Shown here piece after piece: positions 1-64,000 of a stretch of 64,000 bases of DNA. The notes under the pieces were generated by a model. The model saw nothing but the letters and a program-made list of their open reading frames with translations, had not been told where the DNA came from and did not search any database. Positions within the stretch are counted from its first letter, which is position 1; the number at the start of each line of letters is the position of its first letter. Source of the DNA: Chamaesiphon sp. 341R_metabat_111 (lineage in GTDB: Bacteria; Cyanobacteriota; Cyanobacteriia; Cyanobacteriales; Chamaesiphonaceae); the NCBI GenBank assembly GCA_025351825.1, contig JANXVE010000160.1, forward strand, positions 1 to 64,000. The letters are read 5' to 3'. A program made the position numbers and the translations under genes.

Positions 1-96
1 ACGAAGGTTGGTGTTAAGACCAAACGACTCAAGGCGGGATGGGACGATAACTATCTCAAGACTGTGCTTAGTGCTTTAAACATAGTCACCTCTTAG
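1..96 (+). CDS. C-terminal end of a CDS, probably an insertion-sequence transposase
   Basis: Frame 1 is open from the first base to a TAG at 94-96 and encodes 31 residues rich in Lys and Arg, with a motif of the type KRLKAGWDDNYL that resembles the tails of IS transposases. The start lies outside the window. Just downstream a Uma2 gene on the other strand loses its expected sequence, which fits the end of a mobile element landing there. The IS family cannot be named, because the catalytic part and the left end are missing. Confidence 0.4.
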   Translation, partial: TKVGVKTKRLKAGWDDNYLKTVLSALNIVTS

Positions 97-482
97 ATTG
101 TCGCAATTGTTAAGAAACGTGTGCGGTTGCCCTGCGAGCGACTCATTTCCGCCAGCCGATTACCAGGGGAGAGGATCTCAAATACTACCTGTGGTGCAAT
201 CCCACCTTCTACCCATTGACGATAGGAACCTCGATCTCCTTTTGGTCTACCAAATGCGACCATTGCATCAGGTGCTTGCCGAAGTTTATTATTGCCTTCG
301 ACTGGATACCACAGTAGATCCCCTGCAATAAATACGTCAGAGCGTTCGGCGAAGAGTATCTCCAGATTTTCTTTGATTGTGACGATCCACCGAAACTGTT
401 TCGTATTATCGGATATCGGTTGACCATCACAATCAGGATAGATAATTTCAGTAGTGGTGTCTGTGGAGATTTGAGCGACCAT
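93..482 (-). pseudogene. Uma2-family (DUF820) protein, 3' end lost
   Basis: The first ~115 residues read as a Uma2-family protein, a PD-(D/E)XK nuclease-like fold very common in cyanobacteria. The DVFIAGDLLWYPVEG, PDAMVAFGRPKGDRGSYRQW and PQVVFEILSPGNR blocks are in the usual order. Family members are usually about 180-200 residues and continue after the xEMSR motif with a Tyr-rich stretch. Here the frame changes character at about base 135 and ends after 15 unrelated residues at base 93. The junction lies next to the probable transposase end at 1-96, so disruption by an insertion sequence is the simplest reading. Start ATG at 482. Confidence 0.75.
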
Positions 483-550
483 AGCTACCTACTTTGTGTG
501 TAGAACTAATTCAATGTTACTATAAATTTACTCGATCGAGCCGGACTTGT

Positions 551-865
551 TCAGAGCGGATCGAGTTTGCCTTCGATTTGGGCATTGAAGCCATAGACTT
601 CACGAGATCCGGCTAGATCGACTAATTGAACCTGCTTCTCGTCACCTGGCTCGAATCTAACCGCAGTACCAGCCGGAATATCTAGGCGCATTCCTCTGGT
701 CGCTGCTCTGTCAAAAGCTAAGGCAGAATTGACTTCATAGAAGTGATAATGAGAGCCAATTTGAATTGGTCGATCGCCTGTATTTGCTACAGTTAATTTT
801 AGAATCGATCGACCTACATTCAATTCTATTTCGCCGTCTTGAGCGATAATTTCACCAGGAATCAT
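551..865 (-). CDS. ureB: Urease subunit beta
   Basis: This 104-residue protein matches urease beta subunit over its whole length: MIPGEI start, the [19 protein letters not shown] block, the RMLDIPAG-like stretch (here [18 protein letters not shown]) and a VYGFN motif near the end. UreB forms the urease apoenzyme with UreA and UreC, which hydrolyses urea to ammonia and carbamate; it has a structural role and holds no nickel ligands. Length is normal for a free beta subunit. No ureA, ureC or accessory gene is next to it: a truncated Uma2 gene lies downstream and aroA upstream, so the subunit is encoded apart from its partners, as in several cyanobacteria. Confidence 0.93.
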
Positions 866-916
866 AATTTTTTGGTGGATGGTGGATTAAATTAATTGAG
901 AATTGAGAATTAGGAT

Positions 917-957
917 AGATCTGTAGGTTGGGTTGAAGAATGAAACCCAACACACCC
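917..957. repeat. Dispersed palindromic repeat, GTTGGGTT family, copy 1
   Basis: An imperfect hairpin whose arms are GGTTGGGTT and AACCCAAC around a GAAGAATGA centre. The same 40 bp unit recurs almost unchanged at 20353, 30149 and 33016, and as an inverted variant at 51485. It sits between aroA and ureB, which point the same way. Confidence 0.85.
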
Positions 958-977
958 AAGTAGATTTCACGCATTCT

Positions 978-2390
978 CTATTTAGCAATGCTGCGTAAAG
1001 AGTCGAAGAAAGTGGGATAGGAAATAGAAGCAGCCTCAGCTCGATCGATCTTAGTCTCTCCTGTTGCCATTACAGCCGCAATTGCTAGACTCATCGCAAT
1101 CCGATGATCGGTATAACTATCTAGTTCAGCTCCAATGAGCGATCCCCCACCAGTAATTTCCAATCCATCTGGTCGCTCAGTAATTTTAGCACCCATTTTA
1201 GTAAGTTCTGATGCCATTACTTTAATGCGATCGCTTTCTTTGACACGCAATTCTTCGGCATCTTTAATGACTGTTGTTCCCTGGGCAAATACTGCGGCTA
1301 CGGCTAAAATTGGAATTTCATCAATTAATCGGGGAATCAGATCCCCGCCAATTTCACAGGCTTTTAGTTTGCTATGTTTTACCCGCAAATCTGCCACGGG
1401 TTCACCTGCAACTTCCCGCTGATTTTCGAGGGTAATATCAGCACCCATTAATTCTAATGCGACTAAAATCCCCGTGCGAGTCGGATTGACTCCCACATTT
1501 TCAATATATATCTCTGAACCAGGCACGATCGATCCAGCCACTAGCCAAAATGCTGCCGAACTAATATCTCCAGGGACGATTACCTGCTGTCCCCGTAAGG
1601 TGGGATAGCCAGTCACCGTCGCGCTATGCGTCTCCGGATCCACGTCTATCTGCGCCCCAAACGCCCGCAACATCCGTTCGGAGTGATCCCGAGACAAGGC
1701 TGGTTCAGTGACCGTGGTGCGCCCGTAAGTCATCAATCCAGCGAGTAAAATAGCTGACTTGACCTGAGCCGAAGCGATCGGGGAATGATAGTGAATCGGT
1801 TGTAGTGCTTGTCCGCGCACGGATAGAGGTGCGAGAGAGTTATTCTTGCGTCCCCAAATTTGCGCGCCCATTTCTGATAGGGGCTTGACAACTCTGGACA
1901 TGGGACGCGATCGCAAGGAGTCATCACCAGTTACAGTAAAGAAGCGATCGGGATGAGATGCCAAGATTCCCAACATCAATCGCATTGTCGTACCAGAATT
2001 TCCAGCATCGAGCACCTCAACAGGCTCCTGAAGCTGACCCAAACCGATTCCTGTCACTGTCACCAGCTCGGTACTTAGTTCTGAAATCTCGGCTCCCATC
2101 GCGGTAAAACAAGCCGCTGTACTACGGGGATCTTCGCCCAATAATAATCCTTGAATCGTCGTCTCACCCTCAGCCAAAGCTCCCAGCATCAGAGCACGGT
2201 GCGAAATTGATTTATCGCCAGGGATTTGTAATGTCCCACGCAGCGATACACCAGCAGCGGGCGGCTTAATGGTGAGGGTTTGATGACGATCGACAGGTTG
2301 CAGTGTAATCACGGGCAGTTTGGAGATAAGTCTAATTTTATTGTATGTGTTGGGCGCGATCGAAATTGAATCAGTCGATCGCAAATTCAC
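978..2390 (-). CDS. aroA: 3-phosphoshikimate 1-carboxyvinyltransferase (EPSP synthase)
   Basis: AroA joins PEP and shikimate 3-phosphate in the sixth step of the shikimate pathway. Visible motifs are [19 protein letters not shown] near residue 58, [42 protein letters not shown] and [10 protein letters not shown]. The combination of GDKS, SAQxK, RxHxE and NPTR is the signature described for class II enzymes, the type that includes glyphosate-tolerant forms; tolerance itself is inferred. The frame opens with GTG at 2390; a second GTG at 2312 would give a protein that starts nearer the usual N-terminus, so about 26 residues may be extra. Length (up to 470 aa) is slightly above the ~440 typical. 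Confidence 0.95.
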
Positions 2391-2412
2391 AAATTAAAGC
2401 AGCCTTTCCAAT

Positions 2413-2453
2413 GTAGGGTGCATTACTCCGTAAAGTAACTAACGCACCTTACA
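2413..2453. repeat. Dispersed inverted repeat, GTAGGGTGC type
   Basis: Arms GTAGGGTGCATTA and TAACGCACCTTAC face each other across about 15 bases in the gap between aroA and the upstream RodZ-like gene. Such GTAGGGTGCGTTA elements are a common class of short palindromic repeat in cyanobacteria. It could act as an RNA hairpin between two genes read in the same direction. Confidence 0.6.
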
Positions 2454-2462
2454 ATTGAGCCA

Positions 2463-3215
2463 CTATTTCATCACCTTAATCGTTATTGATTTCTTCTGAC
2501 CGACTTCACCCAATGGCTGTAATGGTTTTCCATCGCGGGAAAACAGCAGTCCACCAGCATTATTAGTGTTGATAGTTACTTGCTTTTTCGCCGTCCAATT
2601 AAACTGCTCACCAGCTTTGAGATTACCTGTAAATTTGGTAGTGCCGTCGATCCCGATTTGTGCCCAAGTTGGAGACTTGACAGCGATCCCAATCGGTACG
2701 TCTGGTAACTGGCTAGCGATATGTGCAACCACCGCAGCTCGCACAGGTTGAGCTACGCTGGCATTGACTGGCGTAGTTTGTGGTCTAATCGCATTATTGA
2801 GTAGATGAGAAGCTCCAGCACCAACGCCAAAGATCGCCAGGGTGTAACCTAGATAAACATGGAAAGGCTTGATTTGAGGGGCTGTGTTGAACCTAATTGT
2901 CGAGGGCGGGATCGCGGTGAATCTTTCGGCTACTGGTTCCCACGATGGCACATGACGAGAGATTTCAGCTCCATCTAAGCCCAAGCTATCTGCATATCGC
3001 TTGACCATCCCTTTGACGTAGATTAGTTCTGGTAACATTTCAATGTGGCCTTCCTCGATCGCTTGAATCAATCGCGGTTGAATCTGGGTGCGTGATGCCA
3101 CATCATCGATCGATAGTTGATAATATTCTCGCCATTGCCGCAAGGTATCACCAATTTGCTCGAAAATTTCGGTGGGAGTCAGGGGTAAGGACTCGGGATC
3201 GCTAGGAGCAAGCAT
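2463..3215 (-). CDS. RodZ-like helix-turn-helix membrane protein with DUF4115 C-terminal domain
   Basis: The 250-residue protein has an Xre-type HTH domain at about 20-85 (LRQWREYYQLSIDDVASRTQ, then IQAIEEGHIEMLPELIYVKG), one membrane segment at about 118-140 (YLGYTLAIFGVGAGASHLL), and a C-terminal beta-rich DUF4115-like domain (PTWAQIGIDGTTKFTGNLKAGE). This is the layout of RodZ, which links MreB to the cell envelope. A longer frame opens at 3548 but would overlap the upstream pseudouridine synthase gene by about 128 bases with uninformative sequence; ATG at 3215 is preferred. The role in cell shape is inferred from the family. Confidence 0.82.
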   Translation of the reverse strand: MLAPSDPESLPLTPTEIFEQIGDTLRQWREYYQLSIDDVASRTQIQPRLIQAIEEGHIEMLPELIYVKGMVKRYADSLGLDGAEISRHVPSWEPVAERFTAIPPSTIRFNTAPQIKPFHVYLGYTLAIFGVGAGASHLLNNAIRPQTTPVNASVAQPVRAAVVAHIASQLPDVPIGIAVKSPTWAQIGIDGTTKFTGNLKAGEQFNWTAKKQVTINTNNAGGLLFSRDGKPLQPLGEVGQKKSITIKVMK

Positions 3216-3420
3216 CGGTGTCTTTGACTGACGACGTTCTAATCGCGAACGCAAAGAAGCTGCACCAGCAAAGATTGGCAACTTGGATAACTTAAAAGCG
3301 GTAATATGCTTGAGCGGGGTCAGTAAGGTCACGGGTCGTGAGTGGTGGAGTAGTTTTACTGGACGGGTATAGTCTGAGTCTATGTTTGAAAAATTAGCTC
3401 CGAACAGATCGCAGCAATTT

Positions 3421-4191
3421 TCATCTTTCAACTTGGCTGAATGTTTTTGGTGTGGCTCCAGATTGGAGACTTTGAATCTCTGACTGTCGTAACTTGCGGT
3501 GAGAACCAATCTCCAGAGAGCGATCCCCATCGATGCTAATATCCCCAATCCTAATCCGATGCAGATCGGCGACTGGATGCCCTAATTGGGTTGCCACCCG
3601 TCTAATCTGTCGATTCCGCCCTTCTGTCAGTACAACTTCCAGCAGGGTGTGACGATCTTGGTATTTTAGTGCTGTAACTTGAGCGGGTAAAGTGTCTTGC
3701 CCGTCCAAATCGATTCCGTTGCGCCAAGTATCTAAGACTGAATTGGAGGTTTGACCTCTCACCCAGACTAGATATGTTTTGCTGATACTGTGACGCGGGT
3801 GAGTCAACTGAAATGTCAACTCGCCATCGTTGGTGAGCAATAGCGCACCACTGGATTCAATATCTAATCTACCTACTGGATGAATTCCTTCACACTCTCG
3901 CAGTTGAGGTGGTAATAATTCCAACACCGTCGGACGACCTTGTGGATCGAAACAGGTGGATACTACACCGACTGGTTTATTGAGCAATAAATATACAGGC
4001 TCAGGTCTGCCCTGTACTGTGATTAGTTTACCATCAACTTCTATTCGATCGGTAGTGGTTTCCGCTGTTTGTCCTAGTGTTGCAACCGCTCCATTCACCC
4101 GCACCCTGCCAGCCAAAATTAGCTGCTCGGCACGACGGCGAGAAGCAATTCCCCATTGAGATAGAATTTTTTGGAGTCTGGCAGTTGGCAT
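3421..4191 (-). CDS. RluB/RsuA-family pseudouridine synthase
   Basis: The enzyme converts a specific uridine in rRNA to pseudouridine. An S4 RNA-binding domain covers residues 3-60 (ARLQKILSQWGIASRRRAEQLI), followed by the catalytic domain with LLNKPVGVVST, the catalytic Asp110 in GRLDIESSGALLLTNDG, and the late motif EGRNRQIRRV. Length (256 aa) and order fit the RsuA/RluB/RluE/RluF group; the exact target uridine cannot be decided here. The gene lies upstream of the RodZ-like gene on the same strand with about 200 bases between them. The upstream gap has GAGTTGG-type heptamer repeats. Confidence 0.9.
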   Translation of the reverse strand: MPTARLQKILSQWGIASRRRAEQLILAGRVRVNGAVATLGQTAETTTDRIEVDGKLITVQGRPEPVYLLLNKPVGVVSTCFDPQGRPTVLELLPPQLRECEGIHPVGRLDIESSGALLLTNDGELTFQLTHPRHSISKTYLVWVRGQTSNSVLDTWRNGIDLDGQDTLPAQVTALKYQDRHTLLEVVLTEGRNRQIRRVATQLGHPVADLHRIRIGDISIDGDRSLEIGSHRKLRQSEIQSLQSGATPKTFSQVER

Positions 4192-4335
4192 GAGTTGGGA
4201 GTTGGGAGCTGGGAACGGGGAGTTGGGTTAGTAAATACTTCATCCACCCACCTAGTATTCACCAATAACTAGGAACTATACACAGTATCTTTGGTAAGAT
4301 TCCTTAAATAAATCTTACGGTTCGGAATTACTCAA

Positions 4336-5028
4336 TTGGCAAATCAAACCAAAGGAATTGTGGGTTCTGTGCTTGCTCCTGCTTGTCGGGTGTGGCTACG
4401 ATCGCAAGTATCCCACGTAGATGACATTCAGGTAGACATTGCGGGAGGCAGTCTCCAAATCCTCAGCGGAACAATTCCACGGGTAGCTGTTGTGGCTGAG
4501 GGTGCCATCTACCAAGGATTATCACTGGGATCGATCGATCTAATCGCTGAGAATATTCGGATTAATCTCCCCCAAGTCCTCAAAGGTCAACCACTAGGAC
4601 TACTCGAACCCATCTCTGTCACTGCTAATGTCAAATTTAGCGAGGACGATCTTCAAGCTTCTCTGGCAGCATCCTTGCTTTCCCAGGCGATTACCGATCT
4701 GTTCACCCAGATTTTAGGTACAGAAAGTCAGCAACCTGATTGGATTGTTGAATGGCTTCGAGTTCAGATTGTCCCTCAAATGCTGATTTTACATGGAAAT
4801 TTGACCACTGAGGGGCAAACAGCACCGATCGAGATTTCAATGGGGATCGCCATATCTGATGGTCAGATCCTCCACCTCGATCCTTTGAAAATTACCTGCT
4901 CGATCGATCTTCCTGGCAGCAATATTACCAGCCATTCGATCGATCTTGGCGATGATGTCAATATCACCCAACTTCAGCTTACTGTTGGCGAACTGCTTTG
5001 TCGCGGGGGGATCCTAGTCAATCCCTGA
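4336..5028 (+). CDS. DUF2993 (LmeA-like) protein
   Basis: The 230-residue protein matches the cyanobacterial DUF2993 family, related to the actinobacterial phospholipid-binding protein LmeA. It shows the family pattern: an early amphipathic segment, GGSLQILSGTIPRVAVVAEGAIYQGLSLGSIDLIAENIRIN, then alternating beta strands rich in Ile, Leu and Asp. No signal peptide or membrane segment is obvious. The only usable start is TTG at 4336 (no in-frame ATG or GTG near it). Function is unknown; lipid binding at a membrane is an inference from the family. Confidence 0.75.
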   Translation: MANQTKGIVGSVLAPACRVWLRSQVSHVDDIQVDIAGGSLQILSGTIPRVAVVAEGAIYQGLSLGSIDLIAENIRINLPQVLKGQPLGLLEPISVTANVKFSEDDLQASLAASLLSQAITDLFTQILGTESQQPDWIVEWLRVQIVPQMLILHGNLTTEGQTAPIEISMGIAISDGQILHLDPLKITCSIDLPGSNITSHSIDLGDDVNITQLQLTVGELLCRGGILVNP

Positions 5029-5084
5029 GGTAAAAAGGGTGTGGGGGGTGTGGGGGGATGAGGAGCAAGCTGTGACTCATCAAC

Positions 5085-5387
5085 CTAAAGCCTAAAAACT
5101 GATTTAGCAACCTTAAAAGTTGTTCGGAGAGAGCGGATTCGATCGATTGTTGCCAGTTGCCGCTGATAGATTTGCTTCAGGTGCTCAAATTGGCTGCGAG
5201 TAGTTCCAATTCTGGCGGCAGACGCTGGCGTATTGTTTGAGAATAGATTCCAGGTATCCAGACATCGATCGCAAAAATTGGTCAAACCGATAAGCTGTCT
5301 GCGAATGTGGATCGTCCAGAGGGTAATTGTGAAGATAACGATTGCCATCGCGCAGTTACACAAAGTGACCGCGATAATTAAATCCAT
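5085..5387 (-). CDS. Small membrane-anchored protein of unknown function
   Basis: A 100-residue protein with one N-terminal membrane helix (residues 3-26, IIAVTLCNCAMAIVIFTITLW) followed by a mostly helical, positively charged tail (RTTRSQFEHLKQIYQRQLATIDRIRSLRTTFK). It ends just before a heptamer-repeat patch (CCTAAAG) and lies convergent with the DUF2993 gene. I do not recognise the family. ATG at 5387 is the natural start because the helix begins there. Confidence 0.6.
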   Translation of the reverse strand: MDLIIAVTLCNCAMAIVIFTITLWTIHIRRQLIGLTNFCDRCLDTWNLFSNNTPASAARIGTTRSQFEHLKQIYQRQLATIDRIRSLRTTFKVAKSVFRL

Positions 5388-5514
5388 GACTTTTGGGTGA
5401 AAACCAGTAACGATAGCATTTTTTCAATTTATCGCAAAAAAGTTTGAAAATCTACTTGCCAAGTTGAGAATCATGGTGATATTATAAAGAAAGTGTAAAA
5501 ACGCCAAAGCATAA

Positions 5515-5586
<72 letters not shown>

Positions 5587-5829
5587 TAAATCACACTTAC
5601 CAAGCATATGTCTAAGAGTACTCAACATTACGTTGATACCATTCTTAGCTAAATTTTGGCGATTATTTTAGGTTGATGAAACAATCTGTCCGATCGGATG
5701 GTCATTGTAGATTAAGATTGAGTCCGAGTTAAGATCCCAAGAACACGCCTTTCTACTCGCGATTGACACCAAAATCTTAGTTATTTGGGTGAAAATACTA
5801 TTGCCATTAGCTTTTTTCAATATTACATA

Positions 5830-6648
5830 ATGCATAAATTATCGATTCTGTCTTCTTTTGCTGCTACCTTCAAGAAATATGACTGGAGCAAACCACTGCG
5901 GAGAATCGCCATCATCGGGATGAGTTTACCGCTAGCAATTACCCCTACGCTGGTACACGCTCTTCCTGAAGCGCAAATTGTCACAAAACTTCAAAAAACC
6001 CCAGTTTTTACAATCACCAATCAGACTGGAAATTTTCTCCAACAGGGAACGGGAACTGGTGCCAATAGTCGGCTTTCTACTCCAGTATTTATGGAACTAA
6101 AAGATGCAGTGGCTTTCTTGAAAAAAGTTAAAAAAGAACAGCCCCAGAATAGTAAAGTCGCTCAAATTACGATCGTCCCATTGAGCGAAGTTTATAAGCT
6201 CCAAGTCGAAGCAAAGAAAAAGTCTGCGAATATGAGCTTTGTATTTGTACCAGCAATGCAGCAGCTCAAAAATGCCTTAGCGATCGAAAAGAAAACATAT
6301 CAGCAGAATACACCTTACCTCGTGCCATTGTTCGTAATTGCGATCGAACAAAACAAGCAATTTGTGACGATTCAACGAAACAATGTGACATCGTTATTCT
6401 TCGATAAAACAGAAGCCCAGCAGTCATTAGATTTGTTTAAAAAGACTGATGCAAAGCTGTCAGCAAAAGCAAAAGTCAAAGTTTATTATCTCCAGAATGT
6501 CCTCGATGATTTTGCCGGACGTGATTATGCCGGACAAGATCAAATAGCATTTGTACCTTCTCCTGAAAGTAGAGAAAGCGTCCGCAAATTGCAAGCAGCT
6601 CAATCTAAATCTGCTCCAGCACCAACAACCACCACACCTAAAAAATAG
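5830..6648 (+). CDS. Tic22-family periplasmic protein
   Basis: The 272-residue protein has a long twin-part leader (basic KKYDWSKPLRR, then hydrophobic IAIIGMSLPLAITPTLVHA) and a mature part starting near LPEAQIVTKL. The Tic22 pattern follows: PVFTITNQTGNFLQ, TPVFMELKDAVAFLKKVKK, VAQITIVPLSEVYKLQVEAKKK. In cyanobacteria Tic22 acts in the periplasm or at the thylakoid and helps outer-membrane protein biogenesis; the plastid homologue is part of the import machinery. A TTG at 5785 in the same frame is possible, but ATG at 5830 gives a better leader. The Ala/Pro/Thr-rich tail ends exactly where prmC starts, so the two genes are probably co-transcribed. Confidence 0.85.
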   Translation: MHKLSILSSFAATFKKYDWSKPLRRIAIIGMSLPLAITPTLVHALPEAQIVTKLQKTPVFTITNQTGNFLQQGTGTGANSRLSTPVFMELKDAVAFLKKVKKEQPQNSKVAQITIVPLSEVYKLQVEAKKKSANMSFVFVPAMQQLKNALAIEKKTYQQNTPYLVPLFVIAIEQNKQFVTIQRNNVTSLFFDKTEAQQSLDLFKKTDAKLSAKAKVKVYYLQNVLDDFAGRDYAGQDQIAFVPSPESRESVRKLQAAQSKSAPAPTTTTPKK

Positions 6649-7542
6649 GTGAATTTAGGCACAATTACTGGACGAGAATTGTGGGCATGGCGGCGATGGG
6701 CTGTGAATATTGCCGAGACTAGTGACGTGAGGCAGCGAGAGGTTGATTGGCTGCTAAAATCTGTTGCTAATTTAGATAGTTTGACATTACGACTAGAATC
6801 AATTGACAACGATCGATCGATCGAGATTTCCATGCCACTCGATCGATTGTCAGCATTATGGATCGATCGAGTCGAGCAGCGCAAGCCAGTTCAATATCTA
6901 ATCGGGAGGACATTCTGGCGGGATTTTGAGCTAGTAGTTTCACCAGCAGTATTGATTCCTCGTCCCGAAACAGAATCAATTATCGACATTGCCCTAGCTG
7001 CGAGTAATGGCCATCAGCAACAAGGTATTTGGGTGGATTTGGGCACGGGCAGTGGTGCAATTGCCATTGGGCTGGCGAAGATTTTGCCGATGGCTCAAAT
7101 TTTTGCTGTAGATACTAGTGCTGAAGCCCTAGACATTGCCACAGCTAACGCGGCTCGACTAAATGTACTCAGCCACATCAATTTTAGTCAAGGAAACTGG
7201 TTCTCATCTCTATTGCAACTCAAAGGTAAGGTAGCTGGAATGATTTCTAACCCACCGTATATTCCCTCTGAGCAGGTATTGCAACTACAGCCAGAAGTTG
7301 TAAATCATGAGCCGTATCTTGCCTTAGACGGCGGTTTAGATGGCTTAGATTCAATTCGTGCGTTAGTCAATACTGCGCCTGAATATCTTCAGCCTGGGGG
7401 GATTTGGCTGATTGAAATGATGGCAGGACAAGGGACGACAGTAGTGGAGCTACTAGCGCGACAGGGTAACTACACTGATATTAAAATTATCGACGATCTA
7501 GCTGGACTCGATCGATTTGTCCTAGCGAGATTGCGAGTATGA
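6649..7542 (+). CDS. prmC: Peptide chain release factor N5-glutamine methyltransferase
   Basis: PrmC methylates the Gln of the GGQ motif in release factors RF1 and RF2. The N-terminal helical domain (PVQYLIGRTFWRDFELVVSP) is followed by the SAM-binding loop DLGTGSGAIAIGLA at 130-143 and the catalytic NPPY at 201-204. The length of 297 residues is normal. The GTG start at 6649 directly follows the TAG of the Tic22 gene, so translation is likely coupled. Confidence 0.93.
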   Translation: MNLGTITGRELWAWRRWAVNIAETSDVRQREVDWLLKSVANLDSLTLRLESIDNDRSIEISMPLDRLSALWIDRVEQRKPVQYLIGRTFWRDFELVVSPAVLIPRPETESIIDIALAASNGHQQQGIWVDLGTGSGAIAIGLAKILPMAQIFAVDTSAEALDIATANAARLNVLSHINFSQGNWFSSLLQLKGKVAGMISNPPYIPSEQVLQLQPEVVNHEPYLALDGGLDGLDSIRALVNTAPEYLQPGGIWLIEMMAGQGTTVVELLARQGNYTDIKIIDDLAGLDRFVLARLRV

Positions 7543-7651
7543 CTGCACTTGCAGGGCAAGAAAGTGCTGTTTAACTAGATGATAATAGTTTTCGACCATA
7601 GCTCAATTCAAGTTAAAATCTAGATCGTTCAGCCTGTATAAAAATCATCCA

Positions 7652-8188
7652 ATGACCATCGAACCCGTCGCCACACCTCAAGAAAGAATGGGGATTATTC
7701 AAGGTGATATTACCAAATTGACCGTCGAGGCGATCGTCAACGCCGCCAAAAGTTCACTCCTCGGCGGTGGCGGTGTCGATGGCGCGATTCATCAAGCCGC
7801 AGGTGAAGATCTCTTGTTTGAGTGCCAACAGCTCAATGGTTGCCCGACTGGTGAAGCCAGAATTACCGATGGCTATCTGCTCCCAGCCAAATATATCATC
7901 CATACCGTCGGCCCAACTTGGCGCGGTGGTAGAAGTAGCGAACCCGAACTACTGGCTAGCTGCTATCGTGAGAGTCTCGCCCTCGCCAAAATGTATGGAA
8001 TTGAAACAATCGCTTTTCCCGCAATTAGCTGTGGTTCTTATGGCTACCCGATCGAGTTAGCTGCTAAAGTTGCCCTAGAGACGGTTGCATCGGTATTAGA
8101 GCATGAACCATCAATCCTCGGAGTCAGCTTTGTTTGCTTCGACGATGATGATTACGACATTTATGTCGAAGCATTTGGAATGCTTTAA
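7652..8188 (+). CDS. Macro-domain protein, probable O-acetyl-ADP-ribose deacetylase
   Basis: The whole 178-residue protein is one MacroD-type domain. It shows [30 protein letters not shown], the [22 protein letters not shown] block, and [13 protein letters not shown], which form the ADP-ribose pocket. Family members (YmdB, MacroD) remove ADP-ribose from acidic residues or deacetylate O-acetyl-ADP-ribose. The gene stands alone and is followed by a strong palindrome at 8236-8281. Confidence 0.9.
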
Positions 8189-8235
8189 GTAGTTGTTGGA
8201 ACTTTAATTTTAGGGCGTTGCTAAATTAATGCATA

Positions 8236-8281
8236 AAACATCAGGTAGGGGTAATTCATGAATTACTCCTACCTGATGTTT
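8236..8281. repeat. Long palindrome, shared family with 37725-37782
   Basis: Two 21-base arms (8236-8256 and 8261-8281) pair with a single G-T mismatch around a CATG centre. The core GGTAGGGGTAATT/AATTACTCCTACC is nearly the same as in the palindrome after lexA. It lies between convergent genes (macro-domain gene and NDH-2), so it may serve as a two-way transcription end as well as being a dispersed repeat. Confidence 0.8.
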
Positions 8282-8392
8282 CAGCGACCAAAAAGATAGT
8301 TCATCATACTTGGATTCAGCAGTGCCGATTTTAGAACACTTCTAACTTAATCACAGTTCATCATTAAATTATTCTAATCACAGTTCAGGCAA

Positions 8393-9754
8393 TTACACCT
8401 TGGTACCAACCTTGACTTTTGGTGCAATAAAATAATCACCCTTTTCATCAACCCCAATCTGCCCCAAAGATTCATCACCCGTAATCAACCGCGCACCACG
8501 CTTACGGGTGAAATAGCTCCAAGTCCACTGAATAAACACCACCAATTTATTATCAAACTCAATCAGATAATAAATATGTACAAACACCCAAATCAACCAA
8601 GCAAAGAAGCCCGACATCTTGATTTTACCGAAATCAGCCACCGCAGAATGTCGGCCAATCACCGACAAACTACCCGCATCATTGTATTCAAACGCTGGCG
8701 AAGTTTTACCCTCAAGCCGCTTAAGAATCAAATCAGCGACATACTTGCCTTCCTGAGTCGCCACAGGTGCCACACCAGCCAACGGCTTACCATCTGGCTT
8801 GGTAAAGTTTGCCAGATCTCCCAGCACAAATATCTGGGGATAGCCCTTGATACTCAGATCCTGCTCCACCATCACTCGCCCGACTCGATCGAGTTCCGCG
8901 CCCGTATGTCCTGCTAAAATAGTACCCATCGCCGAAGCCTTAACCCCCGCAGCCCACAGCACCGTCCGCGCTTCAACTATTTCCGTATCCTCGCCCTGAC
9001 GAATCGTCACCAATTTATCAGCGATATTCGTCACCAGTGCCTTTGTCCGCACCTCTACACCCAATTTCACCAGAGATTCTTCCGCCTTCGCTGACAGATC
9101 CGGTGAGTAAGGCGGTAAGACTCGATCCATCCCCTCTACAAGAATGATTTTGGCTTCAGCAGTATCAATATTGCGGAAATCCTTCTTCAGTGTACTGTAA
9201 GCCAACTCAGAAATCGCCCCAGCCAATTCTACCCCAGTCGGCCCACCACCAACAATCACAAACGTCAACCAAGCACGACGTTTCTCAGCATCATGTTCCT
9301 TTTCAGCCGCCTCAAACGCCATAAAAATCCGCCGCCGCATCTCCAGCGCATCTTCCACCGTCTTCAAACCTGGTGCAGTCGGTGCCCACTGCTCATTACC
9401 AAAATAGTGATGGCTAACTCCAGTTGCAACGATCAATGTATCGTAATTAATCTCGCCCTTATTTAGAAAAATCTTTTGCTGTTGCGGATCGACATCTTGC
9501 ACCTCGCCCATCAACACAGTAGTATTTTGCTGCTTATTGAGGATCGATCTTAGTGGTGAGGAAATTTCCGCAGGCGACAGCCCACCCGTCGCCACCTGAT
9601 AGAGCAATGGCTGAAATAGATGAAAATTCCGTTTATCAATCAGCGTCACTTTCACAGGCGCATCACCCAGTGAGAGAGCTGCATGAAGTCCCCCAAACCC
9701 GCCACCAACAATAACTACATGATGCGGCGACTGTTGCTCAACTGTACTTGTCAC
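8393..9754 (-). CDS. Type 2 NADH dehydrogenase (NDH-2)
   Basis: This FAD enzyme passes electrons from NAD(P)H to quinone without pumping protons. The FAD-binding motif VVIVGGGFGGLHAALSL is at residues 13-29, the quinone-site region RNFHLFQPLLYQVATGGLSP follows, the NAD-binding motif is VIVGGGPTGVELAGAISEL, and the second FAD motif is IFVLGDLANF. The C-terminal third has an amphipathic or membrane segment (GFFAWLIWVFVHIYYLIEF) that anchors it to the membrane. It is one of the Ndb-type enzymes of cyanobacteria; which (NdbA, B or C) cannot be settled by eye. Start is GTG at 9754. Confidence 0.93.
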   Translation of the reverse strand: MTSTVEQQSPHHVVIVGGGFGGLHAALSLGDAPVKVTLIDKRNFHLFQPLLYQVATGGLSPAEISSPLRSILNKQQNTTVLMGEVQDVDPQQQKIFLNKGEINYDTLIVATGVSHHYFGNEQWAPTAPGLKTVEDALEMRRRIFMAFEAAEKEHDAEKRRAWLTFVIVGGGPTGVELAGAISELAYSTLKKDFRNIDTAEAKIILVEGMDRVLPPYSPDLSAKAEESLVKLGVEVRTKALVTNIADKLVTIRQGEDTEIVEARTVLWAAGVKASAMGTILAGHTGAELDRVGRVMVEQDLSIKGYPQIFVLGDLANFTKPDGKPLAGVAPVATQEGKYVADLILKRLEGKTSPAFEYNDAGSLSVIGRHSAVADFGKIKMSGFFAWLIWVFVHIYYLIEFDNKLVVFIQWTWSYFTRKRGARLITGDESLGQIGVDEKGDYFIAPKVKVGTKV

Positions 9755-9872
9755 GATCGGGTTTCCTCACTTAAATCTTCAGCAGGTTATTTTGGTCTAG
9801 AACTTACTTGAGGTCTAAAGTCAAGGTTTTTCACGAACACCTACACCTATTTTAATCGACTTTTCGCAAAAT

Positions 9873-9944
9873 TCATGATTTAGCTGCTCGAAGTTCCTCT
9901 TGAATGACTCGGCGTAGTGTCTCCTCGTCTAAAGGCTGCTTCAC
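9873..9944 (-). pseudogene. Possible fragment of a small lost gene
   Basis: Read from a GTG at 9944, 23 residues (KQPLDEETLRRVIQEELRAAK type) look like the helical end of a small protein. An in-frame stop lies directly before the GTG, so no full gene remains. It sits in the 9755-9995 gap, which otherwise holds nothing I recognise. Confidence 0.2.
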
Positions 9945-9995
9945 TTACGGCAACAGTCGTCTAAAATATAGATTAAGTATCAAGAAGATGATGTC

Positions 9996-10322
9996 GTGAG
10001 GAAAACGCCAGTCGATCTGTATCGTATGGGAAATGCAATCTCTTCTAGAATGCAGAATATCCGAGAAAAGGATATCGATCTCTAAGAATCGAATGGAACG
10101 ATATGGGTAGCAGCAAATTCAGGTGGCATCTCTACATTCTCAATTCGAGGAAGTGGCAAGAACTGGTGGAAACTTGATTTAGATGCTGAGATTCCGAATG
10201 AGCTACGGGTAGTGAATGATTATGGCAACCATTGGTTATGGGAGCCGAGCTATTCGATGCCATTGAATGAATATCAGCGTGTTTTAGAGTCAGTTGGCAA
10301 TCTATTTTACAAAGTAAGTTGA
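9996..10322 (+). pseudogene. Tse2-like (ADP-ribosyltransferase-type) toxin with an in-frame stop codon
   Basis: One frame encodes 107 residues interrupted by a single TAA at 10083-10085. Before the stop it reads PVDLYRMGNAISSRMQNIREKDIDL; after it comes ANSGGISTFSIRG, GKNWWKLDLDAEIPNELRVV and YGNHWLWEPSYSMPL. The order LYR, GG-S-F, IP-x-x-L, D, H and P-x-x-x-M matches the Tse2 toxin family, whose members have an ADP-ribosyltransferase-like fold. A TAC-to-TAA change would explain the stop. No start codon follows the stop in frame, so no toxin domain should be made without readthrough. A purine-rich site after its end serves the next gene. Confidence 0.68.
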
Positions 10323-10333
10323 GGAAAGTTATT

Positions 10334-10534
10334 ATGATGAATTTATCACCAAAAGCAATGAGATCGATCGCCGAAGCCATAGAATTTCGGATTGCAGCCT
10401 ATCAAAATCGATTAGACTCGGAAGGTTTATCTGAAGATGAAATTTCAGACATAACAAATGATTCAATGTTTTTAGAATCATTACTACAGGATTTGAAAAA
10501 AGCTTTAGCTATACCTGTTGCTCAGTTTTTTTGA
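10334..10534 (+). CDS. Small helical protein, probable antitoxin of the broken Tse2-like module
   Basis: A 66-residue acidic, helical protein (SPKAMRSIAEAIEFRIAAYQNRLDSEGLSEDEISDITND). A clear ribosome binding site GAGGAAAG at 10321-10328 begins inside the stop of the toxin frame and fits ATG at 10334. Position directly after a toxin frame, small size and charge suggest it is the antitoxin. The gene is intact although the toxin is not. I infer the role from position only. Confidence 0.55.
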   Translation: MMNLSPKAMRSIAEAIEFRIAAYQNRLDSEGLSEDEISDITNDSMFLESLLQDLKKALAIPVAQFF

Positions 10535-10799
10535 TTTGCCGATATATATTCCAATCAAGTTCAAAAATCATTGAGATATTTGTATTTGAGTTGTCTGAAC
10601 TAAGCTGCTTTAATGCACCACAACCACAAAGGTCTGTATCTTCCCATGCGCTCCAAAAGGTAATTTCTGGTTTCCGTGATGCTTCAATATCTAGTGCATG
10701 GACACTTTCAGGAGGAGTAATTAAATACATATTTTGCAGATGTTCGTCCAGCAGCGCAGCTATTTCAGAACCGCGCAAATCATCCATCTTAATAATCAT
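10509..10799 (-). pseudogene. GNAT-family N-acetyltransferase, C-terminal half missing
   Basis: Residues 1-67 match the start of a common acetyltransferase (IKMDDLRGSEIAALLDEHL, SPPES-like TPPESVHALDIEA, RKPEITFWSAWED, GCGALKQL). In intact relatives the acetyl-CoA loop (R-x-x-G-x-G/A) and the rest of a ~155-residue domain follow. Here about 29 unrelated residues run to the stop at 10509, and the end overlaps the antitoxin gene on the other strand. No acetyl-CoA site remains, so it is almost surely inactive. Confidence 0.75.
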
Positions 10800-10813
10800 T
10801 ATTCCTATACTAA

Positions 10814-13699
10814 TTAATTAGTAAAAATAAGCTTCGATCGAACCACATTCACTAACTGCAATTCCATCCCAGACACCTGCTCTAACATAAACACCATCTG
10901 TTCGGGACGCAACAATGTTCCATCATTTGCACAACTCCCCACATATCGCAACTCCACATCCTTATCGCCAGCAACTTTCAACAACTCCAATTCATATAAA
11001 CGCTCTCGCAAATTGATTTGTGTATTCTTGCCAGATTTAGACTTTTTATTCTGAATAATTTCCTGACTAGCTAACACCGCCGCGATCCAAGCTTCCCACT
11101 GGAGCGGTGTTTCGCTAGCTGATGAAACAGTAATCAGATATTCTGCTTTAGTAATTAACGCTGAAGCCGCAGGTTGTTTGAGATCGACGGATTCTACTCG
11201 ATAGATTGGAATATCTGCGGGTAATTGCGCGGCTAGCTTGGCTTGAAATTCTGCCTCATCCATCATGGTGGTGAGTTCAAAATCGGCGATTTCACCCGTG
11301 CTGGTTGAGCCTAATGGTAAAGCATTGGCAATCATGATGCGGGGGGCGGGATGGAATCCCCCACTATAGGTTACGGGAATACTGGCGCGGCGGATAGCTC
11401 GATCGAATAATTTGGCTAAATCCAGATGTCCGATTAGGGACATTTTGCCACTTTTGCCATACCAAACGCGCAGCCGCTGAACTTTATCGGTGTTGGGGGT
11501 AAATTGTCCGGTGAATTCGGGAATGGGGAGGGGTGGGACGATGACATTGTGCCCGAAATCGGTGCCACACACGCCGCAATGGGAGCAACCATCGAATGAG
11601 CAGTCGGGGACAATTCCAGCGGCGAGAGCGCGTTCTAGGTCGTCTTGGAGCCACTTTTTGTCGATACCCGTGTCGAGGTGATCCCAGGGGAGAGGGGCAT
11701 TGAGGTTGTGGGGGAGGAAGATGGGAGTGTTTGTGGGTAGCGGGGTGGGCAGGGTACCCATTAAGGGCACCCCTACGGATGCTGGTGTGTTAATAGGATC
11801 TGTTGGTGCGGATTCGCCTGTGGCTAGGCGGGGCTTGAGTTTTGGAGCGCGACTATTAATGACAGATCCTGGCATGACACTAGGATCTGTAGGGGTATCC
11901 CTTGTGGGTACCCCGCCATCTTCGCTACCCACACCAAAGCCCTGCTCGGCGACTGGTGTTTCGGCGGAGATATTTACCCCACCCCAGCCCTCCCCTTGAA
12001 AAGGGGAGGGGGTAAGAGAAGAGGACTCGTTCTCAAATACATTCCATTCGCCATTTTCGACGCGGCGATATTTCCAGTCTAAACCAGCTTCGTCGATCGC
12101 TTGTGCCCAGGCACCGTAGGCTTTTTCTAGACTTTCCCACCAAGCATCCATGCCTGCGCCGAGTTCCCAGGCGCGTTTGATGACTGGTGCGAGAGATCTG
12201 TCGCCACGTCCGACAAAATCTTCCATTGCTGAGATCCGCACGTCGGTATAATTGACCTTAACGTCGCGCAGATTGTAGAACTCATGCTTGAGCAACCGTT
12301 GTTTACGATCGAATTCCGTAGTCGAAACCGAGTGCCATTGAAACGGTGTATGGGGCTTGGGCGTGAAATTGGAGATGGTGATATTAAAGTGCAACATGCG
12401 TCTACCCTTTGCCCAACATTCCCGCTTGAGCCAGCGCACGGTTTCGGCAATCCCGACGACATCAACATCGGTTTCACCTGGCAAACCGATCATAAAGTAG
12501 AGCTTGATCTTATCCCAACCCTGCTCGAAACCCGTCTTCACGCCGCGTAGCAATTCTTCATTCGTCAAACCCTTATTGATAATATCCCGCAGCCGCTGGG
12601 TACCCGCTTCCGGCGCGAAAGTTAAGCCACCTTTGCGCGTACCACCGATGATATTGGCGATATCTTCATCAAATCTATCCACCCGCTGACTGGGGAGTGA
12701 GAGGGAGATATTCTCATCCTTGAGCCGATTCTTGATTTCCAAGCCCACAGCGGGAAGCGCGAGATAATCCGAGCAACTGAGCGAGAGGAGCGAGAATTCA
12801 TCATAACCCGTCGATCGCATTCCCGTCTCGATCGCATTGATTACCGCTTCCGGCTCCACATCCCGCGCAGGGCGAGTCAACATTCCAGGCTGACAAAAGC
12901 GACAGCCACGGGTACAACCACGGCGAATTTCGATGGTTAATCGATCGTGTACAGTTTCGACATAAGGCACCAACCCGATCGAGTATGCTGGAATCGGGGT
13001 AGCTACCCGTCGCAGAATCCGCTCCGGTACATCAGGATGATTGGGCTTGACGTTCCCATCGGGATGCGCGTCGTAGAATTGCGGCACATATACACCTGGA
13101 ACCTGCGCCAAATCCAATAATAAATCGCGCCGACTCAGCCCCGCATTTTTACCATCTTCAACCACCAACCCAATTTCGGGTAATAACTCTTCCCCATCTC
13201 CCAAGGCGATAAAGTCAAAGAAATCCGCATAGGGTTCGGGATTGGATGTCGCCGTCTGTCCCCCTGCAAAAATCAGCGGATAATTACCCACTTCACGTTC
13301 GCGCCACGTCAGGGGAATCCCCGCCAGAGTCAACATCTCCAAGATATTCGTCGCCCCCAACTCATAGCTGAGACTAAAACCGAGAATATCAAATTCCGCC
13401 AGAGATTTCTGCGACTCCACCCCAAATAATGGTGTCTGAGTATCCCGTAACTTCTGCGCCAAATCTGCTGCGGGAAGATAGGCTCGATCGCACAATTGGC
13501 GCGGCTGGGCGTTGATAATACTGTAGAGGATAATATGCCCTAGATTACTCGCCCCAACTTCATAAATCTCTGGATATGTCAGTGCCCAGCGAACTGTCGC
13601 ACTCTCCCACGGTTTATGCACCGCACCGAGTTCGTTACCGAGATAACGCGCTGGTTTGAGGATTTCAGGAGTAATGAGACTATCTACTGCAACTGCCAC
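10814..13699 (-). CDS. TIGR03960-type radical SAM protein with TIGR03936/DUF2344 domain
   Basis: The 961-residue protein has a B12-binding-like N-terminal region (residues ~20-200, with YELGATNILEML and GGQTATSNPEPYADFFDFIALGDGEE-type motifs). The radical SAM core carries Cys262, Cys266 and Cys269 in GCTRGCRFCQ, which bind the 4Fe-4S cluster. The C-terminal DUF2344 domain (YGKSGKMSLIGHLDLAKLFDRA, FHPAPRIMIANALPLGSTS) ends the chain. The joining linker (about residues 555-665) is unusual: it is built from dispersed repeats translated in frame. A Cys cluster (CSFDGCSHCGVCGTDFG) follows the linker. Start is GTG at 13699. The substrate is not known to me; RNA or ribosome modification is a guess. 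Confidence 0.88.
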   Translation of the reverse strand: MAVAVDSLITPEILKPARYLGNELGAVHKPWESATVRWALTYPEIYEVGASNLGHIILYSIINAQPRQLCDRAYLPAADLAQKLRDTQTPLFGVESQKSLAEFDILGFSLSYELGATNILEMLTLAGIPLTWREREVGNYPLIFAGGQTATSNPEPYADFFDFIALGDGEELLPEIGLVVEDGKNAGLSRRDLLLDLAQVPGVYVPQFYDAHPDGNVKPNHPDVPERILRRVATPIPAYSIGLVPYVETVHDRLTIEIRRGCTRGCRFCQPGMLTRPARDVEPEAVINAIETGMRSTGYDEFSLLSLSCSDYLALPAVGLEIKNRLKDENISLSLPSQRVDRFDEDIANIIGGTRKGGLTFAPEAGTQRLRDIINKGLTNEELLRGVKTGFEQGWDKIKLYFMIGLPGETDVDVVGIAETVRWLKRECWAKGRRMLHFNITISNFTPKPHTPFQWHSVSTTEFDRKQRLLKHEFYNLRDVKVNYTDVRISAMEDFVGRGDRSLAPVIKRAWELGAGMDAWWESLEKAYGAWAQAIDEAGLDWKYRRVENGEWNVFENESSSLTPSPFQGEGWGGVNISAETPVAEQGFGVGSEDGGVPTRDTPTDPSVMPGSVINSRAPKLKPRLATGESAPTDPINTPASVGVPLMGTLPTPLPTNTPIFLPHNLNAPLPWDHLDTGIDKKWLQDDLERALAAGIVPDCSFDGCSHCGVCGTDFGHNVIVPPLPIPEFTGQFTPNTDKVQRLRVWYGKSGKMSLIGHLDLAKLFDRAIRRASIPVTYSGGFHPAPRIMIANALPLGSTSTGEIADFELTTMMDEAEFQAKLAAQLPADIPIYRVESVDLKQPAASALITKAEYLITVSSASETPLQWEAWIAAVLASQEIIQNKKSKSGKNTQINLRERLYELELLKVAGDKDVELRYVGSCANDGTLLRPEQMVFMLEQVSGMELQLVNVVRSKLIFTN
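11752..12010. repeat. Cluster of dispersed repeats inside the radical SAM gene
   Basis: Three repeat units lie in the coding region without breaking the frame. GGGTACCCATTAAGGGCACC begins the first (11752-11776); an inverted relative, GTAGGGGTATCCCTTGTGGG, lies at 11888-11914; and a perfect 10 bp stem CCCTCCCCTT/AAGGGGAGGG lies at 11988-12010. The first type recurs outside genes at 51436-51460. Together they encode a Pro/Gly/Thr-rich linker. Confidence 0.8.
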
Positions 13700-13849
13700 G
13701 ATTTTGCCTCTGGTTCGGATTGTTTGAGCGATTATCTATCGTAGCGCGGATTTGCTTAGGGTGGATTGGGTGGATTTCGATCGACATTTATAAAATTGTG
13801 ATAAGTTGTAGTGAATATTTTGCAGCCAGATTACTGTATCAAATAAACC

Positions 13850-14416
13850 ATGAATAAGATATTCCACCTATCAACACTGGGTTGTATACTCTCTAGTGCA
13901 ACTGTTCTGACACTGATAACTTGTACAAATTCAACTGTTGCTACAAATAGTCTTTCCTCGTCACAATCTAATTATCTTAGAAGTGAGATTAGGATAGCTG
14001 GAACACTAGAGGATCAAGTTAAGGCGGCAATCGATGCAAAAATAAAAGCTGCTGTTGAATCAAAAGACCCTGATAAGAAATTAGAAGGTGATGTTGCCAA
14101 TATGCTGGTTAACAATGGATACAAAGTGATTAAATTTGGAGAAAAGTACTACAAGTCTACTGGTGAGCTTGAAGGAGAAATAGATATTGAGACTACTAAA
14201 GTTATTGTCGAAGTTACAACAGTGGCAAGTGGTAAAAAAAGCCAGATTGAAAAATACATGACAAGTACTACTCTAAACCCGCTTAAAAAACCAATAATAT
14301 TATATGCACCAAATTATACTGACACGCCTGCGAAAGACATTACAGCACTTGGAGCATACGTGATTAAAAAGCCATCGGACCTATTTGCAAAAATGACTGA
14401 ACTTGGAGGAAAATAA
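13850..14416 (+). CDS. Secreted or lipoprotein nuclease-fold toxin, putative
   Basis: The 188-residue protein starts with an export signal (MNKIFHLSTLGCILSSAT then VLTLITC); LITC at 22-25 could be a lipobox, although Thr before Cys is not typical. The region 75-188 has the pattern of restriction-endonuclease-fold toxins found at the ends of CdiA and other polymorphic toxins: Glu79 in KLEGDVANML, Asp112 in GELEGEIDIET, and Glu121 in VIVEVTT, then KKPIILYAPNY and GAYVIKKPSDL. The usual Lys of the ExK motif is replaced by Thr. The gene is AT-rich compared with its neighbours and is followed one base later by a likely immunity gene. Nuclease activity is inferred. Confidence 0.55.
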   Translation: MNKIFHLSTLGCILSSATVLTLITCTNSTVATNSLSSSQSNYLRSEIRIAGTLEDQVKAAIDAKIKAAVESKDPDKKLEGDVANMLVNNGYKVIKFGEKYYKSTGELEGEIDIETTKVIVEVTTVASGKKSQIEKYMTSTTLNPLKKPIILYAPNYTDTPAKDITALGAYVIKKPSDLFAKMTELGGK

Positions 14417-14417
14417 G

Positions 14418-14822
14418 ATGCCGAAGAATGTTGCTTTTATGACAGCAGAACAAATTCTGCCAGAATCTTTTTTGGAAATGGCTAAAATTATCGGAGCTAA
14501 TGATGTTTCCGAGAAACCAGGTGAGAGCCGAATTCATTTAGGTAGAGATAATCAAAATATATGGGCTTACTTCGATCCTGATGAAATTGGATACTTAGAA
14601 GCTCCTATTCTCAAACGAATTGAAGCATTAATTCACAATGCTCCTAAAACTTGTATAAATATCGAAATCAGTAGAGAAGGAAATAGCGATCGATTGGCGA
14701 TAGAATTTGCAAACTATTTATTACACAATTTTTCAGGTGTTGTTTATGACTTTAAGGGAAAGGTATACTCTTCTGCCGAGGTTGCAAAAATGATAATCTG
14801 TGAGTCCGAACCAATATTGTAA
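14418..14822 (+). CDS. Putative immunity protein for the upstream nuclease-like toxin
   Basis: A 134-residue soluble, acidic protein without signal peptide (MPKNVAFMTAEQILPESF, then GESRIHLGRDNQNIWAYFDPDEIG and RLAIEFANYLLHNFSGVVYD). Its ATG is one base after the toxin stop, and its ribosome site GGAGG lies in the last toxin codons, so the two are translated together. Polymorphic toxin genes are normally followed by such a cognate immunity gene. I do not recognise the family; the call rests on position, size and charge. Confidence 0.5.
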   Translation: MPKNVAFMTAEQILPESFLEMAKIIGANDVSEKPGESRIHLGRDNQNIWAYFDPDEIGYLEAPILKRIEALIHNAPKTCINIEISREGNSDRLAIEFANYLLHNFSGVVYDFKGKVYSSAEVAKMIICESEPIL

Positions 14823-14884
14823 CGGTCAGTTTGCATTGCTTGTGAATCGAGCAGGTTCGATTACCTATCGATCGAGATTAAATT

Positions 14885-14980
14885 GCATAAACCTGCCCCT
14901 ACAGGTTGATGGAATCGGATTGTTTTTCTGTGATGTTCGATCTCGATCTTATTTTGGGATTTGTAGGGGCGGGTTTATGC
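14885..14980. repeat. Inverted repeat, GCATAAACC(T/C)GCCCC arms
   Basis: Two 19-base arms (14885-14903 and 14962-14980) pair with one mismatch across 58 bases. The 389-base gap 14823-15211 holds this element and the start of duplicated block A, and no gene that I can support. A related GCATAAA(T)CCACCCCTACA piece lies at 16563-16581. Confidence 0.75.
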
Positions 14981-15031
14981 TAGGGAGATCGAAATATACA
15001 GATTAACCTTGAACGAACCCGCCCTCACCCA

Positions 15032-15238
15032 CTAGAGATATTCGATTACCTCCGGTAGGCTATACCAACGATCTGATTTATTGATTGTAGATTCGATCGG
15101 GGTTGAGAATTGGGGACTCGATCGATGATGGACGATCGATTCTCCTAGCAGAGAGGCTACGCCAACAGCTAAAATGATTGTATAGTTGCACGTTAAACCA
15201 ACTGAATATTTATGAATGCTTACAAAGTTCGATCGATA
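15032..15238. repeat. Direct-repeat block A, carries the promoter region and first codons of the vapB-type gene
   Basis: About 200 bases that recur at 16224-16424 with roughly 85-90 percent identity by eye. Shared landmarks in order are GATTACCTCCGGTAGGCTAT, GATCTGATTTAT, GGGACTCGATCGA, CTAGCAGAGAGG, ACGCCAACAGCTAAAATGAT and ATGAATGCTTA. The copy ends in the first codons of the antitoxin gene at 15212. Confidence 0.85.
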
Positions 15239-15451
15239 GTGATGGCAGATGGTTCGATCGTCCTGAAGGGATTACCTTTTAGCGTTGGTAGATCGGTAGA
15301 AGTGATCGTGTTAGATGGTGTATCTGCTCAGGAAGCCACAAGCCCAACGAGACTAGACGAACGCTGGAAATCATTACAAGGCTCTGTCACTCGTTACGAC
15401 AATCCATTTGAATCAGCTATTCCCCTCGAAGACTGGGATGTGCTGCAATGA
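15212..15451 (+). CDS. vapB: VapB-type antitoxin of a PIN toxin pair
   Basis: A 79-residue protein with an N-terminal beta strand region (AYKVRSIVMADGSIVLKGLPFSVG) and an acidic tail (ESAIPLEDWDVLQ), typical of small cyanobacterial antitoxins that sit before PIN-domain toxins. Its stop overlaps the toxin start by four bases (ATGA), which couples translation. The upstream region is part of a duplicated block. It should bind and silence the toxin and repress the operon; that is family knowledge. Confidence 0.8.
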   Translation: MNAYKVRSIVMADGSIVLKGLPFSVGRSVEVIVLDGVSAQEATSPTRLDERWKSLQGSVTRYDNPFESAIPLEDWDVLQ

Positions 15452-15837
15452 TCTTGCTCGATACGCATATTTTTATTTGGTGGATCGATGATAGTCCAAG
15501 ATTATCGAAACGCTATCGGCAAATTATTGAAGAACGGCAAAATGATGGATTAGGTATTAGTATCTATTCTTGTTGGGAAATAGCCAAGCTAGTAGAGTAT
15601 GGAAAATTAGAATTAAAGTTTTCTATTGATGATTGGTTAGAAATATCCTTGTCTCATCCAAATATTAGCTCGATCGATCTAAGCATTCCAGTTATCATTA
15701 AATCGACACAATTACCAGGGTTTCACAAAGATCCCGCCGACCAAATTATTGTGGCGACTTCAATAATTTCAGGGATTCCTCTATTAACAGCAGATGAAAA
15801 GATAATTGCTTATCCTGATGTCATAACACTCAGTTGA
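15448..15837 (+). CDS. vapC: VapC-type PIN-domain toxin (ribonuclease)
   Basis: The 129-residue PIN domain keeps all four acidic positions: Asp5 in LLDTHIFIWW, Glu44 in CWEIAKL, Asp98 in DPADQIIVATS and Asp116 in LLTADEKI. Length and order are typical of VapC endoribonucleases, which cut tRNA or rRNA when freed from antitoxin. It overlaps the vapB-type gene by four bases and looks complete. The 3' end runs into the remnant of a DUF5615 gene read from the other strand. Confidence 0.9.
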   Translation: MILLDTHIFIWWIDDSPRLSKRYRQIIEERQNDGLGISIYSCWEIAKLVEYGKLELKFSIDDWLEISLSHPNISSIDLSIPVIIKSTQLPGFHKDPADQIIVATSIISGIPLLTADEKIIAYPDVITLS

Positions 15838-15928
15838 GATGAAATAGACAAGTGAATAAATTTAGAATTGTCACTTGTAACGATCTTACTGCAACACCTG
15901 GAAAATTTTCATCGGCGAGAAAGCGCAT
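15830..15928 (-). pseudogene. DUF5615 (PIN-like) toxin, only the N-terminus left
   Basis: Starting three bases after the DUF433 stop, ATG at 15928 opens MRFLADENFPGVAVRSL, the hallmark start of DUF5615 proteins. These are PIN-like partners of DUF433 antitoxins and normally about 110 residues long. After ~19 residues the match ends and the frame stops at 15830, inside the end of the vapC gene. The fragment explains why the DUF433 gene is now alone. Confidence 0.7.
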
Positions 15929-15931
15929 AAA

Positions 15932-16159
15932 CTAGGCTGGTATCGGGTAAACTTTTTCTGCCTTGAGAGCTTCACCAGCGTAGCTGAGACAGGCACGAAG
16001 ATCGTCACTGGTAATCTGATAGTTTGCGAGAATGTCTTCTGTACTCCATCCTTGAGCAAGAAGATCGATGATAAATTCTACAGCTATGCGAGTTCCTTTG
16101 ACAGTAGGTTTACCAACGAGAATATTGGGTTCGATAACTATTCTTTCTTGCCAGTTCAT
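15932..16159 (-). CDS. DUF433 antitoxin-like protein
   Basis: A 75-residue protein of the DUF433 family, with RIVIEPNILVGKPTVKGTRIAVEFIIDLLAQGWSTEDILANY in the expected order, including the GKPTVKGTRI motif and a helix-turn-helix-like segment. DUF433 proteins pair with DUF5615 toxins, and only a stub of such a gene remains directly downstream. A longer frame opens at 16180; ATG at 16159 fits the family start better. Confidence 0.88.
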   Translation of the reverse strand: MNWQERIVIEPNILVGKPTVKGTRIAVEFIIDLLAQGWSTEDILANYQITSDDLRACLSYAGEALKAEKVYPIPA

Positions 16160-16223
16160 GATGAATTGTCTCTGTATCACTGCTCTGCTATTTTACCGCG
16201 TTGTGCATTAAACAGCCCATCAT

Positions 16224-16424
16224 CCTAGATATATTCGATTACCTCCGGTAGGCTATGCCAACGATCTGATTTATGGATTGTAGATTTGATAAGGGTGAGG
16301 ATTTTGGGACTCGATCGACGATCGACTTTCCTAGCAGAGAGGTTACGCCAACAGCTAAAATGATTGTGTAGTTGCAAGTTCAACCAACTGAATATTGATG
16401 AATGCTTATAAAATTCGATCGATC
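16224..16424. repeat. Direct-repeat block B, with the first codons of a lost antitoxin copy
   Basis: Second copy of the block at 15032-15238. It reaches ATGAATGCTTATAAAATTCG at 16398, so the first nine codons of a vapB-like gene are present, after which the frame no longer resembles the antitoxin. The gap 16160-16667 otherwise contains a GGTTCGTTCGC and GCATAAATCC repeat piece at 16515-16581 and no gene that I can support. Confidence 0.85.
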
Positions 16425-16667
16425 GAACATCATTATCCACGATCCCATTTCATCAACAATCGATCGAACATTATCATCTACGCACGATCGAACGTAATTC
16501 GATATTGGCTGGTGAGGTTGGGCGGGTTCGTTCGCAATTTCTGGAATTTAGCGATGATTTTTAGCATAAATCCACCCCTACAGATCCATGAGATCGGGTG
16601 ATAAAGCTCACAGCAAGCTGGGCATTTAAAAAATACACTAAATGGTACATGTAAAGTGACAAATCAG

Positions 16668-16916
16668 ATGAACAAAATCTCTACAGCTATAATTATATCT
16701 TCTATTATTATGTTCAGTTCTTTAATACATGCTAAACCTTCTCAAGCTGGGGTACGCTGTACTGAATCATGTGGAAGATTTGCAGCAGAGGTTTTCAGGG
16801 CGACCTATAACGTCGATCGTAATGATGATGGCTCTGTTAACGGATCTAACGGAACAGGATGGTTGTGGTTATTAGGAGGATTTGGATTGTTCGCTTGCTT
16901 TGGAAGTAAAGGCTAA
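16668..16916 (+). CDS. Small secreted protein of unknown function
   Basis: An 82-residue protein with a clear signal peptide (MNKISTAIIISSIIMFSSLIHA) and a short mature part with three Cys residues and a glycine-rich end (GTGWLWLLGGFGLFACFGSKG). A GTG at 16656 in frame would add four residues; ATG at 16668 gives a cleaner signal. The C-terminal hydrophobic segment could insert in a membrane or resemble WGxxG-type anchors. The gene is AT-rich, like the toxin region before it. Confidence 0.55.
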   Translation: MNKISTAIIISSIIMFSSLIHAKPSQAGVRCTESCGRFAAEVFRATYNVDRNDDGSVNGSNGTGWLWLLGGFGLFACFGSKG

Positions 16917-17103
16917 TGCAATAAATCAGCTTTATCATACAGCACTTACACCTATTGTGAGATATGGTCTAACGGCTGAAAGTGTTGCTGTAAGTGGGTT
17001 GTTTTTCAAATAAGTGTATTTCATAACAACCGGAAGTTCTTTATAGGAAATGTTTATGAAAAAACCGACAGAGAAAAAATTAAGTGCATCAAACAAAAAT
17101 AAT

Positions 17104-17134
17104 GCACGAGTCAAAATCAACTTCCAACTCGTGC
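17104..17134 (-). terminator. Rho-independent terminator of the transketolase-like gene
   Basis: On the minus strand GCACGAGT pairs with ACTCGTGC across 15 bases, followed by a T-rich run (ATTATTTTTG). It begins 19 bases after the stop codon at 17153. Confidence 0.75.
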
Positions 17135-17152
17135 GCCCCAGAACCTAATCTC

Positions 17153-19054
17153 CTAACCCACTAGCTTCTTAACCGCAGCCATAATTCCCACAGGATCGAT
17201 ACCCTGATGGGGGAACTGCTCCCACAGACCACCACAACCCTCGACGTGCGTACCGAGGTGATTGTAATTTGGCTTATAACCGCGCTCCAATAACTGCGAA
17301 CCGAAGCGACTGCCTAAACCAGTTTTGCGGTTGAAAGATTCGACGACTAATACCATTGGTGATTTACCAATTTTTGCCATCATCTCTTCATCGATCGAAT
17401 TCAATGTTGGCTTATTAATTAGACCGATATCAATGCCTTCTTGTTTGAGGCGTTCGACTGCATCTAGGGATCGATATAAGGCTTCACCAAAACTGACGAT
17501 ATAGCCTTGAGTTCCTTCACGAATTACTTCATCTTTACCGGAGACAAATTTATAGTCGCCGCCGAAGAAATCCTGACCATTTGTATCTAAAATCGCGGGT
17601 ACTTTAGAACGAGTCGAGAATACAAATCGCAAACCTGGATTGTGGAAAATTGTTTCCAAACAGGCGCGCATTTGATGGGGGTCGGCGGGGAAGTAGAGAT
17701 TGGTGGCAAAACCGTCGCTCAAACCATTATCGGCGAACATGTTGTTCAAACCGAAGTGACAGGTGTTGTCTGCCATATCGTCGATCCCAGAGTGGGAGAA
17801 GTGGCTGAGGACGTTGGAATTGTTCAACCGCGCCATCGTGATTTCGGAAATACACATTTCTAGGAACGCGCTGAAGGTGCCGAAAATCCCTTGTTTGCCT
17901 GCTTCCATGCCGAAACCAGCGGCGGCGGAGAAGTTACCGCGCTCCATGATGCCGGAGGAGATGAAGATGTCAGGATAGGCATCGTGAATCTTTTTCAGAC
18001 CGCAGGAGCCTTCGAGGTCGCTATCGATGACCTTGACTTTTTCGACGCGCTCCGCTGCGCTCATCCGTCCGAGGATGGCGACGGCGGCATCGCCAAAGAC
18101 GTTGCGGTTGGCATCCCATTTGTCGCTCGAACCCAGGAAGGTGTATTCATTCTTGGGTGCGACGATGCCTTTGAGGTGGTCGGCGGCGGCTTGTTGGCTG
18201 TGGGATTCGAGATATTCGATCGCTAGTTTGACCGAGATTACGTCGTGTCCGTGAGTTTGACCTTCTAAACCGACGATGCCAGGACACATGGGGCGATGAT
18301 TGATAATCGCGATCGGTCCAGCAGTATTGACAGCTTGACAGATTCGTGCATACAGGTCATCAATATCTTCGCCGTTGCCTTCGAGAACGTGCAAACCGTG
18401 ACCGAGTAGAGTTTTAGCGGTAGTTGTACCTTTGAGATAAGTGGACGGATGACCCGCGATCGTTACGTCATTATCATCGATAATCAGTTTGACATTGAGA
18501 TTCTGGGCGACGGCTAACCGTGCGGCTTCAGCGTCGTTACCTTCTTGCTGGGAACCATCGGAACCCAAGCAGAAAGCGATTTTATTCGGGTTCGCCATCG
18601 CTACACCGTTGACGTATGGCCACATGTGACCCAATCGACCGGAACTGAATTTCACACCAGGGGTAAAGCCGAGTTCGGGGTGTCCGGGTAAGTGGGAATG
18701 GGCGGCGCGGTATTCCATCAACCGTTCGGCGGGTAAGTCACCATTGAGGGTAGACATCAAGTACTGAGTCGCCACGCGGTGTCCGGCTTCATCGAAAAAG
18801 ATGGGGACGTATTTCTCCGCCGCGCCGCGAAAGAGGGCATCGAGAATCATTACTTCAGGTACGGTGTCAAATGGGCCACCTGTATGTCCACCCACGCCGC
18901 GCGCTGCACCTGTGGCGGTGAAAAAGACGATCGCATCGCGACAGAGTTGGATATTGGCAATCAGGGTCGCTTTTTGTTCGGGAGTTAGTGCGGGCTTGCT
19001 GGCATCGAGGCTGATGCGCTGGTACTTGGTAAGATCGATCGGAAATGTAGTCAT
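17153..19054 (-). CDS. Transketolase-like thiamine diphosphate enzyme
   Basis: The 633-residue protein has the three-domain transketolase layout. The TPP-binding part shows GSDGSQQEGNDAEAARLA with a downstream NDVT; the pyrimidine domain contains ISSGIMERGNFSAAAGFGMEAGKQGIFGTFSAFLEMCISE; and a C-terminal transferase domain ends in VVESFNRKTGLGSRFG and GLWEQFPHQGIDPVGI. Early motifs GGHTGGPFDTVPEVMILDALFRG and LGHMWPYVNGVAMA differ from the Calvin-cycle enzyme, so this is probably a separate branch rather than the main tktA. The substrate is unknown. A terminator follows. Start ATG at 19054. Confidence 0.85.
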   Translation of the reverse strand: MTTFPIDLTKYQRISLDASKPALTPEQKATLIANIQLCRDAIVFFTATGAARGVGGHTGGPFDTVPEVMILDALFRGAAEKYVPIFFDEAGHRVATQYLMSTLNGDLPAERLMEYRAAHSHLPGHPELGFTPGVKFSSGRLGHMWPYVNGVAMANPNKIAFCLGSDGSQQEGNDAEAARLAVAQNLNVKLIIDDNDVTIAGHPSTYLKGTTTAKTLLGHGLHVLEGNGEDIDDLYARICQAVNTAGPIAIINHRPMCPGIVGLEGQTHGHDVISVKLAIEYLESHSQQAAADHLKGIVAPKNEYTFLGSSDKWDANRNVFGDAAVAILGRMSAAERVEKVKVIDSDLEGSCGLKKIHDAYPDIFISSGIMERGNFSAAAGFGMEAGKQGIFGTFSAFLEMCISEITMARLNNSNVLSHFSHSGIDDMADNTCHFGLNNMFADNGLSDGFATNLYFPADPHQMRACLETIFHNPGLRFVFSTRSKVPAILDTNGQDFFGGDYKFVSGKDEVIREGTQGYIVSFGEALYRSLDAVERLKQEGIDIGLINKPTLNSIDEEMMAKIGKSPMVLVVESFNRKTGLGSRFGSQLLERGYKPNYNHLGTHVEGCGGLWEQFPHQGIDPVGIMAAVKKLVG

Positions 19055-19311
19055 AATTTATTAGTTAGATATTATGTTGTGAAAAATGCTTTTATACGAC
19101 TGGGCTGGATTCCAGCGGTGTAATTATTCGATCGCTGCGTCCAGTTTATCACCCGAAGGATCGAGACTTGTGCCGACTTGGATGGGACGATCGAGCTAGA
19201 TATTTGGGTCCGATCGATCCAGGCAATAATGTTATGATGTTTTTTCGGCTCGTAACCTACATCAGTCGTGGTTACTTGCAGACTACTTTCAAGCTATATT
19301 GAGGACGATCG

Positions 19312-20352
19312 ATGGTTGCTGCATCTGATTCTATTACCGATCTCGACATTTCAGCGGCTCTAGAGATTAATCCCGATTTGAATTTTGATTTACCCGATCC
19401 CGACGATGAAGCTGTAGACGATTTTAATTTTCGTCAACGGGTGGATGAAGCCTGGACTGTGTGCGACAGATTCGATTTGCAAACCGAGATTTGGCGAGGG
19501 CGGATCCTGCGGGCAGTGCGGGACAAGGAAAAGAAAGGCGGCGATGGACGCGGACAGGGTTTTCTTAACTGGCTCAAAGATCGGGAACTGAGCAAAAGTC
19601 AGGCGTATTCGTGGATCGAGCTGGCGAATAGTGCCGATACCCTGATGGAAAATGGAGAACTATCTACCGCTGCCCTGAGAAATTTTAGTAAACGTGCATT
19701 TGTCGAAACGGCGAAATCATCGCCGGAAGTGCAGCAATTAGTTACTGATGCAGCGGAGCGGGGCGACCATATTACCCGCCGTGAAGTCCGACAACTCTCA
19801 GATGAGTGGATGGCGATGAGTTCGGATCTAATTCCTGATGAAGTCAAGGAACAAGCGGCATCTGGAGCGACTCCACCGCGTTTTATTGCGCCTTTAGTCC
19901 GTGAAATGGAAAAACTACCCGAAGCTCACCAAAATGCGATCAGGGACGAAATAGCTGCCAATCCCGACCTTGATAATATTAAGTTAGTTACTAGCAATGC
20001 TCGGAGCCTGTCTAAATATCTCGATGCTGGCGCACAGGTGCAAGTATTGAATGATTCTAAGGTCGATCTGCCGATGGCATTGGAAGAAGCGATGCGGGTG
20101 GGATGTCTGCCTGTGGCTGCTGATGTGCTCAAGCAAGCCGCTCAGTTGGAGCAGACGATGACTAAGTTCTATCTGACTTGGAAACGGTTGGGGAGTCTGG
20201 TCGATCGATTGTACGTTGATACTGGTGCTAGTACACCTAATCTTCGATCGCTCATCGCCTGCGTTGAGCGGTTGTCTAGTGAAATTGTAGAGGTGCCGTT
20301 GGATGATAGTGGCGAGAACTCAATTCGGTTACGGGTAATGAAAGGGGAGTAA
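19312..20352 (+). CDS. Conserved cyanobacterial protein of unknown function, DUF3102-like N-terminal part
   Basis: A 346-residue soluble protein. Its N-terminal half (EIWRGRILRAVRDKEKKGGDGRGQGFLNWLKDRELSKSQAYSWIELA) resembles DUF3102 proteins of phages and plasmids, with a predicted helix-turn-helix at about residues 90-110. The rest is helical and acidic, with no catalytic motif that I recognise. DNA binding is plausible but inferred. It is transcribed away from the transketolase-like gene. ATG at 19312 is the only sensible start. Confidence 0.6.
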   Translation: MVAASDSITDLDISAALEINPDLNFDLPDPDDEAVDDFNFRQRVDEAWTVCDRFDLQTEIWRGRILRAVRDKEKKGGDGRGQGFLNWLKDRELSKSQAYSWIELANSADTLMENGELSTAALRNFSKRAFVETAKSSPEVQQLVTDAAERGDHITRREVRQLSDEWMAMSSDLIPDEVKEQAASGATPPRFIAPLVREMEKLPEAHQNAIRDEIAANPDLDNIKLVTSNARSLSKYLDAGAQVQVLNDSKVDLPMALEEAMRVGCLPVAADVLKQAAQLEQTMTKFYLTWKRLGSLVDRLYVDTGASTPNLRSLIACVERLSSEIVEVPLDDSGENSIRLRVMKGE

Positions 20353-20465
20353 ATCTGTAGGTTGGGTTGAAGAATGAAACCCAACAGCCACACCAACATC
20401 ATAGAAATGTTGGGTTTTCTCCAGTGGGAGACGCTCCGCGAACGATGCTCAACCCAACCTACCCA
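20353..20465. repeat. GTTGGGTT family, copies 2 in inverted array
   Basis: A full unit at 20353-20388 starts at the stop codon of the upstream gene. A second, inverted arm pair with an inserted CTCCGCGAACG segment runs from 20409 to 20462 (GTTGGGTTTTC ... CTCAACCCAACCTACCC). Together they can fold into a larger hairpin. Confidence 0.8.
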
Positions 20466-20575
20466 AAAAGATTTGGCTACCCACTGGGTATTCAGGAATC
20501 GATCGATGAAAGCGTTCTGGTGAATTGTTTGCTTGACGACTATATATATCCCTTTTATAGTGAGAGTAGTTGTTA

Positions 20576-20788
20576 TTGAGCAAATTAAAAGTGGGACGAA
20601 AGAAGCTAGATCGCCAAGAATTTCACGCACGAGTAGCACCAGAAACGGTCGATCGACTCAAAAGTTTAGCCTCATCGTTAGGTTATCAACACGGCGGACA
20701 AGGTTCGATCGCTCAAATCTTAGATGCGGTAGCTCAAGGTAAAATCATCTTGGTACCAACAGAAAAAATACTCAGCAACTTAAAATAA
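20576..20788 (+). CDS. Small conserved protein, possibly ribbon-helix-helix-like
   Basis: A 70-residue basic protein with DRQEFHARVAPETVDRLKSLASSLGYQHGGQGSIAQILDAVAQGK. The strand (EFHARVAPET) followed by two helices recalls ribbon-helix-helix DNA-binding proteins, and similar small proteins occur in many cyanobacteria. TTG at 20576 lies nine bases after a GAGAG site at 20562-20566; TTG at 20570 and GTG at 20591 are alternatives. DNA binding is an inference. Confidence 0.6.
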   Translation: MSKLKVGRKKLDRQEFHARVAPETVDRLKSLASSLGYQHGGQGSIAQILDAVAQGKIILVPTEKILSNLK

Positions 20789-20830
20789 ATGGGATATAAT
20801 TAAATAAATTAGTCGAGCACTTTAATCGAA

Positions 20831-21088
20831 ATGCAAACCGAACTGGAACAAGTCCTCGCATCCATCTCCGATCTCAAAGTATCCATCTCCGATCTCAAAA
20901 CTGACTTCAGAGATCTCAGAGCAGAAGTAAAAGCTGATATCAAAGAAGCCAAGATAGATGCCAAGCTTTTCGATACTAAATTCAACTACTATCAACAAGC
21001 AACTCAATGGGTGATTGTCCTGGCATTTACCTTGATTGTGGCGGCAACAGCAATCACGATCTTCTCCAGTGTTTTTGCTTTCAGATAG
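20831..21088 (+). CDS. Small coiled-coil membrane protein
   Basis: An 85-residue protein: a heptad-rich N-terminal half with a repeated ISDLKVSISDLKTDFRDLRAE motif (a coiled coil), then one membrane helix (VIVLAFTLIVAATAITIFSSVF). Such DUF1640-like or bZIP-like small proteins are frequent in cyanobacteria; the function is not known. The two near-identical TCCGATCTCAAA units at 20865 and 20886 suggest that the coil grew by internal repeat. A terminator follows at 21105. Confidence 0.6.
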   Translation: MQTELEQVLASISDLKVSISDLKTDFRDLRAEVKADIKEAKIDAKLFDTKFNYYQQATQWVIVLAFTLIVAATAITIFSSVFAFR

Positions 21089-21104
21089 ATAGCTACCCAC
21101 AATC

Positions 21105-21144
21105 AAAAAGGTCGAGGGAGAAAACTTTTCTCACTCGACCTTTT
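21105..21144. terminator. Two-way terminator between a small membrane protein gene and pilQ
   Basis: AAAAGGTCGAGGGAGAAAA pairs with TTTTCTCACTCGACCTTTT (one mismatch) with almost no loop. A-run and T-run ends allow use on both strands, as expected between convergent genes. Confidence 0.85.
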
Positions 21145-21177
21145 AAAGATATTTAGAAAATCACACTAACTGTAATT

Positions 21178-23376
21178 CTATTTTCCGAGCATCAATCTCG
21201 TATCAACTCCAGGCGTGTAGTTAACTTGACCTTTGCTATCGTTGAGGATTTGAGGTGTGAGTAGAACTACGACTTCTTGACGCTGGCTAGACTTGTTGGT
21301 GCTGCGGAACAGCGCACCGAGGATGGGGATATCACCGAGGATTGGCACCTTGGAGACACTGGTTCGATCGGATTCTTGGATGATTCCCGATAGAATCAAG
21401 GTTTGACCATCCCGCAGACGAATTTCACCAGAGTTCATCGTCCGTGATTGCAACAGGGCAATGTCCCCATCTGGGGTGGTTACAGTGCTACCGATAGAAG
21501 ATACAGTAGGTACTACCCCAACGGAGACATAACCATTGTCATCGATCCGATTGACCAAGATATCCAGGCTCAAACCAGCTTGCTTGATGATTGGCTCTTT
21601 GGTACTTGTGGTCGCACCTGTGCCCGCAACTGAGTTGATTTTGAATCCACCAAATACATCTTGGGTCAGATTAACAGTAGATTTTTGACCTTCTTGAACT
21701 ACTAATGTAGGATCGGTCAAGATCTTGCCATTACCGCTGATGATTTGAGCTTGGAGGGTGGATAAGAACTTGCTAGGAACCTGATAGTTTGTAGGTAATG
21801 CGTAAGTATTGGTCTGGAGTGTTGGGACGGCAGTATTATATTTCGCTAGTGTGGCAGGGGTCGTTATGACGGCGGGTGTCGCTGGGATGAAAGGTGTAAG
21901 TTGACCCCCCGCAGCATTGAACGTCGCTGCGCGCTCAGGTTGTGCAGGCGTGATTACCGCAGGTATCGCTGGGGTAAGTACTCCTCCAGGAGCAACAAAT
22001 TGACCTGTTGTTTCGCTAACTCTATAGCCAGTATCAGCAGCCTTAAATTCAGTTACGCCAGGGAGATAAGGATTAGATTCAGTTCCAAAGCTAGGGCGAG
22101 GAACATTACCCTGCCCGCTGATAACAGGCAATCCACTTAGAGGATCGGTGATGGTGTTGAGACCAGTTTGAGAACTCAAACCGCCATTCGGTTGATAGTC
22201 ACGGAACGTTCCACTACCGCCAGGTAAGCTAAGTGCGCCAGTGGGAACACCATTGATTAGATTATTGATCTGACCATTGCTTGCAGGAGTGGAGCCACCA
22301 TAGTTGTAAGCTGCGGCACCTTTGTCAACTGAGAGGAAACCATCACCAACTTTGAATGACAAGCTATTGCTGAGAAGATCGGCGTTGGAAAGGTTGACAT
22401 CAACGATCTTGACGTTGAGGGCAACTTGACGACGACGGGCATCTAATCGAGTGATCATTGCCGAAGCAATTTCTACCTTGCGCGCTGTACCAACCAAAGT
22501 GATTGAGTTAAGACGTTCGTCAACGTTGACAGCCAGACCACGTAGTAGGGTCGGTGCATTCGCAGTGGTGATACTGGTAATACCAACTTGGATCGATTTT
22601 TTGATGCTGGTTTGGCTTACTTCACCTATCTTGAGAGACTCTGATGTAGTTGTCTCTTGAGGGAGTCTGGCTTCCGCACCTTGAGCTGCCAAAAAGGCAG
22701 CAGCAGAAGGAGCAGAAACTTGGTTGACTCTGAGAGTACGGACGACGTTTTCTTGAATTGAGTCAGGTAGTTTTGGCCCGACAAAAACAGTCCTGCCAAC
22801 CCGAACGGCTTCGTAACCACTGAGCTTGAGGACATAGTTAAATGCACTCTGGACTGGCTCATTGCGGAGATTGAGCGTGATTTTTGGTTCAGCTTTGGCT
22901 GCACTACCTGCGGCTGTTGCGTTATTTTTATCATCAGGATTGGTTGCCATATAAGCCAAATTCAGACCAGCAGTTTGGATCAGGCTTTCTAATACTTCCC
23001 GAATTGGCGCATCTTTCAATACCAATTTAGAAACGTTCTTATCGCTGCCCAAATTGACAGTATTGGAGGTGATCGCATCTAAGTTAGAGACGCTGATATC
23101 TCCGACTGGTGGTGCAATCGCACGAGGCATATTAGGACTTGCTAGTCCTACGCCAGGAGTTGGGGTGACACCATCGATCGTGATCCGAGGATTGGGAACG
23201 AGGGGTTGTTGCGTTGGGGCTGGGGGTGGTGGAGGTGTTTGGGAAATTAGATTGCTGAGGGGGTTTTTGGTGTCTGTTTGAGCAGGTTCGGCTGCTGCGT
23301 TGACATTAGTTGCTGATAGTGCGGCAACTGCGCTACCCATGACAATACTTGTAATGATATTTCTACGTTTGCTCAC
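21178..23376 (-). CDS. pilQ: Type IV pilus secretin PilQ
   Basis: PilQ forms the outer-membrane ring through which the pilus passes. The 732-residue protein has a signal peptide (MSKRRNIITSIVMGSAVAALSATNVNA), a Pro-rich stretch, an STN-like/N domain (KLVLKDAPIREVLESLIQTAGLNLAYM), secretin N-domain repeats (RRQVALNVKIVDVNLSNADLLS), and the secretin core ending in LRDGQTLILSGIIQESD, KVPILGDIPILGALFRS and EVVVLLTPQIL. Long low-complexity inserts lie at about 340-500. I see no N-terminal AMIN domain, which PilQ often carries. GTG start at 23376 with GGAG upstream. It is the last gene of pilMNOQ. Confidence 0.93.
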   Translation of the reverse strand: MSKRRNIITSIVMGSAVAALSATNVNAAAEPAQTDTKNPLSNLISQTPPPPPAPTQQPLVPNPRITIDGVTPTPGVGLASPNMPRAIAPPVGDISVSNLDAITSNTVNLGSDKNVSKLVLKDAPIREVLESLIQTAGLNLAYMATNPDDKNNATAAGSAAKAEPKITLNLRNEPVQSAFNYVLKLSGYEAVRVGRTVFVGPKLPDSIQENVVRTLRVNQVSAPSAAAFLAAQGAEARLPQETTTSESLKIGEVSQTSIKKSIQVGITSITTANAPTLLRGLAVNVDERLNSITLVGTARKVEIASAMITRLDARRRQVALNVKIVDVNLSNADLLSNSLSFKVGDGFLSVDKGAAAYNYGGSTPASNGQINNLINGVPTGALSLPGGSGTFRDYQPNGGLSSQTGLNTITDPLSGLPVISGQGNVPRPSFGTESNPYLPGVTEFKAADTGYRVSETTGQFVAPGGVLTPAIPAVITPAQPERAATFNAAGGQLTPFIPATPAVITTPATLAKYNTAVPTLQTNTYALPTNYQVPSKFLSTLQAQIISGNGKILTDPTLVVQEGQKSTVNLTQDVFGGFKINSVAGTGATTSTKEPIIKQAGLSLDILVNRIDDNGYVSVGVVPTVSSIGSTVTTPDGDIALLQSRTMNSGEIRLRDGQTLILSGIIQESDRTSVSKVPILGDIPILGALFRSTNKSSQRQEVVVLLTPQILNDSKGQVNYTPGVDTRLMLGK

Positions 23377-23483
23377 TTTTTAGATCTCCTATTCCAGGAA
23401 AATATTTACGGGGTTTAATTTAATCACTAGCGATCGATTAGTGTGATTCTTGATGATAGAAGCGACACTAAACTATTTCTAGC

Positions 23484-24257
23484 TTACTTTTTAGGTGGGG
23501 GTGGGGGTGGAGCGACAGCCGCTTGTTCGGCTGAGTTCATCGGAATTATGGCTTGAATTTTGAAGGAAGTTTGGATTGCTGCTTCAGGTGCGGGAATGAT
23601 TTTTCCTTGAGCGTCTACGGCAATCTTTTGATTTCCTTTGTCTACATCCGCCTTAAAATCTTTGACAATCAGCAGTTGATCCAGTCGTTCGATCGTGCGT
23701 AAGATCGATTGAACCTGTTCAAAGTTGCCTTTGACAGCAATACTCACTCCTTTGCGTTTGATTTTGTTATTGAGTCCGGCACCAAGTGAGCTGTCTGTGA
23801 CAACAGCGGCACCACTACTACCGCCACCAGCTACAGGTGCATCTGGCGAGAACTTCTGGAGTTCTCCTTGGCGGATATTTACTAGTTTGTTGAGATCTAG
23901 TAGTAGGGTGTCCAGCTTTTTATCACTGGCAAATAGTCCCATGACTACTTGTTTTTGGGCGTTGGCTCGATCGAGACTCTGTTCGGCAACCGCAATTTTT
24001 TTAGCGTTGTCTTTGCGCTGCTGAATTTGATTTTGAGTTTCAGATAGCTTGGTTTCTAGTTCCTGATTTTTCGCCAATTGCGGTTGCAAGGAGGTGGCAA
24101 TAAAGTATCCAGAAATACCAATACCGATGACGGAAATACCGATCCCAACGATCGCCGGACTAAAGGTAATCCCAAATACTGATGGATATGTTGGTGCAGA
24201 AATAAAGGATGTATTACTAACCAAATCGCTTTCAATTAAATCGCTGTTATATGTCAT
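23484..24257 (-). CDS. pilO: Type IV pilus inner-membrane alignment protein PilO
   Basis: PilO (257 aa) forms a periplasmic heterodimer with PilN that links PilM to PilQ. It shows one membrane helix (SPAIVGIGISVIGIGISGYFIA), a coiled coil (QNQIQQRKDNAKKIAVAEQSLDRANAQKQ), and a ferredoxin-like C-terminal part (KRKGVSIAVKGNFEQVQSILRTIERLDQLLIVKDF). It ends in a Pro-rich tail (APPPPPPKK). The start ATG overlaps the pilN stop by four bases, so the genes are translationally coupled. Confidence 0.9.
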   Translation of the reverse strand: MTYNSDLIESDLVSNTSFISAPTYPSVFGITFSPAIVGIGISVIGIGISGYFIATSLQPQLAKNQELETKLSETQNQIQQRKDNAKKIAVAEQSLDRANAQKQVVMGLFASDKKLDTLLLDLNKLVNIRQGELQKFSPDAPVAGGGSSGAAVVTDSSLGAGLNNKIKRKGVSIAVKGNFEQVQSILRTIERLDQLLIVKDFKADVDKGNQKIAVDAQGKIIPAPEAAIQTSFKIQAIIPMNSAEQAAVAPPPPPPKK

Positions 24258-25324
24258 GGCTTGATCACCTGCTGTTGTTGAAGACTTTTGAGTCGAGCTA
24301 CCAAACCGACAGCACCTTTGCGTTCTAATTCGCCCATCAGGTCTGCCGCAGGGATGCGTTTGAGGGTAGTTTGAATTTTGTATTCAACTAGGCGCACTTC
24401 TAGTTTCTTTTGCTTAACGGGGACAATTGGAGTACCCGTCGCTGTAACTGTGGCGGCTGGTTCCGCTGATACGGGTTTGATCTGCTCGACAGACATCGGT
24501 GCCATCATGCTCGTACTGAGCAATTGGGTTTCGTCAGGGTTGAAGAAAGCTGATTGCTTGAGCGTCAAGATGAAGTTGTTGACTTCATCAAAGGATTTGG
24601 CGGTGCCAGTAATATCTAGCTTGGTAGTCGGTACATCGGCGGCTAGTGGAGCTGCTGGGGCGACTGGAGCTGCGGCTTTGGTTCCAGGGAACTTGGCTGC
24701 GATCGAATCTTCCAATGTTGGATAGGTTGTGATGCCGCCTGATGCTGCTGGAGTAGCTGCTGGTGCCGGAGTCGCTGCTGGTGCTGGAGTTGCCGCTGCG
24801 CCTGGTTTGGCTTCAGGATTGGGAGGAGTGGAAATCTTTGCTGCCAATCCGCCGCTGGGTGCTGGAGCTGCCGCAGGTGCTGCTGCTACTGGAGCAGTGC
24901 CTTTGACCTCGGTTTGAACGACACTAGCAATCTGCACGCCTTGGGGAATACTTTCCCGCAAGTCTTGGAGCACAGCAGACCAGGGTTGAATCTGGTTAAA
25001 GACGCTGGCAAAAGATTGACTTTCGTCAGTGACTTGGGCTACTTTGCCATTGATTTCGGCTAGCCGTGCGTCTTGAGCTTTGAGGCTGCCTAGTTTTGCG
25101 TCTAGATCCTTTTGTCTAGCTTCGAGTTTGGTGGTTTGGTCGCCTAGCCACCACCAACCGCCGCCAGTGGCAAGCAGAGCCAGTGCGGCAATGCCTACAC
25201 CGACAAACATTGGTATTTTGCTATATTTGCGGGGGGCAATGGATGTCTCCCCACTAAATTCAGTTGGCTGGTCTGTTTGGAATTCTGCCCGTTCGCGCAG
25301 TAAATTGATATCGATACTGTACAT
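24254..25324 (-). CDS. pilN: Type IV pilus inner-membrane protein PilN
   Basis: PilN (356 aa) begins with the conserved INLLRERAEFQ motif that binds PilM. A membrane segment follows (FVGVGIAALALLATGGGWWWL), then a coiled coil and a beta domain (GIDITGTAKSFDEVNNFILTLKQSAFF). It is unusually long: a linker of about 70 residues (145-215) consists of Ala/Pro repeats (PAPAATPAPAATPAA type), which also makes the local DNA GC-rich. Start ATG at 25324, only four bases after the pilM stop. Confidence 0.9.
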   Translation of the reverse strand: MYSIDINLLRERAEFQTDQPTEFSGETSIAPRKYSKIPMFVGVGIAALALLATGGGWWWLGDQTTKLEARQKDLDAKLGSLKAQDARLAEINGKVAQVTDESQSFASVFNQIQPWSAVLQDLRESIPQGVQIASVVQTEVKGTAPVAAAPAAAPAPSGGLAAKISTPPNPEAKPGAAATPAPAATPAPAATPAASGGITTYPTLEDSIAAKFPGTKAAAPVAPAAPLAADVPTTKLDITGTAKSFDEVNNFILTLKQSAFFNPDETQLLSTSMMAPMSVEQIKPVSAEPAATVTATGTPIVPVKQKKLEVRLVEYKIQTTLKRIPAADLMGELERKGAVGLVARLKSLQQQQVIKP

Positions 25325-25328
25325 ATTT

Positions 25329-26441
25329 TTAGACCTCGCGCATTCCTAAGCCCAGAACTACTCCGAGTCCAGGTCGTTGACTGATGGGGATATCCATTTC
25401 TGGCTCTAAACCCAATCCACCGATGGGATCGACTTGGGTCGTAGGGATACTCAATCGCTGGGTGAAGAACAGATCGAGCTGTCCCAATCCGCCACCTGGC
25501 CCTGCTAGTAGCAGTTGTTCGAGTTTGAAGTCTTGGCCGTTGTGACTCATATAGAAGTCGATACTGCGACGGACTTCATCGGCTAGTTCGGCGAGAATTC
25601 GCATCATGGCTGCCATGCCAGGATTAACATCGTCCATGTTTGCACTAGTCTGAATGCTACTAACTGGAATATCGGGAATGGTGATATCTTGGAGTGCTTC
25701 CGAACTCCTAGTCACAGGTAGATTCATCGCACTGCTCAAAGCTTCTTGAAGTTGAAATGTGCCGATCGGAACTGTCCGGTTAAACTGCGGAATTCCATTG
25801 ACAACGATCGCAATTTCGGTACAGTCGAATTCGATATCGATTAGAACTACTGCTTCTTGCGGTGCAAATTGACGCAGTTGTTCTTTGATCGTGCGTAAGA
25901 CTGAAAAGCTACTAATTTCTAGCGTTTTTACTTTTAGTCCAGCATGTTTAAAAGTCTCGATATAACTATCGGTAATTTCTTTTCGAGTTGCTGCCAACAT
26001 TACTTGGACTTTATCCAAACCGTCTTCGTCTACGATGAGATCGAGTTTTTGATAGTCGAGATCGACTTCTTCGCGCGGGTATGGTAAATATAGTGCTGCC
26101 TCTTGATTGAGAATCAGATCGCGGATTTCTCGATCGTTCAATTCGGCTGGTAAGGGAATCAACTTGATCGTTGCTTCCCGCATTGGCACCGAGGTGGAGA
26201 CATGGGTTGCCTGGATTTTATTCTCAGCCAAGGTAGCGCGAATCAGGTCGCCCAGTTCTTGGGTATTGACAATTCTGCCTTCCTCAAAAATTCCTTCAGG
26301 AACTTCAGCGGAACAGAGATGTTTGAGCGTGAGATCGGCACCTTTTTTTTGGAGTTGGGCAATGTTGATCCGTTCGGATCCAAGTTCGATCGCCACTCCA
26401 TTACCTCGCCGAGGAAATAGATTTTTTAATCGATTCAGCAT
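25329..26441 (-). CDS. pilM: Type IV pilus assembly ATPase-like protein PilM
   Basis: PilM (370 aa) is the cytoplasmic actin-fold member of the alignment complex. The actin-like parts are visible: GNGVAIELGSERINIAQLQKKGADLTL at the start, PQEAVVLIDIEFDCTEIAIVVNG in the middle, and LEQLLLAGPGGGLGQLDLFFTQRL near the end. It precedes pilN, pilO and pilQ on the same strand, so it is probably the first gene of the operon. ATG at 26441. Confidence 0.93.
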   Translation of the reverse strand: MLNRLKNLFPRRGNGVAIELGSERINIAQLQKKGADLTLKHLCSAEVPEGIFEEGRIVNTQELGDLIRATLAENKIQATHVSTSVPMREATIKLIPLPAELNDREIRDLILNQEAALYLPYPREEVDLDYQKLDLIVDEDGLDKVQVMLAATRKEITDSYIETFKHAGLKVKTLEISSFSVLRTIKEQLRQFAPQEAVVLIDIEFDCTEIAIVVNGIPQFNRTVPIGTFQLQEALSSAMNLPVTRSSEALQDITIPDIPVSSIQTSANMDDVNPGMAAMMRILAELADEVRRSIDFYMSHNGQDFKLEQLLLAGPGGGLGQLDLFFTQRLSIPTTQVDPIGGLGLEPEMDIPISQRPGLGVVLGLGMREV

Positions 26442-26849
26442 ATAAATTTGTTACTCATAGCCTGGAATATGCCACTGGGGAAAAGTAGCGAAGACGGTTA
26501 GATAATTTAACGAAAGTAAACTCTAGAAAGTTGGTAGAAGATAGTTTTAATCTTTCTCGATCGATCTCGACCGGAATTATTTAGCTATTTGATTCCTCTC
26601 TACTTAAATTACCCTCATCGACCTATAGAAATTAACATTGCCAATAATTTTCTTTTGGTTTTTTTGGATCTATGTTTCAGATTGCCCACACACTATCCAT
26701 TTCCGCTGCCTCCCCGATCTCTCCAACTTCAGCTACTTTGTGGTTTAACAAGGGTTATCATGGAGATGCTCGATTCCAAGCACTCAAATCGCCGAAGAAG
26801 GTCGCAAAGCCTTTAAAATCAAGCCGATCGAGAATTTAAGTAGGTAACT
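26442..26849. other. Intergenic, upstream of pilM and of a small + strand gene
   Basis: This 408-base gap lies between divergent genes and should hold both promoters. At 26735-26830 two reading frames look protein-like (one encodes IAEEGRKAFKIKPIENLSR and ends 15 bases before the next gene), but none has a proper start. They may be the remains of a small gene. I see no RNA gene. Confidence 0.4.
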
Positions 26850-27062
26850 ATGTCAGTATCCCCAGCACCTGTCGTCTCACCATCTTTACTCGTTAGCATC
26901 GCCGCAACCCCTTGGCTGGTAGCGATTGTTACGCTCAATACTGCCAGCGGTCTGCTCGAACAGTTAGGATTGGCCAGCGAGGAAATCTTTCGCGGTGACA
27001 GGTTGCCCGTATTGCATCTTCCTGTTAGTGAATCATCCTCGACAGATCGCAATCCCAGCTAA
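26850..27062 (+). CDS. Small conserved cyanobacterial protein
   Basis: A 70-residue protein with one hydrophobic segment (SLLVSIAATPWLVAIVTLNTASGLLEQLGLA) followed by SEEIFRGDRLPVLHLP. The SEEIFRGDRLPVL motif is the feature I recall from small cyanobacterial proteins, but I know no function. It precedes ppc by 64 bases that include CCTAAAG heptamers. ATG at 26850 has GTAGG upstream. Confidence 0.6.
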   Translation: MSVSPAPVVSPSLLVSIAATPWLVAIVTLNTASGLLEQLGLASEEIFRGDRLPVLHLPVSESSSTDRNPS

Positions 27063-27126
27063 TATTTACTCTCCAGCCTAAACCCTAAAGCCTAAAGCCT
27101 AAATCCATACCGCGAGCAACTGTAAT

Positions 27127-30100
27127 ATGCATCCGCTACCCCACCTCTCGGAACCAGAATTGATGGTCATGACACCATCTAATCTATTACTCAACCATCG
27201 ACTCAAGGTAATCGAAGACTTGTGGGAACGAGTACTGCGGGATGCCTGCGGCCAAGATTTGGTCAATTTGCTCAACCAATTGCGCGAAATGTGTTCGTCA
27301 GATGGCAGTGCTTCAGAGCCGCTATCACAAGAAGTCCACCAACTGATCGAGCAACTAGATCTCAAGGATGCGATTCGTGCCGCCCGTGCCTTCGCGCTCT
27401 ATTTTCAATTGATCAATATTGTCGAGCAACACTATGAGCAGTGCGAACAGAAGCTAGCCCTCAAGCTGTCTCAGCACTATTCGGAGCCAGTTCCCTCAAC
27501 GAAGGAAACTAGTGCTCGATCCGAAACATTTGCCCCACTGGGTGCGGAACTCCTCGAAAAAAATTGGCAAGCATCGGGCGCACCCCAAAAAGATCGCGGT
27601 ACATTTACCGCCCTATTTCCACTGCTCAAAGCTGCCGGAGTGCCGCCACAACAGGTGCAAAGACTATTTGATGAACTCGACATCGGTTTGGTATTTACCG
27701 CCCACCCGACGGAGATCGTGCGGCATACAATCCGCGATAAACAACGCCGTGTGGCTCAAATCCTCGAAAAACTCGATCGAGCCGAGGAAGACATGGCGCG
27801 TCTGGGAATCTCCTCCTCGTGGGAAGTCACCGAATTGGAAGGTCAATTACTCGAAGAAATTCTGCTGTGGTGGCGGACGGATGAACTCCATCAATTTAAA
27901 CCGACGGTATTGGATGAAGTGGACTACACACTTCATTACTTTGAGGAAGTCTTATTCGATGCAATTCCCAAACTATCCCAACGGTTGAGTCTCGCCCTCA
28001 AACAGTCTTTTCCCCATCTCAATCCACCCAGCAATCGCTTCTGTCGGTTTGGCTCCTGGGTTGGCTCCGATCGAGATGGCAATCCCTCAGTCACACCCAA
28101 GATCACCTGGCAGACTGCTTGCTATCAACGCGGAATCGTCCTCAAAAAATACATTAAATCAGTGCGCGGATTGACTAATTCGCTCAGTCTTTCCCTGCAT
28201 TGGAGTAATGTTTTACCAGATTTATTAGAATCTTTAGAGCAGGATAAAGCCCACTTCCCAGAAATCTATGACGAGCTAGCAATTCGCTATCGTCAAGAAC
28301 CCTATCGACTCAAACTCACCTATATTATTGAGCGACTCTCCAATACCCTCGACAGATCTCGCCAAGTAGCTGACTGGGATAGTTTGCAGTTGCCCAAAGC
28401 CGAACAAAATTTCCACACTTGCTACCATTCTGGTGCCGATTTTCTGAAGGAATTAGGATTGATTCGCCTCAGCTTGCAACAGACTGGTTTAACTTGCCAA
28501 GCTCTAGAAACATTGATCTGTCAGGTGGAAATCTACGGCTTTAATCTCGCCCAGCTAGATATTCGCCAAGAGAGTAGTCATCATGCCGATACGATCGCCG
28601 AAATTACCAATTATCTCCAGGTATTGCCCCAATCCTATCACGACCTCTCCGAAGCCGATCGAGTCACCTGGCTCGTTCGGGAACTCCAAACCCGTCGCCC
28701 CCTGATTCCAGGCGAACTCCCCTTCTCACCCAAAACTGTCGAAACTGTCGAAACATTTCGGATGTTGCGGCGGCTCCATCAGGAATTTGGTGCCGAAATC
28801 TGTCAAACCTATGTGATTAGTATGAATCGGGATGTGAGTGACATTCTCGAAGTCTTACTCCTGGCAAAGGAAGCCGGACTATACGATCCAGCGACTGGAA
28901 TTACCAGCATCCAAGTAGTCCCCCTATTTGAAACCGTCGAAGATCTCAAAAAAGCTCCGATTGTAATGCAGTCCCTATTTGAGCTGCACCTGTACCGCTC
29001 CGCTCTCACTGGCGGCTATGAACCCACCCCTGCTAATGCCATCCCTGGCTTAGTCCCCGATCTCCAAGAAGTGATGCTGGGCTACTCCGATAGTAATAAA
29101 GATGCCGGATTCCTCAGTAGCAACTGGGAGATCCACAAAGCCCAAAAAGCCTTGCAATCGATCGCCGAGAAATTCGCCGTCAAGCTGCGGATTTTCCACG
29201 GCAGAGGGGGAAGCGTCGGACGGGGCGGTGGGCCATCCCACGAGGCGATTTTAGCCCAACCAGGACAGAGTATTAATGGGCGGATCAAGATTACCGAACA
29301 GGGTGAAGTCCTCGCGTCTAAGTATTCCCTCCCCGAACTCGCACTATACAACCTCGAACAGGTAGCCAGTGCGGTAATTAAAACCAGCCTCATGTCTGGC
29401 GGCATCGATGATATCGAACCCTGGAATGAGGTAATGGAAGATCTCGCCGACAGGTCTCGTACCCACTATCGTGCTCTAGTATACGATTGTCCCGATCTAG
29501 TTAACTTCTTTCATCAAGTTACCCCGATCGACGAAATTAGTCACCTTCAAATTAGCTCCCGTCCCGCCCGTCGCGGTGGTAAACGCGATCTAGCCAGCCT
29601 CCGCGCCATTCCCTGGGTATTTAGCTGGACTCAGAGCCGCTTCCTCCTCCCCTCCTGGTATGGTGTCGGTGCCGCCCTCCAAGAGTTTGTCGCCGAGGCT
29701 CCCGCAGAGAACTTTGAGCTACTCCAAGGCTTCTACCGCAAATGGCCATTTTTCCGCATGGCTATTTCCAAAGTAGAAATGACAATCTCCAAAGTCGATC
29801 TCCAAATCGCTCGTCACTACATGGAAGAACTCTCCCATCCAGATAATCGAGAGCAGTTTGAGGTATTGTTCGATCGCATCACCCAAGAGTACAATCTTGT
29901 CAAAGACATGGTATTGCGGATCTCTGGACACGAAAAATTCCTAGACGACAATCCCGAACTCCAACGATCGATTCAACTCCGCAATGGTAGCATCGTCCCC
30001 CTGGGCTTCCTCCAAGTCTCCCTCCTCAAGCGTCTCCGTCAACACGGCGGCGCAGGCATGATCTACTCTCGCTACAGCAAGAAAGAACTCCTAGATGGCG

Positions 30101-30150
30101 CACTGCTAACCATTAATGGGATTGCAGCAGGCATGAGAAACACCGGATAG
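27127..30150 (+). CDS. ppc: Phosphoenolpyruvate carboxylase
   Basis: PEPC carboxylates PEP with bicarbonate to oxaloacetate and feeds the TCA cycle and amino acid synthesis. The 1007-residue protein shows His193 in [12 protein letters not shown], the [15 protein letters not shown] motif, the glycine loop [19 protein letters not shown], and the conserved C-terminal end GMRNTG. Length matches cyanobacterial enzymes of about 1000-1050 residues. A purine-poor leader precedes ATG at 27127; a later ATG (MVMTPSN) is possible. A dispersed repeat follows the stop. Confidence 0.97.
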
Positions 30151-30240
30151 ATCTGTAGGTTGGGTTGAAGAATGAAACCCAACACACCTAACTCAAACTC
30201 TCTAGAGTGTTGGGTTTTGCGGGATTCAACCCAACCTACA
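30149..30240. repeat. GTTGGGTT family, copies 3 as an inverted pair
   Basis: A full unit overlaps the ppc stop codon and ends at 30190. A second, inverted unit (TGTTGGGTTTTGC to CAACCCAACCTAC) covers 30206-30239. ACTCCCAACTCCTAACTCCC heptamers run on to 30275. Confidence 0.8.
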
Positions 30241-30284
30241 AGCTACTCCCAACTCCTAACTCCCAACTCCCAACCAAATCATTA

Positions 30285-30512
30285 ATGTGGAAAATCACCA
30301 TCAACTGCTCCGCCGACGACTGGCGGATTAACGGCACAGCTTTTAAAGATCTTGTCGCCAAATATCCAGCCACATTACTATCATCAAAAAAGATGCATGG
30401 TGACGAACGACGAATTATGGAATATCAGCTCGAAAACGTCAGTGATGCCGAAGATTTTACTGACGAATGTATGACATTGGCAGGCTTTATAGCAGCGTTT
30501 GAATCACTCTAA
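30285..30512 (+). CDS. Small conserved protein of unknown function
   Basis: A 75-residue soluble protein (MWKITINCSADDWRING, then KDLVAKYPATLLSSKKMHGDERRIMEYQLENVSDAEDFTDECM). An extended frame opens at 30207 but would translate the repeat before it; ATG at 30285 removes that. I do not recognise the family. No signal peptide. Confidence 0.55.
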   Translation: MWKITINCSADDWRINGTAFKDLVAKYPATLLSSKKMHGDERRIMEYQLENVSDAEDFTDECMTLAGFIAAFESL

Positions 30513-30637
30513 TTTATTGCTTAAGTAATTGTCGATCGATATTTGTAGACTGGAGTGAAGTACGATCGAGAGACACTCCCACTTGATATATTTTCCAAGC
30601 ATTCGAGCAATAATTCTATTGAATTACTCCTAACTCA

Positions 30638-31585
30638 ATGGCTCAGTACAAACACGACAGGTTTTTTAAGTTCTACGTTCAAGCTCTATATAAAACTAAG
30701 GGCGAAACGCGAAAAAACATCAAAGTGATGAACGATGAGGAGCTAGAAATCGATTGTATGTTTTTAGCCCAATCTGACAAATTGGGCTGGCAACAGGAGG
30801 ATTTAGGACTATTTGACCGCTTGATGAAAAAGCATCCGACGATTATAATTGAGCACTACAGCTCTTATCTCAATCAGAAGAATATTAATATTTCCATTAC
30901 CAGGAAAAATCTCTACTGGGAGCCAAAGGAATCGGAATTAATCGAAGCTGCTCGGATTGAGTTGCAACTGAAGAAATCCGAGCCGTTATCGCAAGATGCA
31001 AGAGCGCAAATTGAAGTTCAAAATCCGTTTACTTGGGTGTTAGCGGTAAATTGTAGCGATAAGTTATTGAGTCTGTGCGAAGCTAAACCTTCAACTGAAT
31101 ATGGATCGGGGGTGTATGAGTTATCGAAATTCCTGCGGATGGGGATTGTTATTATTGATAAATTAGAGGATGGTGAAGATACGCTGTGGCTGAAGATGTT
31201 GGGGAATAAGGATTCAGCGCGGCAGGCGTTTGGGGAGATAGATCGGCTAGCCCCAAATAGACGGGAGAAAAATGATATAATGAGGACAAGCTTGAAGTAT
31301 TGTGTCTACTTGCGGGGATTGCCAACAGAGAGTTTGACTGAAGAGGAGCAAGAGTTTATGAGAACTATGGAACAAGTCGATGCTTGGTATGAGGCTGAGA
31401 TTGCTGAAGCCGAGCAGAAAGCTAAGCAGAAGGCTAGGCAGGAAAATCAACAAGAGATTGCTCTCAATTTGTTAAAGGAAAATGTTCCTTTGGAGATTAT
31501 CTCGCGCACAACTGGAATTACGATTTCCGAATTGGAAGGCTTCTGTGCAGGCAGAGGCTACACCAACGTTAATGATCGATTATAG
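30638..31585 (+). CDS. Rpn/DUF4351-type PD-(D/E)XK nuclease-like protein
   Basis: A 315-residue protein related to the Rpn-like and cyanobacterial DUF4351 proteins. The N-terminal half resembles the nuclease-like domain (MAQYKHDRFFKFYVQAL, then EIDCMFLAQSDKLGWQ and PTIIIEHYSSYL). A long Glu/Lys-rich coil runs through 255-285 (AWYEAEIAEAEQKAKQKARQEN), then a short C-terminal domain. The last ~15 residues (GRGYTNVNDRL) are encoded by a dispersed repeat. Function as a transposase-linked nuclease is not certain. Confidence 0.65.
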   Translation: MAQYKHDRFFKFYVQALYKTKGETRKNIKVMNDEELEIDCMFLAQSDKLGWQQEDLGLFDRLMKKHPTIIIEHYSSYLNQKNINISITRKNLYWEPKESELIEAARIELQLKKSEPLSQDARAQIEVQNPFTWVLAVNCSDKLLSLCEAKPSTEYGSGVYELSKFLRMGIVIIDKLEDGEDTLWLKMLGNKDSARQAFGEIDRLAPNRREKNDIMRTSLKYCVYLRGLPTESLTEEEQEFMRTMEQVDAWYEAEIAEAEQKAKQKARQENQQEIALNLLKENVPLEIISRTTGITISELEGFCAGRGYTNVNDRL

Positions 31586-31915
31586 CTCTTCCGCTCTCAA
31601 CCAGGAAATAACTAGACGATTACCTCCGGTAGGCTATGCCAACGAATCTTAAACTCGATCGATCTCAATATCACAATCGAGTATCATCATACCCGATCGA
31701 GTAATACTGGAGCTAGCGATCGAATCTAAACATGTCGAGCGATTTAAACGAGCTAGTTATCCCAATCTTAGCGATCGTTTACATCACAATCGATCCAAAT
31801 AAATATAATCGACGATGCCATCCAAATATTAGCATGGTTGATTGAGCCTCAAGCCAACTATAGATCTCCATCTAGGTCTATTTTTTGTATTTGTCGATCT
31901 TGTCTTGTGGGCTGC
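31586..31915. other. Intergenic, no gene seen
   Basis: 330 bases with one GATTACCTCCGGTAGGCTAT repeat (31618-31644) and many CGATCG words. Short frames occur on both strands, but none shows protein-like character. It lies between convergent genes. Confidence 0.6.
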
Positions 31916-32974
31916 CTACGGATCTGATGTGGGATACAAGAGAATTTTATAAGTATCTGCCGTGGGTTTTGTTGCTTGAGCTACCGCCTGATCTAGATCC
32001 TTGAGTGAATATCGATCGCTAATCAAGGCATCCACATCAATGCGATGATTGAATACTAGATCTGCTGCCAATGCTTGCACCCTAAATGAAGAACTATAGC
32101 TACCCATTAGATCGATTTCCCGTCGATACAAAATGTTGGGATTAATCGGGATTTCTAGTTCATCGGGAAACTCAGCAAAAAATAAAATCTTCCCACCTTT
32201 GCGGGTGCAATCTAAGGCTTGAAAAAATGCTTTGTCACTGGGGACAGCCAGGATCGATGTATCTACGCCCAAGCCGCCAGTTAGAGCTTGAATTTTAGCC
32301 GTCAGATCGGGATCTCGTGCGTCGAAAGCTGCTTCTGCGCCTACCGATAAAGCCTTCTCCACTCTAGCGGGAATCAGATCGGTTGAAATTGCCCTAGCTC
32401 CAAAATGTTTAACCAGCATGATAAACATTAAACCAATTGGTCCCGCGCCAGTAATTAAAACTGTATCGCCAGCTTGAATATTCGCTTTTTTAACAGCTTT
32501 GAGACAGCAGTTTGTTGGCTCTACAAAACTCGCTTGTTCGTCGGTAACTCGATCGGGAATTGGAATCAAACCGCCATTGCGAACAATATGTCCTGGCACT
32601 TTAACATATTCCGCAAAACCGCCACCACTGGGGGTGAATCCGGCGGTGGTGGTAATGTTTTTGTAGACATCACACATCGAATAATTCTCGTGCAGGCAAT
32701 AGTTGCAGTGCATACAGGGAATATGATGCATCACGACTACCCGCTGCCCGACTTGCCAACCTTGGACATCAGCACCTACTTGACTAATCACTCCAGCGGT
32801 TTCATGTCCGAAAATTCGGGGTGGTTCGTAGAGTGGGTAGAGGATTTTTTTAATGTCTGATTGGCATAGTCCTACAACCTTTACTTGCACTAGGACTTCA
32901 TCTGCGGCTAGTTCGGGAATGGGAATGTCTTCGTAGCTAAGATTATTGACTCCACGAAATACTTGGGCTTTCAT
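31916..32974 (-). CDS. Zinc-dependent alcohol dehydrogenase, sorbitol/threonine dehydrogenase type
   Basis: The 352-residue medium-chain dehydrogenase has the catalytic zinc ligands Cys37 (GLCQSD) and His57-Glu58 (GHETAG), structural zinc Cys87, Cys90, Cys93 and Cys101, and the NAD loop GAGPIGL near residue 175. It oxidises a polyol or secondary alcohol with NAD; the exact substrate cannot be read from the sequence. It stands alone. The ATG at 32974 is followed upstream by TTTAGTGG repeats. Confidence 0.88.
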   Translation of the reverse strand: MKAQVFRGVNNLSYEDIPIPELAADEVLVQVKVVGLCQSDIKKILYPLYEPPRIFGHETAGVISQVGADVQGWQVGQRVVVMHHIPCMHCNYCLHENYSMCDVYKNITTTAGFTPSGGGFAEYVKVPGHIVRNGGLIPIPDRVTDEQASFVEPTNCCLKAVKKANIQAGDTVLITGAGPIGLMFIMLVKHFGARAISTDLIPARVEKALSVGAEAAFDARDPDLTAKIQALTGGLGVDTSILAVPSDKAFFQALDCTRKGGKILFFAEFPDELEIPINPNILYRREIDLMGSYSSSFRVQALAADLVFNHRIDVDALISDRYSLKDLDQAVAQATKPTADTYKILLYPTSDP

Positions 32975-32977
32975 TTT

Positions 32978-33055
32978 AGTGGTTTAGTGGTTTAGGGGTT
33001 TAGTGGTTTAGTTTAGATCTGTAGGTTGGGTTGAAGAATGAAACCCAACACACCC
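32978..33055. repeat. TTTAGTGG tandem repeat plus GTTGGGTT copy 4
   Basis: Four or more TTTAGTGG/TTTAGG units (32978-33015) directly precede a full GTTGGGTT palindromic unit (33016-33055). The pair sits between crr6 and the alcohol dehydrogenase gene. The same TTTAGTGG unit recurs at 41435-41460. Confidence 0.75.
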
Positions 33056-33086
33056 AGACAAAGATCTAGATCTAAGACTTATTCAA

Positions 33087-33566
33087 TTATTTTGATGTTT
33101 CCAATAATTCAAACAGCCCGTCATCCAGCTCGTAGCCCAGCATCTGAGTCATGAATTTGAGTCTAGCGCGATCGTCGATCTGTTGAATTTGAAACCAGTT
33201 GGTAAGTAAAAATACACGGTGCATCACCCATAGCTCCAAGGCTTCGGGATTGTACTGGATGCCATCCTTGAGGCTAAATTGATGGGGAATTAGCATGGCG
33301 ACGTATCTAGCTAGTTCACCAGCTTGCCAGTCAAGCAGGAGCGGCAGATAGGGATAGTGAGCATCGAGCCGCAGAAACCACAGCCGGATTTCGGGGATTT
33401 CTGATAGTTCGCGCGGATCTTGAGGATCTAGGGGGTAATCGATCGAGAATTTAAGTTCCAGGTTAAATTGTTTGGGGCTGATGTCTAGCCACGACTCGAT
33501 CGTCTTTTCGATGAGTGATAGGTCTAAATTCCCGATTGCATCACTGCCAACACTAATGGTTGTCAT
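33087..33566 (-). CDS. crr6: CRR6-family NdhI maturation factor
   Basis: The 159-residue protein matches the DUF1817/CRR6 family closely: FSIDYPLDPQDPRELSEIPEIRLWFLRLDAHYPYLPLLLDWQAGELARYVAMLIPHQFS. CRR6 is required for assembly of the NdhI subunit into the NDH-1 complex used in cyclic electron flow and respiration. It is soluble and alone in its operon. Start ATG at 33566. The family assignment is from motif memory and could be confirmed by a profile search. Confidence 0.85.
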   Translation of the reverse strand: MTTISVGSDAIGNLDLSLIEKTIESWLDISPKQFNLELKFSIDYPLDPQDPRELSEIPEIRLWFLRLDAHYPYLPLLLDWQAGELARYVAMLIPHQFSLKDGIQYNPEALELWVMHRVFLLTNWFQIQQIDDRARLKFMTQMLGYELDDGLFELLETSK

Positions 33567-33807
33567 AGTTTGGAGAGCTAGTATAAATAATTTATGAATA
33601 CTAAACGTAGTTTAAATTAACATTATAAATGTTAAGATACTGGAAAAATTGCCAAATCTAGATAGGATCCACATATTAAAAGAATCAGATTGTCTAGTTC
33701 CCAGATTCAGTGTGACGTGATGCTGTTGTGACCAGTCAGTCTCAAGCTATAAAAAATTATATTTTTACAAATTAACAACCGATATTTATTTTTTGGAGAA
33801 ATGACTC

Positions 33808-35823
33808 ATGCAAAACAGTAGACGGCACAAGATTGGGAATCAACTAGCTTCTGTCTGGAAGAAATTTCAGCCGCGTCAAAAGTCAGCCAGTAGAGAGGGC
33901 GATCGATCCGATCCGCCGAGGCAGACAACTGAGGCTGGGGACAACCTCGCCCATTCAGGTGAAAATAGCAGCCCCAAAGCTGCTGATACTCTGATGAATA
34001 TTCCCCGCCGCGATCTCTTTAACGAGATGGTGGCACCGATTAGTAAGCTCAACTTACCAACGGTTCATGTCGAACCGTTGTCGGCATTTTGGGCAGTCCT
34101 AGCTGCAATGGTTGGTGGAACAGGGATTACTAGTTACTTGCTCCTGATTGCGGTACCGCCCACACCTAATTGTCAAGGTGTTCTGCCAATCTCTGTTGAT
34201 AGCGAACGGCTGTATTGTGCTCAAGTTGGAGCTGAGACAAAGGAATTGCCAAAACTGCGGAGCGCGGTTAATCTGGTTCAAAATTGGACAGATCGCCATC
34301 CACTATATGCAGAATCTCAACGGTTGCTCAAATCTTGGTCGGAAGATTTGATGAGAATTGGTCGGAAGCAGCTAAATGAAGGTAGTATCGAGCAAGCGAT
34401 CGCTACTCTGAAAATTATTCCATATAGCAGTCCGATTTACGATCGCAGCCAAGAGACAATCGTCAAGTGGTCGGCTCAAGCTCAAGATAGTAGCAGAATC
34501 GATACTAGATTTGAGCAAGCAATGAAGACTGGTGACTGGAATCAAGCATTTGTGGTGCTGCAATCGGTACAGCAAATGAAGGGGACTTATTGGAGTGGCT
34601 ACAAATATGACAAGATGGCTTCCAAACTCGCCAGAGAGCGGGATGGGTGGGACAGATTGCAAGAAGCCAAGGATGCTCTAGAAACTAAAGATGGTGATGA
34701 CTATAATGTCCGCGCCAAACGGATTGCCCTAGCAGTCAAAGCAGCAGCCAAGAAGGAGAAAGTAGTCGAGGCACCGTTGCCAAAAGATCCCGCACCAATT
34801 CTTAATGCGATGAAGCTGGCAAACCAAATCGATAAAACTACCTATGTCTACCAAGAGGGGCAAACCCTGCGGACTAAATGGAGCAAACATTTAGTTAGCT
34901 TGAGCATCGATTTATACAAGGTTCAGAACTTTAACGAAGCCATCTCGATCGCGCAAAAAGTGCCCCAGGACGTGTCTAGCTATGTCGAAGCACAAGATTG
35001 GGTCAAACTCAATCAAGCGCATGTCTGGGCGGGTAAACGCCACATGCTAGCCTTGATGGATGCGATCGCTCAAGCTAAGAAAATCCCGAAAACCAGTACG
35101 ATCTATACCCTCGCACGGACAAAACAATCCAACTGGCAAGGAATGCTCAAGCAGCAAACCCAACTCCAGTGGGCGAGAACTATTGGCAGCTTCCAACAAC
35201 CTGCAACTCTGGCTTTGGCAATCCAAACTGCCAAACAAGTACCCGCCCAAAGTGAAGAGGGCAAAGCAATTCAGTCAGAAATATCCACTTGGAGTAAGCA
35301 AATTGAAACCGTTGACAATCGCCTACTGCTAGTTAAAGCCAGACAAATCGTCAGCAATGGTGATTCCCTCGCTAATCTCAAAGCCGCCGTCAAGCTCACT
35401 GGCAAGATTACCAAAGATCGCCCGATGGGTGAAGAAATTGTGGCATCTGTAGCGGAGTGGAATGAAAAAATCCAGGTGATCGAAGATCGCCCCATCTTAG
35501 CTCAGGCGATCGAAATTGCCAAGCAGGGGCGGCTCTCCCAAGCGATTGACGTAGCTAGCCGGATCGCCCCAGGTAGATCTCTCTATCAAGATGCCCAGTC
35601 CCAAATTCGCTACTGGAGCCTAGAGTTACAAGAAATTGCCGACAGACGCACACTCGATCGAGCAATTGCCATCTATCGCAGAGGAAACATCTCGATGGCG
35701 ATCGAATTAGCAGATACTATTAGTCGGCGCAGCCCGATCTCTGGCGATGCTCGTTCCTATGCTGCTAATTGGAGATCGTTCTTGGCACCTCGATCCGTCA
35801 CACCTCGATCGAGTCGCAATTAG
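33808..35823 (+). CDS. Large W-repeat membrane protein, paralogue of the 53737 gene
   Basis: A 671-residue protein with a basic, Gln/Ser-rich N-terminus and a membrane helix at about 92-115 (WAVLAAMVGGTGITSYLLLIAV). Two conserved Cys lie just outside the membrane (PNCQGVLPIS and RLYCAQ). The rest is a run of ~45-residue repeats of the type A-x-A-x-x-IP-x-S-x-x-Y-x-x-A-x-x-x-x-x-W. The gene at 53737 has the same layout and the same QIETV-D motif. I recall similar cyanobacterial proteins labelled as chromosome segregation ATPase-like, but no ATPase motif is seen. Function is unknown. Confidence 0.6.
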   Translation: MQNSRRHKIGNQLASVWKKFQPRQKSASREGDRSDPPRQTTEAGDNLAHSGENSSPKAADTLMNIPRRDLFNEMVAPISKLNLPTVHVEPLSAFWAVLAAMVGGTGITSYLLLIAVPPTPNCQGVLPISVDSERLYCAQVGAETKELPKLRSAVNLVQNWTDRHPLYAESQRLLKSWSEDLMRIGRKQLNEGSIEQAIATLKIIPYSSPIYDRSQETIVKWSAQAQDSSRIDTRFEQAMKTGDWNQAFVVLQSVQQMKGTYWSGYKYDKMASKLARERDGWDRLQEAKDALETKDGDDYNVRAKRIALAVKAAAKKEKVVEAPLPKDPAPILNAMKLANQIDKTTYVYQEGQTLRTKWSKHLVSLSIDLYKVQNFNEAISIAQKVPQDVSSYVEAQDWVKLNQAHVWAGKRHMLALMDAIAQAKKIPKTSTIYTLARTKQSNWQGMLKQQTQLQWARTIGSFQQPATLALAIQTAKQVPAQSEEGKAIQSEISTWSKQIETVDNRLLLVKARQIVSNGDSLANLKAAVKLTGKITKDRPMGEEIVASVAEWNEKIQVIEDRPILAQAIEIAKQGRLSQAIDVASRIAPGRSLYQDAQSQIRYWSLELQEIADRRTLDRAIAIYRRGNISMAIELADTISRRSPISGDARSYAANWRSFLAPRSVTPRSSRN

Positions 35824-35824
35824 C

Positions 35825-35850
35825 TGTAGGGTGGGCAGTGCCCACCAGCT
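35825..35850. repeat. Dispersed palindrome, GTAGGGTGGGCAGTGCCCACC
   Basis: GTGGGC pairs with GCCCAC around AGT. The same element recurs inverted at 59347-59370. It follows the stop codon of the W-repeat gene. Confidence 0.75.
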
Positions 35851-36010
35851 ACGATTCTGGCTATTTCAATCAAAAATACTCGGATTTCATCGTGGGATGA
35901 GCATCACAGCCATACTACACATCATTGCCAATCGTCTGTCAGAAACTTTCGATCGATAATCAACAATGATGTGTCAAAATGCAATGTAGTCGCGCACCAG
36001 GAAGCAGCAG

Positions 36011-36832
36011 TTGAGTAATTCAGATCGATCTAGACCAGCAGATACCTCGGCTCATCTAGATAGAGCCGAAGACATCCCAGCAGCTTTGCGGGATGAAGAT
36101 CCAGATCGCGCGAACTTCACCAATAGCAGCGTAACTTCTACCCGACTACCATTAGGATTAATCGCGTTGGGCGTGGGAATTTTGGTTGCGGGTGGCGCAA
36201 TATTTGCTGTGCTTTCCACTACTAGAGCCAACCGCGACAGTTTCACAACACCTACAGTTGCGGCTAGCGATCCTAAAAATCCAGATTCCTCAACCGCTAA
36301 TAGTCAGCCAGCAGATGTCGATAATCTCCTAAATCATCTCTCCTACGAGCAAGCACCCGATGGAGAGCTAGTTTCAATTGGCGGCGATTATCGGCTCCGA
36401 AAAGCTGCTGCGAGTAAATTTCAAGCGATGGTAAGTGCTGCTCGATCGAGTGGCATCAATATTACAACGATTTCGGCATTTCGATCGGTCGAAGATCAAA
36501 AGCGACTCTTCTTTGGAGTCGGAGCTGCACGCGGACAACAGCCAACTAAACGCGCCGAAGTCAGCGCACCGCCAAAATATAGCGAACATCATACTGGCTA
36601 TGCGATCGATATCGGCGACAGCACAGTACCAGCCACCAATCTCAATCAAAATTTTGACACCACACCTGTCTATAAGTGGATGAAAGCCAACGCCGCCACC
36701 TACAGTTTTGAGCTATCTTTTCCCAAGGACAATATTCAAAAAGTCAGCTATGAGCCTTGGCACTGGCGGTTTGTGGGGGATATCAATAGTCTAGAGACTT
36801 TTTATAAGGCGCATAACTTGAAAGGTAAGTAA
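36011..36832 (+). CDS. VanY-type D-alanyl-D-alanine carboxypeptidase
   Basis: The 273-residue protein has a membrane anchor at about 52-75 (GLIALGVGILVAGGAIFAVL) and a peptidase M15B domain at about 110-270. Metal-binding motifs are present: the SEHHTGYAIDIG stretch (SxHxxGxAxD) and EPWHWRF. It trims the terminal D-Ala of peptidoglycan stem peptides at the periplasmic face. The start is uncertain: TTG at 36011 is the best because no ATG precedes the anchor. It does not overlap its neighbours. Confidence 0.85.
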   Translation: MSNSDRSRPADTSAHLDRAEDIPAALRDEDPDRANFTNSSVTSTRLPLGLIALGVGILVAGGAIFAVLSTTRANRDSFTTPTVAASDPKNPDSSTANSQPADVDNLLNHLSYEQAPDGELVSIGGDYRLRKAAASKFQAMVSAARSSGINITTISAFRSVEDQKRLFFGVGAARGQQPTKRAEVSAPPKYSEHHTGYAIDIGDSTVPATNLNQNFDTTPVYKWMKANAATYSFELSFPKDNIQKVSYEPWHWRFVGDINSLETFYKAHNLKGK

Positions 36833-37102
36833 ATAGTGGATAGTGGATAGCAACTTGAGTCTGCATGTATATTTCCAGTTTCAGTCTATTAGATTAATTC
36901 CTGAAACCCAATTTACTATTCAGTATTGACGATCCATCATTCACTATCCACTATCTACTCAATTAACGAGGAGCATGGGTTGAAACCCCCACCCTAAAAA
37001 CCCAATTCTCAATTCTCCATTCTCAATTCTCAATTAATGACTAGACTTTATTAGTACGACAGACCTATAGTAGTTATATATTGAATGAGAGTATAACTAC
37101 CA

Positions 37103-37720
37103 ATGGATTTAACTAAAGCCCAAAAAGAACTCTACGATTGGCTAGTAGATTATGTCCGCGAAAATCAGCACGCGCCATCTATTCGGCAGATGATGCAAGC
37201 AATGGATCTCAAATCGCCTGCGCCGATTCAAAGTCGATTGGAACATCTGCGAAATAAAGGCTTCATCGAGTGGGCAGAGGGTAAAGCAAGGACAATTAAA
37301 ATTCTCAAATATGCGGCTGCTGGCGTACCAATTTTTGGAACGATTGCCGCAGGGGGATTGGTGGAGCCGTTTGCTACTGATGTTACCGACAAGTTCGATC
37401 TATCACCAATATTTCACCAGTCCGACTATTTTGCCCTGCAAGTAATGGGAGATAGCATGATCGATGATTCGATCGTCGAAGGTGATATGGTCATCATGCA
37501 GCCGATTAAGGACTCCACTGAGGTGAAGAATGGCACGATCGTCGCCGCACAGGTAGATGGTCAAGGCACAACTCTCAAACGCTATCATCGTCAGGGCGAG
37601 CATATTACCCTCCAAGCTGCCAATTCCAAGTATAAGCCGATCGAGTCTGAGGCTCATCTCGTCCAGGTTCAAGGGGTTTTAATCGGTGTTTGGCGCGGCT
37701 ATCAATCGATTAAGCGATAG
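37103..37720 (+). CDS. lexA: LexA repressor
   Basis: The 205-residue protein has a winged helix-turn-helix at 1-70 (HAPSIRQMMQAMDLKS) and a peptidase S24 domain. The cleavage site Ala83-Gly84 is present (IAAGGLVEPF), as are Ser118 in MGDSMIDD and Lys159 in TLKRYHR, so self-cleavage appears possible. This differs from the well-known Synechocystis LexA, which lacks a normal cleavage system. No clear LexA box of the AGTACN4-6GTACT type is seen upstream. A strong 27-base palindrome follows the gene. Confidence 0.95.
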   Translation: MDLTKAQKELYDWLVDYVRENQHAPSIRQMMQAMDLKSPAPIQSRLEHLRNKGFIEWAEGKARTIKILKYAAAGVPIFGTIAAGGLVEPFATDVTDKFDLSPIFHQSDYFALQVMGDSMIDDSIVEGDMVIMQPIKDSTEVKNGTIVAAQVDGQGTTLKRYHRQGEHITLQAANSKYKPIESEAHLVQVQGVLIGVWRGYQSIKR

Positions 37721-37724
37721 AACC

Positions 37725-37782
37725 AAACTAGTAATTAAGGTAGGGGCAATTTATGAATTGCCCCTACCTTAATTACTAGTTT
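37725..37782. repeat. 27-base-arm palindrome after lexA
   Basis: Arms at 37725-37751 and 37756-37782 pair perfectly across a TATG loop. The core GGTAGGGGCAATT/AATTGCCCCTACC is shared with the palindrome at 8236-8281. A T run follows on the + strand, so it probably serves as the lexA terminator while being part of a dispersed family. Confidence 0.9.
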
Positions 37783-37797
37783 TCAACTTTCAACTAC

Positions 37798-37854
37798 TTA
37801 CCGTCCCTGTAGTACTCGCTCGAATAGAGTCATTTTCTGAATCGCAACGGTCAT
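37798..37854 (-). CDS. Possible very small protein (18 aa)
   Basis: MTVAIQKMTLFERVLQGR preceded at good distance by GGAGG. The ribosome site is the only argument, and no relative is known to me. Confidence 0.25.
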   Translation of the reverse strand: MTVAIQKMTLFERVLQGR

Positions 37855-37939
37855 CTCGATACCTCCGCACCAAGTACACGATCGTACTTTAACATTCGAC
37901 TAGGCTTCGCCTACGCTACACGAACGAATTCACAGATAT

Positions 37940-38866
37940 TCACAGACTCCGTAAGCGCATTTTCCGCGTCCAGACCAAAAGTATCGATAGAAAAATTAGT
38001 AATGGTACAGCTAGGATATATCGATCGGGTGACAGCATAAACTGTTGATAACCATTCACCAACTCATCACCCCAAAATAGAGCAATCGTCGCACCCACGG
38101 CGATAAATGGCCCCAATGGTAATGGCTGAGTCAGAGCATTTGCACCTGCCTTACCACCATTTTTGAGCATCGAGGAGCCAGCCACAGTTACAAATCCTAC
38201 CAGAGCTAGTGCCGAAGCCAATCCACCAGCCAATAACACCACCTGCCAACTAGTCCAAGCTCCAATCATCGCCATCAGTTTAGCATCACCACCACCCTGA
38301 GCGAGTTGCCCCATCATGATGCTGCCGATAATTTGAATCGCATCGTAGATCCAGATCCCCACTACCATCGCCAGAATGCCCTGAATAAAATATTCCTTGG
38401 ATCCCAGAATTGCTCGTTGATCGAGATAACCAGCCGTAGCTTGAAAAGCTAATCCCAATACTAGTCCCGACTGAGTGATCGGATTGGGTAGTGTCATCGT
38501 ATCCAGATCGATTAGCGTCAGTGCCAGTAGCCAGCACATCAGCAGCGAGTAGCCAACTGTCTGAATTGACAGCCCAAAGCGATTGTAAATGAGTACAAAG
38601 ATGATGGCAGTTATCGCTTCAATCAGTGGATAACGTGGCGAAATCGGCGTGCGGCAATGACGACATTTTCCCCGCAACAATAACCAGCCTAAAATCGGGA
38701 TATTTTCGCCCATTCCCAACTGATGAAAGCACTTGGGACAGCGGGATGGCGGCCATAAAATCGATACATCTGCTGGAATACGGTAAACTACGACATTGAG
38801 AAAGCTCCCGATCGCAGCACCCAGCCAAAATATTATAATTTGAACGATCGTATCGTAAATATTCAC
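37940..38866 (-). CDS. pilD: Prepilin peptidase PilD
   Basis: PilD cleaves the leader of type IV prepilins and methylates the new N-terminus. The 308-residue protein has two CxxC pairs (Cys43/46 and Cys68/71) in the N-terminal methyltransferase-linked domain, the aspartyl motif with Asp122 in DLDTMTLPN, and Asp194 in the GGGDAK motif. About seven membrane segments are visible. It supports the pilMNOQ system in the same window. Start is GTG at 38866. Confidence 0.93.
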   Translation of the reverse strand: MNIYDTIVQIIIFWLGAAIGSFLNVVVYRIPADVSILWPPSRCPKCFHQLGMGENIPILGWLLLRGKCRHCRTPISPRYPLIEAITAIIFVLIYNRFGLSIQTVGYSLLMCWLLALTLIDLDTMTLPNPITQSGLVLGLAFQATAGYLDQRAILGSKEYFIQGILAMVVGIWIYDAIQIIGSIMMGQLAQGGGDAKLMAMIGAWTSWQVVLLAGGLASALALVGFVTVAGSSMLKNGGKAGANALTQPLPLGPFIAVGATIALFWGDELVNGYQQFMLSPDRYILAVPLLIFLSILLVWTRKMRLRSL

Positions 38867-38946
38867 TACTATAACGAGCTACCAGTGGCGATAGAAATAG
38901 ACAATCTATCTCTATGATTCCCATCCACTACCCACTATTTACCAAC

Positions 38947-39219
38947 CTAATTAAACTCTAGCTCCAATCGATCGACCGAAATAAAGCACTCTTGGGGTAA
39001 AAGAATCGGATAGCTACTGAATATTAATTTACCGCGATAACTAAGCTTATTCATCGCGACCCCGATTGGTTGTCTGCGCCTGTCTCGATCGGGGTTAATC
39101 TGACAATAGTAACCATAAATATCTTGTCCTGCCCTAAGTAGAGCTGGATCGAATAGTCCGTAAAAATCTTGCTGGGGCATCTGATTAGAATTAGCAGTAG
39201 GTGGCTCGATCGTCAACAC
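38947..39219 (-). CDS. Protein of unknown function, start uncertain
   Basis: At least 90 residues from GTG at 39219 (PQQDFYGLFDPALLRAGQDIYGYYCQINPDRDRRRQPIGVAMNKL). The frame stays open upstream for about 36 codons to a TAG inside the end of leuB, and that stretch (DEITCSITRFILEECPEIILAINTV) also looks coding, but no ATG, GTG or TTG starts it. A rare start such as ATT or ATC is possible, or the gene lost its start. No motif that I can name. Confidence 0.5.
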   Translation of the reverse strand: MLTIEPPTANSNQMPQQDFYGLFDPALLRAGQDIYGYYCQINPDRDRRRQPIGVAMNKLSYRGKLIFSSYPILLPQECFISVDRLELEFN

Positions 39220-39316
39220 GGTATTTATCGCTAAAATTATTTCTGGACATTCTTCTAGGATAAATCGGGTGATGCTACAGGTAATTTCATCAGATCGATC
39301 GCCACCCTTTGCTAAA

Positions 39317-40405
39317 TTAAGGTTTTTCTAGAGCTTCAATTAGAATTCGACCCATTTCACAACAGCCTACAGCGGTCATGCCTGATGACATGATATCACC
39401 AGTTCTGTAGCCTAGATCCAAAACCCGTAAAACTGCCGCTTCAATTCGATCGGCTGCATCCGATTGCGCCAAGCCATAACGCAGTAGCATAGCGGCACTC
39501 AGCACTTGAGCTAGGGGATTGGCTTTGTCTTGTCCAGCGATATCTGGAGCCGAACCATGAACGGGTTCAAATACACCTAATCCAGTCGAACCCAAACTCG
39601 CTGACGGCAGCATCCCAATACTACCAGTTAACATCGCCGCCGCGTCGGAAAGAATATCCCCAAATAAGTTGCTAGTGACGATCGTATCAAACTGTTTTGG
39701 TGCGCGAACGAGCTGCATCGCCGCATTATCCACATACATGTGCGTCAGTTCGACATCGGGATAATGCTTGGACATTTCGATTACTCGATCGCGCCATAAT
39801 TGGGAGACTTCCAATACATTTGCCTTATCCACCGAACAGAGCTTTTTTGTCCGTTTTTGAGCAGTTTCAAAGCCGACTTTGGCAATTCGATCGATCTCGC
39901 TTTCGGTATACGCCATCGTATTTACCCCCCGCTTTTCTCCCGTCTCAGTGGTAAAAATCCCCTTCGGTTCGCCAAAATACACCCCCCCAGTTAGTTCTCT
40001 AACTACCATCATATCCACCCCCTCAACGATCTCCCGTTTGAGGCTAGAAGCGTCAACAAGCTGGGGCAAAACCGCCGCAGGTCGTAAGTTTGCAAATAGA
40101 CCTAAACCCGCTCTCAAGCCCAACAAACCTGTCTCTGGGCGCAGATGACGGGGGAGATTGTCCCACTTGTAACCACCAATCGCGGCAAGCAATACCCCAT
40201 CACTATCTCTACAAGTATCTAAAGTTTTCGCTGGCAAAGGTTCACCAGTAGCATCGATCGCCGCACCGCCAATCAGAGCCGTGGTAAATTCAAACTTGAG
40301 ATCCTCTTGTTTTGCCACAACCTCCAGCACATCTACAGCCACCGCCATAATTTCAGGGCCAATACCATCTCCAGGTAATAGTGTGATGCGATAAGTTTGA
40401 GTCAT
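39317..40405 (-). CDS. leuB: 3-isopropylmalate dehydrogenase
   Basis: LeuB oxidises and decarboxylates 3-isopropylmalate in leucine synthesis. The 362-residue protein shows [12 protein letters not shown] at the start, [29 protein letters not shown], and the C-terminal [27 protein letters not shown]. All key residues for Mg and substrate binding appear present. ATG at 40405. It is in the same orientation as the gene at 38947. Confidence 0.97.
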
Positions 40406-40462
40406 AGTCCTTGCCTTGCGATCGATAAGTTGATATTCTACTGTCGATCGGGACAGATCACT

Positions 40463-40545
40463 AGGCTTTGGACTCTAGCCTTTAGGCTTTAGGTTAATTT
40501 CTAACCTCTGTCCCTAAAGCCTAATCCCTACAGCCTAAAGCCTAA
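40463..40545. repeat. Heptamer tandem repeats (CCTAAAG type) before argB
   Basis: Repeated TAGCCTTTAGGCTTTAGG and CCTAAAGCCTAATCCC units fill most of the leuB-argB gap and end at the argB start. The two halves are roughly inverted, so a hairpin is possible. Same unit as at 5081, 27073, 42929 and 49360. Confidence 0.75.
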
Positions 40546-40549
40546 AAAA

Positions 40550-41428
40550 ATGACTCACTCCAACGAAGATGCCACCCGCGTGCGGGTTCTCAGTGAAGCC
40601 TTGCCGTACATCCAAAAATTTGCCGGACGTACCGTTGTCGTCAAATATGGCGGTGCTGCGATGAAAGATGGCAGCCTCAAGGAAGGAGTGATTCGAGATT
40701 TGGTGTTTATGTCCTGCGTCGGGATTCGTCCCGTGTTGGTACATGGCGGTGGCCCCGAAATCAATAGCTGGCTGGGAAAGATTGGAATTGAGCCGCAATT
40801 TAAAGATGGTTTACGGGTTACTGATGCCGCGACGATGGATGTGGTGGAGATGGTGCTAGTCGGACGAGTAAATAAAGAAATCGTCTCGTTGATTAATCAA
40901 TCTGGTGGTAAAGCAGTTGGGCTGTGTGGGAAGGATGGTAACTTGATTACCGCACGTCCTGATGGGCGCGAAGGAATTGGGTTTGTGGGCGAGGTGAGCA
41001 ATGTTAATGTGGATATTCTCAATACTCTGGTTAAGAGCGGCTATATTCCGGTTGTTTCTAGTGTTGCTGCTGATGAAAACGGACAGGCATATAATATTAA
41101 TGCTGATACAGTGGCAGGTGAAATCGCTGCTGCACTGGGAGCTGAAAAACTAATTCTGATGACGGATACTCCAGGTTTGATGCTGGATTTCAAAGATCCT
41201 ACTACTTTAATCCGCCAGTTGGATATTCCAGGTTCACGCGCCTTGATTGACGATGGGACAGTTAGTGGCGGCATGATTCCCAAGTTGACTTGTTGCATTC
41301 GCTCTCTCGCTCAAGGTGTCAAAGCCGCTCACATTATCGATGGCAGACTATCTCACTCCCTGCTACTAGAAATTTTCACCGATAATGGTACGGGATCGAT
41401 GATTGTTTCTTCGGGATCTGGGATTTAG
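40550..41428 (+). CDS. argB: Acetylglutamate kinase
   Basis: ArgB phosphorylates N-acetylglutamate, the controlled step of arginine synthesis; in cyanobacteria it is activated by PII. The 292-residue protein has the amino acid kinase motifs [29 protein letters not shown], and VSGGMIPKL near the end. The N-terminal helix ([11 protein letters not shown]) typical of the hexameric, arginine-sensitive forms is present. ATG at 40550 follows heptamer repeats. Confidence 0.96.
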
Positions 41429-41541
41429 TTGATAATAGTTTAGTGGTTTAGTGGTTTAGCAATTGGTAATGTCAACCTCTGCCAGTCCCCCCATCCCCCC
41501 ATCCCCCCGTCTCCCCATCCCCCCATCCTCCGTCCAACCCT

Positions 41542-42063
41542 GTGACTCCCGACACTGACTATCAATCTGGACAAATTGCCTTCGAGCGGGGTGAATACCG
41601 CCAAGCCGTGGGCTGTTTCTTGGCGGCTCTGGCTCAAGTGCAGCCGAATACCAAAATTGGTGGTGAGATTCAGGTGTGGCTGGCGACAGCATACGAAGCG
41701 ACGGGGCAAATTCCCGAAGCCAAGGCTCTATGTCTACAACTCTCCAATCATCCCAATCTGGATACGCGCCAAGCTAGTAAACGGATGCTGTACATCATGC
41801 AGGCTCCAGAATTGACGCGGCGGGATGAGTGGCTGATTAAAATTCCCGATTTGTCCCAGATTGAAGATGCCGAAGGTAAAGCTCCAGTCAGTAAAGTACC
41901 GATTCTACCTCAAACAGCTAAGGCGAAAGTAAAATCGATTGATGAAATCTATGCACCTGTGGATCTCAGTCAGGTTAACACTAAGGATAATGGCTTTGTT
42001 TCGATCGCATTGATTTTTATTGTCGTTACTCTGATTGGGTTGTGGTTTGCTGCAAATAAATAA
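41542..42063 (+). CDS. TPR protein with a C-terminal membrane tail
   Basis: A 173-residue protein with TPR-like helices at about 3-70 (YQSGQIAFERGEYRQAVGCFLAAL and WLATAYEATGQIPEAKALC) and one C-terminal membrane helix (GFVSIALIFIVVTLIGLWFA). GTG at 41542 is the start. It follows argB with a CCCCCAT repeat patch (41490-41530) between them. Function unknown. Confidence 0.7.
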   Translation: MTPDTDYQSGQIAFERGEYRQAVGCFLAALAQVQPNTKIGGEIQVWLATAYEATGQIPEAKALCLQLSNHPNLDTRQASKRMLYIMQAPELTRRDEWLIKIPDLSQIEDAEGKAPVSKVPILPQTAKAKVKSIDEIYAPVDLSQVNTKDNGFVSIALIFIVVTLIGLWFAANK

Positions 42064-42070
42064 TAAAAAA

Positions 42071-42089
42071 CCACCGATCGAATCGGTGG
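42071..42089 (-). terminator. Terminator of the CAAD gene
   Basis: CCACCGAT and ATCGGTGG pair around CGA. On the minus strand the stem is followed by a TTTTTT run. It lies 46 bases after the stop at 42135. Confidence 0.75.
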
Positions 42090-42134
42090 CACCCTGATTA
42101 GCTAGAATATATCCATAATATTCAAACTTTCAAT

Positions 42135-42587
42135 CTAAGCTTTCTTGCCTTTACCAAGGACTTCTGACTTGAAACTATCAATCTCGTCAGTTAATTCTTT
42201 CCGCGTCGAAGCTTGGAGTAGATAGCGGTAAACAAACCAGCTAGTATAGCCAATTCCTACTAGCTCAAAGGTAGGTGCTAACAGGGGAATTTCATTGATT
42301 GCCGATAGGATGGCTAGAGTCAGCTTGACTCCCACAATCAAACCGACGATCAGACCGATACTTGTAACTAAACTTTTGTTGTTCGTGTAAATCTGCGTTG
42401 CGTAGGCTGGAAGTTCAGCCACAACGTCCAGTACTTGTCTGACTCCATCAGGCAGACTAGCTGTAGATAGATCTGGTGAAACTTTCGAGATCGAACCGCT
42501 GGTCGCAGTGTTTAGTCCTAGTGGATTTGCGGGAATATCGATCGTAACAGTTTCGACGGTTTGAGTAGATTCTGGTGTATCGCTCAT
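42135..42587 (-). CDS. CAAD-domain thylakoid membrane protein
   Basis: A 150-residue protein with a Thr/Pro-rich start, two membrane helices (SIGLIVGLIVGVKLTLAILSAI and ELVGIGYTSWFVYRYLL) and a short amphipathic end (STRKELTDEIDSFKSEVLG). This is the CAAD domain, found alone in cyanobacteria or fused to aminoacyl-tRNA synthetases, where it anchors them to thylakoids. A longer frame to 42719 exists, but ATG at 42587 with AAGGA upstream fits the family. Confidence 0.82.
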   Translation of the reverse strand: MSDTPESTQTVETVTIDIPANPLGLNTATSGSISKVSPDLSTASLPDGVRQVLDVVAELPAYATQIYTNNKSLVTSIGLIVGLIVGVKLTLAILSAINEIPLLAPTFELVGIGYTSWFVYRYLLQASTRKELTDEIDSFKSEVLGKGKKA

Positions 42588-42997
42588 GGGTTGGTTAATC
42601 CTTATTTCAAAATTGGTAGGGCTAGCAAATAGCAGTCGAGTTGCGTTAAAAAATAATTTCACACAAACGCTCTTGCCGATTTTATCAGGTACAGCCAGAG
42701 GATCATAGGGTGAAACCAATCCAAGTGTAAAATAATTACCTGAAATTTGGATCCTAGCCTTACCGCTAGTGAAGTCGGCACCAGCTACAACCGACTATCT
42801 ACGCCATATTACTAGACTTATCACCCAATTATAACCGAGCATCGGCAGACACTCGATCGCGCACTATGGGCAAAGCCCGATCCACCCAATTAATCGGGGA
42901 AATTGTTACTTATCGCAATACAGAGGTTAGAGACTAGGCTTTAGGGATTAGGGATCGGAAATTACGCACCTAAAGCCTAAAGCCCAAAGCCTAATTC
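42588..42997. other. Intergenic, repeats only
   Basis: This 410-base gap includes CCTAAAGC heptamers at 42929-42997 and a GGGCAAAGCCC piece near 42868. I see no gene or RNA. Confidence 0.5.
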
Positions 42998-43858
42998 CTA
43001 AGCCACTAACTCCAATTGACGGGTTGCCAAGTTGGTAAAATCTTGGCTCCACAGTAGTTCACAAGAGTTATTTGGACTCTCGATGAGCTTAACTTTATGG
43101 AGTTGTGCGCCAATGTTGCGAATAGGTTGTTCGATGAGGTGTCCGATATAGACAGCAATATTTTCAGCCGTGGGAACGACTTTGGCAAAGTGAGCAATAT
43201 CTTTGTTCAAGAAAGTGTGATCTAGGGGCTGAACGGCACATTCATCAACTAGTTGGTGGAGTTTGACCAAATCGACGATCATCCCTGTGCGGGCATCGAT
43301 TTCGCCAGTGACGGTGACTTCGAGGTGATAGTTGTGTCCGTGTCCATTGACTCGCGCACATTTGCCATAAATCTCACTATTTTGTTCGAGCGTGAGACTG
43401 TCTAGAGCCAGTCTGTGAGCCGCGCTAAAGTGAGTACCGATGGTGAGTGAGGCTTCCATGTCTTTACCTGTATATTCTGCGAAGAGTTCGGGATGTTCAA
43501 ATAACTGAATGCGGACGAGCGGAAAATGTGGGGCTAGCTTCTGCCAAATGATTCTCGCAATATTTTCGGTGGTGGGCAGGGTTGTCTGAAATTCAGACCA
43601 CACATCGTTGAGGAAGCTGTAATCCAATTGTCCGGTAACTTCTTTTTTGATAACGTGTTTGACATCAGAGAGATTTAGCACCATCCCATAGTCATCAATA
43701 TCGCCATAGAGGGAGATATACAGGACATAGTTGTGCCCGTGTCCCTTGGGCTGGGCACACAAGCCAAATGCAGCTTGGTTTTCGGCTTCACTCAATTCTG
43801 GCAACCAGTACCGATGGCTAGCCGAAAACTCAGCACGACGGTGGATAATACATTTCAT
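42998..43858 (-). CDS. Double-domain 6-pyruvoyl tetrahydropterin synthase/QueD-like protein
   Basis: Two PTPS domains in one 286-residue chain. Domain 1 has zinc ligands His15, His40 and His42 and Cys34, domain 2 has His148, His173 and His175 and Cys167. Domain 2 keeps the catalytic Asp213-His214 (LDHTFLN) and Glu232; domain 1 has Asp79-Tyr80 (LDYSFLN) instead of Asp-His. One domain thus seems to be catalytic and the other altered. The family makes 6-carboxy-tetrahydropterin for queuosine or a reduced pterin; which one is unknown. ATG at 43858. Confidence 0.88.
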   Translation of the reverse strand: MKCIIHRRAEFSASHRYWLPELSEAENQAAFGLCAQPKGHGHNYVLYISLYGDIDDYGMVLNLSDVKHVIKKEVTGQLDYSFLNDVWSEFQTTLPTTENIARIIWQKLAPHFPLVRIQLFEHPELFAEYTGKDMEASLTIGTHFSAAHRLALDSLTLEQNSEIYGKCARVNGHGHNYHLEVTVTGEIDARTGMIVDLVKLHQLVDECAVQPLDHTFLNKDIAHFAKVVPTAENIAVYIGHLIEQPIRNIGAQLHKVKLIESPNNSCELLWSQDFTNLATRQLELVA

Positions 43859-43989
43859 GAAAATTTGCAGAAAGTTATACCTACTAGGATAATGCTTTTG
43901 AAATAAGTCAAACGGCTGGAGTATCGTGTTTTCTTAAATCGGCTAGATATACTGAGTAAAGTGTCGGAATTTATGGATTACAAATTTAT

Positions 43990-44430
43990 ATGGAACGTGG
44001 TTTGATGTGGCTCCCATTGCTGGGAATATTTATTTGGTTGGCGAGAGCGGGTGCGAATGAGTATCAAAAGCTTGAGGCTTACAAGCGTTGGGCGGTGGGA
44101 TTCGATCGATGCAAGTATGATATCTATGCAGTAATGGGCCTCAAGGATCGTGAGATTAGGTGGGGAATACCGACTAAAGCTGGGCCTAAAGATCTGCAAA
44201 TATTTAGTCTCGATCGAGTCAAACAAGTTCAATTAGTTGTTGATAATAAACCAATCGATCTTGCTGAGTATGCCGACGATTTAGATAACTTACCCGTGAG
44301 TGGTAGTCGCCCCAATCTACGATTTGAGTTTACAGATAATAGTGAGGCTGTAGATATTCCCTTTACCGAAATTCCAATGGCATCTGAATGGGCTAATTTT
44401 CTAAGAAATACGATCGAGCACAAATCCTGA
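43990..44430 (+). CDS. Membrane-anchored protein of unknown function
   Basis: A 146-residue protein with a short N-terminal hydrophobic stretch (MWLPLLGIFIWLARAG) and a soluble domain of beta strands (WAVGFDRCKYDIYAVMG, DLQIFSLDRVKQVQLVVDNK, LRFEFTDNSEAVDIPF). The pattern resembles small cyanobacterial conserved proteins, but I cannot name it. It is convergent with the peptide-binding lipoprotein gene, with 12 bases between them. Confidence 0.55.
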   Translation: MERGLMWLPLLGIFIWLARAGANEYQKLEAYKRWAVGFDRCKYDIYAVMGLKDREIRWGIPTKAGPKDLQIFSLDRVKQVQLVVDNKPIDLAEYADDLDNLPVSGSRPNLRFEFTDNSEAVDIPFTEIPMASEWANFLRNTIEHKS

Positions 44431-44442
44431 AAACACTAGCAA

Positions 44443-46224
44443 TTATTCCGCACTAATAGTCAACTCGTGGAGATTCCAGAACTCTCCATTGGTTGGTGAA
44501 TAGTCAATACCTTTTATCCGATTTCTTATAGCTGAGAAAGAAGAAGCATTAACTAAATGAATGAAAGGTAAATTGTCTTGGGTAATCTTCTGAGTTTCAA
44601 TATAAATCTCACGACGCTTCTCTTCTTTTAACTCTTGTGCAGCTTGAATATAGAGGTCATTAATCTTCTGCTCCCAGCTAGCAACTTGATGATTGGTTAT
44701 TGCTAGTTTTCCTGTTTTTGGCTTGAGATTAAATAGATGAGAGCCGCCATCTACCAGCCATAAATTGGCAGCATCATTTGGTTCTAATCCACCACCAAAT
44801 CCAATAATAAAGCTATCCCACTGTAAGGAACTATCAATGCGATCGATTAGCAAGCTAAATGCAACTGGTGTGAAATCCACGTCAATTCCAATTGCATCTA
44901 AATCTTGTTTGATTTGGGTACCCAATGCTACTCGAATCTTATTTTCAGCATTGGTCAATAGTGTAAATCTAACTGGATTTTCTCGATCGTCAACTAATTT
45001 ATTTTCTTTATTATATTTGAATCCTGCGGAAGTGACTATTTCTTTTGCTTTTTGAGGATTATAGTCATACCCCTTCAGTCCTTGTTTGCGTGATAGATAA
45101 TAGGGACTGGCAAAAGAGATCGGTGAATCTTGAGGAGAACCTAGACCGTAGTATATGTTATTTATCATTCGCTGACGATTGATACCATAGGCGATCGCTT
45201 GGCGAAATTTAACATTATTAAACCAGCGAGATTTAATTGGATCTACTAATGGTTTACCATCTCTTTCACCTTGATTGAGATTGAATGACATAAACGTAGT
45301 TCCTGATTGTGGCTCACCACCATAAACTTTGTATCCACCTTTTTGTTCCTCTTTTTTTAGCAACGAAAAGAAATCAGATGTTATGGCATAAGAGTCTAAA
45401 CCGCCCGATCTAAATTGAACCAGCCTAGTGTCTGTAGATTCAACGATTTGCCAGACGATTCGATCGATATAAGGTTGTGACTTACCATCTGCGCCCTTGC
45501 GCCAGTAGTAAGGATTTTTCTTGAATACCAATCTTTCCCCAGGCGTGTAGGTATCTAGCATATACATGCCATTAGAAACTAAGTCCGCAGGCTTGGTATT
45601 CAGACCCCAAGTACTTAAGAATAAAGGCTTTCCTTTCTCATCTTTCTGAATGACTGTCGAACGTAATTTGTGGGCAGGTAGAATACTAATTCCTAAAGTA
45701 CGAAGAAATGGTGCGAACGGTTCCGGCGTTGTAAATTGAATCCTGTTACTATCTATATTCTTGACAGTTGGGAGTTTTCGATCTTTGCCAATTTTGAGAA
45801 TATCTCTGGTGTCAGTGGGAATCTCTTCATTAAAATAAACTTCATTGAAAGTAAATGCCACGTCATCGATCGTCAAAGGTTGACCATCCGACCACTTGAG
45901 GTTGGGCTTAAGCGTAAAAACAACACTTTTAGCATCTGGTGAAATTGTCCATGATTCAGCTAGTGCTGGCTGGATTTCACCTTTACCATTCTCAGTAATT
46001 AAACCTTCACCCACATAGCCGAAAATATTTGGAGATGAACTACTAAGTGCTGGATTAAAAGTTTTGGGATCGCTCAGAATCGCATAAACTAATTGATTGT
46101 TCGTCTGGACAGAAGAGGATTTAATGAGTTGCTGACAACTGCTAATACCCAGCACGATCGCCATCATTAGCAAATAGATCGACCAGCGTCGCCATTTAGT
46201 AAATAACATATTTTTTGACATCAT
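44443..46224 (-). CDS. Peptide/nickel-type ABC transporter substrate-binding lipoprotein
   Basis: This solute-binding protein of the DppA/OppA type has a lipobox in its signal (MMAIVLGISSCQQL), so it should be anchored in the membrane. Typical motifs follow: VYAILSDPKTFNPAL near the start, ESWTISPDAKSVVFTLKPNLKWSDGQPLTIDDVAFTFN, and VKFRQAIAYGINRQRMINNI. About 590 residues. No permease or ATPase gene is nearby, so it must work with a transporter encoded elsewhere. Start is either 46224 or 46221; a TTG at 46251 is less likely. Confidence 0.85.
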   Translation of the reverse strand: MMSKNMLFTKWRRWSIYLLMMAIVLGISSCQQLIKSSSVQTNNQLVYAILSDPKTFNPALSSSSPNIFGYVGEGLITENGKGEIQPALAESWTISPDAKSVVFTLKPNLKWSDGQPLTIDDVAFTFNEVYFNEEIPTDTRDILKIGKDRKLPTVKNIDSNRIQFTTPEPFAPFLRTLGISILPAHKLRSTVIQKDEKGKPLFLSTWGLNTKPADLVSNGMYMLDTYTPGERLVFKKNPYYWRKGADGKSQPYIDRIVWQIVESTDTRLVQFRSGGLDSYAITSDFFSLLKKEEQKGGYKVYGGEPQSGTTFMSFNLNQGERDGKPLVDPIKSRWFNNVKFRQAIAYGINRQRMINNIYYGLGSPQDSPISFASPYYLSRKQGLKGYDYNPQKAKEIVTSAGFKYNKENKLVDDRENPVRFTLLTNAENKIRVALGTQIKQDLDAIGIDVDFTPVAFSLLIDRIDSSLQWDSFIIGFGGGLEPNDAANLWLVDGGSHLFNLKPKTGKLAITNHQVASWEQKINDLYIQAAQELKEEKRREIYIETQKITQDNLPFIHLVNASSFSAIRNRIKGIDYSPTNGEFWNLHELTISAE

Positions 46225-46334
46225 TAAAATTATCTTAGCCCAGGCTATCAACTATAATATATTTTTTTAGCGGATCTCACAAGTCCAATCTACATTAAGA
46301 TTGAATCATAAATTACCCTCCAATCCCCGATCTT

Positions 46335-47486
46335 GTGAATTTACGCCTTTTGATTCCATTTTTTGACCCAACGGTAAAAGATTGGTCATTAACAGCCAGG
46401 TTGATGCGGTGGCTGACATTTTTGTGGTTGGCGATCGGCATGTTCGTACTATTCTCAGCTTCCTATTATCATGGGGAGATTGAAAAGAAGGATGGATTGT
46501 TCTATTTCAATCGTCAACTGATGGCGATCGTCATTAGTTTATTTATATTTAATGCGATCGTTCATACACCTCTAAATAAACCGCTCAAGCTCGCACAATG
46601 GATTTTATTGGGGATTTTGGGTTTACTACTGTTGACGGTATTTACCAGTGCGGGTAAAAACACGATGGGTGCGACTCGGTGGATTGCGATCGGTCCGATT
46701 CAACTGCAACCATCAGAATTAATTAAACCATTTTTAGTATTACAAGGAGCAAAACTTTTTGGTCAATGGGAGCGGTATTCTCGCAAGGTTAAGATCGCAT
46801 GGTTAGTAGTGTTTGCGATCGTCCTATTAGCAATTTTAAAACAACCCAATCTTAGCACCACGTCCCTGTGTGCGATCGGGTTGTGGTCGATCGCTTTTGC
46901 CGCAGGGTTGCCGCTCCGGCAGCTATTGTTCACAGCAGTAGGTGGGGTGTTTTTAGCTGGCGTGAGTATGATCGTCAACCCATATCAACTTGTGAGGATG
47001 CTCTCTTTTGTCAATCCCTGGGGCGATGCGCGCGGTGATGGGTTTCAGTTGGTACAAAGTTTGATGGCGATCGGATCTGGCGGCTTTTTGGGTAATGGTT
47101 TTGGTGCGTCTCAACAGAAATTAGGCTACTTACCAATTCAGGATACAGATTTTATTTTCTCGGTATTTGCCGAGGAATTTGGTTTTGTCGGGAGTATTCT
47201 GCTGCTGCTGTTAGTGATGAGTTATGCCACTTTGGGTTTATACATTGCCAGTCGCAGCCATCATCCCGTCCATCGACTGATTGCGGTGGGATCGACAACT
47301 TTTATCGTCCTGCAATCTTTATTTAATATCGGTGTTGCTGCGGGTGTATTGCCAACTACTGGCTTACCACTGCCAATGTTTAGCTATGGTGGCAGCTCGA
47401 TGGTGGCATCGTTGATTCAGTCGGCACTGCTGATCCGTGTAGCACGAGAATCGGCACTTGCTCCCGTGGCTCAATTGGGGAGGTAG
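46335..47486 (+). CDS. ftsW: FtsW/RodA-family SEDS glycosyltransferase
   Basis: The 383-residue protein has about ten membrane segments and SEDS hallmarks: MGATRWIAIGPIQLQPSELIK, LRQLLFTAVGGVFLAG, FIFSVFAEEFGFVG and PTTGLPLPMFSYGGSSM. It polymerises peptidoglycan at the division site (FtsW) or side wall (RodA); the FSYGGSSM end fits both, so the symbol is tentative. GTG start at 46335. The last codons run into an octamer repeat array starting at 47484. Confidence 0.88.
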   Translation: MNLRLLIPFFDPTVKDWSLTARLMRWLTFLWLAIGMFVLFSASYYHGEIEKKDGLFYFNRQLMAIVISLFIFNAIVHTPLNKPLKLAQWILLGILGLLLLTVFTSAGKNTMGATRWIAIGPIQLQPSELIKPFLVLQGAKLFGQWERYSRKVKIAWLVVFAIVLLAILKQPNLSTTSLCAIGLWSIAFAAGLPLRQLLFTAVGGVFLAGVSMIVNPYQLVRMLSFVNPWGDARGDGFQLVQSLMAIGSGGFLGNGFGASQQKLGYLPIQDTDFIFSVFAEEFGFVGSILLLLLVMSYATLGLYIASRSHHPVHRLIAVGSTTFIVLQSLFNIGVAAGVLPTTGLPLPMFSYGGSSMVASLIQSALLIRVARESALAPVAQLGR

Positions 47487-47761
47487 GGGCATGGGGGCGT
47501 GGGGGCGTGGGGGCGTGGGGGCGTGGGTGCGTGGGTGCGTGGGTGCATGGGTGCATTTTGGGAAGAAGTCTTGCTCCCGCACTCCCGCGCTCCCGCACTC
47601 CCGCGCTCCCGCACTCCCGCACTCCCGCGCTCCCGCACTCCCGTACTCCCGCACTCCCGCGCTCCCGCACTCCCGCACTCCCGCGCTCCCGCACTCCCGT
47701 ACTCCCACGCTCCCGTACTCCCACGCTCCCGCACTCCCGCGCTCCCGCACTCCCGTACTCC
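47484..47761. repeat. Octamer tandem repeats, G-rich then C-rich array
   Basis: GTGGGGGC units, then GTGGGTGC units (47487-47556), about eight in all, are followed by 17 bases and about 23 copies of CTCCCGCA/CTCCCGCG/CTCCCGTA (47573-47760). Many overlapping frames on both strands are open because of the repeat, but none is likely a gene. The G-rich part meets the G-quadruplex pattern (four or more GGGGG runs). The 365-base gap 47487-47851 otherwise holds nothing. Confidence 0.9.
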
Positions 47762-47851
47762 AAAACCCGCTCCCAGAGAAATCAGTCATTTCTACGGTGA
47801 TTAATCTGGCGATTAGCGGTATCGTCTACTGGGTCAGCGAGTATTTTCACC

Positions 47852-49264
47852 ATGCCCCAAATTACCAAAGCTCAACCACGACGAGCATTTTTAGCACCTA
47901 GATTTAATCGCTGGGTGTTGCGGCTAGTCGCTGTTGTGCTGCCTTATTGGTTAAAACACAAGTTGTCGATCGCCCAGTTCGATGTGGTCGATATAGATCG
48001 ATTGGTGGAGGTGTATAAGCAGTCGCAAATGGGTAGCTTGCGACTAATTTTGGCTTTTAGACATCCAAGCAGTGATGATTCTTTCTGTTTGGGACACCTG
48101 TTGACAAAAAAATTACCAACTGCTGCGAGAAAACACCGAATTTCGCTGAGATTTCCAGTATTTGCTCATTTCCTCTACGATCGAGGCGTTTCGCTCTGGG
48201 CAGGCAAGAGTGCCAATTGGTTGTATCCCAGGCTGGGCGGAATCCCGATCCATCGCGGTCGATCGAGTCAAGTGGGATTGGATACCGCAAGAGAGTTACT
48301 AATAGATGGTCAGATGCCGCTGGCAATGCCTCCAGAAGGCCGCATGAATGGACATAGTGAGTTTGTGAATCCATTAGGGTCGAGTGCCGCTCAAATCGGC
48401 TTCTCGGCAATGGAGAATCTGATTGCGATGGGGAGATCTGAAGATGTCTTGATTTTGCCGATCGGGATTCAATACTATTATCTAGATGAGCCGTGGTCGA
48501 AAGTAGAAGCCATAATTCATCAATTGGAGCTAGACTGTGGCTCAATTGTCGATCGTCATGACTCACTTGTCGCCATCGAGCAGAGTGACGGACGACCAAT
48601 GCGGAAGCTGCTCTATGATAGGATCTACAACCTCAGTCAGCACCTGCTCTATCAAGCGGAGAACTTCTACGCTCAGTTTTACCACTATCAGATTCCCGAA
48701 CGTCCACCCTTGGATCGCTCGATCTCGCGCACTAAAATCGATCGCAGGCTCCAAGGTGTACTTGCGTTTGCCTTAAAAATATCGGAAACTTACTTTAATC
48801 TCGAACCAAATGGAAATAATCTCGATCGCTGTCGGCAAATCGAGCAGGCTGGTTGGGACTGGATCTATCGAGAGGAACTAGTGCCGCCAGCTAGTCTAGA
48901 CCGAGTTAGTCGCAAATTAGCCGATCGAATTGCCACCGAAGCCGACTTAAGGATGTGGCACATGCGGCTATTGGAAAGCCTTAGATCGATCGTCGATTCC
49001 TATGTCAAAGATCGGCCGACAGTCGATCGATTTGCGGAAGTTACACTGTTGCTGTGGGACTTAGTAGCTCGAATCAAAGCCGAAAAACCCGCCAACCGCC
49101 CCATCCTCGGCAAACGCCGCGTCCAAATCACCATTTGCAATCCGATTCCACTTTCTGACTATTGGGATCGGTATAAGATCGATCGACAGGAAGCGCGCAA
49201 AGCCATCTTGGATCTGACTGAGGAGTTGCAGACAGTAATGGAAGGGACGATCGATCGGGGGTAG
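47852..49264 (+). CDS. 1-acylglycerol-3-phosphate O-acyltransferase-like protein
   Basis: A 470-residue protein with a PlsC-type domain in the first half: the acyltransferase motif HPSSDDSF at about 72-79 (HX4D), GIPIHRGR and PPEGRMNGHSEF. The second half is helical and has no known motif (YRIYNLSQHLLYQAENF type). It transfers acyl chains to lysophospholipids or a related lipid. It is longer than simple PlsC. ATG at 47852. Confidence 0.75.
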   Translation: MPQITKAQPRRAFLAPRFNRWVLRLVAVVLPYWLKHKLSIAQFDVVDIDRLVEVYKQSQMGSLRLILAFRHPSSDDSFCLGHLLTKKLPTAARKHRISLRFPVFAHFLYDRGVSLWAGKSANWLYPRLGGIPIHRGRSSQVGLDTARELLIDGQMPLAMPPEGRMNGHSEFVNPLGSSAAQIGFSAMENLIAMGRSEDVLILPIGIQYYYLDEPWSKVEAIIHQLELDCGSIVDRHDSLVAIEQSDGRPMRKLLYDRIYNLSQHLLYQAENFYAQFYHYQIPERPPLDRSISRTKIDRRLQGVLAFALKISETYFNLEPNGNNLDRCRQIEQAGWDWIYREELVPPASLDRVSRKLADRIATEADLRMWHMRLLESLRSIVDSYVKDRPTVDRFAEVTLLLWDLVARIKAEKPANRPILGKRRVQITICNPIPLSDYWDRYKIDRQEARKAILDLTEELQTVMEGTIDRG

Positions 49265-49388
49265 TGGGGGTGTGGGAGCGTGGGAGCGTGGGAGACTGGG
49301 AGACTCGGGGACTGGGGGACTAGGAGATTAAAACTATCGATCTCTAGACAACTATCCACCTAAAGCCTAAAGCCCAAAGCCTAAAAAA
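49265..49388. repeat. G-rich octamer repeats and CCTAAAGC heptamers
   Basis: GTGGGAGC and GACTGGGA units (49268-49320) follow the stop codon, then CCTAAAGCCTAAAGCC units (49360-49388). It is the same kind of array as at 47484. Confidence 0.75.
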
Positions 49389-49468
49389 GATCGACCAAAC
49401 ACTCCGAATAAATATTACAATTAAAGTTAACAAAATTTAACCACCTTCTCATAGTCCTGGCGTTATCT

Positions 49469-51379
49469 ATGACTGTAATTCCGCCATTGCCAGTGTCTCC
49501 GGTGACACCATTGCTTGCGCGCCTAACTAGTAAACTCAATCGGATCGACCCTTCTCCTGGTCTGGTTGTGATGTTGTTATCTGTCCTGATTGGCGGTACA
49601 GCGGGATTGGGAGTAGTTTTATTTCACTATCTGATCGATCTATTCAACAGCTCCTCTCATAGTTTGGTTGTCGATGACATCAAGGGGCTGTTGCACATTC
49701 AAGGGACTTGGCTATTTGCCTTGGTGCCTGTACTTGGTGGTGTCATTATTGGAGCCATGCGCTGGTACTGGAAAGATTTTGGTCCAAATATGAATTCGAT
49801 GATTGCGGCTACCCAAGCGGGTAAGAAGATTACGCCGTGGCGGGGACTAGTCAAGATGGTGGCGGCAGCGGTATCGCTGGGAACTGGTGCTTCCCTGGGT
49901 CCTGAGGGGCCGAGTGTAGAAATTGGCGCGAATTTGGGGATGTTTTTGGGACAGGCTTTAAATGCATCTCAGGAGCGACAGCGGTTATTGCTGGGTGCGG
50001 GGGCAGCGGCGGGGATTGCGGCGGGATTTAACGCACCGATCGCTGGTGTGTTTTTCGCCCTAGAATTGGTATTGGGGACGACGTTTGCGACTTCGGCGGT
50101 GAGTGTGGTGGTGTTGGCGGCGGTGGTGGCATCGTTGGTTGCTCAGATTGGGTTAGGTGCAAAGCCTGCGTTTGCAATCCCTGTGTATGAGGTCAAGAGT
50201 TTATTAGAATTACCTCTGTATTTAGTCTTGGGCGGGTTGGCGAGTCTAGTTTCTTTTACTTATACTCAAACTGTAGATTTTGCGCGGGAAGCATTTCAGG
50301 GCAAGATAAAAGCCGTCTCATGGTTGGGCAAAATTCCTGGCTATTTGACTCCAGTAATTGGCGGCGCGGTGGTGGGAATTGTGGCTCTGAAGTTTCCCCA
50401 AGTCACGGGGATTGGCTATGAAACGATCGAAGCGATGTTGCAGGATGTGCAGTTTTCGGTGTTTTTATTAGTTTCAATTCTGATCGTCAAACTGTTGATG
50501 ACGGCGGTAAGTTTGGGCAGTGGTTTAGTCGGTGGTTTATTCGCGCCATCGATGTTTTTGGGCGCGACGGTGGGAGCGATTTATGGCAAGTCCTTGGTGC
50601 TAATATTTCCAGCACTCAGTAGCCAGATTGCTGGCCCACCAGCCTATGCAATGGTCGGAATGGCTGCTGTACTAGCGAGTAGTGCGAGAGCACCCTTGAC
50701 GGCGATTCTACTGATGTTTGAGCTGACTCGTGACTATCGGATCGTCTTGCCTGTAATGGCCTGTGTCGGTTTGAGCATGTGGGCGATCGAACGGATGAAT
50801 CCCAAAACCAAGTCGCCCGAAAATTTGGATAAATTAGCTCTGAGCGTTCAGCCAGATGGGGATTTAGTCATTCTCTGCAATCTTCAGGTGCGGGACGCGA
50901 TGGATATCAATTATCTCCGGTTATCCGATCGGTTGGACATTCTCGCCGCTGGGTTAATATTAACTCAAAATAATTGTCATAGTGCCTTGGTAATTGACGA
51001 TCGGGAGGAGTTGGTAGGAATCATCACCCTGCACGATCTGAGTCGGGCAATTTCCCAAGCAGAAGCATCACCACAAACTAGTCTGCTTTTGAGTAACAGC
51101 TTGGGTAGCGTTTGTACCAAAAATCTCTTCTATGCTGATGTCGATGAACCAATTACCGATGCAATCGATCGAATGAATGCCAGAGGTTTACATCAATTAC
51201 CCGTGATCGATAAGTCCACTCCTGGTTTGGTGATTGGCATTCTTCAACAAGAGCAGATCGCCCTCGCTTGTAGCGTTGCAACTACCCGTCAGGCTTTGAG
51301 TAAGTATGACGTGGTGGTAGACAGTACAGAAGCAGACGAATTACCACGATTAAAATCACAGATTACTTGGCACGCTTAG
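49469..51379 (+). CDS. ClC-family chloride channel/transporter with CBS domains
   Basis: The 636-residue protein has a ClC core (residues ~30-430) with GTGASLGPEGPSVEIG, which carries the gating Glu146, and AGFNAPIAGVFFALE. Two CBS domains follow (VRDAMDINYLRLSDRLDILAAGLIL, then ADVDEPITDAIDRMNARGLHQLPVID). GREGP is GPEGP here. It exchanges or conducts chloride across the membrane; the CBS pair may bind a nucleotide. ATG at 49469. Confidence 0.92.
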   Translation: MTVIPPLPVSPVTPLLARLTSKLNRIDPSPGLVVMLLSVLIGGTAGLGVVLFHYLIDLFNSSSHSLVVDDIKGLLHIQGTWLFALVPVLGGVIIGAMRWYWKDFGPNMNSMIAATQAGKKITPWRGLVKMVAAAVSLGTGASLGPEGPSVEIGANLGMFLGQALNASQERQRLLLGAGAAAGIAAGFNAPIAGVFFALELVLGTTFATSAVSVVVLAAVVASLVAQIGLGAKPAFAIPVYEVKSLLELPLYLVLGGLASLVSFTYTQTVDFAREAFQGKIKAVSWLGKIPGYLTPVIGGAVVGIVALKFPQVTGIGYETIEAMLQDVQFSVFLLVSILIVKLLMTAVSLGSGLVGGLFAPSMFLGATVGAIYGKSLVLIFPALSSQIAGPPAYAMVGMAAVLASSARAPLTAILLMFELTRDYRIVLPVMACVGLSMWAIERMNPKTKSPENLDKLALSVQPDGDLVILCNLQVRDAMDINYLRLSDRLDILAAGLILTQNNCHSALVIDDREELVGIITLHDLSRAISQAEASPQTSLLLSNSLGSVCTKNLFYADVDEPITDAIDRMNARGLHQLPVIDKSTPGLVIGILQQEQIALACSVATTRQALSKYDVVVDSTEADELPRLKSQITWHA

Positions 51380-51435
51380 TAGTTGATAGCGAGATATTAG
51401 TATCAAGCATAGATCTGGAACATCACAAGCTATCT

Positions 51436-51514
51436 GTAGGGGTGCCCTTCATTGGTACCCTAAATCTATGCCTAGCTCTATAAATGTTGGGTTTCATTTT
51501 TCAACCCAACCTAC
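51436..51514. repeat. GTAGGGGTGCCC unit and inverted GTTGGGTT unit
   Basis: First a GTAGGGGTGCCCTTCATTGG unit at 51436-51460 (the family found inside the radical SAM gene), then an inverted GTTGGGTT palindrome at 51485-51514. The end of the latter is translated as the last residues of moaB. Confidence 0.8.
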
Positions 51515-52009
51515 TGACTGAGCAACCAGATGAACCAGCTCAGGCAGAATCAATTTTTCCATTCCCAGCTTCACTGCTCCACGAGATCCAGGTAGAGAAA
51601 AAACCAATAAATGTTGATACGTGCCAGCAATAGCGCGAGAGCTAATCGCACGGGAACCGATCTCTTGGTAACTGAGCATCCGAAAAATCTCACCAAATCC
51701 AGGCAAGGTTTTGGTGAGCACAACTGAGATCGCCTCATAAGTACGATCGCGTGGAGATATCCCCGTCCCACCATTGAACACGATCGCTTGAACTAGCGTG
51801 GGACTGGCGATAGCTGCGTCTAATTGAGCACGAATTCGATCGGGTTCATCGGGGACAATTTGATATCGACAAATTTTGTGTCCCGCAGCTAGCAGTAGTT
51901 GTTGAATTAATGCCCCACTGCTATCTGTGTCAGGTGTGCGCGTATCGCTGACTGTGACTACCGCACAATCGATCGCGAGCGAAGTCCGATCTGGATGAGG
52001 TTGGGACAT
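51494..52009 (-). CDS. moaB: Molybdenum cofactor biosynthesis protein MoaB/Mog
   Basis: The 171-residue protein binds molybdopterin and adenylates it. Motifs: VVTVSDTRTPDTDSSG, the NGGTGISPRDRTYEA loop and LPGFGEIFRMLSYQEIGSRAISSRA. ATG at 52009 is preferred over TTG at 52015. The last seven residues (SVGWVEK) and the stop codon come from a dispersed repeat (51485-51514). Other Moa genes are not nearby. Confidence 0.92.
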   Translation of the reverse strand: MSQPHPDRTSLAIDCAVVTVSDTRTPDTDSSGALIQQLLLAAGHKICRYQIVPDEPDRIRAQLDAAIASPTLVQAIVFNGGTGISPRDRTYEAISVVLTKTLPGFGEIFRMLSYQEIGSRAISSRAIAGTYQHLLVFSLPGSRGAVKLGMEKLILPELVHLVAQSVGWVEK

Positions 52010-52083
52010 AGCCAATTAACTAAAATAAGGGTTCTAAATCCCCATCCTAAAAACTTAGCGATCGATTATCAACCATCAACTAC

Positions 52084-52422
52084 TTACTCTGCCTTTTTCA
52101 AACCTAGTCCATTGTCGGCGGAGTAGCGTTCCATGAATCGCAAGAATCGCTCCCATTCGGCATTAGTATTCATGATGTACATCACTTCGAGTGCTGCTGG
52201 CTTACCATTGACAAATTTGGCTTTGACTTCGCGGGTAATAATCTCGCCTTCTTCATCGAGCATATACATCCCTGTTACTTCTTCATTGACCTCCTGTCCC
52301 AAAATTGCGGGATGATCGAAGTAGAATGAAGCGGTGCTCTGTTCGCCGGATTTCGATCGAGTCAGCTTTACATCAGGAACTACTGGTTCAGTGATGCCTA
52401 CCGAGAACTGAATTTGCGCCAT
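52084..52422 (-). CDS. psb28: Photosystem II reaction center protein Psb28
   Basis: The 112-residue protein matches Psb28 from end to end: MAQIQFSVGITEPVVPDVKLTRSKSG, DHPAILGQEVNEEVTGMYMLDEEGEI, PAALEVMYIMNTNAEWERFLRFMERYSADNGLG. It binds PSII assembly intermediates that lack the oxygen-evolving complex. It proves a phototrophic host. ATG at 52422. Confidence 0.97.
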   Translation of the reverse strand: MAQIQFSVGITEPVVPDVKLTRSKSGEQSTASFYFDHPAILGQEVNEEVTGMYMLDEEGEIITREVKAKFVNGKPAALEVMYIMNTNAEWERFLRFMERYSADNGLGLKKAE

Positions 52423-52491
52423 AGTAGTTTAGTTAATCTTTGATTAATATTTATCAGTCCACCCATTTTAATCGATCGAGAGTTCCAAAAA

Positions 52492-53679
52492 TTGACCTAC
52501 TTCAATCCCTATGACTGGATCGATCGATCTTTAAGTACCATCGAACGGGCAAAGTGGTCTCGATCGACTCAGGTAATTACTAGCTTACCTGGTACCGAGG
52601 TGACGATCGATGGACAAACGCTCATCAATTTCGGTAGTAATGACTACCTGGGATTGGCTGGGGACGATCGGGTAATTCAAGCTGCGATCCGAGCTACCCA
52701 ATCGTTTGGCACGGGTGCGACGGGTTCCAGGCTGATGAGCGGACACAAGCAGCTCCATCAAGACTTGGAACTAGCGATCGCCACGTTAAAGGGCACTGAA
52801 GCAGCCTTGGTGTTCAGTTCCGGCTATTTAGCCAATTTGGGCACGATCGCGGCTGTTGTCGGCAAAAAAGACCTAATCCTGAGCGATCGGCTCAATCACT
52901 CTAGTCTCAAAAATGGTGCGCTATTGAGTGGGGCAAAGATAATAGAGTATCAGCATTGTAATGTGGCAGATCTGCGGTACCAGCTCGAAGTAAATCGCGC
53001 TAATTACCGACGCTGCCTGATTATTACTGACACTGTATTTAGTATGGATGGAGATATTTGTCCGGTGGCTGAGATTCAAGCATTATCGATCGAACATAGC
53101 TCGATGTTGCTAGTTGACGAAGCCCATGCCACAGGCATTTTTGGAACCACAGGTGCAGGCATTATTGAAGCTGAAAATTTAGTTGGGCAGGCATTAATTG
53201 AAGTCGGCACACTCAGCAAAGCCATTGGCAGCCTCGGCGGCTACGTTGCCGGAAGTGCCAGCCTAATCGATTTCCTCCGCAACCGCTGTGCTAGTTGGAT
53301 TTACACCACGGGGCTGTCCCCCGCCGATACTGCTGCGGCATTGAAATCGATCGAGATTATTACTACAACCCCCCAACTTCGACAACAACTGTGGCAGAAT
53401 ATAGAGTACCTCAAACAAAGATTGAGCAAGCAACTACCCCAACTGCGACTAATTCCTTCAGCATCACCGATTATCTGTATCGAACTACCAGATGCGCGAA
53501 CGGCAATCTCGATCGGTAGTAAACTCAAACAAGCTGGAATTTTTGCCCCTGCCATCCGCCCACCGACGGTTCCCACCAGCAGAATCAGACTATCGCTGAT
53601 GGCAACCCATCAACAGTTACAATTAGAGCGATTAGTTAACGAGATCGATCTAATATTTAGTGAAACCGAAGTAAGCTAA
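52492..53679 (+). CDS. bioF: 8-amino-7-oxononanoate synthase (KAPA synthase)
   Basis: BioF makes KAPA from pimeloyl-ACP or -CoA and L-alanine in biotin synthesis. The 395-residue PLP enzyme shows [29 protein letters not shown], the [11 protein letters not shown] motif and the PLP-binding lysine in [20 protein letters not shown] start at 52492 is the only fitting one. It stands alone: no other biotin gene is nearby. Confidence 0.94.
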
Positions 53680-53736
53680 GATGTTGTTAAAATAGCTCCA
53701 CCGATCGCATACCTATTCCCTCATCTAATTCAAGTT

Positions 53737-55632
53737 TTGGCCAAACCGACATCCCGCTTTGATTTTGAACAGGCAACCCAAGTCACTAAACAATTAGTGA
53801 GCCAGATGCCTAAGTGGTTGCGCTTGCCATTCATCCGAAGCTGGGTGTTCTGGGCAATTATCACCCTCGGAATTTCTGGTGGACTAGTTTATCTGGCTTT
53901 AGGCTTGTTATTAAACCCCAAAGCAGTACCAAACTGTCCCGAAATGTTTGTGCCAATGTCATCGGCATCTCTGCGAGTTTATTGCGGACAATTGGCGGCA
54001 AGTAAGCAAACATTGCCAGACTTAATTACGGCGATGAATCTCGTCAAAGATATCGCACCAAACGATCCTACTCGTAGTTATGTCGAGAGCAACGTTCAGA
54101 AATGGTCGCTGCTAATTTTGAGATTGGCAGAAGGTGCCTACCAGGATGGTAACTACGATGATGCCGTAAAAGCTGCCAAAAAAGTTCCTAATAATGTTTC
54201 TGCCTATAAAATTGTCCAGAAAAGACTGGGACAATGGGAAGAAACTTGGAATAAAGGAGTTGGGTACGATCGAGAAGCCAGAGATCTATTAAATGGTTCA
54301 AAATGGATTAATGCTTACGGGGTAGCTGTAAAATTGACTACTCTCAACAATCGCTATTGGGCGACAACCAAATATCAAGAATTGGCTGACATGGTACAGG
54401 TTGCCAAAGCTGATAGTTCCAAATTAGATGAAGCGAATCAATTAATTAAAACTACCGAAATTGCCTCTCTGCTCAAAGCAGTAGAGATGTCAAACAAAAT
54501 CGATTCCAAGAGTTTTGCCCATGCTGAAGCTCAAAACATCATCGCCACCGCAGCGAAAAAAATGCTCAAACTAGCGACAGTTAAGCTAGATGGTAACGAC
54601 TGGAAAGGTGCTCTAGAAATTGCCAACAAAACGCCTGAAGCTCCAGAAGTTAAAACCGAATTGCAAAACCTGATTAATCTCGCCCAAGCTCAATCACATG
54701 CCGTCAATAGTACGGTTGCCGAACTAGAAACAGCAATCTCCCTAGTGCAGAGCATCAAAGCAGATAGCCCGATGTTTGACAAAGCCAAGCAGTTTTCAGG
54801 TGCTTGGCAACTAGAAGTCCAGGATCTGGCTGGACTCCAACAAGCCCGCAGTCTGGCGGCGACTGGAACAGTAACAGATCTCCAATTGGCAATTACCCAA
54901 GCCCAAAATATCCCTAAAAACAACCCACGCGGCAAAGAAGCCGCCCAAGTCGTCGGGGAATGGCGCAAACAAATTGAAACCGTTGAAGACACTCCCTTTG
55001 TCCAAGCTGCTGATACTCTCGCATCAGGTAATACGATCGAAGGAGTCCAAGGCGCGATCGCTCAATTGAGTCAAATCCGCCCAGGACGCGCCCTCTACGC
55101 CTCGTCACAGCAAAAAATCAAACAATGGACAGCAGACATCCAACGAGCTGAAGATACCCCGATCCTAGAGCAAGCTGAAAGCCTAGCAGGTTCTGGCGAT
55201 CTAGCCGCAGCAATTAAGATGGCGCAAAGAATCGGTTCGGGTAGAGCAATGTCCGCCCAACGGCAAGAGCGCGTCGGTGATTGGCAAGCTCAACTTCAAG
55301 CGGCGAATAACGTCGCTGCTGCCCAAAAACTAGCCCAAAGAGGCACCCCTGAAGCCCTGCTCGGTGCCATCCAAGCCGCAGCTAGAGTACCGAAGAGTTC
55401 GCCATTACGCGCTCAAGCTCAGTCGTCAATGGACAACTGGGGTGGTCAAATGCTAGAAATCGCTCAAAGTGTTGCCACCACAGATCTCCGTCGCGCAATT
55501 TCGATCGCCAAAGTCATTCCCGAACGTACTTCCGTTGCTGGTGCTGCCCAAAATGCGATCCAACAGTGGCAACAGCAACTCAACCAGGCTGCACCGCCAG
55601 CGACTAACGAGAATGGCTTGCCAAATCAGTAA
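53737..55632 (+). CDS. Large W-repeat membrane protein, paralogue of the 33808 gene
   Basis: A 631-residue protein with a membrane helix at about 38-60 (WVFWAIITLGISGGLVYLALGLLL), two conserved Cys just after it (PNCPEMF and RVYCGQ), and a tail of ~45-residue repeats with a conserved Trp (for example GAYQDGNYDDAVKAAKKVPN, then EWRKQIETVEDTP). Layout and several motifs match the 33808 gene; the two proteins are paralogues. TTG start at 53737. Function unknown. Confidence 0.6.
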   Translation: MAKPTSRFDFEQATQVTKQLVSQMPKWLRLPFIRSWVFWAIITLGISGGLVYLALGLLLNPKAVPNCPEMFVPMSSASLRVYCGQLAASKQTLPDLITAMNLVKDIAPNDPTRSYVESNVQKWSLLILRLAEGAYQDGNYDDAVKAAKKVPNNVSAYKIVQKRLGQWEETWNKGVGYDREARDLLNGSKWINAYGVAVKLTTLNNRYWATTKYQELADMVQVAKADSSKLDEANQLIKTTEIASLLKAVEMSNKIDSKSFAHAEAQNIIATAAKKMLKLATVKLDGNDWKGALEIANKTPEAPEVKTELQNLINLAQAQSHAVNSTVAELETAISLVQSIKADSPMFDKAKQFSGAWQLEVQDLAGLQQARSLAATGTVTDLQLAITQAQNIPKNNPRGKEAAQVVGEWRKQIETVEDTPFVQAADTLASGNTIEGVQGAIAQLSQIRPGRALYASSQQKIKQWTADIQRAEDTPILEQAESLAGSGDLAAAIKMAQRIGSGRAMSAQRQERVGDWQAQLQAANNVAAAQKLAQRGTPEALLGAIQAAARVPKSSPLRAQAQSSMDNWGGQMLEIAQSVATTDLRRAISIAKVIPERTSVAGAAQNAIQQWQQQLNQAAPPATNENGLPNQ

Positions 55633-55633
55633 G

Positions 55634-55708
55634 CTCACATCTTGCATCAAACCGCAGCTACTAGTATTGAGAGGATAGAGGGTAGCGCGCCATTGGTGCA
55701 AGATGTGA
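55634..55708. terminator. Inverted repeat between two convergent genes
   Basis: CTCACATCTTGCA and TGCAAGATGTGAG pair over 13 bases with a 48-base loop. It lies between the W-repeat gene and the DUF11 gene and could end transcription on both sides. No T run follows, so the role is uncertain. Confidence 0.5.
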
Positions 55709-55722
55709 GTCACTAAATCTGC

Positions 55723-58700
55723 CTACTTTACCTTGGTAGTAAAGCGAATCAAACCATAGGAATTGGTAGGATTGCCTGGTGTAATAGCTCCAGGAATGTC
55801 GATCGAGTTGGGAACTCCGGTGCCTGGATCCCCAGTAATATCGACAACAACCACACCATTATCATTCACTGAACCTGATGGTAAAGCACATTTTAAGGGC
55901 AGGGGATTATTGCTATCAATAAACTGACCACGATCTTGTGAATCCCGCAAGTTTGTAAGACTTATCGCTGGATTTACGCCCAACTTGAATTGGATACCAG
56001 TACCGACACCATAACGATCGGCTTTAAATGTTTGGTTGGGCATAATTAGGTCGCAGATTCGGAAATTTTTAGCAGGAGTGTCACCAACGTTCATAAAGTA
56101 AACGCTGTATTCGATTTCGTCTCCTGGCACTACTTTACCTCCGTCGATCGCGCCAGTCAGATAATCAGCGGCCCAGTTAGGGTGAGGAATATAGTTAGGA
56201 GCGATAGCACTAATCACTTTTTTATTGAGGGCGGTGATCCGCTTAACCAGTAATATTTGGGGTGGAGTTTTAACTCTGGCAAACACGTCATTGGATATTA
56301 ATTTCCCAAGTAGTCCAGTCGCCCGACCAGTAAATTGGTTGGTGTAGCGATCGTTGCCATTGTTGCCAGTTTGAGTCAAATTGAGGCTAATCTTGCGAGT
56401 TGGCATACCAGCATTAAAGGCTGTGGCACTAATCCGAACGGCAGTAATATCGCTGTTCGTTGCCGGACAACCAGTACCGCCAAGGTTTGAACACCAGGTG
56501 GTCGCGCCACCAGCTTGATTGCTAGAATCGAGTGGATCGTTATTAATCAGGCTGTGTTGGCGATTGGTGTACTCAAAAGTTTCACCATTGGTACCAGAGA
56601 TCCCACTAAAGCTCGATGAACCAGTATAGCTAGTCACTGGAACACGACCATCAAGATTGTAGGGAAAAATGTCAATGTACTGTGAACTGCCCACATCGGT
56701 AGAACCAGTATTGGCGTAGTAAAGATAGTAAGTAACGCCAGTATTCTTGTCCACCAGATTCTGGGCTACTTCTTTGAAGATTTGGAAGCTGGCTGGATTA
56801 CCGATCGTGACGCTAGCAATCCGCCTTCGGGCAGACTCTGGGGATGAATCATCAGGAGACTCGATAATCGCCGTATTAACCGCCGTAGAGTTGTTGGGGG
56901 CATCTAGTCGAATTTTGGCTCGATAGGTGATGTCAGGAACAGTGACATTGGGTACAAGCGATCCCAACTGCCACGTAATTGTGGTTGTGCCATCAGGATT
57001 ATTAACCACACTAGTCGGGACAACATTTGCCGATCCCACGACGTAATTCATCGTTGCGGGGAGAATGTCACGTACAACCACTTGGGGACTAACGGGGGCG
57101 GGATTAACGGTTGCCGTAATTGTTGATTTGAGCTTGAAGGTGACTTCAGTACCAGCAGCAGCCGAGATGACTGGCTGGTTGGGGGTATTTTGTTTATCGA
57201 TCCGGACGATCGCCCGTGTCATCGTCAATCGATCGCCCCAACCAGCATAGCCATTATCGTCCTGTTGATAAAAGCCAGCAAACCAGCCAGCAGGCATTCC
57301 TGACTCGCCCTGGTACGCACCTGGATAGCTGGGAATATAAAAACCACTAGTCTCCACTAATCTAGTCCCGATCGGAATCGGCGTAGATGTATTCAGATAA
57401 TTATTGCGGGCGGTGAGATTTACGTGAATATACCATGTCGTTCCGGTCTGAATTGGGTTGAGGGCGATCAGTCGCACTTTGGAGACAGCATCCGCGCCTC
57501 CTGGTACGTTCCGAATATCTGTATTCCAGCCCCCAGGTGAATCACTATCTCGACAAGTTGCTTTCTTCTGATCTAGGGGTGTCGCATACATGCCTGTGCC
57601 ATATTCGATCCGATAATCTACACCCAAAGTACCAGTAGTACTATAATTCTGAACGGCACTGCTCGGTGTCCCAGCAATCGGTGTGACTGCTTGAGTTTTG
57701 TTATCGATCGCCGTACACAGGATACTTCCAGCCCCCCAGGGTAATGCACCATTGTTACTGAGGTAGAGTACACTAGCATAGGTTTGACCAGGCATCACAG
57801 GACCATCTCCACCATTGAGAGCACTCATCCCTGGCAGCACTGTCTGGTCGTCCCCAACACGAATAGCATAGCGTGATGTAAAACCAGCACCAGTTGATAC
57901 TAACGTGTGGTCGTAATAGTCGTTACTGGTCAGCGGATCTTGATTTGGTTGTCCACTCGCTCCGGTTGCGGTAAATCCAGTGAGTTTGTTGCGAACATTT
58001 ACTTGTCCTGGAGCTGTTTGTCCGGTGTTTTGCGAGATCGAGGTCACTGGCACCCACAGATGGATCGCGCCCACAGCTAGATAATTTTTGTCGGCAGGGA
58101 GAGTAATGCCACCAGTGTAATCTTTGATGGGGGAACGATTGCCAGTAGTGTCTGCACCAGTGACAGTAATTTGAACGGGTTGACCTGGACCAGCTTGGCT
58201 ACAAGTCCAAGTTCCTGAATCAGTCGTCGAGTAGTCTGGATTGCCATATTGAGTATAGTAGCTGGAGTTAATTTTCCCATTAGGATAGCCATAAAAATAA
58301 GCCCAAGGATCTCCACCCATACGATTGCAAGAACTATTGCTGCCTGGAGTTAAGGATTGATAACTACTATAAGACGGTCGCCAAGTATATAATTTCGCGC
58401 CCGCAATGGGTTGACCATTGTTTGTGCCGCCATTGTAAGTCAAAGTATCGGTAAAAGAAATATTTCCGGTTAAAGCTTCTCCACCCTTGCCACCACCACT
58501 CAAGGACAAGACGATCGGATAGCGAATCACCAGTCCATCAGTGACTCCATCATCACCTTTTGCCGCTCCCTCCACAGAGGCTAATTGCTTCCATAAATCA
58601 GTTTTTGGTGCAGCGGAGATCGTCAGATTGCTGGTGGTAATAGAGTTGAGAGTGGAGGTGGAATTACCGACTGTCATCGATCCTGTCGCTTGAGTCGTAT

Positions 58701-59184
58701 TACCGTTGCCAACATAAGCATTGCTGGGAGCGCGTCTTTTGTTGAGAACTTTGGCTTTGAGATCGATCGCGCCTGAAGTTCCAGATGCGATCGTCCCCAA
58801 ATTACAGGTAATTGATTGACTGCCATTGCCTGAATCCGTGACTATCCCCGAACCTGCAATACATACGGGTGGCAAGGATATTTCGACATTATCAGGAACA
58901 GTTGCTTGTAAAACAACATCATTTGCAGCTCCGTTACTGACGTTGTACTCCCACTTGTACGTGATGATATCCAGCGTTCTGACGACATTGTTTGTAGCGT
59001 CTAGATCGTTACCAGGATTGTTGTTGGCATCAAAGGGTGCTGTGCCGCTGCTACCGACCTTGAAATTAAAAATTACATCAGCCGCATGAGCTGTTTCGCC
59101 CGAAAGTAGTGAGGTGCCAGTGGTAAATGCGCTCAAGAGTAAAATTTGAGCCAAGCGGGTGTATCTGTGAGTGCTGGGATTCAT
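55723..59184 (-). CDS. Large secreted protein with DUF11 domains
   Basis: The 1153-residue protein has a signal peptide (ARLAQILLLSAFTTGTSLLSGETAHA-type) and a long mature part of beta-rich repeats. At least two DUF11-type segments show up: one around PGDEIEYSVYFMNVGDTPAKNFRICDLIMP and one around GTEVTFKLKSTITATVNPAPVSPQVVVRDILP. DUF11 occurs in bacterial surface adhesins. No anchor is visible in the C-terminal end, so it is probably released or bound by partner proteins. ATG at 59184. Function is inferred to be surface or matrix related. Confidence 0.75.
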   Translation of the reverse strand: MNPSTHRYTRLAQILLLSAFTTGTSLLSGETAHAADVIFNFKVGSSGTAPFDANNNPGNDLDATNNVVRTLDIITYKWEYNVSNGAANDVVLQATVPDNVEISLPPVCIAGSGIVTDSGNGSQSITCNLGTIASGTSGAIDLKAKVLNKRRAPSNAYVGNGNTTQATGSMTVGNSTSTLNSITTSNLTISAAPKTDLWKQLASVEGAAKGDDGVTDGLVIRYPIVLSLSGGGKGGEALTGNISFTDTLTYNGGTNNGQPIAGAKLYTWRPSYSSYQSLTPGSNSSCNRMGGDPWAYFYGYPNGKINSSYYTQYGNPDYSTTDSGTWTCSQAGPGQPVQITVTGADTTGNRSPIKDYTGGITLPADKNYLAVGAIHLWVPVTSISQNTGQTAPGQVNVRNKLTGFTATGASGQPNQDPLTSNDYYDHTLVSTGAGFTSRYAIRVGDDQTVLPGMSALNGGDGPVMPGQTYASVLYLSNNGALPWGAGSILCTAIDNKTQAVTPIAGTPSSAVQNYSTTGTLGVDYRIEYGTGMYATPLDQKKATCRDSDSPGGWNTDIRNVPGGADAVSKVRLIALNPIQTGTTWYIHVNLTARNNYLNTSTPIPIGTRLVETSGFYIPSYPGAYQGESGMPAGWFAGFYQQDDNGYAGWGDRLTMTRAIVRIDKQNTPNQPVISAAAGTEVTFKLKSTITATVNPAPVSPQVVVRDILPATMNYVVGSANVVPTSVVNNPDGTTTITWQLGSLVPNVTVPDITYRAKIRLDAPNNSTAVNTAIIESPDDSSPESARRRIASVTIGNPASFQIFKEVAQNLVDKNTGVTYYLYYANTGSTDVGSSQYIDIFPYNLDGRVPVTSYTGSSSFSGISGTNGETFEYTNRQHSLINNDPLDSSNQAGGATTWCSNLGGTGCPATNSDITAVRISATAFNAGMPTRKISLNLTQTGNNGNDRYTNQFTGRATGLLGKLISNDVFARVKTPPQILLVKRITALNKKVISAIAPNYIPHPNWAADYLTGAIDGGKVVPGDEIEYSVYFMNVGDTPAKNFRICDLIMPNQTFKADRYGVGTGIQFKLGVNPAISLTNLRDSQDRGQFIDSNNPLPLKCALPSGSVNDNGVVVVDITGDPGTGVPNSIDIPGAITPGNPTNSYGLIRFTTKVK

Positions 59185-59346
59185 GAACTACAATCGGGTC
59201 GAAAATTATCTTAAACTTAAGATACCCACGATCGATACTTTAGTATCTAAGTTGGTGTCAACTCGACAACTTTTCTGACCTTGCAGTTTACTTTAGCCTA
59301 AATATATGCGTGCGCCTAAATATATATAAACATAGTATCCTTTTAT

Positions 59347-59370
59347 AGGATGGGCACTGCCCACCCTACG
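59347..59370. repeat. Dispersed palindrome, GTGGGCAGTGCCCAC family
   Basis: Inverted copy of the element at 35825. The gap 59185-59425 otherwise shows only AT-rich sequence and ATATATAAAC-like stretches. Confidence 0.7.
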
Positions 59371-59425
59371 GTTACTGTTTGTTTATTGATGAAAATTTCT
59401 TGCCGAATCAAGCATTTAGAATCCT

Positions 59426-59929
59426 CTAAAATCGATAGCCTGCACCGATATTTATCCATGTACTAGACGCTGATTTATAGTTAGCATTAATCACAAAACT
59501 TTCACTAGCATTGTAATCAACACCGCCTTCAAAGTAAAAGCCGCCATTACCACTAGCTGTTCCGGTTGTGGCAACTTCCCCAGCTCCAATTCCTAGATAG
59601 GGAATCAATCCAGAGTTAGGTATCTGAAAGTTGTACGTAACGCTGGCACCATAGGCTGTACCTGTGCCTGTACCTGAATTTTTATACTGAATAAATGGTC
59701 TGAGCGCAATATTCTCAGCCAGCCCGAACTTCGCATTGATACCATACAAAGTACTACTGTTAACAAATCCAATACTGGGAGCTACATAGTTTTGTTTGTC
59801 TTCTGCTGCACTTGCACTACTAACCGAGAGCAAAATCATTGCTGCTGTTAAAATAGAAGAAGTCGCTGCAATAATCGACGATTTCCATCCTTGAGCCAAT
59901 GTTTGAGCGGATTTGAGATTGTATGGCAT
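59426..59929 (-). CDS. Outer-membrane beta-barrel protein
   Basis: A 167-residue protein with a signal peptide (SSILTAAMILLSVSSASA) and alternating amphipathic strands (VAPSIGFVNSSTLYGINAKFG, LRPFIQYKNSG, PYLGIGAGEVATTG). It ends in Phe (GAGYRF), the usual outer-membrane targeting residue. It is divergent from padR and has its start 36 bases from the double operator. Probably a small OmpA/porin-like barrel; the substrate or role is unknown. Confidence 0.7.
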   Translation of the reverse strand: MPYNLKSAQTLAQGWKSSIIAATSSILTAAMILLSVSSASAAEDKQNYVAPSIGFVNSSTLYGINAKFGLAENIALRPFIQYKNSGTGTGTAYGASVTYNFQIPNSGLIPYLGIGAGEVATTGTASGNGGFYFEGGVDYNASESFVINANYKSASSTWINIGAGYRF

Positions 59930-59965
59930 GACGAATATTTAAGCGATTACTTTAAGTTGATTTGC

Positions 59966-60012
59966 TATGCAATTAAGTGCATACTTGAATCATATATGCA
60001 CTTAATTGCATA
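59966..60012. promoter_or_regulatory. Double palindromic operator, probable PadR site
   Basis: TATGCAATTAAGTGCATA at 59966-59983 and TATGCACTTAATTGCATA at 59995-60012 are inverted copies of one 18-base site, each with its own TATGCA/TGCATA dyad. The pair sits between two divergent genes, 36 bases before the beta-barrel start and 52 bases before padR. The geometry fits a regulator dimer pair that controls both genes. Confidence 0.75.
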
Positions 60013-60064
60013 CGTCAACCCCTGCGGGCATATTTTTTGTCGCTCGATTAAAAACATCACGCTC

Positions 60065-60601
60065 ATGGCTCTATCTCACGCCCTTTTAGCCGCGCTGCAC
60101 AGCGCACCCTGTAGCGGGTACGATCTGGCAAAGAAATTTGATGGATCTGTCGGCTTTGTGTGGAATGCCACCCACCAACAGATCTATCGGGAGCTAACCA
60201 AGCTAGAAGAACAAAGTCATGTCACCGCAGAAGTAGTCCAGCAAGACAATCGCCCTGATAAAAAAGTCTATAAAGTAACACCCGCAGGCGAAGATTACCT
60301 GCGGGTATGGATTGCGAAACCGATTGTGATGTCAGGGAAAAAGGACGATCTATTGGTTAAATTATTCGCGGGAGATTTAGTAGAGCCGTCAGTGATTTTG
60401 TGCGAATTAGAACACCATCGCGCCCAACATCAAGATCTCTTAGATACCTGTAAATCGATCGAGCAACACATATTTGCCAATGTCTCACCGCAGGATCTCC
60501 AGCGTCGCTATCGCTATCTGACAGTCAGACAGGGGGTGCGGATCGAGACTGAGTGGTTGGCATGGTGCGACGAAGCGATCGCCTTTGTCAAGCAATTTTA
60601 G
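60065..60601 (+). CDS. PadR-family transcriptional regulator
   Basis: The 178-residue protein has a PadR winged helix domain: MALSHALLAALHSAPCSGYDLAKKFD, VWNATHQQIYRELTKLEEQ, RPDKKVYKVTPAGEDYLRVW. A helical C-terminal half (DDLLVKLFAGDLVEPSVILCELEHHRAQH) dimerises and may bind a ligand. A longer frame opens at 59891 but would run through the operator; ATG at 60065 is the family start. It probably represses itself and the divergent beta-barrel gene. The ligand is unknown. Confidence 0.9.
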   Translation: MALSHALLAALHSAPCSGYDLAKKFDGSVGFVWNATHQQIYRELTKLEEQSHVTAEVVQQDNRPDKKVYKVTPAGEDYLRVWIAKPIVMSGKKDDLLVKLFAGDLVEPSVILCELEHHRAQHQDLLDTCKSIEQHIFANVSPQDLQRRYRYLTVRQGVRIETEWLAWCDEAIAFVKQF

Positions 60602-60633
60602 AATCACTTCACAGACGATCGGGAAAATAGAAC

Positions 60634-61482
60634 TCAGATAATTTCGTTTGGATCGATACCTCGATCGCGAAGATAGGTGATTAGTTTTTCCTTTTCTTCA
60701 CGTTCTCGATCGGCACGTTGAGACTCCTGCTCGGCACGTTGAGACTCCTGCTCGGCACGTTGGGACTCTTGTTCGGCACGTCGGGACTCCTGCTCGGCAC
60801 GTTGGGACTCTTGTTCGGCTCTGTAGCGTTCGGATTCAATCTGTTCTACCGCCCAAGGTAAAATTGCTGATGACTGGTTCCACCACCGCAGCCAGTAGCC
60901 GCAGCGATCGGTTTTAGATCCGTTCCAAGTCCCCAAATAGAGGTCGATTTCTGGTAGCCAATGACGACCATTTTCATCTGGCTGTTCTAATTCGTATTTG
61001 CCGTTTTGCAGTCGGTACAGTTCTAATAATCCAGCTCCTGGCTCAAAGATGACATAAATCGGTATCTGCAATATTTGTTCGTAAAAGAACCATTTACCAG
61101 GAGGATAAGTGGGTTTAATGGAATACTCGCCGCATTCAGTTGCAGAGAGAAATTCCATGACGATCTGAGGTAAGTCGCCTTCTAGATTGGGCGTGTAGCT
61201 GTTGCGAGAAGCCAATTGCTCTTTGACACTGGCAACGTACAACCAATCGGGTGCTTTGATGACCAATTCTCCATTCATCGTTGCACACAGACCAAAGTTA
61301 GTAGCTATCAACATTTGGGGCTGAATGCGTTGGGCGATTTCGAGGCTTTCTCGCAATGCGCCTGCGATTAATGGTTGTCCGGTATTTTCCACAGGTTCAT
61401 CCTCTAGTTTAAATCCAGTAGGAAGGGGTTCCCAGGTGATTTCCAATGCTGGCTTTTGGTTAATCTTGAGTTGAGTTGTCAT
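60634..61482 (-). CDS. Uma2-family protein with a repeat-built coiled coil
   Basis: A 282-residue protein with a Uma2/PD-(D/E)XK nuclease-like domain at about 60-200 (LKLEDEPVEN, PQIVMEFLSATECGEY, EPGAGLLELYRLQNGKYEL). Its C-terminal part (225-270) is a coiled coil made of the 7-residue repeat QRAEQES. The family has the nuclease fold but no proven function. It is a second Uma2 gene beside the broken one at 93. ATG at 61482. Confidence 0.82.
   Translation of the reverse strand: MTTQLKINQKPALEITWEPLPTGFKLEDEPVENTGQPLIAGALRESLEIAQRIQPQMLIATNFGLCATMNGELVIKAPDWLYVASVKEQLASRNSYTPNLEGDLPQIVMEFLSATECGEYSIKPTYPPGKWFFYEQILQIPIYVIFEPGAGLLELYRLQNGKYELEQPDENGRHWLPEIDLYLGTWNGSKTDRCGYWLRWWNQSSAILPWAVEQIESERYRAEQESQRAEQESRRAEQESQRAEQESQRAEQESQRADREREEKEKLITYLRDRGIDPNEII
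60711..60815. repeat. 21-base tandem repeat in the Uma2 coiled coil
   Basis: Five 21-base units (CGGCACGTTGAGACTCCTGCT type) encode five 7-residue heptads. The frame is kept in all units. Confidence 0.85.
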
Positions 61483-61495
61483 ACATGCAACCTTA

Positions 61496-61548
61496 TCGTT
61501 GGCGTTGGCGTAAGCCTGCCTTTGGCACAGCCTACCGTAGGTAATCGA
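61496..61548. repeat. Dispersed repeat, GGTAGGCT/CCTACC type
   Basis: Degenerate relative of the GATTACCTCCGGTAGGCTAT unit (15044, 16237, 31618) in inverted orientation, here as GGCACAGCCTACCGTAGGTA with a GTTGGCG lead. It precedes the Uma2 gene. Confidence 0.7.
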
Positions 61549-61639
61549 TCTTTATTTTAGAACATTACTAATAGTTGAGGGCAAACTATTAAGTACAACT
61601 GCGGGTGGAACACACTACCAGCAGTATTCCACCAATAGA

Positions 61640-62638
61640 TTAGCCGTGGCGTTTTTGGTGCCATTGCCAAGCATGGGCGATGATATCTTCCAGCTTAGGA
61701 AATTCAGGATTCCAACCCAGGACTTTGCGAACTCGATCGCTACTACCAACTAAGATCGAAGGATCTCCAGCGCGTCTGTCGCCATAGACGACTTTAATCT
61801 CTTTTCCGGTTACTTTTTTAGCGGTTTCGATTACTTCCTTGACGGAGTAACCATTGCCATTGCCCAGGTTAAATACCTGACTATCACCGCCTGCGAGTAA
61901 ATAAGCTAGTCCCAATACATGGGCGGTAGCTAAATCCTGAACGTGGATATAGTCGCGGATACAAGTACCATCAGGCGTAGGATAATCGGTACCGTAAACC
62001 GAAATATGCTCCCGCTTGCCCATCGCGGCGAATAGGACGAGGGGAACTAAATGAGTCTCAGGGGTATGATCTTCGCCTAGACGACCCATAGGATCGGCTC
62101 CAGAGGCATTGAAATACCGAAAGCGAACTGATTTGAAGTTGTGGGCGGTATCAAAGTCAGAGAGGATATTCTCGACCATTAGCTTGCTCGTGGCGTAGGG
62201 ACTAATTGGTGCAAAAGGGCAATCTTCCACAATCGGCGTGGTTGCTGGAATGCCGTATACAGCGCAGGTGGAGGAGAAAACTAGCTTGTGAATGTCTGCT
62301 GCCCGCATTGCTTCGACTAGATTGAGGGTACCCATGACGTTATTTTCATAGTACATACCTGGTTTTTCGACCGATTCACCGACAGCAATATAGGCGGCAA
62401 AGTGCATCACCGCATCGATCTTGTGAGTGGCAAAGACGCGATCGAGTGCAGCCCGATCTCGAGTATCACCGACAACCAACTCGACATCCAAAACGCTCTT
62501 AACTAATTCTTGATGTCCATACTCTAAGTTATCAAAAATTACGACATTATAGCCCGCTTGTTTCAAGGCTAAGACGGCGTGGGAGCCAATATATCCGGCT
62601 CCACCTGTTACTAAAATTGTTGACTTTTGCTCGGACAT
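61640..62638 (-). CDS. galE: UDP-glucose 4-epimerase
   Basis: The 332-residue short-chain-type epimerase has the NAD motif VTGGAGYIGSHAV at 10-22, the catalytic Ser/Thr region FSSTCAVYG, and the YATSK motif. It interconverts UDP-glucose and UDP-galactose and feeds lipopolysaccharide and polysaccharide synthesis. No partner gene is near. ATG at 62638. Confidence 0.95.
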   Translation of the reverse strand: MSEQKSTILVTGGAGYIGSHAVLALKQAGYNVVIFDNLEYGHQELVKSVLDVELVVGDTRDRAALDRVFATHKIDAVMHFAAYIAVGESVEKPGMYYENNVMGTLNLVEAMRAADIHKLVFSSTCAVYGIPATTPIVEDCPFAPISPYATSKLMVENILSDFDTAHNFKSVRFRYFNASGADPMGRLGEDHTPETHLVPLVLFAAMGKREHISVYGTDYPTPDGTCIRDYIHVQDLATAHVLGLAYLLAGGDSQVFNLGNGNGYSVKEVIETAKKVTGKEIKVVYGDRRAGDPSILVGSSDRVRKVLGWNPEFPKLEDIIAHAWQWHQKRHG

Positions 62639-62747
62639 CTGGATTAGTTAATAAATTTATAAAAGGCACTAGTTTAGTGTACCCACACACCAAGGCAGAG
62701 GTTGGATAATAAGAGTAATCGGCTTAATATTAGATTTAACTATTTTT

Positions 62748-63521
62748 ATGGAAATTATTCGGATCGCCGTTTTATCAGACAATTACATTTTCTTGATGCT
62801 TGACCTCGATCGCAAGATCGCCGCAGTTGTCGATCCGGCTGAAGCTGCACCAGTGCTAGCTGAACTCGCCCGTCATCAAGTCGAACTCGTGGCAATCTTT
62901 AATACCCACCACCACGGCGATCATGTCGGTGGCAATAAGGAATTGATCGCGGCATTTCCCAATCTCTGTGTCTATGGCGGTGCCGAAGATCGGGGACGGA
63001 TTCCTGGCCAGCAGGTATACTTAGTCGATGGCGATCGAGTCCAATTTGGCGACTACACGGGTCAGATCCTATTTATCCCTGGGCACACCCGCGCTCATAT
63101 CGCCTATTATTTCCCCCCAATTGACAGTGACGTTCCAGGTGAATTGTTCTGTGGGGACACGATTTTTGCAGGTGGCTGTGGTCGCTTATTTGAAGGGACT
63201 CCCGCTCAAATGGTCGGATCGATGACTAAATTGCGGCAGTTGCCAGACAACACGCGGATCTGGTGTGCTCATGAGTACACACTGAGCAATCTCAAATTTG
63301 CCGTCACCGTTGACCCCGACAATCAAGAACTCGCACAGCGACTGGTTAGTGTTACAGTCGATCGTCAAAATCTCATCCCTACAGTTCCCACTTGGATGGG
63401 AATTGAGAAACGAACTAATCCCTTCCTCCGGTGGGATGTAGCCGCGCTTCAGTCCAGTGTAGCTAGCAATGATGGTGTCGAAACCTTCGCCAAAATTCGC
63501 GGTCGTAAAGACCAATTTTAG
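62748..63521 (+). CDS. gloB: Hydroxyacylglutathione hydrolase (glyoxalase II)
   Basis: The 257-residue metallo-beta-lactamase-fold enzyme has the metal-binding motif HHHGDH at 54-59, the GHTRAH motif, FCGDTIF, and the WCAHEYT region. It splits S-lactoylglutathione to lactate and glutathione in methylglyoxal removal. It is divergent from galE; a hairpin follows the stop codon. Confidence 0.93.
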
Positions 63522-63543
63522 AATTGCTACGCTGGTTAGGACA

Positions 63544-63574
63544 CAAACCCGACTTTTCCAAAAAGTCGGGTTTG
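63544..63574. terminator. Hairpin terminator between gloB and a convergent gene
   Basis: CAAACCCGACTTTT pairs with AAAAGTCGGGTTTG across three bases, with T runs within the arms. It can serve both strands. Confidence 0.75.
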
Positions 63575-63615
63575 TAGCAGCACTAATTTTAGTATTCTCA
63601 TTTTCGTTACTGAGA

Positions 63616-64000
63616 TTAGACATCAACTAGATAGTCTACTTGATGAGCTTCAGTTCGATCGGGAATTTCTAGTCTGTCTTCATAGCGATAGATGACGGCA
63701 CTGGGAACGGGATGCTGACGATCTCTATTTTGGGCTAATACTTGCTCGATCGGTACTTCAAGATAAACAATGCGAATCCGCGCATGATAAGCAGCAAATA
63801 ACTGAATCAATCCCAGTCGAGTTGGTTTGACAATATTAGTTGCGTTCCAAATAAATGATGTCTGAGTCTGAAGATATCCTTTGGCAATACTCTTTGCAGC
63901 GCGAATGATCTCGCCTTGCTCACCTGTGGGTAAAATTCCCATTTTTTGGCGCAATGTATCCAGAGATACGACTGGTAGATCGGGATAATTTTGCTCGATC
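63616..64000 (-). CDS. P-loop kinase-like protein, 5' end outside the window
   Basis: The frame stays open through the end of the window. It covers the C-terminal part of a small kinase- or AAA-like ATPase (TSFIWNATNIVKPTRLGLIQLF, RIRIVYLEVPIEQVLAQNRDRQHPVPS, YRYEDRLEIPD). This pattern is that of polynucleotide-kinase-like 'AAA family ATPase' proteins that phosphorylate nucleic acids or related substrates. The P-loop is beyond the right edge. Confidence 0.65.
   Translation of the reverse strand, partial: IEQNYPDLPVVSLDTLRQKMGILPTGEQGEIIRAAKSIAKGYLQTQTSFIWNATNIVKPTRLGLIQLFAAYHARIRIVYLEVPIEQVLAQNRDRQHPVPSAVIYRYEDRLEIPDRTEAHQVDYLVDV

Follow-up and report, generated by a model that had tools for sequence, protein, structure and literature searches.

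Two palindromic repeat families probably inserted in frame in the linker of a Chamaesiphon radical SAM protein

Introduction

GTAG-tagged REPs, of which 24 families were described by Di Nocera et al. (2013; PMC3733652), prefer extragenic positions and form inverted dimers. Several species are reported to have REPs within ORFs (PMC3733652; PMC3116915), and it was proposed that intragenic copies may be neutral through their location in flexible linkers or loops (PMC3733652). The best-known in-frame palindromic inserts are those of the obligate intracellular Rickettsia, whose palindromic elements (RPEs; 105–146 bp, PMC2229807) occur in intergenic DNA and also, in frame, within conserved proteins, where they occupy the same site in orthologues and are tolerated by the protein (PMC2229807, PMC3767692). 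Here, palindromes that share these features with RPEs are described from many proteins of a free-living phototroph, Chamaesiphon. The window, the whole 64,000-nt stretch of DNA that was analyzed, belongs to a 4.06-Mb draft genome in 202 contigs (G000). An original prediction had read dispersed repeats in one of its genes as a translated linker at a domain boundary, and that interpretation is supported overall. An Rfam search over the window matched a tRNA only, and a literature search, which is weak evidence as it was confined to open-licence papers, found no Chamaesiphon report of the two repeats, R1 and R2, or of the linker.

Results

Gene and linker

The repeat-bearing ORF (Table 1) encodes 961 residues and is open throughout, so that the frame is kept across the repeats as predicted. 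NCBIfam and Pfam matched residues 12–544 to TIGR03960 (radical SAM) and the part from residue 742 to TIGR03936/DUF2344, and by these matches the gene is assigned as the cyanobacterial TIGR03960–TIGR03936 (radical SAM plus DUF2344) fusion, which was present in nearly all relatives searched. The repeats fall between the two matches, in agreement with the predicted domain-boundary location.

The linker was 124 residues long in G000 vs. 18 residues in both sister-genus genomes; relatives lacking the repeat had been expected to have a short linker, and by this comparison the predicted ~110 residues were about right. Outside Chamaesiphon, the median was 31.5 residues (104 unique linkers), while linkers within the genus measured 124, 134, 128, and 110 residues. 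The additional ~105 residues are largely dispersed repeats, with parts of the linker matching neither R1 nor R2, and no counterpart segment was found in the sister genus or in any other cyanobacterium examined.

Table 1. Positions in the window of the fusion gene, its linker, and the R1 and R2 repeats
Feature	Position	Strand	Evidence
Repeat-bearing TIGR03960–TIGR03936 fusion gene	10814..13699	-	NCBIfam and Pfam matches
Interdomain linker, 124 residues, bounded by conserved YR and LPWD motifs	11693..12064	-	Length comparison at 116 cyanobacterial loci; dN/dS
R1 copy A, GTAG-tagged REP, in-frame reading SVGVPLMGT	11752..11776	-	Exact R1 pattern match; folds as a hairpin that leaves GTAG unpaired
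R1 copy B, GTAG-tagged REP, antisense to gene, slightly degenerate	11889..11913	+	Weaker hairpin; G006 counterpart fits pattern exactly
Imperfect inverted repeat, two 72-nt arms enclosing both R1 copies	11732..11933		11741–11811 resembles RAYT flanks over 72 columns
R2 palindromic repeat, opposite strand in frame = LTPSPFQGEGWGGVNIS	11964..12020	+	53 genome sites; copy listings
R2 perfect 10-bp stem, 3-nt loop	11988..12010	+	Sequence; fold
R1 copy between convergent genes	51436..51460	+	Flanking ORFs end at 51379 and 51494

R1

R1 is a 25-nt REP with the pattern GTAG-GGGTGCCC-TTAAT-GGGTACCC, folding at -15.3 kcal/mol into an 8-bp stem and a 5-nt loop with the GTAG unpaired. A pattern search permitting two mismatches found 157 sites in G000, far more than chance would give, vs. 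none for the reversed pattern, which had zero matches in the genus; R1 was present in eight of nine genus genomes and in none of 51 genomes outside Chamaesiphon. Sampled copies lay mostly outside long ORFs, and inverted dimers (opposite orientation, ~11 nt spacing) were frequent in G000 and G006. The repeat was predicted to recur between genes at 51436, and a copy does lie there between convergent ORFs (Table 1).

The inverted repeat pair expected within the gene was recovered as arms at 11732–11803 and 11862–11933, 75% complementary, spaced by 58 nt and holding two R1 cores. In the near-complete congener G006 (3 contigs), both linker REPs, at 5561353 and 5561490, matched the pattern exactly, and they are therefore not an artefact of draft assembly. 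Apart from the linker pair, 34 R1 copies of G006 were sampled, and no convincing intragenic case was seen.

When PF01797 (Y1-transposase) genes were gathered across the genus, R1 copies were found directly adjoining those of three congeners (L222, L227, and L229). Linker positions 11741–11811 aligned with the flank of the L229 RAYT at 77.8% over 72 columns, far past the 25-nt REP. Neither of the two Y1 genes in G000 itself had R1 at its flanks; one of these genes is flanked by a different GTAG palindrome. The spread of R1 is presumably due to a RAYT, a Y1 single-strand transposase.

Compared with GTAG REPs, REPtrons, and REPINs (PMC3733652; Bertels and Rainey, 2011, PMC3116915), R1 likewise combines a short-looped 8-bp stem with a terminal GTAG that stays unpaired, occurs in many copies that are mainly extragenic, often forms inverted pairs, and neighbours Y1 transposase genes; its class rests on these features. 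The R1 dimers differ in that their GTAG ends face inward, and the linker pair lies ~112 nt apart, not ~11 nt.

R2 and other proteins with in-frame repeats

R2, which is unrelated to R1, is a palindrome of ~55 bp in which several frames are open. The predicted 10-bp perfect stem was confirmed inside it at 11988–11997 / 12001–12010. R2 occurred at 53 sites in G000, likewise far above chance, vs. none for the reversed pattern, and in eight of nine genus genomes, with six matches in three genomes outside the genus. Its consensus has no GTAG next to the stem, which sets it apart from GTAG REPs, and it is an unclassified repeat.

Like RPEs, R2 is a palindrome found in frame in conserved proteins. 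However, at ~55 bp and centred on Chamaesiphon, it falls outside the size and lineage of RPEs, from which both repeats differ in organism and sequence; in addition, most R1 and R2 copies are extragenic, the content of the joint varies among congeners, and R1 is RAYT-linked. The predicted resemblance to Rickettsia elements holds for the in-frame repeats but not for their kind: two unrelated families are present, and R1, as a GTAG REP linked to a RAYT, is not of the Rickettsia RPE type.

A search of other coding regions of the genome, as originally proposed, detected three tandem in-frame R2 copies between the CbiA and GATase_3 domains of CobB, R2 in frame in a GH38-type alpha-mannosidase, and a degenerate R1 in a gamma-glutamyltransferase. 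CobB orthologues of G001, G008, and the sister genus were free of repeats, while a single site in gamma-glutamyltransferase carried R1 in G000, R2 in G002 and G004, and neither in G005, G006, and the sister genus. Across the genus, in-frame R2 copies were carried by 11 or more kinds of protein (three checked by family search, the rest named by sequence recognition). In the DNA-ascertained census, based on pattern searches plus fetched stretches, G000 and G002 each had 53 R2 sites; 3 genes of G000 contained R2, and 9 of the G002 copies lay inside genes (8 genes in all). As the bulk of a bacterial genome is coding, these few intragenic copies mean that R1 and R2 are strongly depleted in genes; with the larger share of each family lying between genes, those within coding sequence form a tolerated minority. 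Repeats in six long ORFs (L015, L035, L019, L109, L298, and L367) were rejected as insertions because they lay near 5′ ends and were judged to be in upstream regions.

A third repeat, PPQPPLESGC..LVGFPDGLAHQAGGA (L270; L043/L130), was in frame in CobN and the G004 linker, usually just ahead of R2, with which it looks like a composite unit. The linkers of G002 and G004 bear an extra PPQPPLE insert that is seen again in CobN (L270) and in further proteins.

History and coding character of the linker

In the four complete congeners the reading frame was unbroken and the linker homologous in sequence, with lengths differing by whole codons. R2 in the linker was degenerate in G006 and the R1 arms were absent from G004. 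A tree of the radical SAM part grouped G000 with G004 (93/97 support) and G006 with G003 (86/95). Because G000, G002, and G006 all carry the R1 pair, its absence from G004 is most simply a loss, which, like the ancestral gain, depends on this single gene tree and its 93/97 support.

A homologous linker common to all complete congeners is what would be seen if it were an old functional segment of the family in which palindromes arose by coincidence within coding sequence. That explanation is extremely improbable, given that the segment is absent from the sister genus and the other cyanobacteria examined, that near-exact copies of its repeats are dispersed and mostly intergenic, and that G004 lacks the R1 arms. 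An old protein domain had also been expected to leave the same conserved linker in distant relatives, and no conserved linker sequence was found there.

Estimates of dN/dS were 0.30–0.47 for the linker, rough values because the alignment is uncertain there, 0.03–0.06 for the radical SAM part, and 0.06–0.12 for DUF2344; the linker thus appears to be under relaxed purifying selection with coding-like substitutions. In an AlphaFold model, linker pLDDT was mostly <35 without secondary structure, but the whole model was poor (mean 55.5, 29 sequences), too poor to be used in support of linker disorder.

Reading frame of R2

A finding from a CobB protein search that R2 is always read in one frame was discarded because that search favoured the frame, and frames were recounted from DNA hits only. 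In this DNA-ascertained set (G000 and G002), R2 was read as LTPSPFQGEGWGGVKIS in nine of nine distinct genes, although only 30 of 97 copies are open in this frame and 8.5% of random open insertions would be predicted to use it. The nominal probability is ~2e-10, for a test that was post hoc and with insertions that may partly share history. Beyond this set, the gamma-glutamyltransferase of G004 carries R2 in another frame. The single-frame bias is probably real, and it hints at selection on the peptide.

Tolerance of insertions does not predict such single-frame use, which would be explained if LTPSPFQGEGWGGVKIS were selected as a reusable linker cassette, one frame being kept because it works as a spacer. 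The linker dN/dS, being below 1, also accords with selection on the peptide. Even so, this explanation is unlikely: the CobB and gamma-glutamyltransferase joints of congeners lack R2 with no obvious harm, the G004 gamma-glutamyltransferase breaks the rule, the test was post hoc, and the favoured peptide is no more hydrophilic than those of the other frames. The corresponding account of R2 itself, as a coding-compatible mobile cassette of which one frame in six gives a linker peptide kept by selection, is similarly doubtful; by that account, R2 would spread into protein joints as a ready-made spacer because selection keeps the peptide. Insertion of tolerated parasites into flexible joints is the best reading. 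The frame bias makes the choice between tolerated parasite and selected linker directly testable.

The same joint in other cyanobacteria

Scattered cyanobacterial lineages have long linkers at the radical SAM/DUF2344 joint. Linkers of ≥60 residues, chosen in part by eye, were compared against their own genomes, and dispersed repeats of the same genome were found in those of at least 11 other cyanobacteria (L048, L142, L143, L203, L139, L135, L063, L131, L132, L198, and L074; G033, G050, L137, and L169 are outside this count). The first six of these were chosen by eye and therefore give no rate. The control linkers L140 and L158 (the latter shorter) matched only themselves. Repeats of Microcoleus, Moorena, and Symploca resemble R1 and R2 in filling the same joint and in matching many other sites in their own genomes, but their sequences are unrelated, and many consist of short-period tandem units in place of a single palindrome. 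Judged from these sequence comparisons, the joint is filled independently with different repeats in other cyanobacteria.

This variety bears on whether the palindromes act as nucleic-acid elements, that is, as mRNA hairpins for translation or stability or as recombination sites, with the residues incidental. R1 copy A and R2 do form stable hairpins, and the C. polymorphus gene is broken right past R2 by another GTAG-REP-like pair and unrelated sequence. A nucleic-acid role is nevertheless quite improbable, because the hairpin set is not conserved (no R1 in G004, degenerate R2 in G006), other genera fill the joint with many unrelated repeats, several of them tandem and non-palindromic, and the substitution pattern is coding-like.

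Discussion

The long linker very probably consists mostly of two palindromic repeat families that were inserted in frame at a flexible, length-tolerant joint, where they are tolerated and persist. R1 would most likely arrive through RAYT-driven single-strand transposition. Insertions elsewhere in genes would mostly be purged by selection as protein-breaking, while those entering flexible joints in a stop-free frame would persist and be translated, then drift under relaxed selection and be gained or lost in whole codons. We infer that the linker is disordered and nearly neutral for the enzyme. Through its repeat-free orthologues and the recurrence of repeats at one joint, the Chamaesiphon case supports the suggestion of Di Nocera et al. 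(PMC3733652) for neutral intragenic REPs. Gains and losses of repeats within one genus can be placed on a tree, and one joint holding unrelated repeats in many lineages is a natural experiment on the sites that tolerate mobile DNA.

Other palindromes

In C. polymorphus CCALA 037 (L141:5813–6035; also L042), the frame stops just past R2, where an inverted pair resembling GTAG REPs (GTAGGTTGGGTT...AACCCAACCTAC) is located; beyond it, the other strand has unrelated transporter-like sequence, and the DUF2344 part is found at the beginning of a separate contig (G003:C742). Either the gene was split by rearrangement at the repeats or the assembly is chimeric. In a Microcoleaceae linker at the same joint (L139:4638–4917), GTAG palindromes of a different type, long in the loop and with outward-facing GTAG ends, form a pair that is apparently an independent REP insertion at the same protein site.

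Downstream of the Y1 genes of L222, L227, and L229, R1 lies in an unusual array of tandem ~133–135 bp units with a second GTAG palindrome (GTAGGGGCGGTGC...GCCCGCCC). Other GTAG palindrome families (GTAGGGTGGGCACTGCCCACC, GTAGGTTGGGTT..., and GTAGGGGCAATTCATGAATTGCCC) adjoin other Chamaesiphon Y1 genes (L230, L231, L233, L226, L210, L235, and L236), so that four or more REP/RAYT pairs seem to be present in the genus. Beside the intergenic R1 copy of the window, a GTAG palindrome from a different family (minus strand, GTAGGTTGGGTTGAAAAATGAAACCCAAC) at 51487–51514 overlaps the 3′ end of a 173-residue MoaB-like ORF and contains its stop codon.

Follow-up and report, generated by a model that had tools for sequence, protein, structure and literature searches.

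Short tandem arrays of Chamaesiphon, including a paired octamer array behind an ftsW-family gene, and their orientation at gene borders

The STRR heptanucleotide repeats of cyanobacteria, reportedly described by Mazel et al. in 1990, are said to be short, tandem and intergenic, and the small dispersed repeats of Nostoc are reported (by Elhai et al., in 2008) to be short sequences embedded among tandem repeats. The closest described system comprises the G-quadruplex-forming heptamers GGGNATC and GGGGA(C/T)T of Xanthomonas and Nostoc PCC 7120 (Rehm et al. 2015, PMC4692102). According to the accessible passages of that paper, these heptamers are intergenic, vary in unit number and lie closer to the 5' ORF regardless of which way that ORF reads, with the G-rich strand being sense within 50 bp after stop codons and antisense within 50 bp before start codons. 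Inverted convergent pairs were counted in 70 and 75 cases in two xanthomonads and were few in Nostoc, and 83% of the repeats in Xanthomonas had stayed in place, with the same flanking genes, in a close relative. The same passages leave the role of the repeats open and frame the border preference via G-quadruplexes (PMC4692102). The TAACTGA heptamers of Beggiatoaceae and cyanobacteria (MacGregor 2015, PMC4679880) are, in the extracts at hand, also located between genes, many of them near start codons without a ribosome site; they have a preferred orientation in one genome, and their indels between close strains are mostly 7-nt steps. A literature search for Chamaesiphon together with tandem repeats returned no paper.

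The window analysed here is a stretch of 64,000 nucleotides from Chamaesiphon sp. 341R_metabat_111 (contig JANXVE010000160.1), in which an earlier note had described an octamer array with a G-rich and a C-rich half right after an ftsW-family gene. TRF confirmed this arrangement, reporting period 8 for both halves, with 8.2 G-rich copies at 47486-47551 (94% matches) and 23.5 C-rich copies at 47574-47761 (85% matches). The features of this site and of two further pairs in the window are as follows.

46335-47486, plus strand: ORF of 383 aa of the FtsW/RodA/SpoVE family (Pfam PF01098, E 4.6e-98); its final codons, TAG stop included, run into the array
47477-47551, plus strand: G-rich octamer array with units GGGGGCGT, GGGTGCGT and GGGTGCAT (TRF and unit register), conforming to the G-quadruplex rule; the first unit overlaps the coding end
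47552-47573, no strand: spacer separating the arms; in reverse complement it contains ..AAGACTTCTTCCCAAAATGC.., like the spacers of some other composites
47574-47761, plus strand: C-rich octamer array of 23 CTCCCNNN units and a decayed end (TRF and unit register)
47590-47701, plus strand: perfect tandem duplication of seven units (56 bp), 47590-47645 being equal to 47646-47701
47779-47851, plus strand: leader block of the following gene, AAATCAGTCATTTCTACGGTGATTAAT..; altered copies of it were recognised by eye in the relatives L031-L033 and L035-L037
47852-49264, plus strand: downstream ORF of 470 aa, without a Pfam match at E<=0.001
49258-49327, plus strand: related G-rich octamer array at the stop of the 470-aa ORF (TRF)
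49359-49385, plus strand: C-type heptamer array CCTAAAG, the right partner of the array at 49258-49327 (again G-then-C)
41438-41528, plus strand: third G-then-C pair of the window, formed by a GTTTAGTG array at 41438-41459 (no GGG) and a TCCCCCCA array at 41486-41528

The match to PF01098 places the 383-aa ORF in a family and cannot by itself tell FtsW from RodA. Its TAG stop occupies 47484-47486, and the octamer register begins with the unit GGGGAGGT at 47477, already within the last codons. The G-rich part satisfies the G-quadruplex rule, as the earlier note stated, on the plus strand at 47477-47551, and the C-rich half satisfies the same rule (G3+N1-5) on the minus strand at 47576-47754. 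Partial pairing of the halves, also anticipated in the earlier note, appears in the predicted fold: RNA of the array in the sense of the transcript was calculated to fold at -138.4 kcal/mol compared with -118.1 (sd 5.1) for dinucleotide shuffles (z -3.97). A search for intrinsic terminators, taken as a G+C-rich stem with a T run behind it, gave no site in the array, terminator-like sites elsewhere in 46300-49500 were as frequent as in shuffled sequence (3 vs 3.2), and no Rfam match exceeded the gathering score in 46000-50000. Neither an intrinsic terminator nor an Rfam RNA thus explains the array. A repeat as long as the 56-bp duplication was reached in 24 of 2000 shuffled unit orders, and the duplication is a sign of recent multi-unit expansion of the C-rich arm. 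The outer end of this arm halts just short of the leader block that recurs in relatives.

Four ORFs of 101-147 aa run through the array on both strands (47364-47789, 47380-47763, 47458-47901 and 47499-47804). They are open because the octamers contain no stops, and are likely annotation artefacts; annotators should be aware that arrays open in several frames create spurious ORFs. Elsewhere in the window, the C-type array at 41486-41528 directly precedes the predicted GTG start (41542) of a 173-aa ORF, the true start of which may lie upstream, so that this array would encode a proline-rich start. A 21-bp repeat with 5.2 copies (60710-60819) is located within a minus-strand ORF of 282 aa (60634-61482), and it encodes repeated QRAEQES-like heptapeptides near the C-terminal end.

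The same gap was compared in the seven relatives whose FtsW matched best among named genomes (six Chamaesiphon records and one uncultured cyanobacterium, 75-95% identity), six of which could be read past the gene, L034 ending there. In L031 and L032, whose FtsW proteins are 95 and 94% identical to that of the window, just a short spacer separates the stop from the leader of the next gene. The gap of L035, L036 and L037 contains other sequence without such an array, and L033 carries a TAGGGAA heptamer array of 6.6 copies starting from its own stop, followed by a C-rich stretch and the same leader. Five of the six relatives read therefore have no array at this site, and the sixth has one of a different type. 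One gap further on, behind the 470-aa ORF, L035 lacks an array, and those of the window, L031, L032, L033, L036 and L037 all differ from one another. Because arrays differ or are absent at the same gap among relatives, the gaps are old and the arrays inside them young, as judged from two gaps compared and differences at species level. The repeats in these two gaps were not kept between the same genes in close relatives as described for the heptamers of Rehm et al. A turnover so fast that sister species have no array, or other units, at the same gap is well supported.

The suggestion of a special link between the array and a division gene does not survive this comparison, nor does it agree with the abundance of similar arrays, which occupied 29 of 129 gene gaps in unselected stretches of the same genome (4.06 Mb, 202 contigs). 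Three CTCCC units at period 8 gave 181 matches genome-wide and none for the reversed control, indicating that this array type exceeds chance. We counted 136 octamer arrays in the window and 77 fetched regions; these regions surround arrays and were taken from the first 100 listed of 143 places and from the sites of the CTCCC-unit and G-then-C searches, with L182-L184 coming solely from the latter. Arrays detected by TRF were intergenic in 192 of 211 cases in the selected regions and in 45 of 50 cases in the unselected stretches. Period 8 was the commonest in the selected regions of this genome, and period 7, also present there, was commoner in the unselected stretches. It is well supported that the arrays form a genome-wide population of short tandem repeats of period 7-9 in Chamaesiphon, and we regard the array at the ftsW-family gene as an ordinary member of this population and not as a feature of the division gene.

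For the analysis of orientation, arrays of any sequence with G/C skew were detected by TRF at periods 6-9 plus 14 and 16. Genes were called with our own codon-usage script and no published gene finder, starts being less sure than stops. Arrays that had weak skew, were intragenic, did not have genes on both sides or touched two borders were left out of the TRF and stop-border counts; those touching two borders were retained in the count of arrays up to and beyond 30 bp. The regions L117-L120, which overlap L228-L229, were removed for the stop-border and 30-bp counts and kept in the per-set TRF orientation and neighbour counts.

In the two Chamaesiphon species, the G-rich strand was directed away from the gene in 198 of the 203 skewed arrays located within 30 bp of a gene border, compared with 45 of 103 arrays further away, a group that includes the second arms of pairs, frequently located on the opposite side, and is not a clean null. 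The rule is independent of gene direction: an array that reads 5' to 3' out of a gene is G-rich, and one that reads into a gene is C-rich. Accordingly, octamer arrays lying up to 30 bp from a stop were G-rich in the sense strand in 42 of 44 cases (C-rich in 2), and those up to 30 bp from a start were C-rich in 27 of 28 (G-rich in 1). In the genome of the window, 22 arrays obeyed and 1 violated the rule in 184 kb of unselected sequence, and 106 obeyed and 2 violated it in the 77 selected regions (TRF). In the second Chamaesiphon genome, the rule held for all 62 arrays counted in 35 selected regions and for all 3 in 100 kb of unselected sequence, while at 73 ftsW loci of Nostocales and related cyanobacteria, which were not picked for arrays, 38 of 41 borders obeyed and 3 did not. 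When stop borders, which need no start prediction, were considered alone in Chamaesiphon and Nostocales, 123 of 128 obeyed. Arrays without any GGG or CCC at stop borders followed the rule in 50 of 51 cases; arrays such as TTTAGTGG or AGTTGAA comply as well. Since arrays lacking such runs obey equally, G-quadruplexes cannot be the whole reason for the orientation, and an explanation has to be sought in strand skew or in how arrays arise.

The gap skew partly remains in gaps without a detected array, which perhaps contain decayed arrays. We also observed that genes flanked by arrays ended in TAG more often than other genes in the selected regions of the same genome (37/58 vs 63/138, p 0.03), in the second Chamaesiphon genome (21/34 vs 60/160, p 0.01) and in Nostocales (8/19 vs 54/384, p 0.004), with 8/13 vs 56/145 in the unselected stretches of the same genome (p 0.14), as if the G bias reached into the stop codon.

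Opposite-type octamer neighbours within 120 bp of each other were G-then-C in 31 cases and C-then-G in none (77 regions and the window), and 28:0 remained without L182-L184, the regions that the G-then-C search had supplied. The G-then-C pattern occurs 44 times in the whole genome, at 20 sites; a control version in which both arms were reversed where they stood has no match. The ratios of G-then-C to C-then-G among TRF neighbours were 9:0 (unselected) and 59:0 (selected) in the same genome, 37:0 (selected) and 1:0 (unselected) in the second Chamaesiphon genome, and 19:1 at the Nostocales ftsW loci. Many right-hand partners are unrelated heptamers, e.g. CCTAAAG or ACTATTC. The C-then-G order is found in other cyanobacteria, with 20 C-then-G and 15 G-then-C overlapping matches in G018, a genome outside the genus, 7 and 17 in G016, likewise from outside it, and 3 and 0 in G014; the pair rule is therefore not universal in cyanobacteria. 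The C-then-G pairs of G016 include a recurring sequence, CCCAATCCCCCAATACCCTACTTTTCTAGGGATTTAGGG, which may be a small dispersed repeat.

Selection for a hairpin would make the arms of a locus match, and they do not: the proportion of octamers common to the arms of one locus was 0.112, compared with 0.125 when arms were dealt among loci, and 3227 of 5000 shuffles reached the observed value. Pairing thus looks unselected. Inverting each arm in place did change the mean predicted fold from -64.0 to -57.9 kcal/mol (p 0.005), a loss that in our judgement is too small to account for 31:0.

Tentatively, and at somewhat under an even chance, we favour as the best overall explanation that arrays start from seeds at borders and grow out into the open gap, G-rich strand outward. 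That the arrays fill the expendable sequence separating a stop codon from the leader of the following gene is well supported. The seeds would be G-runs bordering functional sequence, in this case GGGGAGGTAG at the end of ftsW; slippage and unequal exchange would lengthen the array into the gap, with the G-rich strand running 5' to 3' away from the border, and wrong-way arrays at a border would be lost or never seeded. When both borders of one gap are seeded, the arms would converge as G-spacer-C. The mechanism implies no specific role in cell division. Position, orientation, turnover and unit duplication were observed, while polar growth and the role of borders as seeds are our inference. Border seeding agrees with the octamer register that runs into the coding end of the FtsW/RodA-family ORF. 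Beyond the array, the flanks of the G-rich strand showed a G-C excess of 0.30 on the 5' side and 0.06 on the 3' side (122 arrays); the G-richness of the 5' flank gives partial support to seeding, and the position of part of this flank in coding sequence counts against it. The unit types are weakly ordered, in that ACT-type units are the closer ones to the gap in 10 of 14 arrays of mixed composition (p 0.05), and no age gradient was detected within 72 arrays, the units being equally alike at both ends (Wilcoxon 0.81); the missing gradient and the weak order count against polar growth. Behind the 470-aa ORF, the units that the window and L031 have in common lie, by eye, at the far end of the gap and new ones beside the stop, a layout that suggests growth at the border instead. 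Another point against the mechanism is that mid-gap seeds growing geneward should sometimes touch the gene in the wrong orientation, and few arrays do.

The strongest rival is a filter at the RNA level, in which both orientations arise and those with a G-rich sense strand before a start (mimicry of a ribosome site, or structure) or a C-rich sense strand after a stop are removed. It draws its strength from distance, because the rule is confined to about 30 bp, and a ribosome reaches about 30 bp along the mRNA. GGGAG repeats resemble Shine-Dalgarno sites, and the octamer counts (42:2 for G-rich sense at stops, 27:1 for C-rich sense at starts) have the expected direction. However, the filter needs two separate rules that agree by chance, and pairs in which neither arm comes within 40 bp of a gene were still G-then-C (12:0, summed over five TRF sets, two of which overlap slightly). 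The genome also gave no match to the RNA-binding domain of Rho, which 9 of 14 controls had; Rho could have explained why C-rich RNA would be avoided behind stops, and Rho-dependent termination was rejected as a cause. We consider this filter unlikely.

Still less probable is a selected function as a two-sided roadblock: whichever way transcription runs, the G-rich arm would come first and would pause the polymerase or stop exonucleases, and so define RNA ends. The composite does read G-then-C from either strand, the predicted fold is strong (z -3.97), and in Xanthomonas, according to the accessible passages, transcripts start or stop in G-quadruplex-capable repeats more often than in controls (PMC4692102). 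Against this, sister species lack the array at this site, arrays free of GGG and CCC follow the rule, the arms do not co-vary, and convergent gaps, which would be most in need of RNA ends, are not enriched (2/21 vs 19/82 tandem gaps, unselected). Very unlikely, finally, is a mobile composite copied between loci as a small dispersed arm-core-arm element with arms later altered by slippage: spacers at unrelated loci are more alike than expected (26 of 406 pairs scoring >=20 vs 0.33), with 26 identical letters common to L134 and L183, but decayed array units explain part of this likeness, right arms often consist of an unrelated unit, and the core had 28 genome matches vs 27 for the reversed control (<=3 mismatches), so that it is not an abundant dispersed repeat. 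Like spacers lie beside unrelated genes at L134 1787-1820, L183 1790-1822 and L175 115-140 (up to 26 identical letters), hinting at possible copying of arm-core-arm units, and the orientation of the spacer core relative to genes showed no clear pattern.

We return to border seeding, the reading that we prefer. In its general form, it would make borders of functional sequence oriented nucleation points, from which a strand-polar process extends G-skewed arrays, whatever the gene direction and whether or not they can form quadruplexes, and thereby builds the intergenic landscape of cyanobacteria; at this breadth the proposal is doubtful. The sharp, quadruplex-independent orientation rule is, in our view, the point that deserves attention beyond the single array, and its symmetry and disappearance beyond about 30 bp make polar growth, ribosome interference and R-loops testable causes.

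The new elements are the octamers and the extension of the rule to arrays without GGG or CCC, the border preference itself being already known for G-quadruplex heptamers from the accessible part of Rehm et al. The rule for arrays incapable of forming G-quadruplexes was not evident in our literature search or in those passages, which is weak evidence of absence, as subscription papers lie mostly outside the search. The Chamaesiphon arrays resemble STRR repeats in being short, tandem, intergenic and cyanobacterial, and differ in that period 8 is the commonest in the selected regions; unlike the small dispersed repeats of Nostoc, their spacers form no abundant family. The TAACTGA unit contains one G and one C and has no skew, and its orientation was judged, in the extracts at hand, toward the start or stop codons of single genes (PMC4679880), unlike the rule described here. 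With the heptamers of Rehm et al., as far as the accessible passages describe them, the Chamaesiphon arrays share the tandem arrangement, GGG-containing units, intergenic location and the sense/antisense preference at borders. They differ from them in having period 8, with units GGGGGCGT and CTCCCGCA and a variable trinucleotide, in the G-then-C pairs, which are common in the Chamaesiphon genome and few in Nostoc, and in that arrays incapable of forming G-quadruplexes follow the rule too, whereas G-rich repeats were the ones studied there. Quadruplex formation is predicted here from a sequence rule, while circular dichroism in vitro was the criterion for the heptamers. On this comparison with the published passages, the Chamaesiphon array is an octamer variant of the Rehm heptamer kind in another genus.
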